Shown piece by piece: positions 1 through 58,133 of a DNA stretch of 58,133 nt. Position numbers and translations under genes: made by a program. Location: NCBI GenBank assembly GCA_937958645.1, contig CALGNI010000013.1:1-58133 (forward strand), written 5' to 3'. The notes under the pieces were generated by a model. The model ran no database searches. It saw only the letters and a list, made by a program, of their open reading frames with translations, and had not been told where the DNA came from. This stretch comes from Candidatus Absconditabacterales bacterium (GTDB taxonomy: Bacteria > Patescibacteriota > Gracilibacteria > Absconditabacterales > Absconditicoccaceae). Position 1 is the stretch's first letter. Each line of letters begins with the position of its first letter.

Positions 1-1211
1 CAGACCAACACTTCAATTCGCTCGTAAAGTAAGTTCTTAACTTGGTATCCAACATAATATTCTTTTCTTGTAAGAGATATTAGCGACTCTATATTTTGTC
101 ATATCAAACTCATGCTTCGCATACACATTCATATGCTCATCAAGAGAAGATTGTAGATATTATTGATTCTTTCAATTGACCTGATATTTATCGATTCAAG
201 ATTATATACTTGCTTCATGTACTTATAATTCTCTTCTATAAGCCATCTCTGGGTATATAACATCACTTGTTTTTCTGCTTCTCCACGAGTTTCAAATATT
301 TCGTTGGTAAGCAAACACAACATTTTTCCTTTTCTATTCTTACAAACCACCAATGAGAATATTTCATCCAGTCAACGAACTTTCACTTTTGCGTATCATA
401 CTTTCCCTGAGATAGTAAGTTTCTTTGTTTTGATATTTATGGTTGATGATTTTAGTTTTATCTTTTTTGAGGCAATAATATCTTTGATTGATATTCGCTC
501 TCAATCGATCTGTACCTGTCTATTTCCTTTAAGAGCGACAAGAAACGTCTGTTTTAGATCTATAATTAGCTTGAACAATTTCTTATTGTCATACCATCTA
601 TCAAAGATGAAACGGTAAGATACGCTTGAACTACTTGCACTAAGCAACCTTTGAATTAGTCACATATATGATTGAGTATCTGTTAGGTTCTGTCTATTAA
701 AAACTCTTCATAAGAGTGGTATCGTCACTCATTTCTTTGTAAATCATACAAGTGTATCAACACAATATCCTTCATTTAATTCTCAAGAAGATCAATCTCT
801 TACTCTCGTAGTCTCTCCTGAGACACTATGTGGTTTCATTATATCTCAGCCATCTACAATAACATTCATTAGATCATTCTTTGAAAGTCACTTTGTAATC
901 TTATGAATGTATGAATCGCACATAGATTCTATAGTATCTGAGTTTTTCAAGAATTTAGAAAAGCTAGAAACTATATTCTTTGCTACTCATCATTTCTTTT
1001 TCTTTGAGCTAGCATGAGCTATTTGTAATAGTGATACTGACTGAGTATGTGTGATTCAGAAGAGCAAGTCTTTAATAAGTAAGCGCGTATCCTGCCTGAA
1101 GCTCCTTAGGAGAGAATAGACCTTCTGGTACATATCATCAGAAACGTGACCTAGAGAATTTGTAATACTCTTGTTTCTGAACAAGGATTGAATATAAGTT
1201 TTACTGTTCAT
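1..1211 (-). mobile_element. IS4-like DDE transposase, C-terminus cut by window edge
   Basis: With TGA read as Gly, one open frame runs from the ATG at 1211 to the left edge (about 403 residues seen, C-terminus missing). Read with the standard code it would look like a decayed element. Visible DDE-type landmarks are VDGGDIMKPHS (first Asp), FDRWYDNKK with ALKGNRQV (second Asp), and a C-terminal YTQRWLIEENYKYMKQ block (Glu), which resembles IS4-family transposases. The many UGA glycines show that the element is adapted to a code-25 host. Terminal inverted repeats could not be defined because one end lies outside the window. The family name is inferred from the motif pattern. Confidence 0.8.
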
Positions 1212-1231
1212 TTTTGCCGAATTGAACAACT

Positions 1232-1269
1232 AAAAAAGCACCTTTATCTTACGATTTTGGTGCTTTTTT
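1232..1269. terminator. bidirectional hairpin upstream of transposase
   Basis: AAAAAAGCACC and GGTGCTTTTTT form an 11-bp stem with A and T runs on the two sides, so it can terminate in both directions. It lies just upstream of the transposase start and could shield the element from outside transcription. Confidence 0.7.
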
Positions 1270-1454
1270 CATACCCAACCTGTCAAATTAAACTTCTCAA
1301 GAGACAGTTCTTCTATATGATTTCATTGTTTTTTCTCTTTTTTGGTGCCGAAGGTTAGGTTGCTTAATTATTTACTTCATATATTTCTGTTGTATAATAT
1401 ACTTACTTAGCTATCTTTCTTGTGAGGTCATTAATAATTTAAAAACAATAAGAC

Positions 1455-2432
1455 ATGAAAAGAGTAACTATTTTTAAAAGAATAAAAAATATTGAGATCA
1501 ATGATGAGGTGTATATTGACATTTCTGATTTAAAAATTCTTCTGGATAAGAGTGGCTCAATTAAGGCCCTTGTAATAAAGCAAAATGCAAGAGTATTCTA
1601 CACGCTAGTGTCTCCTTTGATTAGTTTAGATTATATTAAGGTGAGAAGGACAAATACAGGATGTAAGTTGGTGAAAAATCATTTAAATGAACCTTTATTA
1701 CATATATATGATACAGAAATAGGCCATGATACTCTTGTCTCTTTTCCCGCAAATGAATTCACTTTGTTGTGGTACGATGATAGTCATCCAACCATAAAAT
1801 TAGATCTTATTTTTGAACAAGTTATTCAAGGAAATATAAGTCATGATGATCCAATCTTGAGAAAGACTATTGAAGATTATTTTATATTTCACGCTGAATT
1901 CAATCTTGATTTTATAGCAAAGGATTATCTTTATAAAGATTTACGCAAGAAATTTGAAAACAAGGGTATACCAGAAGATGCACAAAATCTCTATGTAAAG
2001 TTGCTGTTTGATCGAGTTATTGAACATCATCTTGATGATATTCCAATCATAAATTGTATTATTCTCATTGAACTTGCATACGTTCACAAAGGATTTGAGT
2101 CTGTTGAAAATTTTTTAAGACTTTTTAGTAGATATGATCAGTTAGTTAAGCATGTGTCAACTGATGAATATAAGATTATTAGAATTATACTTTCTGTATC
2201 TCGTTTTACAGAAGAACTTACAGAATACCCTCATTATGAGAAATTTATTAGTGATGTCAAAAACGATGAGGCAAATATTGAGGCCGAGTCAGATGATGTA
2301 ACTACCTACTCTAAGGAGGAATTAACTGATGAAATAGATTTTATCTTGGACTTACCAAGTCGAAATGAAAAAGAAAAAGAACGATTAAAAGTTCTTTATA
2401 TAGAACTTGCGAAGAGAGAGACTGATGCATAG
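1455..2432 (+). CDS. hypothetical protein, first gene of UGA-free island
   Basis: 325 residues from ATG to TAG. I do not recognise the family. The sequence is largely alpha-helical and charged, with no signal peptide or membrane segment and an acidic C-terminal third. None of its six glycines is encoded by UGA, and the same holds for the next five genes. The leader is A/T-rich without a Shine-Dalgarno motif. A TATAAT box lies near 1391 with a weak upstream partner. A hairpin after the stop separates it from the next operon, so it is probably a single-gene unit. Confidence 0.75.
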   Translation: MKRVTIFKRIKNIEINDEVYIDISDLKILLDKSGSIKALVIKQNARVFYTLVSPLISLDYIKVRRTNTGCKLVKNHLNEPLLHIYDTEIGHDTLVSFPANEFTLLWYDDSHPTIKLDLIFEQVIQGNISHDDPILRKTIEDYFIFHAEFNLDFIAKDYLYKDLRKKFENKGIPEDAQNLYVKLLFDRVIEHHLDDIPIINCIILIELAYVHKGFESVENFLRLFSRYDQLVKHVSTDEYKIIRIILSVSRFTEELTEYPHYEKFISDVKNDEANIEAESDDVTTYSKEELTDEIDFILDLPSRNEKEKERLKVLYIELAKRETDA

Positions 2433-2448
2433 ATTTCGACTTGCTAAA

Positions 2449-2480
2449 GGGTGGACTGATTTAGTCCATCCTTTTCTTTT
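2449..2480 (+). terminator. terminator after first island gene
   Basis: GGGTGGACT, loop GATTT, then AGTCCATCC followed by TTTTCTTTT: a 9-bp stem containing one G-T pair, with a T-rich tail. Confidence 0.6.
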
Positions 2481-2576
2481 CGCTTGAAAAAGAATAAATA
2501 TTACTTATCTTTATTTAACAAAGTCAATAACAAGAGTTATTGAGACATCATTAACATCCCATAAAATAAGAGACCT

Positions 2577-3014
2577 ATGAAATCAACGATACAAAGTAAT
2601 TTGGAGTATTTTTTTGATCAGATAAAAAACTTAGTAGGAGACTATGATATTTCTTTCTCCATTCTATTCACATTAGCGGCTATTTTAACTATTTTTGCTC
2701 TCATACGAATTGTAGGGAGATCAAAAAAACTATATCAGATCAGGCTCCATGAATTAGCAATCGTGACTGTGGCTGTCTTTGATAGCTTCACAGAAACCTA
2801 TATTGATGAAGATCATGATTCATTGAAAGCACTGATCAAAAAATATTCACTAGAAATTAACAAGGAATACAAAGAGATCTATCTAAGAATACCTACGATT
2901 GATCTTCATGAAAATATATCAAATTTAACCATTCATATTCTTCAATACAAAGATGAATTAAAAAACCAAAAAAAATCCCTCTTATGAAAAATCAAAAAAA
3001 TTACCCGATTGTAA
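2577..3014 (+). CDS. small membrane protein, possible recent code conversion at its end
   Basis: The standard-code frame is 136 residues and stops at TGA 2985-2987, in an ATGA overlap with the next gene. Under code 25 it runs nine codons further to TAA at 3012-3014, overlapping the next gene by 31 bp. An N-terminal membrane segment (about residues 22-46) is followed by a basic RIVGRSKK stretch and a soluble helical domain. No family is recognised. The ATGA junction is typical of genes whose true stop is TGA, which fits an origin outside the recoded lineage. The C-terminus in this host is therefore uncertain. Confidence 0.65.
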
Positions 3015-3490
3015 GATGGCTAGTAGTGTTGGCTACAGTAGCGATTCTTCTCGTAATCAATGTTGTATGGAGAGAAACTTTATTTTGTACTCATAGCACT
3101 CTGATTGGACTGTTTGTACTGTTTATTCAGCTATGGGTTCTGTATGATTCTACGATGCCAACAAAGGTGAGAAAAAATATGAGAGAATCTGTACGAGAAA
3201 GACTTTATTGCTTGATTGAGAAGGCAGGAAAAATGAAGTCACTTACTGCTAGTAAAACAATCTCGCTCCTTGCTAGATTTATTTTTGAACGCCTCAGTAA
3301 GACTCATGTAGATCTTGATCGCAAATCTCAATCTGAGATAAAAACGTTGGTAGACGATGACTTTTATTTTGCTACTAAAGCATATCAAGGACCACTTAAG
3401 GAGGAGGTAATGAAGATGGTAAAATCTAAGAAAAGTGATGCCGTAACTAGGCGTGTGATGCAATACTGCAGAACTTGTATAGCAAAATAA
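2984..3490 (+). CDS. small membrane protein of the island operon
   Basis: 168 residues ending in TAA. Two hydrophobic segments (about residues 11-25 and 31-50) are followed by a basic helical cytoplasmic region. It overlaps the previous gene at ATGA and lies 30 bp before the next, so the four genes 2577-4241 look like one transcript. No family is recognised. None of its three glycines uses UGA. Confidence 0.7.
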   Translation: MKNQKNYPIVRWLVVLATVAILLVINVVWRETLFCTHSTLIGLFVLFIQLWVLYDSTMPTKVRKNMRESVRERLYCLIEKAGKMKSLTASKTISLLARFIFERLSKTHVDLDRKSQSEIKTLVDDDFYFATKAYQGPLKEEVMKMVKSKKSDAVTRRVMQYCRTCIAK

Positions 3491-3520
3491 TTATTGATAA
3501 ACAACATATAAGCACAACCC

Positions 3521-3970
3521 ATGAATAAACGATTACTGTACATTACATTTCCCAAAGAACTTGGAATAGGAGGACATCTTAAAAAGTATAGAGAAAAAAA
3601 ATCTAAACTGGTTGACGAACTTTCAAGATACCTTTCAATACGATTTGCTCAGTATCAATTGATTGAGAAGAATGAAGTAGATATTAGTTTGGACACATTG
3701 AATGCTATTTGTGCTTTTTTGAAGATAGATAGTGCTGAAGTAGTTTTTGAAGCTATACAATCTGCCTCACTTTATTATAGTGCTGAAACCTCAATCAATG
3801 CACTATCAAGTTTTTTGGTGCCGCTGGAGAAGCTTGTTTCGATGCACGCAATGAAGATACGGATCGCTTCTACAAAACTTGATAAACTAGGAAAAGGTCG
3901 AATACTCTCTTATCACCAGAAAAAGAAAAACTATGCCATCGATAAAAAAAGATACACTCAAAATACATAA
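3521..3970 (+). CDS. XRE-like helix-turn-helix protein
   Basis: 149 residues, TAA stop. Residues about 18-75 resemble an XRE/Cro-type DNA-binding domain: LKKYREKKSKLVDELSRYL, then a YQLIEKNEVDISLDTLNAI recognition-helix region and a hydrophobic SAEVVFEAIQ helix. It is the likely regulator of the small operon and sits between membrane-protein genes. The C-terminus is basic and overlaps the next gene by 38 bp in another frame. The XRE call rests on the residue pattern, not on a profile search. Confidence 0.6.
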   Translation: MNKRLLYITFPKELGIGGHLKKYREKKSKLVDELSRYLSIRFAQYQLIEKNEVDISLDTLNAICAFLKIDSAEVVFEAIQSASLYYSAETSINALSSFLVPLEKLVSMHAMKIRIASTKLDKLGKGRILSYHQKKKNYAIDKKRYTQNT

Positions 3971-4241
3971 GGAAACAATGCATCATGTGCTTTGTATCAA
4001 TGCACTCTTGATGTTGTTTGTTGGGCTTATTGTTTTCTTTGATTATCCTAGCGAATTGAACTTCGATGTCCTTATACCCTTGCTCATAATAGAAGGCGTT
4101 CTTTTGATTGCTTACCAGTGGGTATGCTGGAAAATTAAACAGTATGAGAGTCCTGATATTTCACCGCTTCATAAGATTCTCACACATATTTTTGAGAGAA
4201 TTCTTGTGGTGATAGAACTCATTAAAGGAGAAAGAAAGTAA
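3933..4241 (+). CDS. two-helix membrane protein of the island operon
   Basis: 102 residues, TAA stop. Two membrane helices (about residues 18-37 and 45-65) are followed by a short amphipathic C-terminal helix. It starts inside the regulator gene and is followed by a strong terminator, so it is the last gene of the operon. No family is recognised. Its function may depend on the two other small membrane proteins encoded just upstream. Confidence 0.65.
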   Translation: MPSIKKDTLKIHKETMHHVLCINALLMLFVGLIVFFDYPSELNFDVLIPLLIIEGVLLIAYQWVCWKIKQYESPDISPLHKILTHIFERILVVIELIKGERK

Positions 4242-4284
4242 TTAGAACCAGAGCCAATACTTTAAAATTTTTGAGAACAAGACC

Positions 4285-4313
4285 GCCTAAGGAATTTTTC
4301 CTTAGGCTTTTTT
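4285..4313 (+). terminator. terminator of island operon
   Basis: GCCTAAGGAA, loop TTT, TTCCTTAGGC, then a T run: a perfect 10-bp stem. Confidence 0.9.
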
Positions 4314-4314
4314 A

Positions 4315-4342
4315 TTGACAAGGACGCCTTAATTAGTATAGT
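4315..4342 (+). promoter_or_regulatory. promoter of 4412 gene
   Basis: TTGACA at 4315-4320 and TATAGT at 4337-4342 with a 16-bp spacer, directly downstream of the operon terminator. Confidence 0.75.
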
Positions 4343-4411
4343 TTTTTGGTGGTAGTTAGGTAAAAGTACCTAGCTATAGTTGATTATTAACAATTAAAAG
4401 TTTAACGCCTT

Positions 4412-4972
4412 ATGGAAAAAAATACCTTATTAAAAATAGTACTTATTGAAACTCTCGTAATATTCTTTTCTCCCTTACTATTAAAGGTGACTGGTCAAGT
4501 AGACTGGAGTTGGTGGGTTGCGTGTCTGCCATTTATTATTCCATTGTTGATTCCATTGTTGATTCTTTTTGTTATCTTAGTTCTTAATATAATATATTCT
4601 GTATTGGAGTATGTTGTAGAAAAGATGTGGGTAAAGCTTATAAAGCAATTTGGTTATGTTTATTTTGATCACCGAAAACTGCGAAATCAATTAGAAAAAG
4701 TTCAGGCAATTGCGAGACATCCATTAGCTGGATCGATATGGAGTATTCCTAGAGAATTTATTGTATCTGATACGAGTTATCTATTGAATCCACTTAATGC
4801 ACAGAGCGTTGAAGTTATGCTTGTAGGTAATCGTCTTTATGATGGAGGAATACTTGTGCAAAAAGGCAAAGAAAAATCTTTGAGGAAAAGGATCCATAGT
4901 ATTCGAAGATTTTTGAATCATGGAGCAGTAAATTATATTGTAAGAAGACGTATTTTGAAAACATTTAGCTAA
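4412..4972 (+). CDS. membrane protein, unknown function
   Basis: 186 residues, TAA stop. Two strongly hydrophobic segments (about residues 8-25 and 33-65, the second rich in Ile, Leu and Pro) are followed by a basic soluble C-terminal domain. It is transcribed alone, from the promoter at 4315 to the terminator at 4990. All eight glycines use GGN codons, as in the rest of the island. I do not recognise a family. Confidence 0.7.
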   Translation: MEKNTLLKIVLIETLVIFFSPLLLKVTGQVDWSWWVACLPFIIPLLIPLLILFVILVLNIIYSVLEYVVEKMWVKLIKQFGYVYFDHRKLRNQLEKVQAIARHPLAGSIWSIPREFIVSDTSYLLNPLNAQSVEVMLVGNRLYDGGILVQKGKEKSLRKRIHSIRRFLNHGAVNYIVRRRILKTFS

Positions 4973-4989
4973 TGAGCTATATAGGAAGG

Positions 4990-5017
4990 GCACTATTTTA
5001 TAAATAGTGCTTTTTTT
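4990..5017 (+). terminator. terminator
   Basis: GCACTATTT / AAATAGTGC arms followed by seven T residues. Confidence 0.9.
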
Positions 5018-5052
5018 GTTGTAAAAAAATCAATATCAGTATACTACCAATA

Positions 5053-6489
5053 ATGTTCAACCTCCAATCAAGCTTTAGCCCCTCATGAGACCAGCCTGAA
5101 GCGATCAAACAGATCGTGGAGAGTTTTGGTAAAGGGGAAAATCAGGTAGCTTTGCTTGGTGCGACGGGTACAGGGAAAACCTTTACCATGGCGAATGTGA
5201 TCCAAAAGCTGCAAAAACCAACCCTCATCTTGTCTCATAATAAGACCTTGGCAGCGCAACTTGCGACGGAGTTCAAGTATTTTTTTCCTGATAATGCTGT
5301 TCATTATTTCGTGTCTTACTTTGATTATTATCAACCAGAGTCTTATTTACCAGAGAAAGGGACTTTTATCGAGAAAGAGGCGACGATCAATGAGGAGATT
5401 CAGATGTATAGATTGGCTACGATGGCATCATTGCTCTCCAGAGAGGATGTAATCGTCGTGGCGTCAGTTTCGGCACTGTATGGACTGGGTTCCAAGGAGT
5501 TTTTTGAGAAGAACTCGATGACATTTACGGTGGGGAAGGAATATAATTTCGATGAAATGAAGTCACAATTGCTCCAGATGCAATATAAGCCAGTGCAGGG
5601 TAAGATAGAAAAAGGAATGTTTGATATCCAATGAGATAAGGTAGATATCTATAGCTCTACCGAGCAAACCGTACGAAGATTGTTTTTCAATTATAATGAG
5701 CTTGAGTTTATTCAAAAAAAGAATGCGTTAACCTTTGAAAATATGGGCGATGTAGAAAGCATAACGGTGCGGCCTGCTACGCAGTATATTCAAGATACCA
5801 ATGACATGGATGCGATCATTCATCAGATCAAAAAAGATATGGACCAGAGAGTGAAGCACTATGAGGCAAAGGGAGAGTTGGTTGAAGCACAAAGAATCAA
5901 AAAAAGAGTCCATTATGATATGCGTATGATCCAGGAGACAGGATTTGTAAACGGGATAGAAAATTATTCACCGTACTTTGAACAAAGATTAGATGGAGGA
6001 ACACCCAATACGATTTTCGATTATTTTCCTGATGATTTCTTATGTTTGATCGATGAGTCACATATGACCTTGCCCCAGTTTAGGGGTATGCCCAAAGCAG
6101 ACAACTCTAGAAAGAGTACCTTGATAGAACATGGGTTTAGGCTTCCGAGTGCAATTCATCATAGACCCTTGGCCAATGAAGAGTTTACAGCGATCTTGGG
6201 ATGGAGATGATTTACTCCGGAGACTGATCATGAAGACCTCAAAGAACATATGAAAAAAAATGCAAAGACCTTGTTTGTGTCTGCGACGCCTGCGGCTTAT
6301 GAGATGTGACTGAGTAAGAAGGTAGCTCAACAAGTCATCAGACCTACCTGACTGCTGGATCCGATCACCTATATCTATCCCAAATGAGGATCATATAAGG
6401 CAGTGGTTGATAGCATCGAAAGACTCGATCCAAAAGACCAGAAATTATTAGAAACTCCTTATGATAGGGATCATGTTGATCGTTTTTAA
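5053..6489 (+). CDS. uvrB: UvrB, truncated after helicase domain 1
   Basis: UvrB is the damage-verifying ATPase of UvrABC nucleotide excision repair. The frame starts MFNLQSSFSPSGDQPEAI and has Walker A GATGTGKT at residues 36-43, the beta-hairpin region YFVSYFDYYQPE, and a DEAD-like motif LIDESHMTLPQ. It reaches VSATPAAYE and RPTGLLDP, then continues with about 40 residues and ends at TAA after 478 residues. UvrB is normally about 660-680 residues. The second helicase domain (motifs IV-VI) and the UvrC-binding tail are absent. The conserved SPSG, PKGG and MGLS glycines are UGA. A 46-bp palindrome lies just after the stop and may mark a rearrangement. The product is probably not an active UvrB unless the rest lies elsewhere. 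Confidence 0.9.
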
Positions 6490-6490
6490 T

Positions 6491-6536
6491 TTAGTATATT
6501 GGTATATTAGCTCGAGCTAATGTACAAATATACTAA
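6491..6536. repeat. 46-bp AT-rich palindrome centred on CTCGAG
   Basis: Arms TTAGTATATTGGTATATTAG and CTAATGTACAAATATACTAA pair around CTCGAG with two mismatches. The same sequence family (GGTTGGTATATTAG, ATTAGCTCGAGC) recurs at 39321-39360 and near 53730. Confidence 0.8.
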
Positions 6537-6576
6537 CTTACCAACCTACTAAGTATAATTTACTTCGCCTTTGTGT

Positions 6577-7509
6577 ATGAAAATTATTGATGTCCATGAC
6601 GAGCATGCTCATATTTATCGTATCGGTGGCGATACGATTCAAAAAGCTACCTCTTTTGGAAACCGAAATGATATCAAGAAGCAGCTGTATAGTGATGCTA
6701 ACGCAACGGTTCTGCTGATGGATGAGAGCTGTTTTTTGCGAAACCATATGACGATTCGTATCACCCAATCTGAAGCATTAACTTGGTCACAATACAAAGC
6801 ACTAGTATCTGAAAAAATAGCGGAACTCCAGTCAAACTATGGAATCAAGCCAGAACAGCTTACCTACGCAGTCAAAAATATTATCGTAAATAAAGAACCT
6901 GCGGAATTCGTGGTGTGAGAGTCAGGAAATATTTCTTTTGATCTTTGTTTCTTTGCCTTGGATACGAAGCGGTCTGATATCGCTCATCTCAAGCATGTTC
7001 GTTTTTATCCTAGACGATATTTCTTGCTAGATCATCCGATGTTGTCTAAGAAACAACGTATGCATTTGTTGATCATCGATGGTAAGAAATCTAGTCTCAT
7101 TCGCTTGGAAAACGGTCGATACAAACATATCGCACAGCTGAACGGTGGTGATGATTTGCTGCGACAGGCTTATGAACAGGCATGACTAGATCCTTATACA
7201 GCCAAGACTACCAGCTTTGATAAGCATTCGATCTGAGGAAAACTCCTGACCCAGGCACATGAAGACTATACTTCAGTGCTGTTGGGGCGAGCGAAGATGC
7301 ATCTTGATGAAGGTGATGATACGATGCTGATCTCTCGCTTGATGCAGCAGCAATATTTTGTGAAGTCGATGAGTAAGACCTATCTAGAAAAGATGAAAGG
7401 ACGTTTGATTCCCTATCGCGCTTCAGAGTTATTTTCAAAGTATCAAAGACAGCAGCAGTTGGAAGAAATCCCTTTGTTGTTGATGATGGAGAGGGGGAGG
7501 AAGAAGTAA
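6577..7509 (+). CDS. unknown protein, weak actin/PilM-like ATPase signal
   Basis: 310 residues, TAA stop, with UGA glycines at four or more sites. It has no signal peptide or clear membrane helix. Residues about 165-205 (LLIIDGKKSSLIRLENGR followed by AQLNGGDDLL) resemble the second phosphate-binding part of actin-fold proteins such as PilM/FtsA, but a first phosphate loop is not obvious, so this is only a hint. The ATG at 6577 is preferred over the upstream TTG at 6571. It is followed by its own terminator and lies alone after uvrB. Confidence 0.6.
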
Positions 7510-7516
7510 AGAGAAG

Positions 7517-7535
7517 GCGCGGTCACAGACCGCGC
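7517..7535. repeat. GCGCGGTC palindromic repeat, copy 1
   Basis: GCGCGGTC-ACA-GACCGCGC, a perfect 8-bp stem followed by ATTCG. Related GC-rich palindromes occur at 34351-34390 and 47822-47839. Confidence 0.75.
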
Positions 7536-7549
7536 ATTCGAGAAAGAGT

Positions 7550-7582
7550 AAAAAATCGAATCCGGGGTGGATTCGATTTTTT
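7550..7582. terminator. strong bidirectional terminator
   Basis: AATCGAATCC, loop GGGGT, GGATTCGATT, with A and T runs on both sides. It lies between the plus-strand 6577 gene and the minus-strand 7601 gene and can serve both. Confidence 0.9.
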
Positions 7583-7600
7583 GTTTAGAAACTAAACGTA

Positions 7601-10522
7601 TTATTCAGTTTCTTCTTGCTCAAGGGGTTTTTGTTTAAATGTGCTTTTTGAATTGGTGCGTAGGGTGCTAAACAGTGTAAACCACAGTCGGATCAAATAC
7701 CCATATGACAAAATCAATAGTACACTTGCTCGAATATTGATGACGGTGTTTCATCATCTACTTCATCTCCCGATTCCAACAAACCCTATACTGTCTGCCT
7801 GTCATCTTCATGCTCAGATTAATTCAAGATTTTCAGTTTCTCCAAGATCTCTACCCATATTTAAGTTTTCAAATCTTATGTTTCCAGTATCACCTACTGG
7901 ATCAAGAATGCTATTTGTTCATCTCACAAATGATCCTCCTGAAGTGCTCTTTGAAGTACGATCTTGTCTTCAGAGATTTTCTTGTTTGACATCGTATTTA
8001 TCAACATCGTTTGAGTATCTTTCTAGGTCTCTTGCTTGACGTTCGTTTTCCAGGGCGATGATCGAATTGAATTGATTTACGATCTTAAATTCTGTTGCTA
8101 TCTGCGTTTGGTATTCTGCCACATCTTCCCAGACTTCTTTGTTGTTTATGATTCCTAACAGGAGTTTACCTACATATCCTGCTTGGATCTTGTCGATCGC
8201 TTCCTTGTTGGTAGGAGTGTCTACACAGTCGCTAGTGATCGTAAAATCAAGAAATTCTGGATCGAAGACTTTATCAATCGCTAGTGTTAATGATGCATCG
8301 TCAGTGATTTCAAAGATATCACCTCTAGCAGCTGAGATGAGACTATTGATCTCTGAAGGAAATCTTTTGACATCTTTCCCGATCTTAAGGATGAACAGTT
8401 GATTACTTAACAGTGCCTCAAGATCTCTGTCTTTATTTTCGGTAACGGTTGTATTGTTGTTATTTACAAGAGAGTTATTTCCTCTGATAAATTGCTGTGT
8501 TCCAAATCTTGCATTGATCGTATTGGTGAAACTGTCATCATCGGTGACTATCACGATCTTCTCATTCCTGATTTCATTGTTTTCGATATAATCGAGTAAG
8601 CCGTTGTGATCAGAATGTCCTCGATATTCGATATCTTCAATTTCTGTTATTTTTTCTGCATCAAAATTGTAAGTATGGAGTTTGGCATCGATAAGTGGTC
8701 AATCATCAGAGTTGATCGTGTCCATGATGTCTTGGTAATATGCGTCTGCTCCGGTTCTTTTCACACTCATTGAGTTATCGAAGAAAAGTGACACTGAGTT
8801 TTGCTTCGCATTTTCTCTTTTGGCTAGATTTGATAATGAGATAAATCTTGGGTATCATCCTAAGACACTCACGAGATCTTTATCAATACAATAATCAAAC
8901 AATCAATTTTGACCGATCACTAATGAAGTATTAGACAGATCAAAATAATGATCAGAATCGAGATAATCCTCTATAGTTTTAGCGTCTATAATTTCTTGAT
9001 CGATCAATGATTCATTGAGATAAATTTTCGATTCTACTTTAGAATCTTTATCATGATGCACATTGATGAAAGAAGCTTTGGGTAGATACTTGATAGATCT
9101 TGTCCCAGAAAGGATAGGAGTATGCATAGTAAATCTTACTTTCTGTCTTCATTGATCAGGACCTGATTTGGATGGGATGGGGAACACACGGAGAGAGTAG
9201 GTATTTGATCCGATTTGTTCAAGTAAGGCTGGATCGATGTTTTTTCTCAGGCTGTCTTCATATACTTTCTTAGCTGCTCCACGAGGTGCTATGACTCCTT
9301 TCATCTCAAAATTTAATCAGAGTTCCAAGTCAGACACTACAGACAAAGGATGAGGCGATTCAAAGAAGACGATAGACTCTTGATTGGTGGTAGTAAGGTT
9401 TTCAAAGTGATAGGTAATCGTCGTTTCCAGTGTTGTAAAATCTGGATCCATTGAGTTGATCGTGTTTTTTACTTCACCCAGAGTGAGAATAACATCTGAT
9501 TGTTCTTCGGTTTTACTTGCGTTGGTGGCAAAGGTTCTTCTTTGTTCATCAGTTCCATTCTTTGACCAAGCTTTGGCTAACTTTTTACCAAAAACTCACT
9601 CTGGATTTCCATCAAAAAGAGTTTGGAAGGTCGTATCGTTTTGGGTAGGATTTTTTTTGTATTGTTGTAAATAAGCTGACTTAAGCCATGGCTTCATTGC
9701 TTTTTGGTGAGCTTCTTGATTGTTTCCTTCACTGGCAAGAATTGATTCTGCTTTGTTTACCACACGGTTGCTAAAAATACTTCAAAATCAGATGAATAAT
9801 GTAAGAACAGTAATCGCAATGACGCTTGTGATTCATTTGAAGAATTGATTAAACCCAACCTTCTCCCTTTTGCTATACTCAATGAGACTTAGTAGGGGAA
9901 GTGATATACTTATCAAGATAGCTACCACTGCTAAGTAGATTAAGAATCAACCTTCAAGAAGTCCTTCTCTGATGATATGCATGTTTTGAAACATGATAAG
10001 TATTGAGAGAAAGAACAATGACCCCATCGTATAATTTCTGAAAAACCTAAGTACTTTACTAGGAGCGTGAATGGCTTCACTTCCTTTTCTTTTAAGTACA
10101 GTCACAAAATATACTAGAGGATAGATGACAGCGGGTAGAAAAACCCACATGTAGTTTTTTGAGAACGCTCATCCTAGGATATCTGACATCCAACTGTACA
10201 TTTCGCCTGATCATACATACAGAATCAGAATCAAAGGAAGATGACAGATGAAAAGATATCTCCAAATCGAATCTTCTTTTTTGAGGTTGAGGAGTTTTGC
10301 AAATAAGATCAAAGAGCTTATTGCAAGTACAGTAAGACCAATCATAAACAGAATAATTTTATAATCCATCCCATCCATAACATCAGTTAGTCTATTGTTG
10401 ATAATTACCGTAGCGACGAATATCGTAGCTGCAAAAGTAATCAAGGAAATGATAAAGGTAAGTGGTTTGGATGAATCAAGGTTTTTGAGTTTTTCCAAAA
10501 ATCTAATAAGAACGTCAATCAT
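7601..10522 (-). CDS. VIT / von Willebrand A-like multi-pass membrane protein
   Basis: 973 residues with many UGA glycines. The N-terminal third has several membrane helices (for example [18 protein letters not shown] and [13 protein letters not shown]). Next comes a VIT-like beta domain ([17 protein letters not shown], then [12 protein letters not shown]). A von Willebrand A-like domain follows with [10 protein letters not shown], matching the DxSxS metal site, and [13 protein letters not shown] Gly-rich stretch and a last hydrophobic segment precede the TAA. The order of membrane helices, VIT and vWA recalls the PEP-CTERM-associated integral membrane proteins, but I see no exosortase here. 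A surface or adhesion role is inferred. It is transcribed from its own promoter, divergent to the 10690 gene. Confidence 0.75.
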
Positions 10523-10558
10523 GGGCCAGAGAAGAGGATAAAAAATATCGATAGCCTA

Positions 10559-10587
10559 ACTATAGTTAGGGAGGATTTGTTTGTCAA
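10559..10587 (-). promoter_or_regulatory. promoter of VIT/vWA gene
   Basis: On the minus strand TTGACA (10587-10582), a 17-bp spacer and TATAGT (10564-10559), 37 bp before the start codon. CTAACTATAGTTAG around the -10 is itself palindromic. Confidence 0.85.
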
Positions 10588-10630
10588 ATAAATCCTTGAT
10601 AGATTGGATTAAATAATAAAGGCAAGAAAT

Positions 10631-10659
10631 TTGACAAATAGACAGAAGTAGTCTATAAT
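10631..10659 (+). promoter_or_regulatory. consensus promoter of 10690 gene
   Basis: TTGACA at 10631-10636, a 17-bp spacer and TATAAT at 10654-10659: a perfect sigma-70 type consensus, with the start codon 31 bp downstream. Confidence 0.95.
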
Positions 10660-10689
10660 AAGTCTAGTCTTTACTTATAAAAAAACAAA

Positions 10690-13600
10690 ATGAACAACAA
10701 AATAATCTGAATCTGTCTGGTTGTGTCTTCGCTGTTATTCGTGAATATTGCTAGTGCACAACTCAATACCGAAGCTCCTGATGAGTTGACGGCTTTGTTG
10801 AATCAGTTGTTGGGAGAGGAGGAGAGTTCGGTTGTTGAAGAACCGGCGACCATAAGCCAGCCAGAGACAGGCAGAATGTATTCATATGCTACTGAAATAT
10901 CTTATGAAGAGGTGTTAGAGCCTTGATCCAATCAGCGTATTATTACTTTGGAGCTTGAGAATACGGAAGATGATATTCACTATCTTACGGATTTGGTATT
11001 TGATGGATTTATAGACGATTATAGCGAGTATTTGAGCAATATTTATTTTAAACCTCAAAATGAAGAAACAACATATAGAATGACTGCGGAAGCGAAGGCC
11101 TTTAACAGATCATTTACATGAGCAATTAGGTATGAAGATAAAGAGGCAGTTGTTGAGCTTCTTCCTAATCAAAAAACAGTATTTGAGATTTATGCAGATG
11201 TAATTTCTCCAAAGGCATTTTCATTGAATATTTTGTCTGTTGGAGTTACAGGGACTAATGGCATATCTAATGATGTTAGGAATTATGGGGGTTCATATTT
11301 TAGTGACTTAAGTACATATTCAATTTTTAATTTATCATTAGAGTGAAATACCTTAAAAAAAGAAAAACAAAGAGATGTGGAATCAGATAATTTACCTGAA
11401 GGATTTACTGTTTGAGTAGCTATTAAAAGACTATGAGAATCAAATTCAATTTTTTCAACTAAATTTTGAGAAAAGAATTCACTTTTGTATATTGCAAAGA
11501 CAGCTTGATATTATGTACTTGAGCTGACACAGTATGATGCAGATGATAATATAGTAACTGTAGAAGAAGCTAACTTTAGAGTCGAAGATGATGAGTTAGA
11601 TTTGTCTGAATTTGCAAAAGAGGTGTACGAATTGAGTATTGAGAGTGTCCAAGAAAAAGTAACTTCTTGATTTGATAAGGAATTAGCTACCTTCAGTATT
11701 TACAATCCTACGAACTCTGATCACACTTTGGAGAGCCTTAGAATGACTGGTATGATGACTGACTATGAGCCATATCTGAGCTATGTTCGTATAGTTTCAA
11801 AAGAAGATAATAGGTCTATCCAAAATCAGTATGGTTTCTCTTCGAATATTCTGTTTAATGGAAGTATTATTTTCAATAACCTAACCGACAATAGAATAAT
11901 AATCCCTGCAAAAAGCACGAAGAGTTTTTCTATTACTGCTGATGTTGCATATATCGACTGAGACTTTTCAAGAGAATTTTACCCAAATATAGCATATATA
12001 ACAGCTGATGGAGAAGATGATTCTTGAATCATTCATAGATGAAGTAGTACGGTTGAATGAAGTAGTGATTTGTCTGAATATCTCAGATTCAAGACTGCTC
12101 AAGATTGAAAAAGGATCTCCAACAACTTCTCCTTTACCTCAAGAAATACTGATCTTTCTTCAATCGAAGCAAAGATTACTAATATTGCTGGAGATGTGGT
12201 ATTTAGTGATACATTTACACCCAATGAAGGGTTTAACTATGTAGCTCAAGATGATGGTTATTATACACTTGAATTAGTTTGATATAAAAATGGCGTCAGG
12301 ATTGATTCTGTATTGACACAGTTCTTTGTGGGTGATTTGTTGCCAGATGATAGACCTGTAGGAAAAATATATGAAGATGATTTTGTTGTAGAAGCTGATG
12401 GTAGGAGTATGTTTCTAACTCGAGATCCCGATCTTTATCCTAAAGAGCGTTTAGAAATTTCAATGAAATTTGAGTGATGAACACAAGACTTCTTTAATAT
12501 GTGAAATCCAATAGCTTCCATTTGAGAGACATCAATACATGTATGACAGCTTTGAACATACCTTCTTAAGATTCATAGTTCTCAAGGGGAAATAAATAGA
12601 AGAGTAGAGGTGACAAGTCTATCAGATGCTAAATATCTATGAACTATAGTTGCTCTTGTTAACGACAAAGAAATTAAGCCGAATTTTGAGCCAGAAAGTA
12701 ACACAAACACATTTATGGGCGGAGGTGGAAGATCTTCTGGTAACATAAGACAAAATGAAAATAACACCCCGTCAACAACACCTACAGCAATTCCTATAAA
12801 CAGTTTCGTAACCACAAAACCAACGTCAAATCCTGCTACTAAGTCAACACCAGCGGTGACGACAAAGACGTTTGTGGATTATACCAGAAGACCTGTAGAT
12901 AAGAATGTCACTATTCAAAGTATAAACAAACGATCAGAAGATGACTTTGGTTGGGTATCTAGGACGACTCATTATAAATCGTTTCCTGCTTACCTTGATA
13001 AGAGAGATCTAGGTAAAGTTAATAAGCCAATGTTTCAACCGGTATCTTATGCACAAAGAATGGCTTTAGCTTGAGCGCCAATTGAAAAAGCAACTCCAAC
13101 TCCGACTTCTTCAGTAAAAGCTCCGGCGCCAGCACCAGCGCTAAGTTCATGAAGTAATCGCTCAGTAGTGGATAAAGAAGTATATGAAAAATTCTTAGCT
13201 GGGGCCTATTTCAAAGGAGATAAGGATGCAAAGATCACGATTATTGAATTTTCTGATGTTCAATGTCCTTTTTGTCAAAGACATGCAAATAACAGAACAC
13301 TTGATGATGTTCGAGAAAAATATAGTGATGATGTAAATCTCAGTTTTGGACATTTCCCTCTTAGCTTTCATCAAAATGCCCAAAAAGCTGCTGAAGCCTT
13401 AGAGTGTGCAGGGAAGATTTCAGGAGAGAATAAGTTCTTTGAATTTAAGGGGGTTTACTTTGAAAAAGGTTGAGATTCGAACATAGATATAGCTAAAGAA
13501 GCTGCTGCTGAAGTTGGTATACCTGTTGAGAGCTTAATGGCATGTGTGGACTGAGGTGAGTTTGAGCAAAAGGTGAAAGATCAAATGGCATTTGGTCAAT

Positions 13601-13722
13601 CATTGTGAGTGACTGGAACACCAGGAAATATCGTGATCAATAATGAAACTTTAGAATACACTAAGATCTCAGGAGCAGTACCAGCGAACGCGTTTGATGG
13701 TACTATCTCAATGGATTTGTAA
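10690..13722 (+). CDS. secreted protein with C-terminal DsbA-like thioredoxin domain
   Basis: 1010 residues, continuous only if TGA is Gly. The signal peptide is MNNKIIGICLVVSSLLF with cleavage after ANIASA-type residues (VNIASA/QL). About 700 residues of beta-rich extracellular sequence with Ig-like units follow, then a Ser/Thr/Pro/Ala-rich linker (residues about 675-825). The last 185 residues are a DsbA-type fold: EFSDVQCPFCQRH with the CPFC redox pair, a helical insert and the cis-proline loop GVTGTPGNIV. It would catalyse disulfide exchange outside the membrane while attached to a large surface module. The Cys-rich 35730 protein is a plausible client. The fusion itself is seen; the client is inferred. 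Confidence 0.85.
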
Positions 13723-13816
13723 AAGATATTTATTTAATGAACTTCATCAACTTGAGTCTAAAAGAAGTAGAACAGTAGACTATTGAAGTAATTAGAGATT
13801 AACCAGCACAAGCACT

Positions 13817-14911
13817 ATGTTGTTTTTGAGGGTTAAATGTTTAAAAGGGTATTGCAGTGAAGCTTTTATACATTCATCGATCTCAGTGAATAAGACACCT
13901 CGAAAAAAAACATTAGCTGTAGCGATACATTCGCCTTCAGCTCATAATACTCAACCACGAGTATTTAAAATTCTTGATGAAGAAACACTGGAGGTGTTTT
14001 ATGATCCATCTAGATTGTTGCCAATAGAGGACTCAATATGAAGATTTTTGACAGCTACTATGTGAATGCTAGTTGAATCTATACATATTGCTTCAAATGA
14101 ATATGGATATCTTTGTGAAGTAGATTATCCTAATACGTTAATGCTATATCAAGCAGTCAAAAATCCTATACCAAAATATTTCTGCACAATCAAAAGATCT
14201 TTCCAGGGGAAAAGAATTGAAAATAGATTTTCATCTGATGATATATTATGACGTAGCACATCCAGATTAGAGTTTGATTGAGAGCCTGTAGGTAATGACA
14301 TCATAAGTGATATTGTTTCATTTGTTTCCACTTCATCATTTCGTGTTTATTTTTCTGATAATAAAGAGACGATATCTAGTATTTTACATTTGAATGCAGA
14401 TACAATTTTTGAAGATCTAAGAATTAAGGAAACTCGTGATGAAATATGATGACGATCTAGGTATTCTAATGGAGAAGCAAAAGAATCAGGTGATGGATTG
14501 CGGGCAAAATGTATGAATATATCTGGACTTTTAATGAAGTTATTCTTTAGGCATAATTGGTTATTTAATCTTAAGGCAACATTTCCATTTTCGAAATCTC
14601 TAATCATGAAAAAAAGTTGATGAGTTGGAACAGTTTGTCGAATTATTTCTGACTTTCAAAGGCCTGATGAATGGTTTCAATCCTGAAGAGACACTATGAA
14701 ATTATGGCTATTATGTCATCAACATGGGGTTTATATGCATCCTTTTGGGTCAATCATTACCAATGAAAACACCAATAAGCAGTTGAGAAAATTAATAGAT
14801 ATTCATGATCATGATCCTGAAAATTTGTGGTTGGTGGTTCGTTTATGAAAAAGCAAAAAGCCAGAAAAAAGTTATAGAATTCCTTTAGATCAAAAAATAT
14901 TATGAGAATAA
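13817..14911 (+). CDS. Acg-type nitroreductase-like protein
   Basis: 364 residues. Residues about 35-95 match the FMN-binding start of Acg-family nitroreductases: AIHSPSAHNTQPRVFKI, YDPSRLLPIED, then GRFLTATMGMLVESIHIA. The C-terminal half is more divergent, ending WLLCHQHGVYMHPFGSI as in the second conserved block of the family. It overlaps the next gene by 10 bp, so the two are co-transcribed and probably act together. The in-frame TAG just upstream makes the ATG at 13817 the first possible ATG. The substrate is unknown, and whether FMN is bound cannot be judged from sequence alone. Confidence 0.7.
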
Positions 14912-16386
14912 TTATATTTTGAATGCTGCGTTTTCTGAGACGACTTCGCGTTAATCTTTTGACTCGTAATCGCATACATTATTCATTGTTTTTACCTTTT
15001 TTGATGCCATTTTATGAATGGCTAGGAAAACGAAAAGCATACAGAGTATATCACCATGCAAAAAAATCAGTTCCAGCATATAAGAAATTTGTAGAACAAT
15101 CCGAGACAGTAGTTTCATCAATAAAAGATTTTTCTAAGATTAAATCAACTTCTAAAGATACGTATATCAAAAAGTCTTCTATCGAAGATCGTTGTATATG
15201 ATGAGAGATTCCAGCTACTTGAGTGATAATAGATGAATCATCTGGAACCAGTGGTACACCTACTAATCGAGTTCGTTGATATGATGAGCGTCATAGTATT
15301 CAGAGAATGTTACAGATCGCATTCAAAAAACACTTTTGAGAAGAAAAGGTGATTAGTATTAATGCTTTCGCTTTATGAGTTTGGGCAACTTGAATTAATG
15401 TTTCTATTAGTCTTGTAGATACAACTATATTGAAATCGACAGGGCCAGATGTAGAGAAAATTATTAACACCTTGGAGTTTTTTGGACCAACATATAAGTA
15501 TGTTATCATGTGATATCCACCATTTCTCAAATCATTGATTGATACAACAGATATTGATCGAAGTCAGTATGATATTAGCGTTGTATTCGGAGGTGAGTGA
15601 ATTTCAGAAGAATTGAGAGAGTATCTTTTGAATTTTTTTACAGTGATTTATGGTTCATATTGAGCATCTGATCTAGAAATAAATATGGCCGCTGAATCAG
15701 ATTTTTCAATTAAATTACGTCAAGAAATAATAAAAAATCCTGAATTTGCTGCTGACATTATCAATCAAGAATATGGTGTGATCCCTCTAATATTCCAATA
15801 TCATCCTTTAGATTACTATATAGAAACTAGTTTGGAATGAGAACTCCTAGTGACAATTAATAGATATTCAAATCTTTCACCAAGAGTAAGGTATAATATT
15901 CAAGATTTGGGGCATGTTTTGACAATGAGGGAACTGAAAGTCTGCTTAAAGAAACATAATATCGATACAAGAGAGTGGTCTGAGCCAGTACATTTACCAT
16001 TCCTTTTCCATTATGGTAGGAGTACATGAACAATTGCGTATTATGGTTGTAAGTTGAAGCCAAATGACATGCAGGCTGTTATTGTCGCTTTGCCAGAATT
16101 GACTAGTCTAATCAATTCATTTGCATATGATGTTCATGTTGATGAGAATCATGATAAGATTCTTGAAATTAAAATCGAGCTATATGATTGAATTGATGCT
16201 TTTGATGAAAAAAATTATGCTCACTTGATTAAGGAGAAATTAATGGAGTTGAATCAAGATTTTAAAGAAGCGTATTCTTTTGTTCCCGATCATATAAAAC
16301 CTAAAATTGCTTTTTATCAATATAAGACTGATTCATTTAGTTTAGAGAATGATAATATAAAAAAACGCTACTTCATTGATTCATAA
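14902..16386 (+). CDS. PaaK / coenzyme F390 synthetase-like AMP-binding ligase
   Basis: 494 residues, TAA stop. It shows the order typical of phenylacetate-CoA ligase-like adenylate-forming enzymes: an N-terminal helical part with VPAYKKFVEQ, the P-loop-like IDESSGTSGTPTN (about residues 112-124), VVFGGEGISEELREYL, and IYGSYGASDLE. The C-terminal subdomain is of the AMP-binding_C type (LKIEIELYD-like). These enzymes activate a carboxylic acid as acyl-adenylate. The start codon overlaps the end of the nitroreductase gene (TTATGAGAATAA); a second in-frame ATG at 14923 is possible. The substrate cannot be deduced. Confidence 0.8.
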
Positions 16387-16452
16387 GTTTGAATCTATCT
16401 AAATAAGACTCGCGTTTATAATAAAAAGTCAACTAAAACCCTGAGTGTCCTG

Positions 16453-16560
16453 ATGGTTGGGAAATGAATTTTTGCTGTATCAGCACAAGGTCTAAACTCT
16501 GAAGTACCTTCTGAATACTATGTAGGTTGAGAAATTGCTGATGATCTAGTGCTTTGATAA
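16453..16560 (+). pseudogene. remnant of the PKD-protein gene's signal region
   Basis: A 35-codon frame encodes FAVSAQGLNSEVPSEYY, nearly identical in DNA to the signal-peptide and mature N-terminus coded at 19205-19265, then ends at TAA. It appears to be a leftover of a duplicated paralogue of the 19143 gene, or the product of a partial duplication. A functional short peptide cannot be excluded. Confidence 0.65.
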
Positions 16561-16576
16561 TTTGACAAACAATTAT

Positions 16577-16605
16577 TTGACAAATTTGATAGTTGTGACT
16601 ATATT
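16577..16605 (+). promoter_or_regulatory. promoter of 16644 gene
   Basis: TTGACA 16577-16582, 17-bp spacer, TATATT 16600-16605. A second TTGACA lies 15 bp upstream. Confidence 0.8.
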
Positions 16606-16643
16606 TAATATATTGAGAAGTCTTTATTGTGTATATTAATGTG

Positions 16644-19001
16644 ATGAAAAAACTCTTGTGAAGTGTGTTGTTATGATTGTTGTTGGTTTCTGGGGGGAGT
16701 GTTTTTGGGCAAGAGGTTCAGCATCCTCTATTAAGTAATAGAGTGGAATCTAGTACTGCATTCCAAACAACAAAAACCATGAAAGTGCATTGAAATACTA
16801 TAAAGAACACAACAAATGACCCACATGGTCGAATTTCTGATACTACCTTTTATAAAGTATTTCCATTTTTTCGTGAGCATGCATGAAATACAGCTGCAAT
16901 ACATCTAGTCCCAGACCAAGATGGGAGATCATGAGCTGAGTTATTCTCTTCACCAGAAGGTAAGATATCATACTGTCAAAAGTTCTTTCCTGCAACCAAT
17001 GCTGTGGTATTGAAAGATGCATTGTACGCTAGTGACTGACGATGTACGGCAGGTCTAGCGAATTGTTCTTATAGTACAAAGAAACCATTGTATTCTTGTA
17101 AAGATGAGGCTATGACCTTGGGATATGTTTCTGTGCGACAAGGAAAAGTAAATATGCATTCAGATATTGAAACATTACCTATCAGAGCTGAAAAGACAGA
17201 ATCAGTGTCTTGAATATGAAGCATAGATGATAGTGCAAGTGATAGAAGAAAAAAAGCGATGATCACAAGATTAATTGATACTGCATCCAAGAAGGATTTG
17301 GTGGAGGAATCTATTCATTTAGATGAAGAGCTATCTTTTCAAGTTAATGACACATCTGAACTAAGAAATCTATTTATTTCTAATGATCACTACGCAGTGA
17401 TACGTCCTAACGAGGATGGAACACAGTATGTTTATCATGACTGAAAGAAAACAAAATCTTATCATAAGATTTTAAGAGTTACTGTTAGTGATTTAGGTGA
17501 TCTTGTTTTTATATCACAACTAGAAAATGGAAATTATATTCTTGTTTACAATGGAGAAGAAAGTCCTGAATATAAGCAAGTATGACAATGAGATGTTACA
17601 AGATTTGTCGGAGAGACTTTTGTTTATTATGCTCAGAAATTAAATTGAAAACGAATAATTATTCAAGATGGAGAAGAGATTTCAGCTGAATTCAATAATA
17701 TTGATAAATTTAGTCCAGAATTGAAGTACGCGATTGCCCAGCTTGATGATGAAAAATATGTCGTGCTCAAAGACCGGAAAGTCTCATCTTCATCATACGT
17801 ATATATTCATTATCCAATTGTAGATAAAGAATCTTGAGATATTGTTTTTGTGGGAGAAAAAGAAAATGGTAATCATATCTTCGTAAAGAACTGACAAGAA
17901 ATATGAGAAGAATATTCATATATAAATGCTAGAGACAAGGTCTGCTCAAAAGATTGTGAAACTGTATTGATGGTAGCGAGTAAAGATTGATGAAGTGTTC
18001 TTCTGAAAGATGGTATTGAAGTTTCTGATGTGTATAGTCATCGTCATAGTGATCGTGCGATATGATTTTTGACTATTTCAGAGAATGGCGAGAGCTTCGC
18101 ATTTAGCACTAAGAAAAAAGATGACTCTTATGCAGTGATACATGATGGGGTGGAAAGTGTAGCATATGACTATGTGATGTATATTTACTTATCTCCAGAT
18201 TGAAAAGATATTTTATATCAGATATGGAATGAAACTAAAGGCAAAGAAACAACTCACTCTATAGTGCACAATTGAATAAAACAGAATGAATATGAGGATA
18301 TTTTTATAAAAAAACCATATGAGGGCAATATGTTGTATAGCTATGTTTGAGTTAAGTCAGGTGGAGAAGAGGTCTTAATTGTTAATGGTGAAGAAAGTGA
18401 TTTGTATACTAGGTTATGAACTGTTATCTTTGATGAGAAGAGGGAAAATCATCTTCGTACCGCCACGCTTAAAAAGAATGGAAAACAAGTTGTCTTATAT
18501 AATGGAGTGATTCATGGAAATGAGTATGATTCTATAAATCAAGTGTGACGTATTTCTGATGATGGTAAGCATATTTCTTATGCAGCAACGGTAGATAATG
18601 GAAAGGTTGTGTTTGTTGTTGACGATAAGATATCTGACGAGTATGATTATATAGGTCCGAATATGATTCGAGTTGATAAAGATAGCAAGCTAAATAATGC
18701 TTTCTTTTGACTCAATGGAGATTGAAAAACTGAATTAGTGATTAACTGAGTGAAAACTATATTACCTTATAGCGCTGTTTCTAAGAGTATTATTCACAAA
18801 GATGGTACATTTTCATTTGTGTGAGAAAAAGAAAACGGCAAAAAAGTCTTTGTTAAAAACTTCAAAGAGAGTAAAACATATGATGAAATTGATACTTATG
18901 ATTCTTGGCAAAGACCAAGTAATTGATTAATCGGTAAAAACTATTTTATCTGAGAAGATAATAAAAAGAGAGAAGAAATTTATTTTGAAATTGTAAAGTA
19001 A
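16644..19001 (+). CDS. secreted beta-propeller-like repeat protein
   Basis: 785 residues, TAA stop. The signal peptide is MKKLLGSVLLGLLLVSGG with cleavage near SVFG/QE. An N-terminal region with several Cys residues is followed by about ten imperfect repeats of roughly 45-55 residues. Their core is a hydrophobic strand, then NGxE or DGxE, four to six residues, and EYDxI (for example NGEESPEYKQV, DGVESVAYDYV, NGVIHGNEYDSI). Each repeat also carries a strand like DGKHISYAA. The pattern recalls TolB/WG-type propeller blades, but I cannot name the family. It is monocistronic with its own promoter. A surface binding role is inferred. Confidence 0.75.
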
Positions 19002-19076
19002 ATATGCATTCAAAATAGACTACTCGAAATGGATTTCAAAAATAGTCAAGCTAAATCTTTGAATCACTACCATTAT

Positions 19077-19105
19077 TTGCCAATTTTACTCTCTCTCGCT
19101 ATACT
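19077..19105 (+). promoter_or_regulatory. promoter of PKD-protein gene
   Basis: TTGCCA 19077-19082, 17-bp spacer, TATACT 19100-19105, 38 bp before the ATG. Confidence 0.75.
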
Positions 19106-19142
19106 TAAGCTAGAGATTTTTAAGTACTACGCATAAAGTGTT

Positions 19143-22100
19143 ATGCAAAATATAGGAAGAGCAATTGTGAAACTAGTAGGTACATGCGGATTGATGATGA
19201 TCTGATCATGAATTTTTGCTGTATCAGCTCAAGGTCTGAACTCTGAAGTACCTTCTGAATACTATGCAGATCGACAGATCTCAGAGGACTTTGCTCAGAT
19301 GACGGATGCATTTGCTACCTTGGATGCGACGATTAAACTTTCTGAGGATCCTGATCCGGCTTTGTTTGGTCAATTGTTGCAGAACTTTGAGACGGTCTTC
19401 GCATATTTTCCCAAGCAAGCTCAATACCAACAAGTTTATACACAGTGTGAAATTATCACCGGGATTCTTGCTCAAGAATATAGCTCTCAAGATTATGCAA
19501 AGTTTAAGAGTAAATGTTTTGAAGATATCAGAGGATTGGTGAAGGACATCAATACTTCTTTTTCAGTGAAAGCTGATATCAAAGCGAAACCAACCAGTGG
19601 ACCACTACCATTGACGGTAACTTTTGATGCTAGAGATTCCGCCGATCCTTCGAATGATACGATTCCTAGCGATAACTTTTTTCGATATTTTAGAGATATT
19701 GATGGAATAGATGTGCCCTTGGATAAGACCTGACCTGTGGTGAATCATACTTTCACTGAGCCAGGAAAATATATCGTGCATCTCACTGCCAGAAGTTCAA
19801 ATAATATGGAAGAAGGAATCTTGGATGGTGCAGATTCGATTGAGATTGAGGTGGCACCAAAAGCTGCAGATATCGTGATCTATCTCAATGGGAAAAGGAT
19901 GACAAGTGATACCTCGCTCAAGATTAATTCCAATGAAGCTAAAAATGGTTTTGTGATCGATGGGTCTGCTACGAGTCCGCAGGGTGAAAGAAAGATCCTG
20001 ACTCATCTTTGGAAAATTAGATCGAAACAAACGCAAGAAAGAGTTGATATCCAAAACGAAGGAGAAGGACCTCCAGGGCAAATCTCAGCGAGTTTCCCTT
20101 ACAATGGAATCTATACTGTAAGTCTAGAAATCACCGACAATGAAAATAATAGAATCAGAGAAGAGTTTGAGGTGTCTGTATCAGATCCTGTAGCATTGCT
20201 CAAATATAGCCCTGCAAAGTGAACGACTAATACCAACTTTGTGTTCGATGGTTCTGCTTCTTATTCGATCACCAGTAGAGTGAGTAAATATCAATGGACG
20301 ATCATTGATCCCAATGGAGATCAGATAGAAAGCTTTGAGTGAAGATGATTTCAAAGAGTGTTTAATCTTCCTGGGGTGTATACGATGCAACTCAAGGTAG
20401 AAGATGAGTTTGGTAATGAGAGTTTTGATATTCGCAAGATAGAGGTAGATTCTAGTGCGCCGATTCCTTCGTTCCAGATCTTGCCATTGGCGGATCGAGA
20501 AAAGCCATCACAGTTTGTGCTGGATGCTTCGGGTACCCAAGATAGTGATGTAGGGTTTGGAGTGGATGAATTGAATTATTCATGGACTTTTTCTAATCCA
20601 AGTGGCGTGACCGTAAACAAGACAGAAGAAACGGGTGAAAAAATCGTTGTGACCTACGATGAAGTAGGAACCCACAAGATCAAACTTACGGTAAGAGATA
20701 AGTATGGACTGACCGAGTCAGTAGAAAAGACCGTAAATGTTGAATCAGTCTTGAGGCCAGAAATTTTTCCAAATCCTATAACTTCCAAATGGGGAGAAGA
20801 AATTAGTTTTTCAAGTAAGGCAAATAAAACCGTAACACGATACAATCGAGATTTTGGTGATGGAGGAATTATTAGTTCTGTAACCTGAACAAATCTGACG
20901 CATACGTATGAACAAGCGTGAGTATTTCCAGTAACTCTTACCGTTGCAACTGCTGACGGAGAAGAAAACTCTGTGACTAGAAATGTCTTTATGGGACAGC
21001 AAGAAGGACCAGTGTTGGCATATGAAGTAAGATATGGAGCTGATCAATATCTAACCAAAGAGGCGACCTGTGAAGTAGAAGGAGAAGACGTTCCTGCATT
21101 CAAGATTATCAGAGATCAGCCATTCCAATTCTCTCTCAGTGATTCTATCAATGCTAAGGGAGAAAAGCAGGGATTGGACTTTTTCATCACAGAGCAAATC
21201 AATGATGATGGGAAGATCTTCGAAAAAAGCAGTATCAATACAGACTTTGATGAGCTTGGGTGTACGTATCTTGAAGTAACGATACAAGATAAATCTAGTG
21301 CTAAACAAGTAAGTGATAGAGTGTATTTCTTGGTAGAAAATGATCTGCCCCAAATTGGAAATGTAACGATCTCCTTTCCACAAGCTGCGCAGACGAACAA
21401 CGGGCAATCATTGAGTGTCGGAGCCGGTCTTCAGGTGAGTCAATCAGAACAAGAGACTTTCGATCTCACCACTAGAGATCCTTTGTTGGTAAGAGCTTCA
21501 GTGACAGGACAGCGTGATAACGATAGTCAAATCAAGCGTTTCATTCGATATTATTACAATACCAAAGATCCAGAAGAACGAGAATATACCGCAATCACTC
21601 CAGCAAATGTACCGTATTATACGTTCACAGTTCATAGAACTGCAGGTGAGTTTGCCTTTGGGGTGATTGTTGAAGATACTGATGGAGGGAGAGTGGATAG
21701 TACTGATGTGTTGTGAGTCGGTCCTTCTATTACTTTTTCCAATCCAGGAAAAGTTGATCTTCCACTCGTAGATCTAGATATCAGTACTACTGATGTGACC
21801 GTGGGTGAAGAAGTAATCTTTAGGATGGATGCTGAAGTGATTTCAAATAGATCAGACTTTGAACAACAAAGATATTTCAAAATCGATTTTGATGGTGACG
21901 GGATTTTTGAATCTGAAGCGATCAAGGAAAATGAGTATAGACATGTCTATGACCAAGTCGGTGAGTATAGCCCTCAAGTAAAAGTAAAATACAGAGATAA
22001 GGTAGGTATCGATAAAGGCCCAACTGTGATCGTGAAACAAGGAGTAAAAAATCAACTCTTCGTAGATAGTATTGGGAAGACAGCATTGATCAAGAATATG

Positions 22101-23417
22101 AGTCTGGGTAATTTCGATGGACAAAGATTGTGTGTGAATGTACCAGACTGTTCTCCAGCTTCTGAGTTTTCATACAATCGATCGTGAACTGCATCAGAGA
22201 TTCTCTTGGTAGAATATCCTAAAGCAGGAGACTATGCAGTTTCTCTAGCGGGAATAGATGATCTAGGAAATAGACCTCTGAGCTATACGACCACGATCCA
22301 AGCTACCGATGAACAAAAAGATTTTCATTTGTTAGCTTTTCCGCAGCCAAATCAAAATGATGAAGCGGGCGTTAAGATAACGGTAGGGAGTCAGTTAGAT
22401 AACACGGTATATTTCTATCCTCAGTTTAACAAAACAGGAAATTGTTTCATAGATTTGGATCTTACTGAAGATAGTGATGGGGATGAGGATCCTGTATTTG
22501 ATAGAGATATCTTATGTAATGAATTGGGATCGAAGGTGTTTGATACTACCAAATCTAAGGTGAAAGGGGCGATTTATTACGTAGCGGATGAGGTCTTGTT
22601 TGAAAGGTCATTGGAGATTAGTTTCTTGGATAATGCGGCTGGAGCACAGATAGTGATCCCAGAAGAAATGCAAGATATTGCGAATCGTATTGAGGATTTG
22701 ATCTCTGATATAGAGAACGGAATTGTAGAAGATGACTCGTATTATGGATTGTTGTTAGATAATCTCAGAAGAAGTCTTAGTGATGACGACGACACCGATA
22801 GTATTGTGCTTCAATTACACGAGTATGTCTCTACTTCTCGTCTGGTGTTGCCAGATGATCATCGCGATAAGTTAGATGTCTTGCTCTTGAGTCTCACTGA
22901 TGAGACCCTTCAAGCAGCGATTTGATGAACCGAATATGATAAAGCCAAAGCAAACATCCTAGCGTGGTTCTCTGGAACTACCAGAGAGACGATGCGTAAG
23001 TTTTTCCAATCATTGGAATCTTCGTTGGGAGATAAGGAAGCAATCAAAGTACAGCTTGATGCACTATGAAGCCAATCGTTGGTTTCGTATAATGATGGAA
23101 ATATTGATGAAGTAGACTTCAACAATATCGTCCTGAATCTTTGTGTCATTTCTCGTTATTATGAAGTACCCACCAAGAGTTGTGGTGACGATATTGAGTG
23201 AGGAGCTGCAGTAGATGGATGAGATACTTCTGATGATAAAGAGAGCTGATCAAGTTCTTCTAATGATTCAGATTCATGATGAGGGTTCTTCTCTGGAATT
23301 ACAAAACGAATTATCATCTGAGTGATTATTCTTATTCTTATTTTCGTGGTCATCGTGGTAATCTTTGCCATCAAAGCGAAGAGTAGTGCTGGGGATTTGG
23401 ATGAGGAGGATGAGTAG
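19143..23417 (+). CDS. giant PKD-domain surface protein with C-terminal membrane anchor
   Basis: 1424 residues ending in TAG; the frame is continuous only under code 25. The signal segment is MQNIGRAIVKLVGTCGLMMI, with cleavage near VSAQ. A helical N-terminal domain follows. Several PKD-like beta domains come next, with hallmarks such as GPLPLTVTFDA, FTEPGKYIVHL, FNLPGVYTMQLKV, YDEVGTHKIKLTV, YEQAGVFPVTLTV and YDQVGEYSPQV. A helical region and an Asp/Ser/Gly-rich linker then lead to a single membrane helix (about residues 1390-1410) and an acidic cytoplasmic tail GDLDEEDE. The design fits a cell-surface adhesin or stalk. The promoter-proximal region is duplicated at 16453. Confidence 0.9.
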
Positions 23418-23520
23418 GTGAATTAGATTAAACAAGTTAGATGAATTGGATAAATTAGACGAGTTGGGCAAGTTGGGCAAGTTGGGCAAGTTGGGTAAAT
23501 TAGGTGGATTGGCGAGTTAA
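23418..23520. repeat. 9-bp degenerate tandem repeat
   Basis: Repeats of the type GGCAAGTTG / GTGAATTAG in steps of 9 bp; the purest part is four consecutive GGCAAGTTG-like units. Similar arrays follow other genes at 39941-39990, 49462-49490 and 53704-53740. Confidence 0.8.
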
Positions 23521-23569
23521 TTGAATGAGCTAAAAGTTATAAGCTAAAATTGATTTACAATTGTTAATC

Positions 23570-24304
23570 ATGATGAAACACAGTCATTATTGAGAGAGAG
23601 ATATAGATTATAAAATTTTAGAATTCAGTCCTGAATACTTTCGAGGATATGAAAAAAAAGTACTCCCCTTTATTTCTCAATTGTATGCAAGTCAAGAGAC
23701 TGAGTTATTAGATAAGAAGTCGGAAATTATATCTGTGATTGATGATTGAAACCCTTTTTTTGATGATATGACTGAGGAAGAATCATTGAATTGGTATAAT
23801 AGAGTATGTTGAGTTACATGTTTGTCTATGATAATAGAATTTTTATCTAAAGAAAACGTGCTTTTAAAATATTTACTGCAGTATCGCGATAATCTTAATG
23901 AATATACTGATGGACAATGAAATAAAAAATCCCACACATATTATGCGGAATGACTTTGACGATATCATTGGTGACTAGTAAGAATATGAGAAAAATATTG
24001 ACTTAAATGAAATGCTTATAAGGTAGATATTGAAGAGGCAAGTGATTCAGATGAACTAATTCAGTATATTGATTTATCATTGAGAGAAAAAAAAGTACTT
24101 ATTTTGTCTGTGAAGTTATGATTTGATTCAGATGATGAATGAAAATGATGACATCTAATTATTCCTAAAGAAATTAACTTTGATTCAAGAGAAGTGTTAG
24201 TGCACGATCCATATATGCCGCATCCTATAGTGATTTCTTTTGATAGATTATATTGAAGTTTTTCTTGAAGATTGATAGAATTTGAAAAGAATTTTAATGA
24301 GTAA
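23570..24304 (+). CDS. C39-like papain-fold peptidase
   Basis: 244 residues, TAA stop, cytoplasmic by sequence (no signal peptide). The catalytic Cys lies in NRVCGVTCLSMIIEF, the His in KGGHLIIPKEI and the third polar residue in VLVHDPYMPHP, the order and spacing of Peptidase_C39_2 domains. Most similar proteins are exported or fused to transporters, so this stand-alone form may cut a cytosolic substrate or be exported without a visible signal. Two adjacent ATG codons (23570 and 23573) can start it. The catalytic roles are inferred from the motifs. Confidence 0.7.
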
Positions 24305-24331
24305 CTCGTTTATTTATTATAAGTTTTTAAG

Positions 24332-24538
24332 GTGAAATTTTTATTTAATTTTGACAGAAGCGTTATTGTGTATGTAAGTTTTATTCAAAAACAGAAAAAT
24401 AATGAAAAGACAAGTATTTGATCTGAATATGTTAAGAGAACCAGCGAATTACGAAAATTAGACTTTGTCTATGAGCCAGGACTAAAAGGATGAATTGAAA
24501 AGCTGAAAGAATTATTTGACGAAAAAAAGACGAATTAA
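24332..24538 (+). CDS. possible small protein, GTG start
   Basis: 68 codons from GTG to TAA under code 25. It ends in a charged helix (LKGGIEKLKELFDEKK). A competing ATG at 24402 has a typical A-rich leader but gives only 19 codons in another frame, so the locus may be a small gene with a frameshift. No homologue is recognised. Confidence 0.3.
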
Positions 24539-24658
24539 TTTAGTTCTCTGTTTAAGCGATTTTTTTGAGATATAAAAAAAGACCCTCACAAGGAGCATCC
24601 ACAGTATTTTACTATCACATCGATAGCTTTCTATTTTTTACTTTCTATTTTTTACTTT

Positions 24659-24676
24659 AATTTACCCAGAGAGGGA
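24659..24676 (-). repeat. fragment of tRNA-Leu 3' part
   Basis: TTTACCCAGAGAGGGACTT repeats the 3' acceptor/T-arm end of the intact tRNA-Leu at 24845, about 185 bp away, without the rest of the tRNA. Confidence 0.6.
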
Positions 24677-24844
24677 CTTTAAGAGATCTCATCTTCTTTT
24701 ATATATTTCATTTTACTGATTATTACTATATTTGTGATAATTACTTCTAAACTGTTGTAGATCCCTTACTTACTTTGGTTTTTTCCAAAGTGGAACCCTC
24801 ACTCACTTTCGTATCACAAGATCTTTACTATCAATTTTTAAACT

Positions 24845-24926
24845 TACCCAGAGAGGGACTTGAACCCTCACGTCCGAAGACATCGGATTTTGAATCCGAC
24901 GTGTCTACCAATTCCACCACCTGGGC
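24845..24926 (-). tRNA. tRNA-Leu (CAA)
   Basis: On the minus strand: acceptor GCCCAGG with TCTGGGT (a G-U first pair), D-arm GTGGAATTGGTAGA, anticodon stem TCGGA/TCCGA with loop TTCAAAA (anticodon CAA), the long variable arm typical of tRNA-Leu, T-arm GAGGGTTCAAGTCCCTC, discriminator A. CCA is not encoded. Confidence 0.95.
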
Positions 24927-25029
24927 AAATAGATTATCACCGTGTTATTAAATTTCTTGTTTTTGTTTTCTTTCACCACGTCTCGACGTGTACCCCTCTC
25001 GAAACTCGGGGGTATCGCTACGCAAGCTC

Positions 25030-25060
25030 CGCAGATCTACCAATTCCACCACCTGGGCAA
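25030..25060 (-). pseudogene. 5' half of a second tRNA-Leu
   Basis: GCCCAGGTGGTGGAATTGGT on the minus strand copies the 5' half of the intact tRNA, then diverges into unrelated hairpins (for example CACGTCTCGACGTG). No intact anticodon or T-arm follows, so it is a tRNA pseudogene. Confidence 0.65.
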
Positions 25061-25095
25061 ATAAATTAGAAATCTCCAAAATAAAAAGTAGAAAT

Positions 25096-25239
25096 ATGAT
25101 GTATAAATACTTTTTATTTTATTTTGTCCCCTATTTCATTATTTTTTCATACGAGATGTACAGATATATAGACAAATATAGGCTAAATTCAATTGATTTT
25201 CGTGATTCCAAAATTATAGTAGTGGGTGCAGTCACTTAG
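25096..25239 (+). CDS. possible small membrane protein
   Basis: 47 codons from tandem ATGs to TAG. A hydrophobic aromatic N-terminus (YFLFYFVPYFIIFSYEMY) is followed by a polar tail. There is no UGA codon. It could be a genuine single-span peptide or chance. Confidence 0.3.
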   Translation: MMYKYFLFYFVPYFIIFSYEMYRYIDKYRLNSIDFRDSKIIVVGAVT

Positions 25240-25270
25240 AGATTGCTTTTACTCTTTTTTTGAACTAACC

Positions 25271-25678
25271 ATGATGGATTTGAACAAAGTTATGTTGATC
25301 TGAAGATCGACTACAGACGTAGAAATTAAGATGATTGAGTCGACGGGAACTCCTGTAGTTAACTTCACTGTAGCGACCAATAGAAGGTATAAGAACAAAG
25401 ATGAACAGATGGTAGAAGAATCAGAGTATCACAGATGTGTAGCGTATGGAAACGCTGCTGATATTATCGGAAAGTATGTAACTAAAGGGAAGAGAATGTA
25501 TGTAGAAGGAAGACTCAGAACAAGAAAATGGGAAGACACGAACGGAACTCAAAGATATTCAACTGAAGTCGTAGTAGATAACTTCATCTTCCTAGATTCT
25601 AGACCTGCTGGAGCTGGAGATGCATGAGATGCAGCGCCTGCAGCACCAGCTGCAGATGGAGAAGATGCTCCATTCTAA
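25271..25678 (+). CDS. ssb: single-stranded DNA-binding protein
   Basis: 135 residues, TAA stop. The OB fold starts MMDLNKVMLIGRSTTDVE (UGA encodes the Gly of LIGR), continues with PVVNFTVATNRRYKN, HRCVAYGNAADIIGKYV, KGKRMYVEGRLRTRKW and a VDNFIFLD strand. A Gly/Ala-rich tail ends in GEDAPF, the acidic tip by which SSB binds partner proteins. It acts as a tetramer on single-stranded DNA in replication and repair. It is single in this region, with a terminator after it. Confidence 0.97.
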
Positions 25679-25707
25679 GTTTGCTTCGACGATAATCATT
25701 GTATAAA

Positions 25708-25740
25708 GAAAAATGCTCCCTCTTTTGGGAGTTTTTCTTT
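25708..25740 (+). terminator. ssb terminator
   Basis: AGAAAAATGCTCCC, loop TCTTTT, GGGAGTTTTTCT, then T residues. Confidence 0.8.
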
Positions 25741-25779
25741 TTCAAAAATTTGCTTTTTTAGTAAAAAAACATACAATGT

Positions 25780-26076
25780 ATGCTATATGTATCTTTTGAG
25801 AATAATGATTGTGAATTCTTTCGAAATAAGGACAAGAATGAATGGCTTAAAAAGAACAGAAATATTTCTTTTGAAGAGGTTGTTTCGATAATTATCTCTG
25901 GAGATGGATTAATGTGAGTTATTCCTAATCCGAATCAAAACAAATATCCAGGACAGGAAGCTTATTTAGTGATGATTGAAGGATATATGCATATTGTTCC
26001 TTTTGAAAAAACATGAAATGATATCTATCTCAAGACTATATTTCCTAGTAGAAAAGCAAAAAAACTTTATTCCTAA
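25780..26076 (+). CDS. BrnT-like (DUF4258-type) toxin
   Basis: 98 residues, TAA stop. It has the short RelE-like layout of BrnT/DUF4258 toxins: KNEWLKKNRNISFEEVVSII, then GVIPNPNQNKYPGQEA, VMIEGYMHIVPF and the basic end DIYLKTIFPSRKAKKLY. Such toxins are mRNA-cleaving ribonucleases neutralised by a partner. The CopG-like gene 9 bp downstream is the natural antitoxin, so this is a toxin-first operon. CATAC-AAT-GTATG (25770-25782), a palindrome over the start codon, may be the autoregulatory operator. Confidence 0.75.
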
Positions 26077-26085
26077 AACTTTGAT

Positions 26086-26373
26086 ATGTTTGATTTAACT
26101 CCAGAAGAGCAAGAATTTGAAGATGCCTTAACCAAGGAGAGTTTTGCTAAAATAAATGATCCTTATTATGTAGAACAAAAGAAAAAAGCAATACAATATG
26201 CCAAGAACACCCTGAAAAGAAAGCAAGTGACTATCAGACCTTTTGCATCTGATATCGAGGCTATTAAGGAAGAATCAATTAAACTTTGAATACCTTATCA
26301 AAATCTCATAACATGACTCATCCATCAGTTTGCCACTGGGCGTATCTCGATTAAGTTTTCTCAGAATGAGTAG
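26086..26373 (+). CDS. CopG-like ribbon-helix-helix antitoxin
   Basis: 95 residues, TAG stop, read through UGA glycines. An acidic N-terminus (FDLTPEEQEFEDAL), which would wrap the toxin, is followed by KQVTIRPFASDIEAIKEES and KLGIPYQNLITGLIHQFATG, the RHH pattern of antitoxins paired with BrnT-like toxins. It should bind both the toxin and the operon's own operator. Confidence 0.8.
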
Positions 26374-26412
26374 TTAGTGTATTTTTCTTGAATTTTGTTT
26401 GTTTCATAATAT

Positions 26413-26442
26413 ATAAAAAAAATCGCAGCCAATTAGCTGCGA
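26413..26442 (-). terminator. terminator of 26467 gene
   Basis: On the minus strand TCGCAGC, loop, GCTGCGA and a run of eight T. Confidence 0.85.
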
Positions 26443-26466
26443 CATAAAATATTATTTTAAGTTTTC

Positions 26467-27036
26467 TTAATACATTTCAATTAATTCTTTTTGATTTGAA
26501 TGCGCCATATGTTCAATATTAGCGACCCAGAGTCTGTAGATCACTCCTTTCTCAATTGGAGATTCTTGATTGGTATCCCAGAAAGTTATATGCATATTTG
26601 AAGCTTTTTCAGAATTTTTATTTAGATTCTCACAAGTTTCAACTCTGCCTTTTCCATGATTACTATATTTTTCGTGATAAATAATATTGAGTAATCCATG
26701 ATATCTCGTAGGAATTAGGCTAGGATCATTGATAAACATATTAATTCTAACGTTTTTTTGTTGTGATTTGATTGAAATTGTTTGATACGTTTCCTCCTTA
26801 TTCATAAAAACTTCATCATAGCCAAAGAAATTGATTGTATCATAGTTATTCATAAGCATAAAATCTCTCATGACTTGAAATAATCTTCTTTCAAGAATGC
26901 CACTCGAACCAGCCTGTAACTTCTTGATTTCACTTGATGGAGTTATGTTGTGTGGTTTTAGTTTTTGGGTAAATAATCGAATCAGCCAATTAAAAATGAT
27001 TCCAGCAATAAATGCAAGTAAATACTTGGTTTCCAT
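26467..27036 (-). CDS. membrane-anchored protein, unknown function
   Basis: 189 residues, TAA stop. One N-terminal membrane helix (about residues 5-25) is followed by a basic stretch. The soluble domain shows no motif I can name, but the ISIKSQQKNVRINMFI and KGVIYRLWVANIE strands suggest an alpha/beta fold. None of its glycines uses UGA, unlike most genes around it. It may bring a nuclease- or restriction-like domain to the membrane, but this is only a guess from the strand pattern. Confidence 0.65.
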   Translation of the reverse strand: METKYLLAFIAGIIFNWLIRLFTQKLKPHNITPSSEIKKLQAGSSGILERRLFQVMRDFMLMNNYDTINFFGYDEVFMNKEETYQTISIKSQQKNVRINMFINDPSLIPTRYHGLLNIIYHEKYSNHGKGRVETCENLNKNSEKASNMHITFWDTNQESPIEKGVIYRLWVANIEHMAHSNQKELIEMY

Positions 27037-27137
27037 ATATTTAAAATTTAGGTTAATGATAGCAATAAGCTCACTATATTTAAGTATGTCAATATATCAA
27101 ACGAAGTTTAAAGAATCTATTTTTTGCTCTATTCCTT

Positions 27138-27165
27138 TTGCCATTAGACCAGACTTCACTATACT
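27138..27165 (+). promoter_or_regulatory. promoter of signal peptidase gene
   Basis: TTGCCA 27138-27143, 16-bp spacer, TATACT 27160-27165. Confidence 0.65.
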
Positions 27166-27200
27166 TATGACTTATAAATTTAGTTTTGTGGTCAAAAATA

Positions 27201-27818
27201 ATGTCTAAGATTTTGAAGCTGAGGTTTGCGATTTTTCTATTGGATCTGTTCGATTTGGTAGCATTTTTGTTTTTTGTGATAGGAATTGTGCTAACAGTGA
27301 GATTTTTCGTGTTCAATCCGTTTACGGTAGTGGGACAGAGTATGGAATCGACGTTTTCTCAAGGAGATTTTATTATCGTGGATAAGATTACTCCCAAGTA
27401 TGGAGAGCTGGAAAGAGGAGATATCTTGGTGTTTGTGCCAGAAGGAAAGGACGTGCCGTTTATCAAGAGAGTGATAGGAACCGAGGGTGAAACCGTGGTC
27501 GTGAAAGATGGTGATGTGTATCTGTGTGGTGATGACCTAGAAATCATCAATGATGAAATACCTGATGTGGGAGTGTGCGATCAACTGGATGAACCTTATT
27601 TAGATGCGAACACCACTACGTTGGCAAACTGCAATAGACAAGTATTCCCTATCCCTGAGTGATCATTGTTCATGGCATGAGATAATAGAAGTCATAGTAC
27701 TGATTCCAGATGTTGTTTCGGATCAAGTTGTTATGATGGAGCTAATTATGTGATCTACCCAAAAGATATTATTGGGAAGGTTGCGGTGAGATTATATCCG
27801 AGTGTGGAGAAGTACTAG
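27201..27818 (+). CDS. lepB: signal peptidase I
   Basis: 205 residues, TAG stop. One N-terminal membrane helix (about residues 15-36) precedes the catalytic domain. The Ser is in VVGQSMEST (about S47), the general-base Lys in PFIKRVIG (about K89), and the conserved box E is GDNRSHSTDSR. It cleaves signal peptides of exported proteins, of which this window encodes many. The ATG at 27201 is chosen over an upstream in-frame TTG. Two glycines, including that of MAGDNR, are UGA. An insert with four Cys between box D and box E could form disulfides. Confidence 0.93.
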
Positions 27819-27867
27819 AATAATTGATGATTGATAGTGGATAATTGAAAATTATACAATCAATCAT

Positions 27868-27914
27868 CAATTTTCAATTTTCAATTTTCAATTTTCAATT
27901 TTCAATTTTCAATT
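27868..27914. repeat. 7-bp tandem repeat CAATTTT
   Basis: Six full units of CAATTTT plus a partial one between lepB and the Hsp20 gene. Related TTTTCAAT strings occur in other spacers. Confidence 0.9.
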
Positions 27915-27920
27915 ATTATC

Positions 27921-28247
27921 ATGATCGACGTCCCAGTAGATGTATATACTTCCTCGAGTGAGATTATCGTGGTGATTCCTGTGGGAGGAACCAATAAAGA
28001 ATCAGTGACGATTACTTTGGATAATAGACACCTGATCGTACGCGGTGAAAGAGTGTTGCCCAAGATGAAGGAATCAATTGTTCCTGTTTCTGAGCAGTGC
28101 TTTTGGGGTAGTTTTGAGAAGCGTATAGAATTGCCTGATCATGTGTATTTTGATAAGATTCATAGTGAGTTGACTCAAGAAAATACCTTGGTAATCACGG
28201 TTCCCAAAGTGCTTAGACCTGATGAAATACCTGTAAAGATCTTATAA
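27921..28247 (+). CDS. small heat shock protein, Hsp20 family
   Basis: 108 residues, TAA stop. The alpha-crystallin domain covers most of the protein: VDVYTSSSEIIVVIPVGG, TITLDNRHLIVRGER, FEKRIELPDHV and the closing NTLVITVPKV, with PVKIL as the terminal IxI-like tail. It holds unfolding proteins in the cytoplasm. The N-terminal arm is unusually short, as in the smallest family members. Confidence 0.85.
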   Translation: MIDVPVDVYTSSSEIIVVIPVGGTNKESVTITLDNRHLIVRGERVLPKMKESIVPVSEQCFWGSFEKRIELPDHVYFDKIHSELTQENTLVITVPKVLRPDEIPVKIL

Positions 28248-28259
28248 TTAGATGAACAT

Positions 28260-28287
28260 GAAAAGAAGGCAGCTCGTCTTCTTTTTT
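28260..28287 (+). terminator. terminator after Hsp20 gene
   Basis: AAAAGAAG, 9-nt loop, CTTCTTTTTTT. Confidence 0.55.
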
Positions 28288-28297
28288 TAAATCGAAT

Positions 28298-29683
28298 ATG
28301 TATACCTTCCTTATGTCAAGCAACTTCAATCGCTCTCTTATTCGTTTATTTAGGCCAGTATTTCATGGTCTGATAATTTTTTGATTGTTTTGGGGTGCTA
28401 TTATTTTGCGTAGAAGTACCGATTTGATTCCTGGAGTGCAGTTAAGAATACCCGTAGTAGATATTACCGAGACCCTTATTTTTGCTGGGATAGCAGTATT
28501 ATTGTTTTTTGTAATCTGAGTTTCAAAATGAATCTATGAACTCAAAAGGCCTTTGCACAATTATTATAAGCAATTTTTGGAGACACGATTTCGACGATTG
28601 ATGCTACTGTTTGCGATTGCTTACCTATGATTTGGGTATGTGTTTGTGAGTGGTATCTCTAGGTTTGTGTTGGTGCGATCATGATTGTGATTCTTATTGA
28701 TCTGAACGCTTTTTGATCGAATCCGAAATAGTATCAATGCACGCAATGAGAAAAAATCGCCATACTCACTAGCGCTAGTTTGACAAGAGTGAGCGTTGAT
28801 GAGTCAGGTAAGAGAAAATTTTGAGCTGTATGAAATATACCAGATACAAAAGGATCATGCTACAGCGCAAATAGTGATGTCAGTAGGAGAGACCTCAAAG
28901 GAATCTCTTCAAGATTTGGCTGACAGTGCAAGAATAAACGGACAGTTATTTTATCGCATCGCTGATCAGATTCAACTGGAAGATCTGATTTCTACTCCAT
29001 CCAGAATCGGGCCTATGGTGGCACTTGAGTATAGGCCTTCACCCTTGGAATGACGATGGAGCGTCATCAAAAGACTCTTTGATCTTTTCTTCTCTAGTAT
29101 TCTGATTGTGATTTTGAGTCCTGTGATGCTACTGGTCGCTATTTTGATCAAGGTAGACAGTTCTTGACCGGTCTTGTATAGGCATCTTAGGGTAGGAAAA
29201 AACTCCCAAGAGTTCTTGTTTGGTAAGTTTCGTACGATGTATACTCATCTGAGTGTGGGTGAGGAGTATGGATGAGATCAGGCGCAAATACTGAAAGAAG
29301 AACTTATGGATTCTGATGCGAACGTCCGCAAAGGTCCTTTGCAAAAGATAGAAAATGACCCGAGAGTTACCAACCTTGGAAGAATCCTTCGCAAGACATC
29401 ATTAGATGAATTACCAAATCTGTTCAATGTCTTCGTATGAAATATGTCCTTAGTATGACCAAGACCTCATGAACCTTTTGAAGTAGCACAATATGAAGAT
29501 CGACAAAAAAGACTTCTCTCACTCAAGCCTGGGATGACAGGGTATGCACAGCTGTTTGGACGTGATAAGCTTGCGTTCGAAGAGGAAGCAAAACTCGATT
29601 TGTACTATATTCAAAATCGATCGATTTTCTTAGATATATATGTGTTGGTCGGGACGGTGAAGGTGGTGTTTAAGGGAAGATAG
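28298..29683 (+). CDS. polyprenyl-phosphate sugar-1-phosphate transferase
   Basis: 461 residues, TAG stop. The N-terminal half has four or five membrane helices. The C-terminal catalytic domain of the WbaP/bacterial sugar-transferase family is clear: [78 protein letters not shown] and [12 protein letters not shown]. It loads the first sugar phosphate onto undecaprenyl phosphate for a surface polysaccharide. Many conserved glycines (NMSLVG, SSG) are UGA. No glycosyltransferase genes lie beside it. Confidence 0.92.
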
Positions 29684-29728
29684 GCAGCGAAGCTGCAAAT
29701 TAGAAAATAAAAAATAGAAATTCAACTC

Positions 29729-29885
29729 GTCATCCTGAATAATTGAATACCTATTTATTTAGAGCGAAGCGATAGAATAATAGATATATTCAATATAATC
29801 CTATAGGTCAGAGGAACGCTGAAGGATGGCGAGAGGATCAAACGTCCCGAGATCCTTCGTTACATTTCATTTCACTCAGGATGAC
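29729..29885. repeat. GTCATCCTGA-type palindromic repeat
   Basis: Begins GTCATCCTGA and ends TCAGGATGAC, with inner pieces AGCGAAGCGATAGA and GATCCTTCGTTAC. This resembles an intergenic repeat seen in many bacterial phyla, here about 157 bp long. Confidence 0.7.
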
Positions 29886-29922
29886 GGTCATTATAGATTC
29901 TCAATTTTCAACCATCAATCAC

Positions 29923-30990
29923 TTACACTCGTAACATCACCTTCCTCTTAAATTCAAACAAGACCCTTCTTTTGACTACATTTTTCGCAAATCATCAAAA
30001 AAATGGAACTGATATTGATCGCTTGCCGTTGGTGATGATTGCATCTCTAGTTCCCAATGCTAACGCAAGAGTAGTTCGGCTTTCTAGTTCTGGATACTGC
30101 GTATTTTTTCCTTCGATCTTATCGGCTATCAAATTTCCTACATGTCTTCATTCGATCATCGCGTTGTGAGCAGTGGTCATGAGTTTGTGAATCGCTACAT
30201 CTCAGGCATAATAAATAGCATTTTCTTCACTTGATTCATATTCCACATCAAAACTTAGTTCTCCGTCATACTCTTCATCATTGATTTTTATTCATGAACT
30301 CAGGATGGTGCAGGTGGATTCAATGCGGGTTCACTTGCTGGTGATTAGGTAATTTTCTTGGATATCTTCAGCTCTTTCTCATAAGATGAGACGCACTCAA
30401 TGATGAGTCATTCGTTTTTTTGCTTTTTCAGAAACGCTTGGATCATATTGATCAACAAGACGGTCTTTGGAGTGAATCAGGGTTATGGTTTGTTGTGATG
30501 ATATTTTGGTAGCGATGCTACTTGCGATTTCTATTCACGTAAATCCTCATCCAACCACAACGATGTCTTTCGCGGTTCTTATTTTTTGGTTTAATGGTGC
30601 TACATCTTGTGCCCAACGTAAGGAGAGAGTGTTTTTTTCAAAGTCTTCTTTGCCAAAATAATTGGTACGTGATCAGGTTGCAATCACAGCAAAATCAAAT
30701 GAGATAATTTCTCAATCACTGGTGTGAACGGTTTTATCTTTGTTAATTGAACTGATGCGCGCTTGTTTAAATTCTGGATATCGTTTGGAAAGAGAAAATT
30801 GAAAATCTTTAAGCACGTCCTCATCTAAGATTGCCTCATGCAGAGCGGGGATATACGTAAAGGTGTCATTTTTGTCGATGAGTGTGATATCTACGGTATT
30901 TCATAATCTTTTACGCAACATCAAAAATGCTGATAAGCCAGCAAAACTTGCACCGATGATAACGATATGGGGTTTTTTTATTGTATTCAT
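29923..30990 (-). CDS. NDH-2-like FAD-dependent NAD(P)H oxidoreductase
   Basis: 355 residues, TAA stop. The N-terminal FAD site is HIVIIGASFAGLSA, followed by SFDFAVIATGS. The NAD(P)H site is DIVVVGGGFTGIEIASS, and the second FAD contact is IYYAGDVA. This is the order found in type II NADH dehydrogenases and related pyridine-nucleotide disulfide-family enzymes without a redox-active Cys pair. It ends with a basic amphipathic helix (VVKRRVLFEFKRKVMLR), suited to peripheral membrane binding. It would oxidise NADH and pass electrons to a quinone or other acceptor. Its promoter overlaps that of the 31111 gene. Confidence 0.85.
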
Positions 30991-31023
30991 ACATTGTTGA
31001 TAGTGATCTTCTCCTTCGTGCCA

Positions 31024-31073
31024 ATGATAAATAGTAGGCTAAAATTTGACAAATAAATATTTAGATGTATTAT
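31024..31073. promoter_or_regulatory. overlapping divergent promoters
   Basis: Plus strand: TTGACA 31046-31051 and TATTAT 31068-31073. Minus strand: TTGTCA (31052-31047), 17-bp spacer, TATCAT (31029-31024). The two -35 boxes share the sequence TTGACAA, so the two promoters compete for RNA polymerase. Confidence 0.75.
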
Positions 31074-31110
31074 ATGCTTATAAGTTAATTTTTATTTATT
31101 ACCTTTTCCC

Positions 31111-31752
31111 ATGACCTCATCATTATTTCGTGGATTTATTGTCTTGAGTTTGCTTGCATGAAGTTCTTCAATGCTCATTTTTGCTCAAGAGGAGAGTGTT
31201 GATAACTATGTAGAGATTAATATGGATAATTATGGTATTTCAGATAATGCAGGATCTTTGGATCTTGGTGCACCGGAACTTGTCTTGTTTAAGAGTGCTG
31301 AAGAAGCATTGAGTGAAGATCTTGTGAAAGAAAATTATGTAAAGATTAATGCTGATGGATATGGGATAGCTGATGCTGCGGGTGAAGACTTAGAGCTTAT
31401 GCAAGATGAGGCTTGATTCTTTAGCAGTGCTCCTGAACAAATCAACGGAGACGATCTCGTGATTCATTATGAAGAGCATTATGATGCGGATATGCCAGTT
31501 GAAGATGAAGTAGTTGATAGTCTTGTGGAAGAAGCGAAAGGAGAGTTGTTTAATTCTGCTGAAGTGATCTCACCTATTGATCAAGCCTTACAGGAAAATA
31601 GAGAGCTTATTAAGAAGGTTGAAATCTTAAAAAAAGGAAATGCATGAATCGAAAAAGCAATTCAAGCACACTTAAGTGGAGGCTCAGATTTTGAAGTGGA
31701 GCAATTAACTCTATTCCCAGCTTTTCTTCCAGAGACGGGGGCTGAGCTATAG
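31111..31752 (+). CDS. exported acidic protein ending in LPETGA
   Basis: 213 residues, TAG stop. The signal peptide is FRGFIVLSLLAGSSSMLIF with cleavage near FAQ/EE. The mature part is very acidic. It has two copies of a short unit (NYVEINMDNYGISDNAG and NYVKINADGYGIADAAG) and a related third, then a helical region. The last residues are FPAFLPETGAEL. LPxTG lies at the end with no hydrophobic segment or basic tail after it, so a standard sortase signal is absent. Three other proteins in the window end in the same way. It is monocistronic, with a terminator at 31807. Confidence 0.85.
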
Positions 31753-31806
31753 TATTCACAAGAAAGATCACCAGGAAGCTTGCTAAGATGATGAGAAACT
31801 AGATAA

Positions 31807-31834
31807 AGCCTTCGGAGAACGGAGGCTTTTTTTT
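31807..31834 (+). terminator. terminator of 31111 gene
   Basis: AGCCTTCG, loop GAGAA, CGGAGGCT, then seven T; one G-U pair in the stem. Confidence 0.85.
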
Positions 31835-31861
31835 GCAAGAATCGACCTTCATCACTATACT
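31833..31861 (+). promoter_or_regulatory. promoter of P-type ATPase gene
   Basis: TTGCAA 31833-31838, 17-bp spacer, TATACT 31856-31861, overlapping the end of the preceding terminator. Confidence 0.75.
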
Positions 31862-31891
31862 TATTATAGTTTTATGTTTAACTGATGAACT

Positions 31892-34342
31892 ATGGCAAAG
31901 GTGCATTTTGATGGTCTGAATGATCAAGAGGTAGTAGCTCTTCGTGAGCAGTATGGTGAGAATAAACTTCCAGAGGCAAAACCTCCAAGTAATTGGGATA
32001 TTTTTCTGGAGCAAGTAAAGAGTCCGTTGGTGTATGTATTGATCGCTGCGTGAATAGTGACGATCTTGATGGATCATATGGAAGATGCAGTGATTATTTT
32101 TGCTGCAGTGATCTTAAATGCTGCCTTGTGATTTTATCAAGAAAAACGTGCGGACAATGCTTTGCAGGCTCTGAAGAATATGCTTCAGCCCTTAGCAAAT
32201 GTTTTTAGAAACGGAGAAAGAAAAGAAATTCCTTCTTCTGAAATCGTTCCTGGTGATTTTGTATGGATTCATAGTGGTGATAAGATTGCTGCTGATGGAG
32301 TGATGGTAGATTCAAATAGGTTGTTTGTTCAAGAAGCGATGCTAACGGGTGAATCTGTTGCGTTGAAAAAAGAAGATACGGATACGGTGTTTATGGGAAC
32401 GATCGTGCAAGGTGGCCAATGAACCATGAAAGTAACTAAGACATGAGTTGACACAGAGATGTGAGCGATTGCTTCGAATCTCACTACATGACATGAACCG
32501 ACACCACTACAAAAACAACTTGACGCTTTCTCCAAACAAATTACTTGGATCGTAGTAATTGTGGTATTGGTAGTATTTTTATTGGGTGCTATCACGGGCA
32601 AGTCATTAGTCGATGTGTTTACCACTGCCGTTGCGTTAGCAGTAGGTGCGATTCCTGAAGGACTTTTAATTGCTTTGACGGTAGTGTTGGCTGTAGGGAT
32701 GCAGAGAATTTTGAAAAGAAAATGATTGGTAAAATCATTGCTGTCAGCGGAAACCTTGGGAGGAGTGACGACTATTTGTACCGATAAGACAGGAACCCTC
32801 ACGCAAGGAAAGATGGAGATTATTATGACCAATGGTGATGATGCACAAATGGCGAAACAAGCTTGGCTAGCTAATGATCAAGACAATGCGGTAGCACTAG
32901 CAACTGCAGAATGGTCAATGGCACAAGGTGCTGATCCAGTGGCACTTGAAAAAAATCATGAAGAGATTGATAGTATTCCTTTTTCTTCTGAAAATAAATG
33001 TATCGTGTCATTGCATAAGGATGGAGATAAAAATATCTTGTTTGTGAACGGAGCGCCTGATTTCTTGCTAGAACGATGTGATCTTTCTGATTCGAAGAAA
33101 CAAGAATTGTTAGATAAGATCGTGAACTATACCAAAAAATGATATAGACTCGTAGGATATGGGTGGAAAGAAGTGCCTGCTACGATGACTGAAGCTACCT
33201 TGGAAGAAGCTCGCAAAGGATTGACCTGGGCATGATTTCTTTGAATGTCGGATCCAGTGAGAGAGGATGTTGCAGTATCATTGGCAAAAGCTAAGGAAGC
33301 GGGAATTAAGATGATCGTGATTACTTGAGATTTTCCAAATACTGCTAAGCATATCTTGGAGCAATTGGACGTAGCTGTAGCAGATGATCATATCAAGCTA
33401 GGTGCGGATCTTGCTCAGATGTCTGATGAAGAACTCACGAAGTACTTATGATGAGATGATCAAGTAAAACTCTTTGCTCGTACCAAGCCAGAACAAAAGA
33501 TGCGTATCGTTGATTCCTTGAAAGCACAAGGAGAAATCGTTGCGATGATGGGTGATGGAGTAAATGATGCTCCAGCACTCCAAAAAGCTGACATTGGTAT
33601 TGTAGTTGGGGATGCAACTGATGTTGCGAAGGAATCTGCTGATCTTATTCTGATGGATTCATCTTTTAGTACCATTATTGGTGCGATTGAAGAAGGACGC
33701 GGTATGTTTGATAATATTAGAAAAGTAATCTTGTATTTGATGTCTGATGCTTTCGTTGAGATCTTCGCGATCTTGATGGCGATGATTTTAGGATATCCTA
33801 TGCCGATCTTAGCTTCGCAAATTCTTTGGATCAATCTCGTATCAGATGGATTCCCGAGTCTTGCATTGACCGTAGATCCTATTAGAGGGAGTATTATGCA
33901 GCAAGGACCGAGAGATACCAAAGAGCTTTTGGTTTCATGATGGATGAAAAAGATGATTCTTTTGGTCTCATTGATTGGGGCGATCGGAGGATTTATTTTG
34001 TTCGTAGTGATTTTAAAACAAACTGACAATATTGAACTCGCTCGTTCAGTTGCTTTCTTCACCTTTGGAGCTAAGTCATTGATCTATGTATTCTCTATTA
34101 GAACCTTGACTGAACCAGTATGGAAATCAAATATCTTCGAAAATAAACGACTCTGGTTATGAATCTTGTGATGAGCGGTTCTTATCGCTGCGCCATTCCT
34201 GATCCCAGGTCTAGGTAAATTCCTTTCAGTAGTACAGTTTAGCGAAATGGGTAATCGATGGATGCGAGGTATCGCAGTAGCATTTGCAATGATGTTCGCA
34301 ATTGAGTTGATGAAGTTGGTGTTGTTTAGGAAGGTAAAATAA
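31892..34342 (+). CDS. cation-transporting P-type ATPase
   Basis: 816 residues, TAA stop. The phosphorylation site is ICTDKTGTLTQGK (Asp near residue 298), the transduction motif MLTGES, the membrane motif AVGAIPEGLL, the nucleotide domain around KGYRLVGYG, and the hinge MMGDGVNDAPAL. The N-terminal cation-ATPase domain and the PEGL motif place it with P2-type (Ca2+/Mn2+ or Na+/K+-like) pumps, not with the CPx heavy-metal pumps. It uses ATP to move a cation across the membrane, with ten helices expected. The exact ion cannot be fixed from sequence. UGA glycines occur throughout. Confidence 0.93.
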
Positions 34343-34350
34343 ATACGGAA

Positions 34351-34390
34351 GGCGCGGTCAGCGACCGAGCGTTCGGCGACCAGCGCATTC
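34351..34390. repeat. GCGCGGTC palindromic repeat, copy 2
   Basis: GCGCGGTCAGCGACCGAGCG followed by GTTCGGCGACCAGCGCATTCG, a degenerate double copy of the family also seen at 7517 and 47822. Confidence 0.7.
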
Positions 34391-34391
34391 G

Positions 34392-34418
34392 GGACGTAAT
34401 GATTTGCGTCCTTTTTTT
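34392..34418 (+). terminator. terminator of P-type ATPase gene
   Basis: GGACG, 10-nt loop, CGTCC, then seven T. Confidence 0.75.
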
Positions 34419-34421
34419 ACG

Positions 34422-34455
34422 AAAAAAAACACCCTTTCCTGAAAACAGGAAAGGG
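34422..34455 (-). terminator. terminator facing the minus strand
   Basis: CCCTTTCCTG, loop AAAA, CAGGAAAGGG, with an eight-T run on the minus strand. It would end the minus-strand transcript coming from the rhomboid gene. Confidence 0.9.
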
Positions 34456-34674
34456 CTCTTAGTATCGTCATTTTTTTCTTTTGTATCAAATGTTTTTAGG
34501 GTGGCATACTCAGTTTCAAGCTAGGCTCAAAGATTTTTGAGTTTAACTTGAGAATAAGCATGATGAATGGTTTGTGTAATGCGGAATCAATAAAGCTTTT
34601 ATTTATGATTGATATATTTTGATTCTTTTTCTTTATAGGAATAGTGGAGCGTTTGGCAAGGAGAAAAAAAGAAT

Positions 34675-34803
34675 TTAGGAATTAGAATTTAGAGTGAAGT
34701 TATTATCCTTTAGTGCTACATCTATTCACGTGTTGAAGTGGGACAAAGCAATTTCTCCAGCTGATTCTAAGATGGAGATAATATCATTATGAAGGTTTAG
34801 CAT
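34675..34803 (-). pseudogene. N-terminal fragment of an inositol monophosphatase-family gene
   Basis: 42 codons: MLNLHNDIISILESAGEIAL, SHFNTGIDVALKDN, then TAA. This matches the first helix and strand of the inositol-monophosphatase family (ESAGEIAL followed by a K-D/N position). The catalytic motifs (GEE, DPIDGT, WD) are not found downstream, where I see no coding sequence. It is a remnant behind the rhomboid gene. Confidence 0.55.
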
Positions 34804-34856
34804 TTTTTCTGAAAAAATAAATTATCAATCTTCCATTATCCACTCTCAATTATTCT

Positions 34857-35606
34857 CTACCCAAATGGTCTCTTTTTTCCGGTCAATCATCCAATAAGAT
34901 CTCTCATGCTAGCGGTCTTGGTTTCCCCTCCTTTCCCATTGAGCGTAAGATTATGGTCTTTATCGTTTTTGAACCGTTTTCCTGCAACTCGACCAAATGC
35001 AAATCATCCGATATGCGCCCACCAAGCTGTTCCTCATCCTTCACCTCATCAAGTTACTGTTGATCATACTCCAGAAAATAATTGCATCCCGATCCAGATC
35101 AGGAGAAAATAACTTGCTGGGACGAGCATGGTTCTCATGCCATACACGTACAGCATCTTAACATTGGATCCTGGGAACATCACGAGGTAGGCTCACAGGA
35201 CTGCAGCGATAGCTCCTGAAGCTCCTACCGCAGGGATGCTGCTTCCTACATTGAAAATAATATGTGCAGCACTGGCTGCGAATCCTCACAGAAGATAAAA
35301 GATCAAAAATTTCGTATTTCCGATACTTGCTTCGATATTATCACCAAAGACATACAGGTACAGCATATTTCCGATCAAATGCATCCATCCTCCATGCAAG
35401 AACATATTCGTGATCAATGTATATCGATCTTGTCCAGCAACGATCTCTGCTGGGATTGATCAGAATGTGGTTACAAATTCATTGAATCATGCAGAATTTA
35501 GTGTCGCTTGAAACAAAAATACTGCAATATTGATAGCAAGAAAAATCCGTGAAAAAATCGGTTTGTGACCTTCATGAACTTGATCATCTCAGATGGGGAA
35601 AAACAT
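34857..35606 (-). CDS. rhomboid family intramembrane serine protease
   Basis: 249 residues, TAG stop. It has six or more membrane helices with the rhomboid signatures: [24 protein letters not shown], written here as [14 protein letters not shown], catalytic Ser in [10 protein letters not shown] (S130) and catalytic His in AWWAHIGGFAFG (H197). It cleaves membrane-spanning substrates. A soluble basic C-terminal tail of about 40 residues follows. Of roughly 38 glycines I count about 11 UGA codons, a useful measure of normal UGA use here. The many signal-anchored proteins nearby are possible substrates. Confidence 0.93.
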
Positions 35607-35671
35607 GTATATTCCATTAAATAAACACCATTAAAATACTGATTCTCCTACTTCATGCAAGTCACCATTTT

Positions 35672-35700
35672 TTGACAGAATGTTCTAAGATAAGTATAAT
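35672..35700 (+). promoter_or_regulatory. consensus promoter of 35730 gene
   Basis: TTGACA 35672-35677, 17-bp spacer, TATAAT 35695-35700. Confidence 0.9.
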
Positions 35701-35729
35701 TTAAATGAAGTTTTTTTTGTGAAACACCA

Positions 35730-38615
35730 ATGTTTTGATCGTCTTCTAAAATATACGAAGAATGAAAATGAATCCGTTTACTGATTCTATGACTTTTCTT
35801 GCTTGCAATTTTTGGAGTTTGGTGATCATTTGAAAATATACAGATGAGTTTTTGACAGGCAATGTCGATTGATGATTCTGGAGATATTGATGCAGTGCAT
35901 AGTGATTTTGGTGGCTATTGGTATGCTGACGAAGCAAGCTACAATTCAAATCCAGTAAGACCTGATATTTTCCATAACCTCTTAGCCTTTGAGATTGGAG
36001 GAGTGACTTATTCTACTGCTGTAGATGATAGTGTGTTAACAAATGAATGAGTGAGTTTTTTGCCCTGATCATATCAGGCTTTTGCACCAACAAGCGCGAT
36101 AGCTAGTCTTGTTGGTCAAGCTGCGTTTCAGGATGGTGATCTTTCTGCAGTAGTACAAGAATTTCCTACTCCGGGAGACGATGTGACTCCTTATATTACA
36201 GAATGAATACAGGGTCTGGGCCTAGGTTCATTTGCAAATAATGTAGGATGAACGTTTGAGTTTATGGTATCAAACCTGTGAACAAGTGTGATTGGTGACT
36301 TGCAACCAGATATCATTTATTTTAACTGAGCGATAGCCTGAAGTGATGAAATTGTTTTTCGATTTGAGGATGTCTGATGAAATCAATTGTGAGAGCAAGT
36401 GACCGCTGTAGAAGATAGACCTAACCTTTGAAAGATCGTGAATGACCGTATGAATATTCAAACAGGAGCTGCTACGGCTTTAAATAGATCGCAGCCATTA
36501 GAGGGATTTTGATTTGATCTTTCTGAATTTGACCTCACTACTGCAGAACTAGCTCTAGTGAATTCCTTATCGATGCAGCTGTCAAGTAAGGCTGATCCTA
36601 CTTTTATTGCTTATAATACCGCTGCGTTAGTAGTGAGTGCTTGCTGAAATGGTATAGTAGAGGAAGAAGAAGAATGTGACGATGGAAATGATGACGAAAC
36701 AGACGAATGTTCAAGTAGTTGTGAAATTATAGAATGTGATGAGTGATCAGAAAGAATCAATCGTGTCTGTACTCCATGTGGGATGGAATGACAAGTAGTT
36801 TGCGATGATGGATGTGATGAATGATTAGTTGATGATTGATGAATCTGTGCAGCATGTGGAAGTGAGGGAGAGCCAGAGTGTAGTGACTGATGTGATGAAT
36901 GACTTATACAACAATGATGAGTGTGTGTATTATGCTGAAGTGAGGGAGAGCCGCTGTGTACTGATGGATGTGATGAATGATTGATTGATCAGTGATGAAT
37001 CTGTACTGCTTGCTGAGACTTATGACAACCCACATGTGATATCTGATGTATGCCATGATTGGTGGATCAGTGATGAATCTGTGTAATGTGCGGTGAAGAT
37101 GGTCAACCTGAGTGTAATGAAGGATGTGAAGAATGAACTGTCTCGATTGATGGTGTTTGTACTACTTGTGGTTCATTAGATGAACCTGTTTGTCAATTCA
37201 ATGCTTGTGATTCTTCATGATTGGCATGAGTTGAAGGAATTTGTGTAGCATGTGGATCACTAGATGAGCCAGTGTGTCAATTCAATGCTTGTGACTCTTT
37301 ATGATTGGTATGAGTTGAAGAGATTTGTGTAGCATGTGGATCACTAGATGAGCCAGTGTGTGAAGGAAATACTTGTGAGTCTTGATTAGTTTGATCAGCA
37401 TGATTTTGTGTTCCTTGTGGTGCTTTGGGGGAAAGAGTGTGTGAGGATGCGAATGCTTGTGAGGATGCAGATGGGATGTGTAATGGATTTGGTTGTGAAG
37501 ATGCAATGATTGATAGTGAAGGATGGTGTAGAGCGCATGTCGATTCTGTTAATAAGTCAAAAGTAGATGTAAGAAGTAAACAAGATGATGATGAGGATGA
37601 AGAGGAGTATGAAATGCCGCTGGTGTATATCTGAATTCAGATGGAGGGAGAAGTGAGTTGTGCGTGAAGATTTGAATGACAGATAACGATTAATGATGAT
37701 AATTTTGAGGGTGATCTTGAATCAGTAAGAATCATGTTTGATGGTCCGACCCGAAAGGTGATTATTCCTCGTGTAAGAGATGATGGAAGCTTTAGCTTTG
37801 CTTTTGATCCTTATTTCGTGGATGATGGGGATTATACGATATTTTATAATGCTAAGCATAGATTGCATCCTTCGGATTGAGGATCTTTCAAGGTTGAAGT
37901 GGACTGTAGTTGATATGTTCAGGAGCCTGAATTTGAAGAGGAGATTCAAGACGATCCTGTTCAAGAGGAAGTTGTTCAAGAAGAAAACAATCAAAATACT
38001 TCTGAACAAGAACCAAGTAAAGAACAAGAAACTTTTCCTAAAGTCGCAAAGTCAGAGCCTGTTGCTGAAAAAATTGAAGCTGAAGTTGACCTGTTTGATT
38101 CGGCCCCTGTTGTGGAAACTGCACCAGAAAATCTCCCAGAAGAGCCTGAGAGCTACCAGATTGTTAACATACAAGAGTCAGAAGAGGTAGAAGAGCTAGA
38201 ACTAGAAACAGAGGCAGTTTGAAAGGTGGAAGCAGAGCCAGAAGTGATTGACACTGATCCAGATGGAGATGGTTTAGAAAATTTCGATGAATACAGATTT
38301 GGTTCTGATATTAATAATTCAGATACTGATGGTGATGGATTGAATGATTTTGAAGAAGTGCGTGTCCATAACACTGACCCATTAAATTCAGATACTGATG
38401 GAGGAGGTGTCCAGGATGGAGTAGAAATTTCTCAAGGAAATAATCCTCTTGATCGTAAAGATGATATATATGACAATGCAGCCGCTATCTTAGATATTGA
38501 ACTTAAGCAGCAGTTACAGAACCAGTTCTTCAACTCTGCGACTGACCCGGTGGATGCCCAATATGATCGACTCCCTCCTAGGATACCGTTGACCGGTGCG
38601 TGAGTACATAACTAA
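35730..38615 (+). CDS. giant exported Cys-rich protein with calcium-type repeats, ends in IPLTGA
   Basis: 961 residues, TAA stop. A signal segment (RLLILGLFLLAIFGVW) leads into an N-terminal spondin-like beta domain (AFEIGGVTYSTAVDDS, PGDDVTPYI). A DUF4215-type knot follows: CGNGIVEEEEECDDGNDD. Next come about ten Cys-rich units of 26-30 residues with C-x2-C-G and GL...GGIC-x2-C spacing. A beta domain, a long Glu-rich linker and thrombospondin type-3-like DxDGDGL repeats (DTDPDGDGLENFDEY, SDTDGDGLNDFEE) follow. The end is PPRIPLTGAGVHN, related to the LPxTGA ends elsewhere. The Cys units would need oxidative folding. It is probably a surface adhesin. Confidence 0.85.
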
Positions 38616-38631
38616 TGATGCTTGCGCGTTA

Positions 38632-39306
38632 CTATTTTGGTTTTCCAAAGGCTTTTTTCATGAAGAGATTCCAAGGTTTTGCGGCGAATCGATGCGTCAT
38701 ACAAAATTCGATGAGATCGTCTCTGAGGATATCTTTTTCTGTGTGTTTTTTGAAAAAATAGAATTGCTTGTTGAATAGCAAAGGATTTGTGAGTGATTTT
38801 TCCTGAAATTCTTTGGGGAGTCTCTTGTTTTTTTTTCCTTGGAGTTCTCCGAAGACTGAATGGAGTGTGCTATCAGCAAGTAGTTTTTCCGCTTTTTTTT
38901 GGTGCTGGGAAAGGTGGATTCTGATGGCTTGGAGCTGGTATTTATCTGGAGAAAAGATTCCGCTTCCAAACTGGAGACCAGCATGTCCGACCTGAAGATA
39001 CAGACCCGGATTGATCATGTCTTTGCGTCCTCATTTGCTGATTACTGCCGACATATGAGTCTTGTAGGGAGTTTTGTCTTTGGAAAACCTAATATCACGA
39101 TTGATACGAAATTTGGCGTGCTTAGGTTCTATCATGATTTCAGGGGCGTCCTTTTGCACTTGTTTGATCAAATCTCTAAGAAAATGATCAAAACGATCCT
39201 TCACCTCATCATGATACCACTGTCTATTTTCATCAAACCAATCCTTGTGGTTGTGTCCGGCAAGGTGTTCGAAGAATTGGAGAGTGCGGGGAGTGAAGTA
39301 GGGCAT
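38632..39306 (-). CDS. DUF2461 family protein
   Basis: 224 residues, TAG stop. It matches the DUF2461/TIGR02453 layout: LQFFEHLAGHNHKDWFDENR at the start, then KHAKFRINRDIRFSKDKTPY, GLYLQVGHAGLQFGSGIF and the end HRFAAKPWNLFMKKAFG. The family is widespread and of unknown function, cytoplasmic. The two glycines after VISK are UGA. It is convergent with the 35730 gene. Confidence 0.88.
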
Positions 39307-39320
39307 GATAGAATAAGAAA

Positions 39321-39368
39321 GTAAGTTGGTAGGTTGGTATATTAGTGCATTAGCTCGAGCAAAGATAC
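39321..39368. repeat. AT-rich palindrome family, interrupted copy
   Basis: AGGTTGGTATATTAG and ATTAGCTCGAGC match the 6491 palindrome. The expected matching arm (CTTACAAATATACTAATATA) lies at 39534-39556, beyond the MITE-like element, which may have inserted into it. Confidence 0.6.
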
Positions 39369-39533
39369 TAAGGAAGCTCTGAAATAGCTTATATTTTAGA
39401 AATAATTATATTTCATGAATAATAGCAAAAAATGAATTGGCTTGTTTAAGCTTCCTTGGGGAACCGTGAAAAATGAAATAATCGAAAATAATAAAAATTC
39501 TTTTCAATTCTTTAATTTATCAGAAGTTCCCTA
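39369..39533. mobile_element. MITE-like element, copy A
   Basis: About 165 bp with inverted ends TAAGGAAGCTCTGA and TCAGAAGTTCCCTA (imperfect). The right half (AAGCTTCCTTGGGGAACC, then AATTCTTTTCAATTCTTTAA) is shared with copy B at 51042. It encodes no protein. Confidence 0.65.
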
Positions 39534-39559
39534 ACTTACAAATATACTAATATACTTTT

Positions 39560-39937
39560 TTATTCACTCGTCCATATCTCTTCTCCAGCAGTAACTTCAG
39601 GCGCTTCCCCTGATTTCATAGCGGTGAGTCTTTCGTCTTTGCTGACTACTGCGTCTTTGGCGAATCGTTCGAGCATCTCTGTATCTTCAGGAAAATAGAA
39701 CACATGAGGGATTCATGGTTCGACGTGGATGAGTTCACCGGGGAGTATCTCTAGACTTTCGTCTCTATCTCCAAGATCTAAGGTGATTTTGACTCTTCAG
39801 GTCAACAATACGAAGGTTTTTTCTTCTGAGTAAGAACTCCCTCATCTCCATTCTCCTTCTTTGGTAAACAGCGTATAGATACGATTTTCTTGGAGATCAT
39901 GCGTGAGGAGTATTCCTTTGTTGTTTTCTTTTTTCAT
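39560..39937 (-). CDS. cupin-domain protein
   Basis: 125 residues, TAA stop. A single small beta barrel: TFVLLTGRVKITLDLG, PGELIHVEPGIPHVFYF, with the PHVFYF end of cupin motif 2. Only part of the usual metal-binding His set is visible, so metal binding is unsure. The glycines of GGSS and PGIP are UGA. It may bind a small molecule or sugar. It is first in a run of minus-strand housekeeping genes but is separated from them by 9-bp repeats. Confidence 0.75.
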
Positions 39938-39940
39938 GGG

Positions 39941-39990
39941 GATTAGGTGAATTGGATAAATTGGGTGAATTAGGTAAGTTAGGCAGAGAA
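39941..39990. repeat. 9-bp degenerate tandem repeat
   Basis: Units of the form GTGAATTGG / ATAAATTGG / GTAAGTTAG in 9-bp steps, as at 23418. Confidence 0.7.
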
Positions 39991-40009
39991 CTAGGACCGA
40001 AGGGACTTA

Positions 40010-40294
40010 TTATTTCGACTCTTGTGCTTGTGTATTATTTAGTTTCTCTAGAACTGTATCAATTTCTCTCGCAAGATCGAGATCTTTTTGAGTAACAGTA
40101 TGATCTGCATCATGAGTCGTTAGTGCTATTGTAAGTTCTTTGTAATTCTTAAGCTGTATATCAGGATGATGTTGAGCTCTTTCAGCTTTGGGGACAATGA
40201 GATTGATGATATGAACCGCATTGACGAAATTTTCACAGATGATAGTACGGGTTAGAGTATTGTTTGAAAGAGTTCGTCATTGAGGAGTTTGCAT
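40010..40294 (-). CDS. pterin-4a-carbinolamine dehydratase (PCD/DCoH) family
   Basis: 94 residues, TAA stop. The active-site block is KAERAQHHPDIQLKNYKEL, with the His-His-Pro-Asp-Ile core, followed by TIALTTHDADHTVTQKDLDLA. These enzymes dehydrate 4a-hydroxytetrahydrobiopterin; in bacteria without an aromatic hydroxylase the role is uncertain. The usual Gly in THDxxGLT is replaced (DADHT). Confidence 0.88.
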
Positions 40295-40493
40295 TGCCTT
40301 GATAAAAAGATATAAAATATTGGAATAAAGTGTGATTGATAGAATATGTATTGAGTGTAGACAATTAGTATGTTGGCTTGGAAGCAGCTATTCATTTAAA
40401 GTACTAGGTAATACTTCGCTAATCTAACTTGATATATACAGAGAGTTGATTGTTCATAGCCTTAGAAGTAGTATGCGGTATCCGCAGTTCATA

Positions 40494-40907
40494 CTATTTC
40501 TTCAGGCTTTTTTTTATGCTCGTAGAAATTATATTATTCAGGCTTTCTGGCTTATACTTTCCCTGGATAGTATCCAAATCATAAAACCCTACTTCAGAAT
40601 TTTCAAAACCATGACTCGCTTTGCTGAGGTCGATATCCATGAAATCTTCTGGATTCAGAATTTCATATCGGAGATCAACGACTGACTCGCCATTTTTCTT
40701 TCTCAAAAAATCATTGATGTGAAGGAGTTTCCCAATGCTTGCTACCACTCAGAGTTCTTCCATAAGTTCTCTAGCTAGACACTGTTTCACAAGCTCTCCT
40801 TCTTCTAGAGTCCCTCAAGGTAAACAGAAGAAGTCTTCCTTTTTGAGTTTACACAAAAAGATTTTCCCTTTGGGATTGATAATTACTCATCTCGCTTTGA
40901 TTTGCAT
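40494..40907 (-). CDS. Nudix hydrolase
   Basis: 137 residues. The Nudix box starts PGGTLEEGELVKQCLARELM and ends EELGV, giving the pattern G-x5-E-x7-REx2EExG; two of its glycines are UGA, so the standard code destroys the motif. It would cleave a nucleoside diphosphate linked to another group. The substrate is not predictable. The RAYT gene lies upstream in the same orientation. Confidence 0.92.
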
Positions 40908-40994
40908 GACACAGGTAAAGGCTAAATACGTTTGAGTTTAAGAAAAAGGTGAGTGGTGTAAATAGAACGATTGTTTGAACCATTGTTTAAATAA

Positions 40995-41588
40995 TTATTT
41001 CTTTTTCCAGTTTTTAGGATTGTTTATGATATATCGCCTGATGTGATTATATGCCTCTTGATCACGAATGATGCGGTCGTGGTAGCGAGGTTGTCGGGAG
41101 AATTTTTTGTTGTGTTTTTGGCGTATTGTTTTTGTGCAAATTGATTTATAAGACCCAATAATTGTTGATACAGATCCAGGTTTTGGTGATATTCATTTTT
41201 TTGGTATGGTTTTTTTATTACGATTATTGTGTAGGGACAACGGCATTGCCTTGTCCTGACGTGAAGGACGACGCAGTGCATCGTCCGTACGTGTATGCGA
41301 GGATATATTTTTATTATTATTTAATAGTAATATGCCGTGTATGTGATTGGGCATCACGATGAATTCATCGATATTGACGTGATCGAAATGATTGGGTATT
41401 TCAGTTCGATATTTTTTTACAATATTTCCCAAGTTATTTAAAATCATCTTTCCGTTTTTGATTTCTCCGAAAAAATGTTGATGGAAGAGCGTATTAAAGG
41501 TAATAAAATACGCGCCAGCGTTCGTATAGTCAAACGTCGGATGACGAGGTGATTTGCGAGTATGAAATTTACGATGATGGTGAGACAT
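40995..41588 (-). mobile_element. RAYT / IS200-like Y1 transposase
   Basis: 197 residues, TAA stop, intact under code 25. It has the Y1 transposase His-hydrophobic-His motif in FIVMPNHIHGILLL, an insert, then KPGSVSTIIGSYKSI and YHDRIIRDQEAYNHIRRYI with NNPKNW at the end, characteristic of REP-associated tyrosine transposases. These act on short palindromic repeats without terminal inverted repeats. The gene is followed upstream by about 400 bp rich in palindromes that may be its substrates. Confidence 0.9.
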
Positions 41589-41999
41589 TTGCTGATTCTA
41601 CCGATTTCTCTTTGCTTTTTTTGTTGTTTGCTGTGAAAAAATTATGAAAATTATCAGAATTTTCAATTTTTCACTATCAGCTTTGCATATATTCGGATAA
41701 TTACCTCGTCACTTTAGTGTCGCTACGCTCCTGCATCTTCGATGTGCGAGGCAATCAAAGAAAACCTACTTCTTCATGATTGATAATGAATTCGTCGATA
41801 TCCGAACGAAACAAAATATCGATTATCGAAGAATGAGATAAAAATTTAGGCGAATACTTTCACTTCGTGAAAGCGGTGCATACACTACCTCGTGCCCTTG
41901 CGGTCGAGGTGAGTCTAAATTTAGATATTTTGTTTTATTATTTGTAGCTATATCCTCGTCCCTTCGGTCCTTGTTTATAGACAAGTAATTACCCTTCGA
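41589..41999. repeat. palindrome-rich spacer next to RAYT gene
   Basis: No gene seen. It holds several hairpins: CTTTCAC-TTC-GTGAAAG, CATC-TTC-GATG, CCTCG-N12-CGAGG, and inverted pieces ATATTCGGATAATTACC / CGATATCCGAAC. The density suits REP-like sequences processed by the adjacent transposase; it may also contain the promoter of that gene. Confidence 0.6.
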
Positions 42000-43376
42000 T
42001 TATTTTACGCTAAATACAATCGCCTTCTTGTTCGTGAAACTTCTCAATCCTTCTGGTCCATTTTCTTTTCCGTATCCAGATTTTCTTACTCATCAAAAAG
42101 GAAGAGAGGCTTTGGATCATGCTGGATTGTTGATGAAGATCATTCATCCATCGAGTTGGTCTGCTACTTCTTTGAGTTGTTCGATATCGTCTCATCGGAC
42201 GGTCGCTGAGAGTCAGAAGTCAGAGTTGTTTGCTAGGGCGATCGCTTCTGCGGTATCTTTTGCTTTGATGACTGAAGCCACTGGTCCAAAGAGCTCTTCG
42301 CGGAAGCTTGTCATCTCAGGAGTAACGTCGGCTAATAAGGTGGGTGCATAAAATTGCCCATTATCTCCAAGCACTTTTCCTCCAGTAACCAATCTTGCTC
42401 CATCTGCTATTGAGCGTTGCACTTGTTCATCTACTTCCTTTACTTGGTCAGTACTTGAAAGTGGAGGGAGGGTAGTTTCTTTGTTCATAGGGTCTCATCG
42501 GGTTACTTGTTGTTCCATGTATATTCACATTTTTTCAACGAATTTGTCATAGTATGGCGCCAGTACGATAAACCTCTTAGATCCATTGCATCTTTGTCCT
42601 CAGTTGTTGATACGGCATGCAACCGCGTCAGCTACCATTTGGTCAGTATTTTCGTGCTCCAGCACGATAAAGGCATCGTTTCCTCCCAGTTCAAGCACAG
42701 ATGGCTTGAGATATTTCCCAGCCAATGCTCCCACAGCAGATCCAGCTCTTTCTCAACCTGTAAGATTGGTTCAGATGATGAGGGGATTCGCTAAGATGTG
42801 TTCTGATTGAGATCATGAACTATACAGGTTGGTGTAGATTCCTTTGGGGAATCATGCATCTGTGAAGAGATCTTCGATAGCTTGTCCACATAGTGGTACA
42901 TTGGATGAGTGCTTATACACCGTCGTGTTCCCTGCCATGATGTTCGCTACAGCAGCTCTCAGCACTTGATTGAAGGGGAAGTTCCATGGAGCGATACCAT
43001 AGATGACCCCGAGAGAGTCGTATTTGTATTTTCCTGTCAAACCATCATGCTCAAATGTTTCATCTCATAGGATACGTTCAGCATTATTTGCATATCGTCT
43101 GATGAGGTTTGCAGTCCCTTTGATTCATGATGTAGCTGCATGATACAACCTTCCCATTTCTTTCGTTTCTAATGCTGCAAGAGCTTCATTCCTCTCATCC
43201 ATCACATCAGCCAACTTCAGAAAAAGTTCCTGCCTATGAGAGAATGAAGTCTTCTTCCAGTCTAGGTATGCTTCGTGTGCGGTTTGAATTATCTCGTCGA
43301 GCTCTTCATTGGTGTGTCTGGTGAAGGTTCAGTTTTTTTCTAGTGTGTAGGGATTGATAGAGTCGAAGGTGGACAT
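42000..43376 (-). CDS. aldehyde dehydrogenase (succinate-semialdehyde type)
   Basis: 458 residues, TAA stop. NAD(P)-binding and catalytic landmarks are [37 protein letters not shown] with the general-base Glu, [13 protein letters not shown] with the nucleophile Cys, and [10 protein letters not shown]. Residue order and length fit the succinate-semialdehyde / non-phosphorylating aldehyde dehydrogenase group. It oxidises an aldehyde to an acid with NAD(P)+. The expected GSTxxG is TGGERAG. Many glycines are UGA. The single gene lies between Nudix and RAYT genes. Confidence 0.92.
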
Positions 43377-43466
43377 GATGTAAAGTGTAAAATATAAAGT
43401 TGAAAGTGTAAAGCTCTTTTTATGTAGTGATTTTACTTGTATTGGACTATTTATGAACAGGAGGAG

Positions 43467-43880
43467 TTAGGATGCATGATATAAAGTAATAGCTTCATCA
43501 ATTATTTTTCTTCTAGGGTTTAATTGTAGTGCTTCATCTAGGGTGAGTCGTTGGTAGTGGGTATGTTCGTGAGATAATATGATTTGATTCTGTTTACTTG
43601 TTGTATGAAAATATGTTATTATTCATCAGCTAGTTACATTTACCTCTCATAGTTTTTTGATAGATTCAAGTTCACTGTTGTCTAGTACTACTCAGATTTC
43701 CTCTGAATATTCTCTCAGTAGAGTCTCTATGAGATCTTCACCTTTTTCTACTCAGCCTCATGGAAGATCTCGATGAAGAGCATTATTTTCTTTATATGCT
43801 GACCTTTTGATAAGCAAAAATGTGTTTGTTCAATCCAACTGGATAAGCGCATGGACGCCACGATTATATTTTTTTCCCAT
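43467..43880 (-). CDS. Nudix hydrolase
   Basis: 137 residues, TAA stop. The Nudix box is LPGGGVEKGEDLIETLLREY with SEEIGV; three of its glycines are UGA. It is a second, distinct Nudix enzyme in the window and lies just upstream of the aldehyde dehydrogenase gene on the same strand, so the two could share a transcript. The substrate is unknown. Confidence 0.9.
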
Positions 43881-43973
43881 TAAATATTGGTAGATAAACA
43901 CCGTCTTTATACCCACTAAGAAGCTATTTTCCACTCGATTTAAAAAATGAAGAAAAAGTTAGTAATCAAAAAT

Positions 43974-44001
43974 TTGACAAAATAATATTTATATCTATAA
44001 T
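43974..44001 (+). promoter_or_regulatory. promoter of 44037 gene
   Basis: TTGACA 43974-43979, 16-bp spacer, TATAAT 43996-44001. Confidence 0.85.
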
Positions 44002-44036
44002 ATTCTTATGAGAATTTTATTCTTAATCAAACAAAA

Positions 44037-45512
44037 ATGAAAAACTTTAAACACAAACTGTATTCACTGGAAGATGTATCGAAGAAACTAGGAATTAGTT
44101 TTGATGATCTAAAGAAGGAGTTTAATGAATGTGGAATTAAGGTGAGAGAGGATGACAAGGTGACCGGTAAGACCTTGGAGTACGTGCTTTCTGGTATGAC
44201 TGAAGGAGAGTACGATTGGGGGAATCATCTACACCTAGAAACAGGAGAGGCTAAAGGAGATATTGAATGGAAGGCGATGAGAGGGAATGAGTGAGATGAA
44301 ACTCCAAGCAAACACTATCATCAGTTGACCCTGTCTGGATGGGCAAGCAAACTGTGAGTAGATGCAAGTATTATTAGAAACGAACTCGCTAGTCATGGGT
44401 ATAAGATTAAAGAAAATCAGACTATAGATATCGAAATGATGTCAAAAGTTATCTGAGGAATCGAACTCCACGAAAGTCGAGAGTGATTAAAGACTCATAG
44501 TGAAGCAGTAAATTATACGCATGAATATGATACATCAAAAGATCACTATGGATTGTCAGAAATGGCTCTGCATCTTGGGGTTCCTGCTACTACCTTGTAT
44601 TCATGGATGACCTATAATAAGGGATCTAAGGTTCAATGAAAGCAATGCAAAACATGAACTTGCTCATCAACTAAGGAAACTAGTGAACATAAGTCATCAT
44701 CATGCGAATCAGGTGCTTGTCCTACGAAGAAGAGTTCATACGGGAAAGCAACCTTTCTCAAGGCTGGTGTAGCTGCTACAGCGCTTTGATGAGCAGCAAA
44801 ATATGCATCATCAAAAAAGGGAGCTACTTGTAGTACAGGAACATGCTCAACCAAGAATGTTCATGCAAAAGCTGATCATGTAAAGATGGAAGGATGCGAA
44901 ACAGGAACATGTTCAACTAAAGTTACTGGAGCTACAACTAAAGTTACTGGAGCATCTACAGCTTCAACCACTAACAATCGAACGGCAACGAATGGAAAAG
45001 AAATCGAATCATGAATTGTTGCTTCAGGGACACCTACAAAGCTATGAGTATTTAGAAATATGCATACAGGACTAGCTTGGGGATTGCTATGATTTCTTGC
45101 AGTACCGCTCTTGGCAGGATTTTTTATAGACACGAAAAATAGTCTAGAAACCATGTCTACGGATACTTGAACACAAGTAAGTGTTGATATGTTGAATGAT
45201 AAAGATCATGGATCAGCTGAACTTGGTTGAACTGCAGATCTAGACCCTGTACAACAAAATATGAGAAATCCTTCAAAGGTCTGAGCTGCTGCTGTGCTTG
45301 AAGAAAATACTCAAGCTGAACTTACAGAAAAAACATCAGCGCCAGCTGAAATTGAAGCTGATCTTGATGAAGATGTGATTGATCTGCTAGAACATAAGGT
45401 GAGTACCAAGAACTTTATCGATGATCTCGTGAAGGATATGGAAACCGCATTACCAGCACCAAAAGAACATGGAGTAGCACTACCTAGCTCACTTCCTGCA
45501 ACTGGAGCTTAG
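44037..45512 (+). CDS. multi-HTH / single-span membrane protein ending in LPATGA
   Basis: 491 residues, TAG stop. Residues about 8-50, 94-141 and 168-195 are three related helical modules (SLEDVSKKLGISFDDLKKEF; LSGWASKLGVDASIIRNEL; GLSEMALHLGVPATTLYSW) that resemble HTH or IF2_N-like domains. A low-complexity part follows with four units of the type CxTGTCSxK (for example CSTGTCST). One membrane helix (about residues 345-363) and an acidic Glu/Ala-rich outside tail ending SLPATGA come last. Topology is probably N-in/C-out. It is paired with the 45549 gene 36 bp downstream. A sensor linking the surface to DNA is conceivable but unproven. Confidence 0.8.
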
Positions 45513-45548
45513 AACTAAGTAATTAGCTTTTAGCCTTTATAAAATCTC

Positions 45549-46082
45549 ATGAAAGAAACAAAAAAATTAAAAAAAGTTACCTTAGGACATTTGTCTAGAA
45601 AGCACAATATGTCTATTGATGAACTCAGAACTCTTTTCGTAGAAGAGGGGTTGATGAAAAAAAATGCGAGAAAAGTAACAAAAAAACCAGCAAAGGAGCT
45701 GATTCGTGCGTTTCAATCTGCTGACGCTGGATGATTATGAATCTTCGGTGGAATTACTAACTGGTTTAGAAGCAACAAGTGGAGTTACCCATTGATCGGA
45801 GCATTGGCATTGTTGTCATTGTTTGGATATTTAGGAGCTATGGCAGATGAGTGGAGAACTGCTGACTTGATTGAGGCGTCAGCAATTGTTCAAGAATCAG
45901 GCGCTGAAGACCATGGGTCTGCGTTTTTTCCAGACACTAATATAGTGCTTGGTGGGGAACAAGCTTTGGTGTGAACTATAGAAGTTTCAGCTGATCAAAA
46001 TGCAGTTGATCAAGAAGAATTTGACCATGCAGCTGCAAGCTCATTACCAAAAACTTGAGCTGATCTTTCAACTTTAAAATAA
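45549..46082 (+). CDS. HTH / single-span membrane protein ending in LPKTGA
   Basis: 177 residues, TAA stop. The N-terminal module (TLGHLSRKHNMSIDELRTLF) is related to those of the preceding gene. A basic linker and one membrane helix (about residues 80-98) follow, then an acidic extracellular tail ending SLPKTGADLSTLK. It is a short version of its neighbour and probably co-transcribed with it. Its stop codon lies inside the end of the convergent TspO-like gene. Confidence 0.8.
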
Positions 46083-46721
46083 TACAGAAGCGATACCCGC
46101 AAAGGCAACAAGAGAAATAACAAGTTGACCAAGGTTCTTTCGTCTAAGCCACGAGTAGAGCGCTACCAGCAATCCGGTTCACACTACCACGATAGTTCGA
46201 GTATCTCCTAAAGGAAGCTCAACATTTCGTTGATATACAAGTTGTGAAGTAGCGACAATGGTAGTCGCTAGGGAGATCCAACCATAATACAATCAGAAGG
46301 GTATCTTTACGAAGATCTCTTCTTTTTTTGTTACTGCTGATTCATGGATAATATTTAGGATAGTTCAAAGCACTAAGAATAATCAAACAATCAGTGCAAC
46401 AGAGATAACATACCATTCCATAGAAGTAGAGACGATTCGCAGAATATTTAGGACACAACTTATCCAAAACCGTGGGCTAATTTCTTTCACTAGAGGTGAT
46501 GCAGATCATTCTCTGGTCCAAATATAAACTAAATATGCAAGTAACGCGAGATAAATACTTCCCCAAGCTAGCCCGAAAGTCCATCCTGGCGGCATGTAAG
46601 GGAAAGGAAATATTTGAGCGAGGTTTGTCATGCTTTCTCCAATTGTTCAGCTGGTGCTCAAATAATTAAAAATATAGACCAAAATGAGTAAGATACTTGA
46701 AGTGATCGTGTTGTTACGCAT
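46074..46721 (-). CDS. TspO/MBR-like tryptophan-rich membrane protein
   Basis: 215 residues, TAA stop. Five to seven membrane helices with the TspO hallmark PPGWTFGLAWGSIYLALLAY and Trp-rich loops (FWISCVLNILRI, GLYYGWISLATTIV). TspO proteins bind porphyrins and act in stress signalling; the bound ligand here is unknown. The gene ends convergently with the 45549 gene, the two sharing 9 bp. Confidence 0.8.
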
Positions 46722-46753
46722 ATTGATAAGAAATAAAGTGAAATGATTACCGT

Positions 46754-46885
46754 CGAAGCAAGCTTCTTGGTATCCTTGGTAGGAATTGTTTTTTATCTAT
46801 TACGAAGCAAGCTTCTTGGTATCCTTGGTAGGAATTGTTTTTTATCTATTACGAAGCAAGCTTCTGGTATTCTTTCTTCGAAATA
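46754..46885. repeat. 49-bp tandem repeat carrying the CGAAGC palindrome
   Basis: Units beginning at 46754, 46803 and 46852 (period 49) start CGAAGCAAGCTTC and run through TTGGTATCCTTGGTAGG; the third changes to GGTATTCTTTCTTCGAA. The palindrome is the family also found at 51117 and 53896. Confidence 0.9.
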
Positions 46886-46899
46886 ATCAGAGTCAGATT

Positions 46900-47277
46900 T
46901 TATGAATTTCTCAAGACTTGTTCTTGGAAGAGTCTTTCTTTTTGGAGTCATTTGCTCGCTTCTCGATCCTGTCATTCTTTGACACCATTCACTCTTTCTT
47001 CGTATGTTTCAAGGGTTCTTTCAATCACTGAGTAAACAGAATCGATATATCATTCTTTTTCTAAAGTATAGATCATATTACAAAAATCTCGCAAGACTCC
47101 TCACAAATCAGCCTCTAGCTTCACATTGTTATTGGCGCGAATCTGATCCTGTATACTAGACATGTCTAGTTGAAGATTGGTGAGGTAAGGAACATGAGTC
47201 GCTCGTGGAGCGTCTTTTTGGAGGCTGTAGTTGTATTTTTGTTCTACCAGATGGAAGATATGCGAGAATTGTTGCAT
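46900..47277 (-). CDS. MazG-like nucleotide pyrophosphohydrolase
   Basis: 125 residues, TAA stop. All-alpha protein whose centre KLEADLGGVLRDFCNMIY resembles the metal-binding E-x2-D helix of MazG-like enzymes; GVKEGQDREAS closes it. These remove pyrophosphate from non-canonical or excess nucleotides. The family call is moderate because the first EExxE motif is weak. The two glycines of LGG include a UGA codon. Confidence 0.6.
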
Positions 47278-47446
47278 AGGAATTCACAAAAATAAAAGAC
47301 CAAACACCTTAATCATACAGACTAGATACCTTGGTCATAGTGAAAAGAGTGATTCATGCAAAGTATTGCCTATTAGGACACGAAACAAAATTAGTGATCT
47401 TGACTTTTTGTATAAGTTTCTTATGTTGATTTTATCATAGCAAGAA

Positions 47447-47727
47447 GCGAGTCGATCCCATGAAGTTGCACTGTGTATATAGTAGAATAAACGGTTCGTG
47501 TTATCATACGCAACTGATTGGGAAAGACTTGTTTAAAAACAAAAAAAATTAAGGGTAAATCTTGGCGGATTTAGTTTGCGAGTCGATCCCGTGAGACACT
47601 GTACTGAGGAAAAACAGTGTTGAGCGGGAAAGACTTGTACTAAAGTAAAAGATATATTTGTAAGGATTTCCTCACAAATGCATAATATTTAAAAAAACCA
47701 CTGCGATTTGCAGGGGTCTTTTTTTTA
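47447..47727 (+). ncRNA. candidate structured RNA with two tandem domains and terminator
   Basis: Domain 1 (47447-47532) and domain 2 (47578-47640) share CGAGUC-GAU-CCC at the 5' side and GGG-AAA-GACUUG at the 3' side. In both, CGAGUC pairs with GACUUG, a GAU/AAA loop follows, then CCC(A/G) pairs with (U/C)GGG, changing together, then a UGA/GA element and a variable hairpin (AGUUGC/GCAACU or ACACUGU/ACAGUGU). A further hairpin (47656-47679, ATTTGTAAGGA / TCCTCACAAAT) and a terminator at 47697-47727 end the unit. The G-U pair in the first stem exists only on the plus strand, which sets the orientation. No known RNA family is recognised. Confidence 0.65.
47697..47727 (+). terminator. terminator of candidate RNA
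   Basis: ACCACTGC, loop GATTT, GCAGGGGT and a run of nine T. Confidence 0.8.
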
Positions 47728-47821
47728 CTTTCTTTTTTCTTCACCCCAGCCCGCTACTCTCAAGGGGCACAATGTCCCAACCGCTTCGCTAGGAGAGAGT
47801 ACGGTTTGTTCACCTAGGAAT

Positions 47822-47839
47822 GCGCGGTCAGCGACCGCG
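47822..47839. repeat. GCGCGGTC palindromic repeat, copy 3
   Basis: GCGCGGTC-AGC-GACCGCG, directly downstream of the acetolactate synthase stop. Confidence 0.7.
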
Positions 47840-47843
47840 ATTT

Positions 47844-49460
47844 CTACTCGATCTTCATTGGATAACTAAAGGGAACCTCCACAATCTTTACTCACGATTC
47901 ATTAATTATTTTTTGCATTTGCTGTTTAAAGTTCTTTGGATCATCTATGAAATATCCTTTAGCTCCAAATGCTTCTGCTAGTTTTACGAAATCTGGATTT
48001 TTTAGATCTAAGGCGAAATCTTTGTAGTCATGGTTGAGCTGTTTTCGTTTGATCATTCCATAAGCATTGTCATTTAGGACAATGATGGTAAGATCGTTTC
48101 CAAGTTTGACTGCGGTTTCTATGTCACCCAGGTTCATTACTAATCAACCATCACCTACTACAGCAACCACATGCTGATCAGGATGAAGCATCTTCGCCAT
48201 CATAGCAGAACTATAACCAGCACCCATTGTAGCTAATGCATTATCAAGCAGGAGCGTATTGGGTACATAACAAGGGTAGTTTCTTGCAAATCGCACCTTG
48301 TATAGACCATTATCCAGAGCAATGATATCATCATCAGCAAGTATTTCACGTAGCTCATAGATGAGTCTTCATGGCATCATGATTGGATGATCGTAGTGTT
48401 GTTTAGCATGAGTATGAACCAGAGCTTTTGCCTGATTTGCTAGCTCATAGGTCTTTTCAAAATCCCAGCTACTTGTATCAATGCTTGCTTCAGAAAGTTG
48501 TCGCATGGTGTTTCCGATGTCTCAGATTACCTGAAGACTTGGTTTATATAATTCATCAAATTCTGCCTCTGTGAAGCTAATATGAATCAATTCTGTCTTT
48601 CCATTTTCGATAATGTTCGTAGGTTTTTCGATGGTGTCATGACCTATCGCAAGAATAAGATCTGCTTGCTCAATAGCACTATGTAGGTGATCTCAAGAGG
48701 TAAGAGCTGCAGTTCCGATATATTGCGGATAACGTTCATCAATTACTCCTTTCCCCATCTGAGAAGTGAAAAATGGAAGATTATGTTGCTGAATAAAAGC
48801 CCCGAGATATTTAGTAATTCTTTTTCTATTGGCTCATGCTCAAACGAGAATCATAGGATTTTTTGCTGATTCAAGCTTCGCTATTATGCGAGCAATAGCT
48901 TTTTCATCAGCGATAGGTCTTCTTATTTTCTCAAATTCAATCGGAGCGAAGTGGTCATCAATCATTTCTCCAGCGATATCCTCGGGCAGTTCTAGATGAA
49001 CAGCTCATGGTTTTTCATCTTCAGCAGTAGTAAAAGCATGAGATAAAAGTGATGGAACTCTCGCGCCATCTACGATCACAGAAGAATATTTGGTAATCGG
49101 TTTCATCATCCCTACGACGTCAATGACTTGAAATTTACCTTGCTTAGAATGTTTGATGGGTTTTTGTCCCGTGATGACCAACACAGGCATTCATCAAAGC
49201 TGCGCGTAAGCAACCCCTGTCATCATGTTGGTAGCTCCAGGACCTAGAGTCGCAAGCGCAACTCCAGTTTTCCCTGTAAATCTTCCATACGTCGCAGCCA
49301 TAAACACGGCGGTTTGTTCATTTCTGGTGACGATAACCTCAATGCTTGAATTACTTAAAGATTCTAGTAAGTCTAGATTTTCTTCTCCAGGAACACCAAA
49401 GATATACTCAACTTGATGAGATTCTAGACATTTCACGAAGAGATCGGAAGTTTTTTGCAT
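47844..49460 (-). CDS. acetolactate synthase-like ThDP enzyme
   Basis: 538 residues, TAG stop. The three ThDP-enzyme domains are in order: N-terminal VTRNEQTAVFMAA with the catalytic Glu and LGPGATNMMTG, a central domain, and a C-terminal ThDP/Mg motif VVGDGGLVMNLGDIETA followed by IVLND. Length and motifs fit acetolactate synthase large subunits, closer to the catabolic AlsS type since no small-subunit gene lies nearby. It joins two pyruvates to acetolactate, possibly for redox or pH balance during fermentation. A TetR gene upstream is its likely regulator. Confidence 0.88.
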
Positions 49461-49502
49461 TTTTTGGATAATTAGATAAAGTGGACAAGTTGGATAGTAA
49501 GT

Positions 49503-49583
49503 GTCATTACGAGGAACGAAGTGACGTGGTAATCTCGTGAGGCTTGATACTTATGAGATTGCCGTGCTTCGCTCGCAATGACG
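49503..49583. repeat. GTCATTGCGAG-type palindromic repeat
   Basis: Starts GTCATTACGAGGAACGAAG and ends TTCGCTCGCAATGAC, with GTGGTAATCTC / GAGATTGCC inside. This resembles a palindromic repeat known from many bacterial phyla. It lies between the TetR and acetolactate synthase genes. Confidence 0.8.
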
Positions 49584-49586
49584 ACT

Positions 49587-50117
49587 TTATTTTCTCTCGC
49601 ATTGTTCAATGATTGCACATACTTCTTTGGTGAGTTCTTCTGCGCTATATTCTAAGCAATATCAATCTACACAATTTTCCATAGCAAGTTTATCCAAGAG
49701 CTGACAAATGACAAACATCGTGATAGGCTTCATTTTATATTCTCAAAGAAAACTTCTTATATCGCTTGTAATGACTTGTCTTCACTTTTCGATCAGAGCA
49801 TTGATCTCTTTGTCATCCCCATATCATTTTTGGGCAGCGATAGCAAAAAGGTTATGTTCGCTACTTGGGTATTCTAGATACCAAGAAAGAAATTTTCACA
49901 GATGATTTTCACCAGTAATTTGTCTTAGAGCTTGTACATATTTTTTCATTGAGTATTTTAGAGTCTTGATGTAGTATTCTCTTTTGTTGGTGAAATAATA
50001 ATACAAAGAGGGTTTTTTGATCCCCAATTCATTAGCAATATTATCAAGTTTGACGTCATTGTATTGTTTGGCGAAGAAATGTTTTTCTCCAGCGATGAGG
50101 ATTTGTTCTAATTCCAT
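49587..50117 (-). CDS. TetR-family transcriptional regulator
   Basis: 176 residues, TAA stop. The N-terminal HTH is typical: KLDNIANELGIKKPSLYYYF followed by TNKREYY. The C-terminal ligand domain is helical and not diagnostic. It lies directly upstream of the acetolactate synthase gene in the same direction, and its promoter region contains a perfect 20-bp inverted repeat, the likely operator. Confidence 0.9.
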
Positions 50118-50178
50118 GATTTTAGATGAAAAGGTAAAACACTATAGTACTATACTCCGTTGTCTTAATCTAACCTTA

Positions 50179-50207
50179 AGTATACATGCCTAATCTTGAT
50201 TAGGCAA
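50179..50207 (-). promoter_or_regulatory. TetR gene promoter with operator palindrome
   Basis: Minus strand: TTGCCT (50207-50202), 17-bp spacer, TATACT (50184-50179). The spacer holds TGCCTAATC-TT-GATTAGGCA (50187-50206), perfectly symmetric 9-bp arms that would block polymerase when bound. Confidence 0.8.
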
Positions 50208-50251
50208 ATGTTAGTTAAATGAAATTAGATAAAGGATTGACTTTCTGCTAT

Positions 50252-50282
50252 AAAAAAAAGCAGGAGCGGTTCCTGCTTTTTT
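50252..50282 (-). terminator. terminator of GyrI-like gene
   Basis: AAAAGCAGGA, loop GCGGT, TCCTGCTTTT, with T or A runs on both sides. Confidence 0.9.
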
Positions 50283-50305
50283 GTGAGTGGTATTTGCTTC
50301 TACGT

Positions 50306-50917
50306 TTACTTTACTTCAAAACGAAGAATCGTTTCGAGTCTATCTATCTTAGTTCTTCTCATGTCGTTGAGATATAGTTCTTGATAGTCTCCTTTGATGA
50401 TAAGTTTGTTTTTCTTCGCATAGGCTCTCAGTGTTTTTTCTTTCTTTTTGGAAGTATCATATCCTCATACGTTCAACATCTGAATCACTTTCCTTTCTTT
50501 TCATTTGGTGAATTTGATCTGTGAAAGTTTTTCTTCACTTTTTGCTTGGGCTACACGCCAGGTATGAACAACTCTATCTTCAGTGATGAAGTCTGGGACT
50601 GGTACAGAGACCGTTCGCTTTCTTGCTTCTGGCTTTGCTTTGATTTCTTTTCGATACGCTTCACATGGAGGCATATTGAAGTCAAAGAATCCTTCAGGAG
50701 GATTTCCTTTTAGTCTAAATTTGATCGTAAAAATCAGTCATTCGATCAGCTGAATAGCTTTATTGAAGGCTTTTGATGCTTCTGGATGCCCCACTCACTT
50801 TATAGAAATATAATTGAATGCGCGGGTGGTGGTTTCTGTAACTGTCTCTTCATTTGATAGGTAATGCTCGGGAAATTTTTCTCTGAAATTGTATTTTTCG
50901 AAGGTTTGATCGTGCAT
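50306..50917 (-). CDS. GyrI-like small-molecule-binding protein
   Basis: 203 residues, TAA stop. The pattern of a beta-alpha GyrI-like fold is visible: YISIKGVGHPEASKAFNKA, then FDFNMPPCEAYRKEIKAK and a final KGDYQELYLND strand. Such proteins bind hydrophobic or aromatic ligands; some inhibit gyrase or act as effector domains. It is single, with a possible promoter (TTGATC, 16 bp, TATACT, minus strand 50982-50955). The ligand is unknown. Confidence 0.8.
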
Positions 50918-51006
50918 AATCGAAATACATAACTAAAGAACTTTGATAAAGTACAGTATAAGGATCAGAGCTTAGGGATCAAGCTAGGTTTGGAGAAAGT
51001 CGTTTT

Positions 51007-51035
51007 TTGACAAACTTTGATGTAATCCCTATACT
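51007..51035 (+). promoter_or_regulatory. promoter upstream of MITE-like copy B
   Basis: TTGACA 51007-51012, 17-bp spacer, TATACT 51030-51035. The element at 51042 lies between it and the next gene. Confidence 0.85.
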
Positions 51036-51041
51036 TTACTT

Positions 51042-51250
51042 TAAGGAAGCTCTGCAAAATACAGTTTTTATGCTATTTCCCAAAAATAGGTAGTATTTTA
51101 TAGAGAGAGTTTGGCTTATTTCGAAGAAAGAATACCTAGAAGCTTGCTTCGACGATATTCATTTAAGCTTCCTCGAGGAGCCATGAAAAATTAAAGAATT
51201 GAAAACAACAAAAATTCTTTTCAATTCTTTAACTTTTCAGAGATTCCTTA
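51042..51250. mobile_element. MITE-like element, copy B
   Basis: Ends TAAGGAAGCTCTG / CAGAGATTCCTTA pair with one mismatch. The inner AAGCTTCCTCGAGGAGCC and the hairpin AAAGAATTGAAAA / TTTTCAATTCTTT match copy A. Copy B also contains the CGAAGC palindrome family (51117-51167), absent from copy A, so the elements are nested. Confidence 0.7.
51117..51167. repeat. CGAAGCTTGCTTCG palindrome family
   Basis: TTTCGAAGAAAGAATACC, then GAAGCTTGCTTCG, CGATATTCATTT. Family members: 46754-46885 (reverse), 53896-53943. Confidence 0.75.
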
Positions 51251-51275
51251 GTGGTTTTATATTTTTAGTATGTTC

Positions 51276-51467
51276 ATGAGATTTACAAATATACTCGCTT
51301 CATTCATTTTTGGAGCATTGATATGATGATGAATGCTGTATCTTGGATGATATATTCACCTAGATCAGCTTACTGACGTGTTTGGCGTGCAAAGCGATGA
51401 AGAATTTCAACCAGTCGAATTTAGTCCAGAGTGGTATCAGATGTACGGTGACGAAGCACAAGGGTAG
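51276..51467 (+). CDS. small exported or membrane-anchored protein
   Basis: 63 residues, TAG stop. MRFTNILASFIFGALIGGGM is a signal/anchor with a UGA-rich Gly stretch; the remaining 40 residues are acidic (EFQPVEFSPEWYQMYGDEA). The next gene starts similarly (MRFTFLPMLL), suggesting related export signals. No family is recognised. Its leader contains the MITE-like element. Confidence 0.7.
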
Positions 51468-51520
51468 ATTTTTCGCAATAACTACTTAAATATCTTAATT
51501 TTTATTATCTATGTATTGCT

Positions 51521-52747
51521 ATGAGATTCACTTTCCTTCCTATGTTGCTTTGAATACTTCTCGTTTTTGGTGGTGGTCATGTGTATATGACTTATATCAA
51601 TCCAACTCCAACGACTTTTCAAATATTGGAAAAAGAAGTTGATGATTTGTCGCTAGCGCTAGTGGAGAAAGATGATCGTATTGAATCTACAAAACAGGAG
51701 CTCAGTGCAGTGAAGAAAGCCTTTAATAAAGAACGTGATGCGTTGGCACAAGAGATTGAGATTTTGAAAGATACTGAATCAGAAATGAAGTCACAAATCG
51801 AAAATCTTTTTGAGATAACGGGAGAAAACGCTGACTATATTGAGTCATTAGAATCTGAAATTAATGAGAAAGAGAGTAAGCTAGGTGCGATGGATGAGAT
51901 AATCGATCAGCAAGAAACTGATTTGATAAAGCTAGAATTAGATATGAAAAAAAATGAGGAATCGTGAGGAACTCATTCAGCGAGTTGACCAGAAATCGAA
52001 GGAGATAGCCGTTTTAGTATTCAAAAAGAATATAATACGGACTATGATGATTCATTTAATTATAAATATTTTGGTACTGTTGATGCTAGCGCGACTCAGA
52101 TTGAGGTATTTATTAGTAATAATCAATATGGGGATCTGTCGCATTATGTACTCACTAAGTTTGTACCCGGAGATACTACACGAGAATACTTTACGAGTCC
52201 GAGATTTGGAACAGTGATGCCTGGGATAAATACCTACAGATTTATCGTAACGTGGCTACAAGATTGAACTACAAGTACTACTGAATATATTTCAACTATT
52301 GAAGTGGAGTGAACTAAATTGATCAATATGATTGAAGAGGATGGAAATGAAAAATATAGTGGAACAGTCAAGTTGAATGGAACAATGAAAAAGAGCATCG
52401 TGGAGATCTGTTCAATATGAATTGCGATGACCAAAGAGCAATGTTTGGATGCGCTATGAGAAATGACTCCCACTATCAAATATTCTCTAGTAGTTGATGC
52501 TCCCAATGATCCAAGATGGTATAGGTTCGATGGAATTTCAAATTATAATTATGTTTCTTTGTGATGCCTTCAAATACCAGAGCTTTCTAAGAAATTTCGT
52601 TCACCGATCGCGCTTGAAGTGTTGAAAAATCGAGAAGATAATAAGAAGGTGGGAGTGTTGTTAAATACAAAATATTCATCTGAAGTGATGGACTTTGGTG
52701 CTTGTGGAATTGATAGTGTGATTGAGAGTTTTGATATCGTGGAGTAA
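51521..52747 (+). CDS. exported coiled-coil protein
   Basis: 408 residues, TAA stop. A signal-anchor (MRFTFLPMLLGILLVFGGG) is followed by a heptad-rich coiled coil from about residue 30 to 145 and a soluble beta-rich C-terminal part (SATQIEVFISNNQYG, NTYRFIVTWLQDG). It resembles envelope proteins that space or tether surface layers, but no family is recognised. It lies 53 bp after the 51276 gene in the same direction. Confidence 0.75.
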
Positions 52748-52894
52748 GTGGAAAGTAGAGGGTCGAAAGTAGAAGGTCTGCTTGTATCTTTAGTTCAGAT
52801 CCTTATCCCTATTTGGCGACTTATGTATTACATTATGCTAAGTTATAAGAACTTCATCATGACCCTCGGGTGGTGGTGGAGTTTTTTCTTTTCA

Positions 52895-53701
52895 CTATTT
52901 CTTTTCTCTGAAGAATTTCTTAATCTTTGCTAACGATCTTTTCATAGTCTTAGATACGAGCATGGCGTTGATGTACTTCATGGTATATACTACCGAGAGT
53001 CAGGTATTTTCTTCGAAGATGATTCTGGTTTTCCCTGTTTGATTGCTGGTAGCGATATCCCTATAGGGGATGTATCCAGAGATGATTCATACGAATTCTC
53101 CTCTAGGGTTGTTGGCTTCAGGTTTCATATACACTCCGCTTCCGCTATTTCCTGGGAAGGTAAATCCATCCATGTAGATCGTTCCATCGTTGATCCTAGA
53201 GATCATTCATTTTCTGATCACTGGATCGATTTTAAAATCTTTTTCAATCTCTGTGATTCCCGGGTGATAAGAACAATAGATCAAATCGTTCGTTTCATAG
53301 ATCTCTGATTCAGTGACATGATGTTCAGAGATATTGATAATATTCGTATCGCTATCGTGTGAGATGTTTTGAATCGGGCAGATAATAATGTCCTTTTGCT
53401 TGTTCCAGATCAAAGGCGTAAAGACTCACTCAGCGAATTGTTTCTCTAGATTTACGCTGCTATATTTTTTTCAAGATTTGGAAGTATTGTACAACAATCT
53501 CAATCATTGCTTCCAGGTTCATGTTTTCTTGTCCATGAGTACATGTCTAGCAGTGATGAAATGAAGTATCCCTTCTATCGAGATCAAACAACCGGTCCCG
53601 ATCGCTTTCTCTTTCTTCACAGGTTTCCCTTCAATCATATGCACCTGTTTCTGTGCTATGAAGATGGTAGCGTTTTTGATGAATTGGATGGTTTGTTTCA
53701 T
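52895..53701 (-). CDS. trypsin-like serine protease
   Basis: 268 residues, TAG stop. The triad is readable: His in HFITARHVLMD, Asp in KQKDIIICPI and Ser in FPGNSGSGVYM (GNSGSG). There is no clear signal peptide, so it may act in the cytoplasm or leave by another route. It is a DegP/trypsin-type chymotrypsin fold without a PDZ domain, possibly a small quality-control protease. The C-terminus is basic (KRSLAKIKKFF), suitable for membrane or nucleic-acid contact. Confidence 0.85.
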
Positions 53702-53703
53702 GG

Positions 53704-53745
53704 GGAGTGGGTGAATTAGGTAAATTGGACAAGTTGGTATATTAG
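53704..53745. repeat. 9-bp degenerate tandem repeat
   Basis: GTGAATTAG-GTAAATTGG-ACAAGTTGG, then GTATATTAG, joining the 9-bp array to the AT-rich palindrome family. Confidence 0.6.
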
Positions 53746-53895
53746 TGTTTTAGTAATTCGTGATACAAATGCTATACTTAAGGATTAAACTTATTCAAAA
53801 TTTATCTACTCCTGCTTTCATTTTCAACTGTCCGATATTTCCGGACACTTTTAGTGTAGAAAAGATTCTGAACTTTACAAGTGAGTCATGTATAT

Positions 53896-53943
53896 TTCGA
53901 AGAAAGATTACCGCGAAGCTTGCTTCGTCGGTAATCATTTTTC
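53896..53943. repeat. CGAAGCTTGCTTCG palindrome, best hairpin copy
   Basis: GATTACCG-CGAAGC-TT-GCTTCG-T-CGGTAATC folds into a near-perfect stem; the flank is TTTCGAAGAAA as in the other copies. Confidence 0.8.
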
Positions 53944-54001
53944 ATACTAATTTCATAACAGTTCCATTGAAAGATGGGCCTAAAAAGATATGTATCAAAT
54001 T

Positions 54002-54374
54002 ATGAAAGATTTTAAACAATGGACTTTTTTGAAACAAGCTCTTGATAGATTATCCTAAGCAAAGACAGGTTTGGTATGTTCATTTGTGAGTAAATGTATG
54101 ATTTGAACAAGATGGAAAGGGTAATGATTATAAGAGACCAGTAATTATATTGAAGGTAGTATGAAGTATGTATGTGATTTTACCTATGACTACTACATGA
54201 AAAGATAGTGCATATTATTTCAGTCTTCCATATCATTATTTCAATAAGCCATCCTGGATTCTTCTTTCTCAAATTAGAGTTATTGATAGAAAGAGATTCA
54301 TTGAAAAGATATGATACATATCTCAAGATGATTTTAGTCTTGTAAAACAAAAACTTACAGAACTAATTCTGTAA
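54002..54374 (+). pseudogene. MazF/PemK-like toxin gene with +1 frameshift
   Basis: Starts MKDFKQWTFLKQALDR from ATG 54002, then reaches TAA at 54056. In the +1 frame the family sequence continues: YPKQRQVWYVHLGVNVGF, GFEQDGKGNDYKRPVIILK, LPMTTTGKDSAYYF, PSWILLSQIRVID, ending at TAA 54374 (about 124 residues in total). MazF/PemK toxins cleave mRNA. The frame change at TTATCCTAA could be a mutation, a sequencing error, or a programmed +1 shift. No antitoxin gene is evident next to it. Confidence 0.7.
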
Positions 54375-54384
54375 GTTTTTGTTT
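54346..54384 (+). terminator. terminator of toxin gene
   Basis: AAAAACTTACAG, loop AACTAATT, CTGTAAGTTTTTG, overlapping the toxin stop codon. Confidence 0.8.
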
Positions 54385-54386
54385 CT

Positions 54387-54404
54387 CTCCAACATATGTT
54401 GGAG
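54387..54404. other. 18-bp perfect palindrome
   Basis: CTCCAACATATGTTGGAG, perfectly symmetric, between the toxin terminator and the HD-domain gene end. It could be a protein-binding site. Confidence 0.5.
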
Positions 54405-54467
54405 GAGGATCCCTAAGGAGTTTGTACTAATAGTATACTGATGGAAGTTGTTGATTGCAAGGAGATC

Positions 54468-55091
54468 TTATTTGACCTGCTCCCAATCTTCCCTTACTGA
54501 GCTCCATACATGATGAAAAAACTCATGAAGGAAACTATCTCGTTTCATATACTTCTCATATTTTGACCAATCATCTAGGGAGAATCCGAAGTGTTCATAT
54601 CTAGCTTTCTCGATAGCGGGATCTGTACTACATACCATGATTTGTGCAGAGAGTTTATCCATTGCTTTGGCAAATTTTGCTGTGAGATTTTGGTTTGCTT
54701 CATATTCTTGATAGAGATCTCGTTGTTCTGGATTTAGCAAAGTCTTCACGGCGTCGTCTTCTTCTTTTTTTTCATCGATGCTGCGATCTCTATTGACGGT
54801 AATGATATCTCCTACTATAGTTTCACCGATATCATGTATCGCCAACATCATCATCGCTCTTCACAAATCGATCTCATCTTTATGTTCACAAAATTGATGG
54901 AGATAACTTGCTACGATAGGGAGATGGCCTACATGGCAGATCAGTGATTCCCTTACGTGTTCTTGGTCAAATGAAATATCTTCTCCGATCAATGCTTTGA
55001 AATGATTGTATTTATCCTCGAGGATATTTCCTCTGTACGTCTTAGCGTAATTTTTGGTGAGGGTGATGATTTGGGAGAGGATGTGTTGCAT
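54468..55091 (-). CDS. HD-domain phosphohydrolase (YfbR-like)
   Basis: 207 residues, TAA stop. An HD-type metal site with RESLICHVGHLPIVASYL, then MLAIHDIGETIVGDI, the His-Asp pair and following Glu-Thr-x2-Gly-Asp of HD_3/YfbR-like 5'-nucleotidases. The substrate may be a deoxynucleotide. The Gly-rich start of the second block contains a UGA. It may be part of nucleotide clean-up with the next genes. Confidence 0.85.
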
Positions 55092-55337
55092 GTAAGGAAA
55101 AGTAAAAAATAAAAAGTAGAAAGTAAAAAGCTAAAATTAAGAGTGTTTTTTATTATGTTTAATGGTTAAGTGTTTTAATAAATTTAGGTTTACATAATAG
55201 AAAGCTAGTAAATTAGCGGGAATTGAAGAAACTGGCTACTGTAATATTTACTGTACATAATATAAACAGGATAGTAACATAAGCACCTTAATTAATTATG
55301 TGATGCCACTTACTTCTTTTTGTTCATGGAGTTGAAA

Positions 55338-55780
55338 TTATAAAGAAATTTTATGTAGATCATTATTGATCACAATAGGCAAGGTGCCACAGATTTCATC
55401 CATTCGATCAACCTTCGGCACTGGATTTAATAAGTAAATTTTTATTCATAAGTTCATCGCTAATCACATTTCTAGCATAGTATTGATTCAAATATAACCA
55501 GGTATTCATTTTTTTCATAATTTGCTACAAGAATTCCATCACTTTGCTTGATTTCTTCAAAATGCTCAAGCATCACCTCATTTTTCTTTTTCCAAAGTCG
55601 AGTCAGATCTTCTCCAGGTTGAGCTTTATTCTTCAGATATTCTCTGATCGATATGTTTCCTTCTCCTCCTTCAATTTTTAGTTCAGGAATAGCTACTTCG
55701 TGTCCTAGCTCTTCAAGTTTCTTTTTTAGTTCGATGAACTTATTAGCAAATTTCATGCTTCCACAGATAGTAATTCTCAT
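55338..55780 (-). pseudogene. nucleoside 2-deoxyribosyltransferase-like gene, frameshift in poly-A
   Basis: N-terminal half: MRITICGSMKFANKFIELKK, then REYLKNKAQPGEDLT and SDGILVANYEK. It breaks at a run of seven A (plus-strand 55509-55515). Adding one A restores KKGIPGYIGINTMLEMGLAM, GIKIYLLNPVPK and PIVINNDLHK to TAA at 55338, a full-length family member of 148 residues. Family enzymes handle modified nucleosides or NAD-related substrates. The break is either a sequencing slip or a real lesion. Confidence 0.75.
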
Positions 55781-55819
55781 AATAATTCATCCAAAAATAA
55801 AAAGCTATTTAATTACACC

Positions 55820-56218
55820 TTAATTCGATTCTCTTCTTTCCCAATTACTCCCTGCGGCTGTACAATCTAGTTCGATCAACGCTCACATAGGTAATTCCTT
55901 TACTGCTAATGCTACTCTGGTTGGAGTAGGGGTGATGTGATCAAAAATTTGTCCATAGATTTCATTTAGTTGTGGATAGTGTTTCATGTCAGTGAGATAA
56001 ATTCTTACTTTAGTGATGTTATCCAATCATCGATCTATGTCTTTTAGTATCTGTAAGACATTCATAAATGCTTGCTTTGTTTGTTCCTCAAAAGTCTCTG
56101 CTACTTTCCCTTCTTTGATACCAATTTGACCAGAGATCTCCATAGTGTAGTCATTCTTTGTTAGTATTGCTGATGAGAAGAGTTTCGGTGCAGGTGAATT
56201 TCATACGCTTGTTTTCAT
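55820..56218 (-). CDS. RidA (YjgF) family protein
   Basis: 132 residues, TAA stop. The RidA fold is clear: GNSPAPKLFSSAILTKNDYT, MEISGQIGIKEGKV, QAFMNVLQILKDI, TKVRIYLTDMKHY and TPTRVALAVKEL with the conserved Arg, closing with MGALIELDCTA and its Glu. RidA hydrolyses reactive enamine/imine intermediates; some relatives lack this activity. UGA codes for glycines in VGNS, RGLDN and PMGAL. Confidence 0.93.
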
Positions 56219-56668
56219 GGGGATTGATTTATATAAAGAGGGATGAAAGATACAATATTTTATGCGCAAATCATAACTGCTTACAAGGGAAATAGTTTCG
56301 ATATATAAAATCTTGCTAATATAGCTTATTTGCTTCCTTTTCTTCATTTTTCACTCAAAAGGCGGAGCATACATGACATAGCCACAAAAAACGAAGCAAA
56401 AAAAACGCCTAGTAGCACAAAGTACGCTGCTTCGCAGTACGAACGAGACCCGCTCGTCGTTCGACAACTCTCCGGAAAAGTAAGCGTGGTAGCGGAACGC
56501 AACGAATGGCTGTTTCGAATTTTGATTAGTGATTTTTGCCCTTGTGAGCAGTTACGAACACATCTATTGATATTTTTACATATATAGCTACACTGTATTC
56601 ACATAAAAACAGGGAGAAGGTTATTGCCCTATACAATATTATAACCTCAAAATATAAAAAAACACATC
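56219..56668. other. spacer with GC-rich hairpins, no clear gene
   Basis: Includes GAACGAGACCCGCTCGTCGTTC and CTGCTTCGCAG hairpins near 56420-56465 and GC-rich tracts, unusual against the AT-rich background. An open frame of 85 codons (56330-56587) lacks recognisable features and is not called. Part of it may be a small RNA or the leader of the lipoprotein gene. Confidence 0.4.
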
Positions 56669-57103
56669 ATGAAGTACGTATTTTTAATTTTATCGCTTTT
56701 GTTTGTATTTAGTTGCTCTGAGGAAAAGAAAGAGGTAGCTAGCAAAACTTGCTATAAAGATGTAGCATTACTCACGAACTACCATACAGTTCTTGCGATT
56801 AATAATCTTAAGAAAAATCTTGGTCTTCAGTGTCCTGAAAGAACAGCTGGTTGCAATCTAATGATGCTTGGTGACGGTATGGATACCGAACAGTATATTG
56901 GCGTAATGTTGTGCAATGCTACGAATCTTGCACTAAATACAATTCAGTCTGCTGAGACAGGTAATATGGAATTTTCGGCAGAAGAGGATTTGGAGTTAGC
57001 GGTAACTATTCAGGAAGTTACTGAGTATTTTACTACTCCTGGTGACTACGACAAAAATGTATTTACTGAAAAAGTGGTTAATGCAATGCGCCATACTAAG
57101 TAG
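56669..57103 (+). CDS. small lipoprotein
   Basis: 144 residues, TAG stop. The lipobox is LLFVFSC after a hydrophobic N-terminus; the mature part is acidic with four further Cys. No family is recognised. Its glycines use GGT or GGC, not UGA or GGA as in most neighbours, which points to recent transfer. It has its own terminator at 57125. Confidence 0.8.
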   Translation: MKYVFLILSLLFVFSCSEEKKEVASKTCYKDVALLTNYHTVLAINNLKKNLGLQCPERTAGCNLMMLGDGMDTEQYIGVMLCNATNLALNTIQSAETGNMEFSAEEDLELAVTIQEVTEYFTTPGDYDKNVFTEKVVNAMRHTK

Positions 57104-57124
57104 TAATTATTATTAACAATTTAT

Positions 57125-57160
57125 ATCTGATATGGGAATACTCCTGTATCAGATTTTTTT
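57125..57160 (+). terminator. terminator of lipoprotein gene
   Basis: ATCTGATA, loop of 14 nt, TATCAGAT, then T residues. Confidence 0.85.
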
Positions 57161-57188
57161 CATTCTTTAGTCGTGCTGTCTAAAAGAA

Positions 57189-57266
57189 CTTCCCTCCCTC
57201 CCAGAGGGTCCCGGTCGTAAAGGTCACGGGAGAGTATTTGTGGAGTAGGGTATTGGAGGGGGGAAG
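57189..57266. other. GC-rich long-range stem
   Basis: CTTCCCTCCCTCCC (57189-57202) can pair with GGAGGGGGGAAG (57255-57266), enclosing a hairpin TCCCG...CGGGA. Far richer in G and C than its surroundings; it could be a small RNA or the 3' region of the peptidase E transcript. Confidence 0.45.
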
Positions 57267-57297
57267 ATGGGTGTTGAAGGCAACGAGATAATAAGTT

Positions 57298-57975
57298 CTA
57301 TCTCAATGGTGTTGTTATAAATATTTCTGTAATATCTCTACCAATTCTTTTTGGGACTCAATTTTCAAAATATAGAGCTGTTGAATCTGGAATTCCATAT
57401 CAAGTTGTATGTAAATCAAAGTAGCTTAATGCAAAGAATTCTTTCCTTCATTCTTCATTGCCATAGTGAGGACAGCAGATTCAATCAAGAAATCAAAGTC
57501 ATTTAATTTGACCATAAGGCTTTTGAGTAGGATGTGAATCTGATACACCATATTCAAACCAGCAGATTGCTCATGCACTGACACCTGCCATCATCACTCA
57601 TTGATCGTATAGTTTTTTCAAGAGTATATCATTGCCATGTTCGCGAAATGAAGAAATCATTCATACCGTATCTCCTCATCCAATATAGATAAGATCCGCC
57701 TCAGTGCTTTCTCTCTCTAGAGATGAGTTTCCTGTTTTAGAATAAATATCCTCTATAACCACGACAACTATTCAGAAATGTTTTTTGAAGTATGATGTGA
57801 ACTTCTCATTGTAGCCTGGACTTCTCCCAAACCCTGGAATAAAGAGTATCTTCGGTTCATCAATTCCCAAAAGATCCAGCATTTGTTGATCTATATAAGT
57901 ATCTACATCTTCTTGATATAATTTTCATGTCCCTATTTCTCCTCATCAGATAGCAAAGATTTTTTTAACTTTCAT
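57298..57975 (-). CDS. pepE: peptidase E (family S51)
   Basis: 225 residues, TAG stop. It has the alpha/beta fold with FAIGGGEIG at the start, DLIYIGGGDTVGMI, the nucleophile elbow AGVSAGAICWFE (GVSAGA Ser) and a CCPHYGNEE His region. Peptidase E cleaves N-terminal aspartyl dipeptides; substrate preference of this member is unknown. A GAGG sequence 12 bp before the ATG is one of the few Shine-Dalgarno-like sites in the window. Several catalytic-core glycines are UGA. Confidence 0.9.
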
Positions 57976-58048
57976 AGTAATTCCTCAAAAATAAAAGATG
58001 AAAACTTTAAACTTTTTGGGTGCACGTGAGGATGAGACGAATCAAGTA

Positions 58049-58133
58049 CTAAAATGAGGCAATGAGACGTGAGTTTAGATTCATGCATCCTTGAAACATC
58101 AGATCTTGAGGTAAAGCGTCTTTTTGGATGCAA
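58049..58133 (-). CDS. possible C-terminus of a gene beyond the right edge
   Basis: An open minus-strand frame enters from the right edge and ends at TAG 58049. The 27 residues visible (KDALPQDLMFQGCMNLNSR region) are too short for identification. Confidence 0.3.
   Translation of the reverse strand, partial: CIQKDALPQDLMFQGCMNLNSRLIASF

Follow-up and report, generated by a model that had tools for sequence, protein, structure and literature searches.

Glycine and guanidine-II riboswitches are tandem-aptamer classes, and RNAs of the CsrB/RsmZ type sequester proteins through repeated binding hairpins with a GGA apical loop. Here, we describe an RNA element that, like the tandem-aptamer riboswitches, carries the same structured domain twice in succession. 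Unlike those riboswitches, it has no downstream gene and no match to a riboswitch in Rfam. Like CsrB/RsmZ, it presents repeated hairpins in what would be a free-standing RNA and would offer several sites to one protein; however, what is repeated is a stem interrupted by internal purine loops rather than a GGA apical loop. The element also resembles stand-alone bacterial sRNAs with an intrinsic terminator, as it is intergenic, structured, without an ORF of its own, alone on its strand, and followed by a terminator-like end. It differs from them in lacking conservation in relatives and in being known from sequence alone. Non-coding RNAs of candidate-phylum bacteria with altered codes are hardly described, and our literature search found no paper on the topic. 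We give an even chance to the explanation that the locus encodes a species-restricted, stand-alone plus-strand RNA of ~290 nt with a duplicated, putative partner-binding module.

Results

The host genome is a 92%-complete, 1.55-Mb draft (G000), and the window, the whole 58,133-nt stretch analysed, is one of its contigs (C13). UGA is read as glycine: conserved genes contain many in-frame TGA codons, ten of them in the acetolactate-synthase-like gene adjoining the RNA region. This region sits in a 456-nt gap bordered by two minus-strand genes, one for an uncharacterised small protein (46900-47388) and the other for a thiamine-pyrophosphate enzyme (47844-49460). Inspection of the ORFs in the window showed no plus-strand gene downstream of the RNA before 51521, as the plus-strand ORFs up to that point are antisense to minus-strand genes. 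An earlier note on this DNA had described the unit as lying alone, with no same-strand gene after it, and this description holds for both neighbours and for the sequence that follows.

Other features of the window were also recorded. Immediately beyond the end of the small minus-strand gene, 46754-46884 is a tandem repeat of two identical 49-bp units plus an incomplete third; all of them contain CGAAGCAAGCTTC. At ~30 gene starts in the window, a Shine-Dalgarno-like sequence is almost absent, and many of them have a T-rich stretch ~15-20 nt upstream, a pattern that may point to leaderless mRNAs. We also asked whether a housekeeping RNA is missing from the genome by searching for the small bacterial SRP RNA. 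The Rfam model did not find it in the host's own 92%-complete assembly. We rejected SRP RNA as an identity for the two-domain RNA, whose structure is unlike that of SRP RNA.

Two plus-strand hairpins, D1 (47445-47534) and D2 (47576-47640), have one architecture. From the outside inwards, each has an outer stem of 9 positions, then a 2x2 GA/AA loop, followed by a CCC/GGG stem that a tandem GA/GA loop separates from the inner stem. The module is a long hairpin broken by two purine loops of the tandem G-A type, which are spaced by six pairs. The 5' side of both copies contains GCGAGUCGAUCCC (47447-47459 in D1 and 47578-47590 in D2) and the 3' side GGGAAAGACUUG (47520-47531 and 47626-47637, respectively). 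These carry the strand pieces CGAGUC-GAU-CCC and GGG-AAA-GACUUG, which the earlier note had correctly assigned to both domains. The GA/AA and GA/GA loops are identical between D1 and D2, whereas the inner stems are not: AGUUGC/GCAACU in D1 and GACACUGU/ACAGUGUU in D2 are unrelated in sequence, yet both pair, as had been claimed. The internal loop previously read as UGA/GA is present but is better described as a tandem GA/GA 2x2 loop beside a U-U (D1) or U-G (D2) pair.

D1 consists of a 9-bp outer stem, the GA/AA loop, a second stem UCCCA/UGGGA, the U-U plus GA/GA element, the inner stem, and a 40-nt apical region. It folds at -32.6 kcal/mol (z = -5.4) and scores 70.3 bits against covariance model R1, which was built from D1 and D2 alone. 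In D2, the second stem is UCCCGU/GCGGGA and the inner stem is closed by an 11-nt apical loop; its fold reaches -34.0 kcal/mol over a 71-nt stretch (z = -7.5), with an R1 score of 85.3 bits. The A-rich linker between them (47535-47575, plus strand) contains a weak hairpin, UAAAUC/GAUUUA, that folds no better than chance (-5.7 kcal/mol, z = -0.6).

The fold energies of D1 and D2 beat those of all shuffled sequences, and the whole stretch has a z of -5.8 against shuffled controls. D2 has the third-lowest GC-corrected energy among 11,614 sliding 70-nt segments covering both strands of the window. Only two segments have lower values, and both come from a single palindrome at 54341, one from each strand. 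This near-perfect palindrome (54341-54390, AAAACAAAAACTTACAGAA..TTCTGTAAGTTTTTGTTT) is the top fold of the window on either strand and is probably a bidirectional terminator.

We then aligned the two copies, shortening the D1 apical region for alignment only, to bring them into register. Between D1 and D2, 7 of 21 pairs changed on both sides and 11 are invariant; one changed on one side, and two have one unpaired cell. When the register was slid as a control, the double changes dropped to 0-1. The inner stem accounts for five of the seven, and the outer and second stems have one each, both clean: A-U to U-A in the outer stem (model columns 2-64) and A-U to G-C in the second (columns 16-50), the latter being the swap reported in the earlier note. 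The inner stem might have been replaced wholesale, and the seven double changes are therefore not seven independent events. The covariation comes from two copies only, since a homologue was found in no other genome. The structured element is real, orphan, ordinary in kind, and very likely an RNA.

Read on the plus strand, the stems have six G-U pairs and not one A-C pair; the earlier note had pointed to a G-U pair in the first stem as possible on this strand only. The whole stretch folds at -92.7 kcal/mol on the plus strand versus -77.9 kcal/mol on the minus strand. On the minus strand, the purine loops become U/C (pyrimidine) mismatches and the outer stem is reduced to 4 pairs, although D1 and D2 still fold better than shuffles there (z = -3.6 and -5.1). 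Because of the six wobbles, the lack of A-C pairs, and the 15 kcal/mol advantage in folding, the evidence favours the plus strand for D1 and D2.

The flanking signals are less specific. A plus-strand promoter-like sequence, TTGACT-16-TATGTT (47400-47427), lies ~20 nt upstream of D1 and matches the scanned consensus at 9/12 positions. The evidence for it is weak, since sites of this kind are not enriched in the region as a whole (11 versus 8.4 expected). The domains are followed by a third hairpin, AUUUGU..ACAAAU (47656-47679), and by a terminator-like hairpin, CCACUGC-GAUUU-GCAGGGG (47692-47726), as the earlier note had observed, but neither is specific to the plus strand. Hairpin 3 has an A-C mismatch under its loop on the plus strand and a G-U pair on the minus strand, and the terminator-like hairpin is followed by UCUUUUUUUU on the plus strand and by UUUUUUU on the minus strand. 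They fold at -25.4 kcal/mol on the minus strand versus -18.1 kcal/mol on the plus strand. Since minus-strand pairing is at least equal, they give no help in choosing a strand and are neutral or contrary evidence for the plus strand. They are either bidirectional, as is likely for the terminator-like hairpin, or part of the minus-strand gene upstream of both.

A segment of the D2 apical loop, UGAGGAAA (47605-47612, plus strand), can form 8 Watson-Crick pairs with UUUCCUCA in hairpin 3 (47667-47674). A 7-pair Watson-Crick match occurs in 0.3% of shuffled loop pairs, a post hoc figure, uncorrected, for one of several loop pairs considered, and the two loops may form a kissing (tertiary) contact. 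We also considered whether UUUCCUC of hairpin 3 acts as an anti-Shine-Dalgarno sequence but dropped this idea because gene starts in the window have no Shine-Dalgarno-like sequences upstream.

No Rfam 15 family matched at its gathering score, and the best weak matches in D1 and D2 were at chance level. The earlier note had expected a family recurring in code-25 and CPR genomes and proposed a covariance search. With R1, this search recovered only D1 and D2 in the host's own assembly, no copies in four genus-mates, nothing in a 380-genome phylum sample, and nothing credible in 353 genomes of the class, where one match (E = 0.04 per genome) is expected by chance over so many genomes. These large searches combined stricter filters with a first look that homologues sharing little sequence may escape. 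Therefore, we made a loosened model, R2, in which stems were randomly varied and the four GA/AA letter pairs were kept. R2 found no credible copy in 40 relatives. Its one match (25.2 bits, in a member of the same genus, G001) was dismissed as chance, as it lies inside a long open frame resembling an isoleucyl-tRNA synthetase gene. A lack of further copies in related genomes is an outcome that the earlier note itself had named as refuting; on that ground the proposed family fails, but the structure itself stands.

At the DNA level, a blastn search with the region yielded only short A/T-rich or terminator-like matches in 147 relatives, and the matches in phages and plasmids were all short and A/T-rich. 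A DNA pattern that proved too loose gave at least 118 matches in genome contigs and 13 in viral contigs; these were attributed to chance given their unrelated phyla and weak model scores. Three stricter patterns had zero matches in viral contigs.

Orthologues of the flanking genes lie near each other in three genus-mates, and the RNA is absent both from the gap between them and from anywhere else in these genomes. The genus-mate assemblies are only 65-85% complete, but the sequence of the syntenic gap was inspected directly in all three. Its content differs: one genus-mate has a tRNA-like stretch there along with two tRNA genes, and another has an open frame. As far as the searched genomes show, the RNA appears restricted to the host species and would have been gained there or lost elsewhere.

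The tRNA-like sequence in the gap of genus-mate G002 (L169, 649-729, minus strand) adjoins tRNA-Gln and tRNA-Phe; its anticodon loop, CUUCAAA, carries UCA, and its variable arm is a short hairpin. ARAGORN made no call, and Rfam tRNA-Sec matched weakly (25 bits versus a cut-off of 47). Possibly, this is an unusual or degenerate tRNA that reads UGA in a code-25 organism.

Discussion

The strand and position of the element bear on two alternatives, both of which we consider unlikely. The hairpins could belong to the 5' UTR of the 46900-47388 gene and regulate it, as they lie upstream of it on the minus strand, where both domains still beat shuffles and hairpin 3 and the terminator are stronger. 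Such a leader would have to forgo all six wobble pairs, which are possible on the plus strand only, and would have pyrimidine mismatches in place of the purine loops and an outer stem of only 4 pairs; moreover, the three genus-mates with an orthologue of this gene have the element nowhere in their genomes. Alternatively, a duplicated aptamer-like domain followed by a terminator could be the relic of a tandem riboswitch-like or leader RNA whose downstream plus-strand gene was lost. In the style of a terminator switch, the constant GCGAGUCG can pair with CGAUUUGC of the terminator loop over 8 pairs (2 G-U). However, this pairing needs G-U and falls short of the D2 stem in strength, Rfam gives not even a weak riboswitch match, no plus-strand gene occurs before 51521, and D1 and D2 are intact rather than decayed.

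A DNA-level element without RNA function, such as mobile-element hairpin repeats or a binding site, would be consistent with the variable gap among genus-mates, which resembles an insertion-prone site, and with the 49-bp repeats nearby. We regard it as very unlikely, as the whole assembly has two copies only, and wobbles and strand asymmetry are meaningless in DNA hairpins. Equally, the similarity could reflect a single stable hairpin that was duplicated recently, everything else being coincidence and no functional RNA being involved; no relative conserves the element, and only two copies can be compared. The inner stems, however, differ at nearly every pair and still pair while the outer sequence is unchanged, a pattern that drift without selection does not produce after a duplication, and the fold is among the strongest in 58 kb; this, too, is a highly improbable origin. 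Hammerhead, k-turn, and CRISPR-type readings, assessed by eye, were rejected because the core sequences or neighbouring genes that they require are missing.

Given the common architecture, strand-specific pairing, compensating changes, and absence of a downstream plus-strand gene that we observe, a free-standing RNA with two putative binding modules appears to be the most economical reading. Among the features of an independent sRNA, a structure stabler than chance and the absence of a same-strand gene downstream are found here; the promoter-like site does not exceed chance, and the terminator-like site works on both strands. The earlier interpretation stands as regards a duplicated, structured plus-strand domain with compensating changes, a terminator-like end, and a lone position, but not as regards a recurring family.

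We propose that transcription would run on the plus strand over ~47435-47728, with the RNA ending at the terminator near 47692-47728. The constant part, namely the outer stem and the two purine loops, would be the most likely surface for a protein or other partner. With the module present twice, one RNA could hold two partner molecules or bind more tightly. The inner stems would act only as spacers, and for this reason their sequence would be free to change while remaining paired. Hairpin 3 may serve as a docking site for the apical loop of D2. That the element represents a new RNA class, confined to one species or a small code-25 group and using its two sets of paired tandem G-A loops as docking sites for one protein, is a doubtful extension of this proposal.

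The absence of relatives limits the significance of the element. Internal duplication with compensating changes provides evidence for an RNA fold from a single genome in a case that allows no cross-species comparison. If it is expressed, the RNA would offer a simple system in which to ask what a repeated RNA module binds to.
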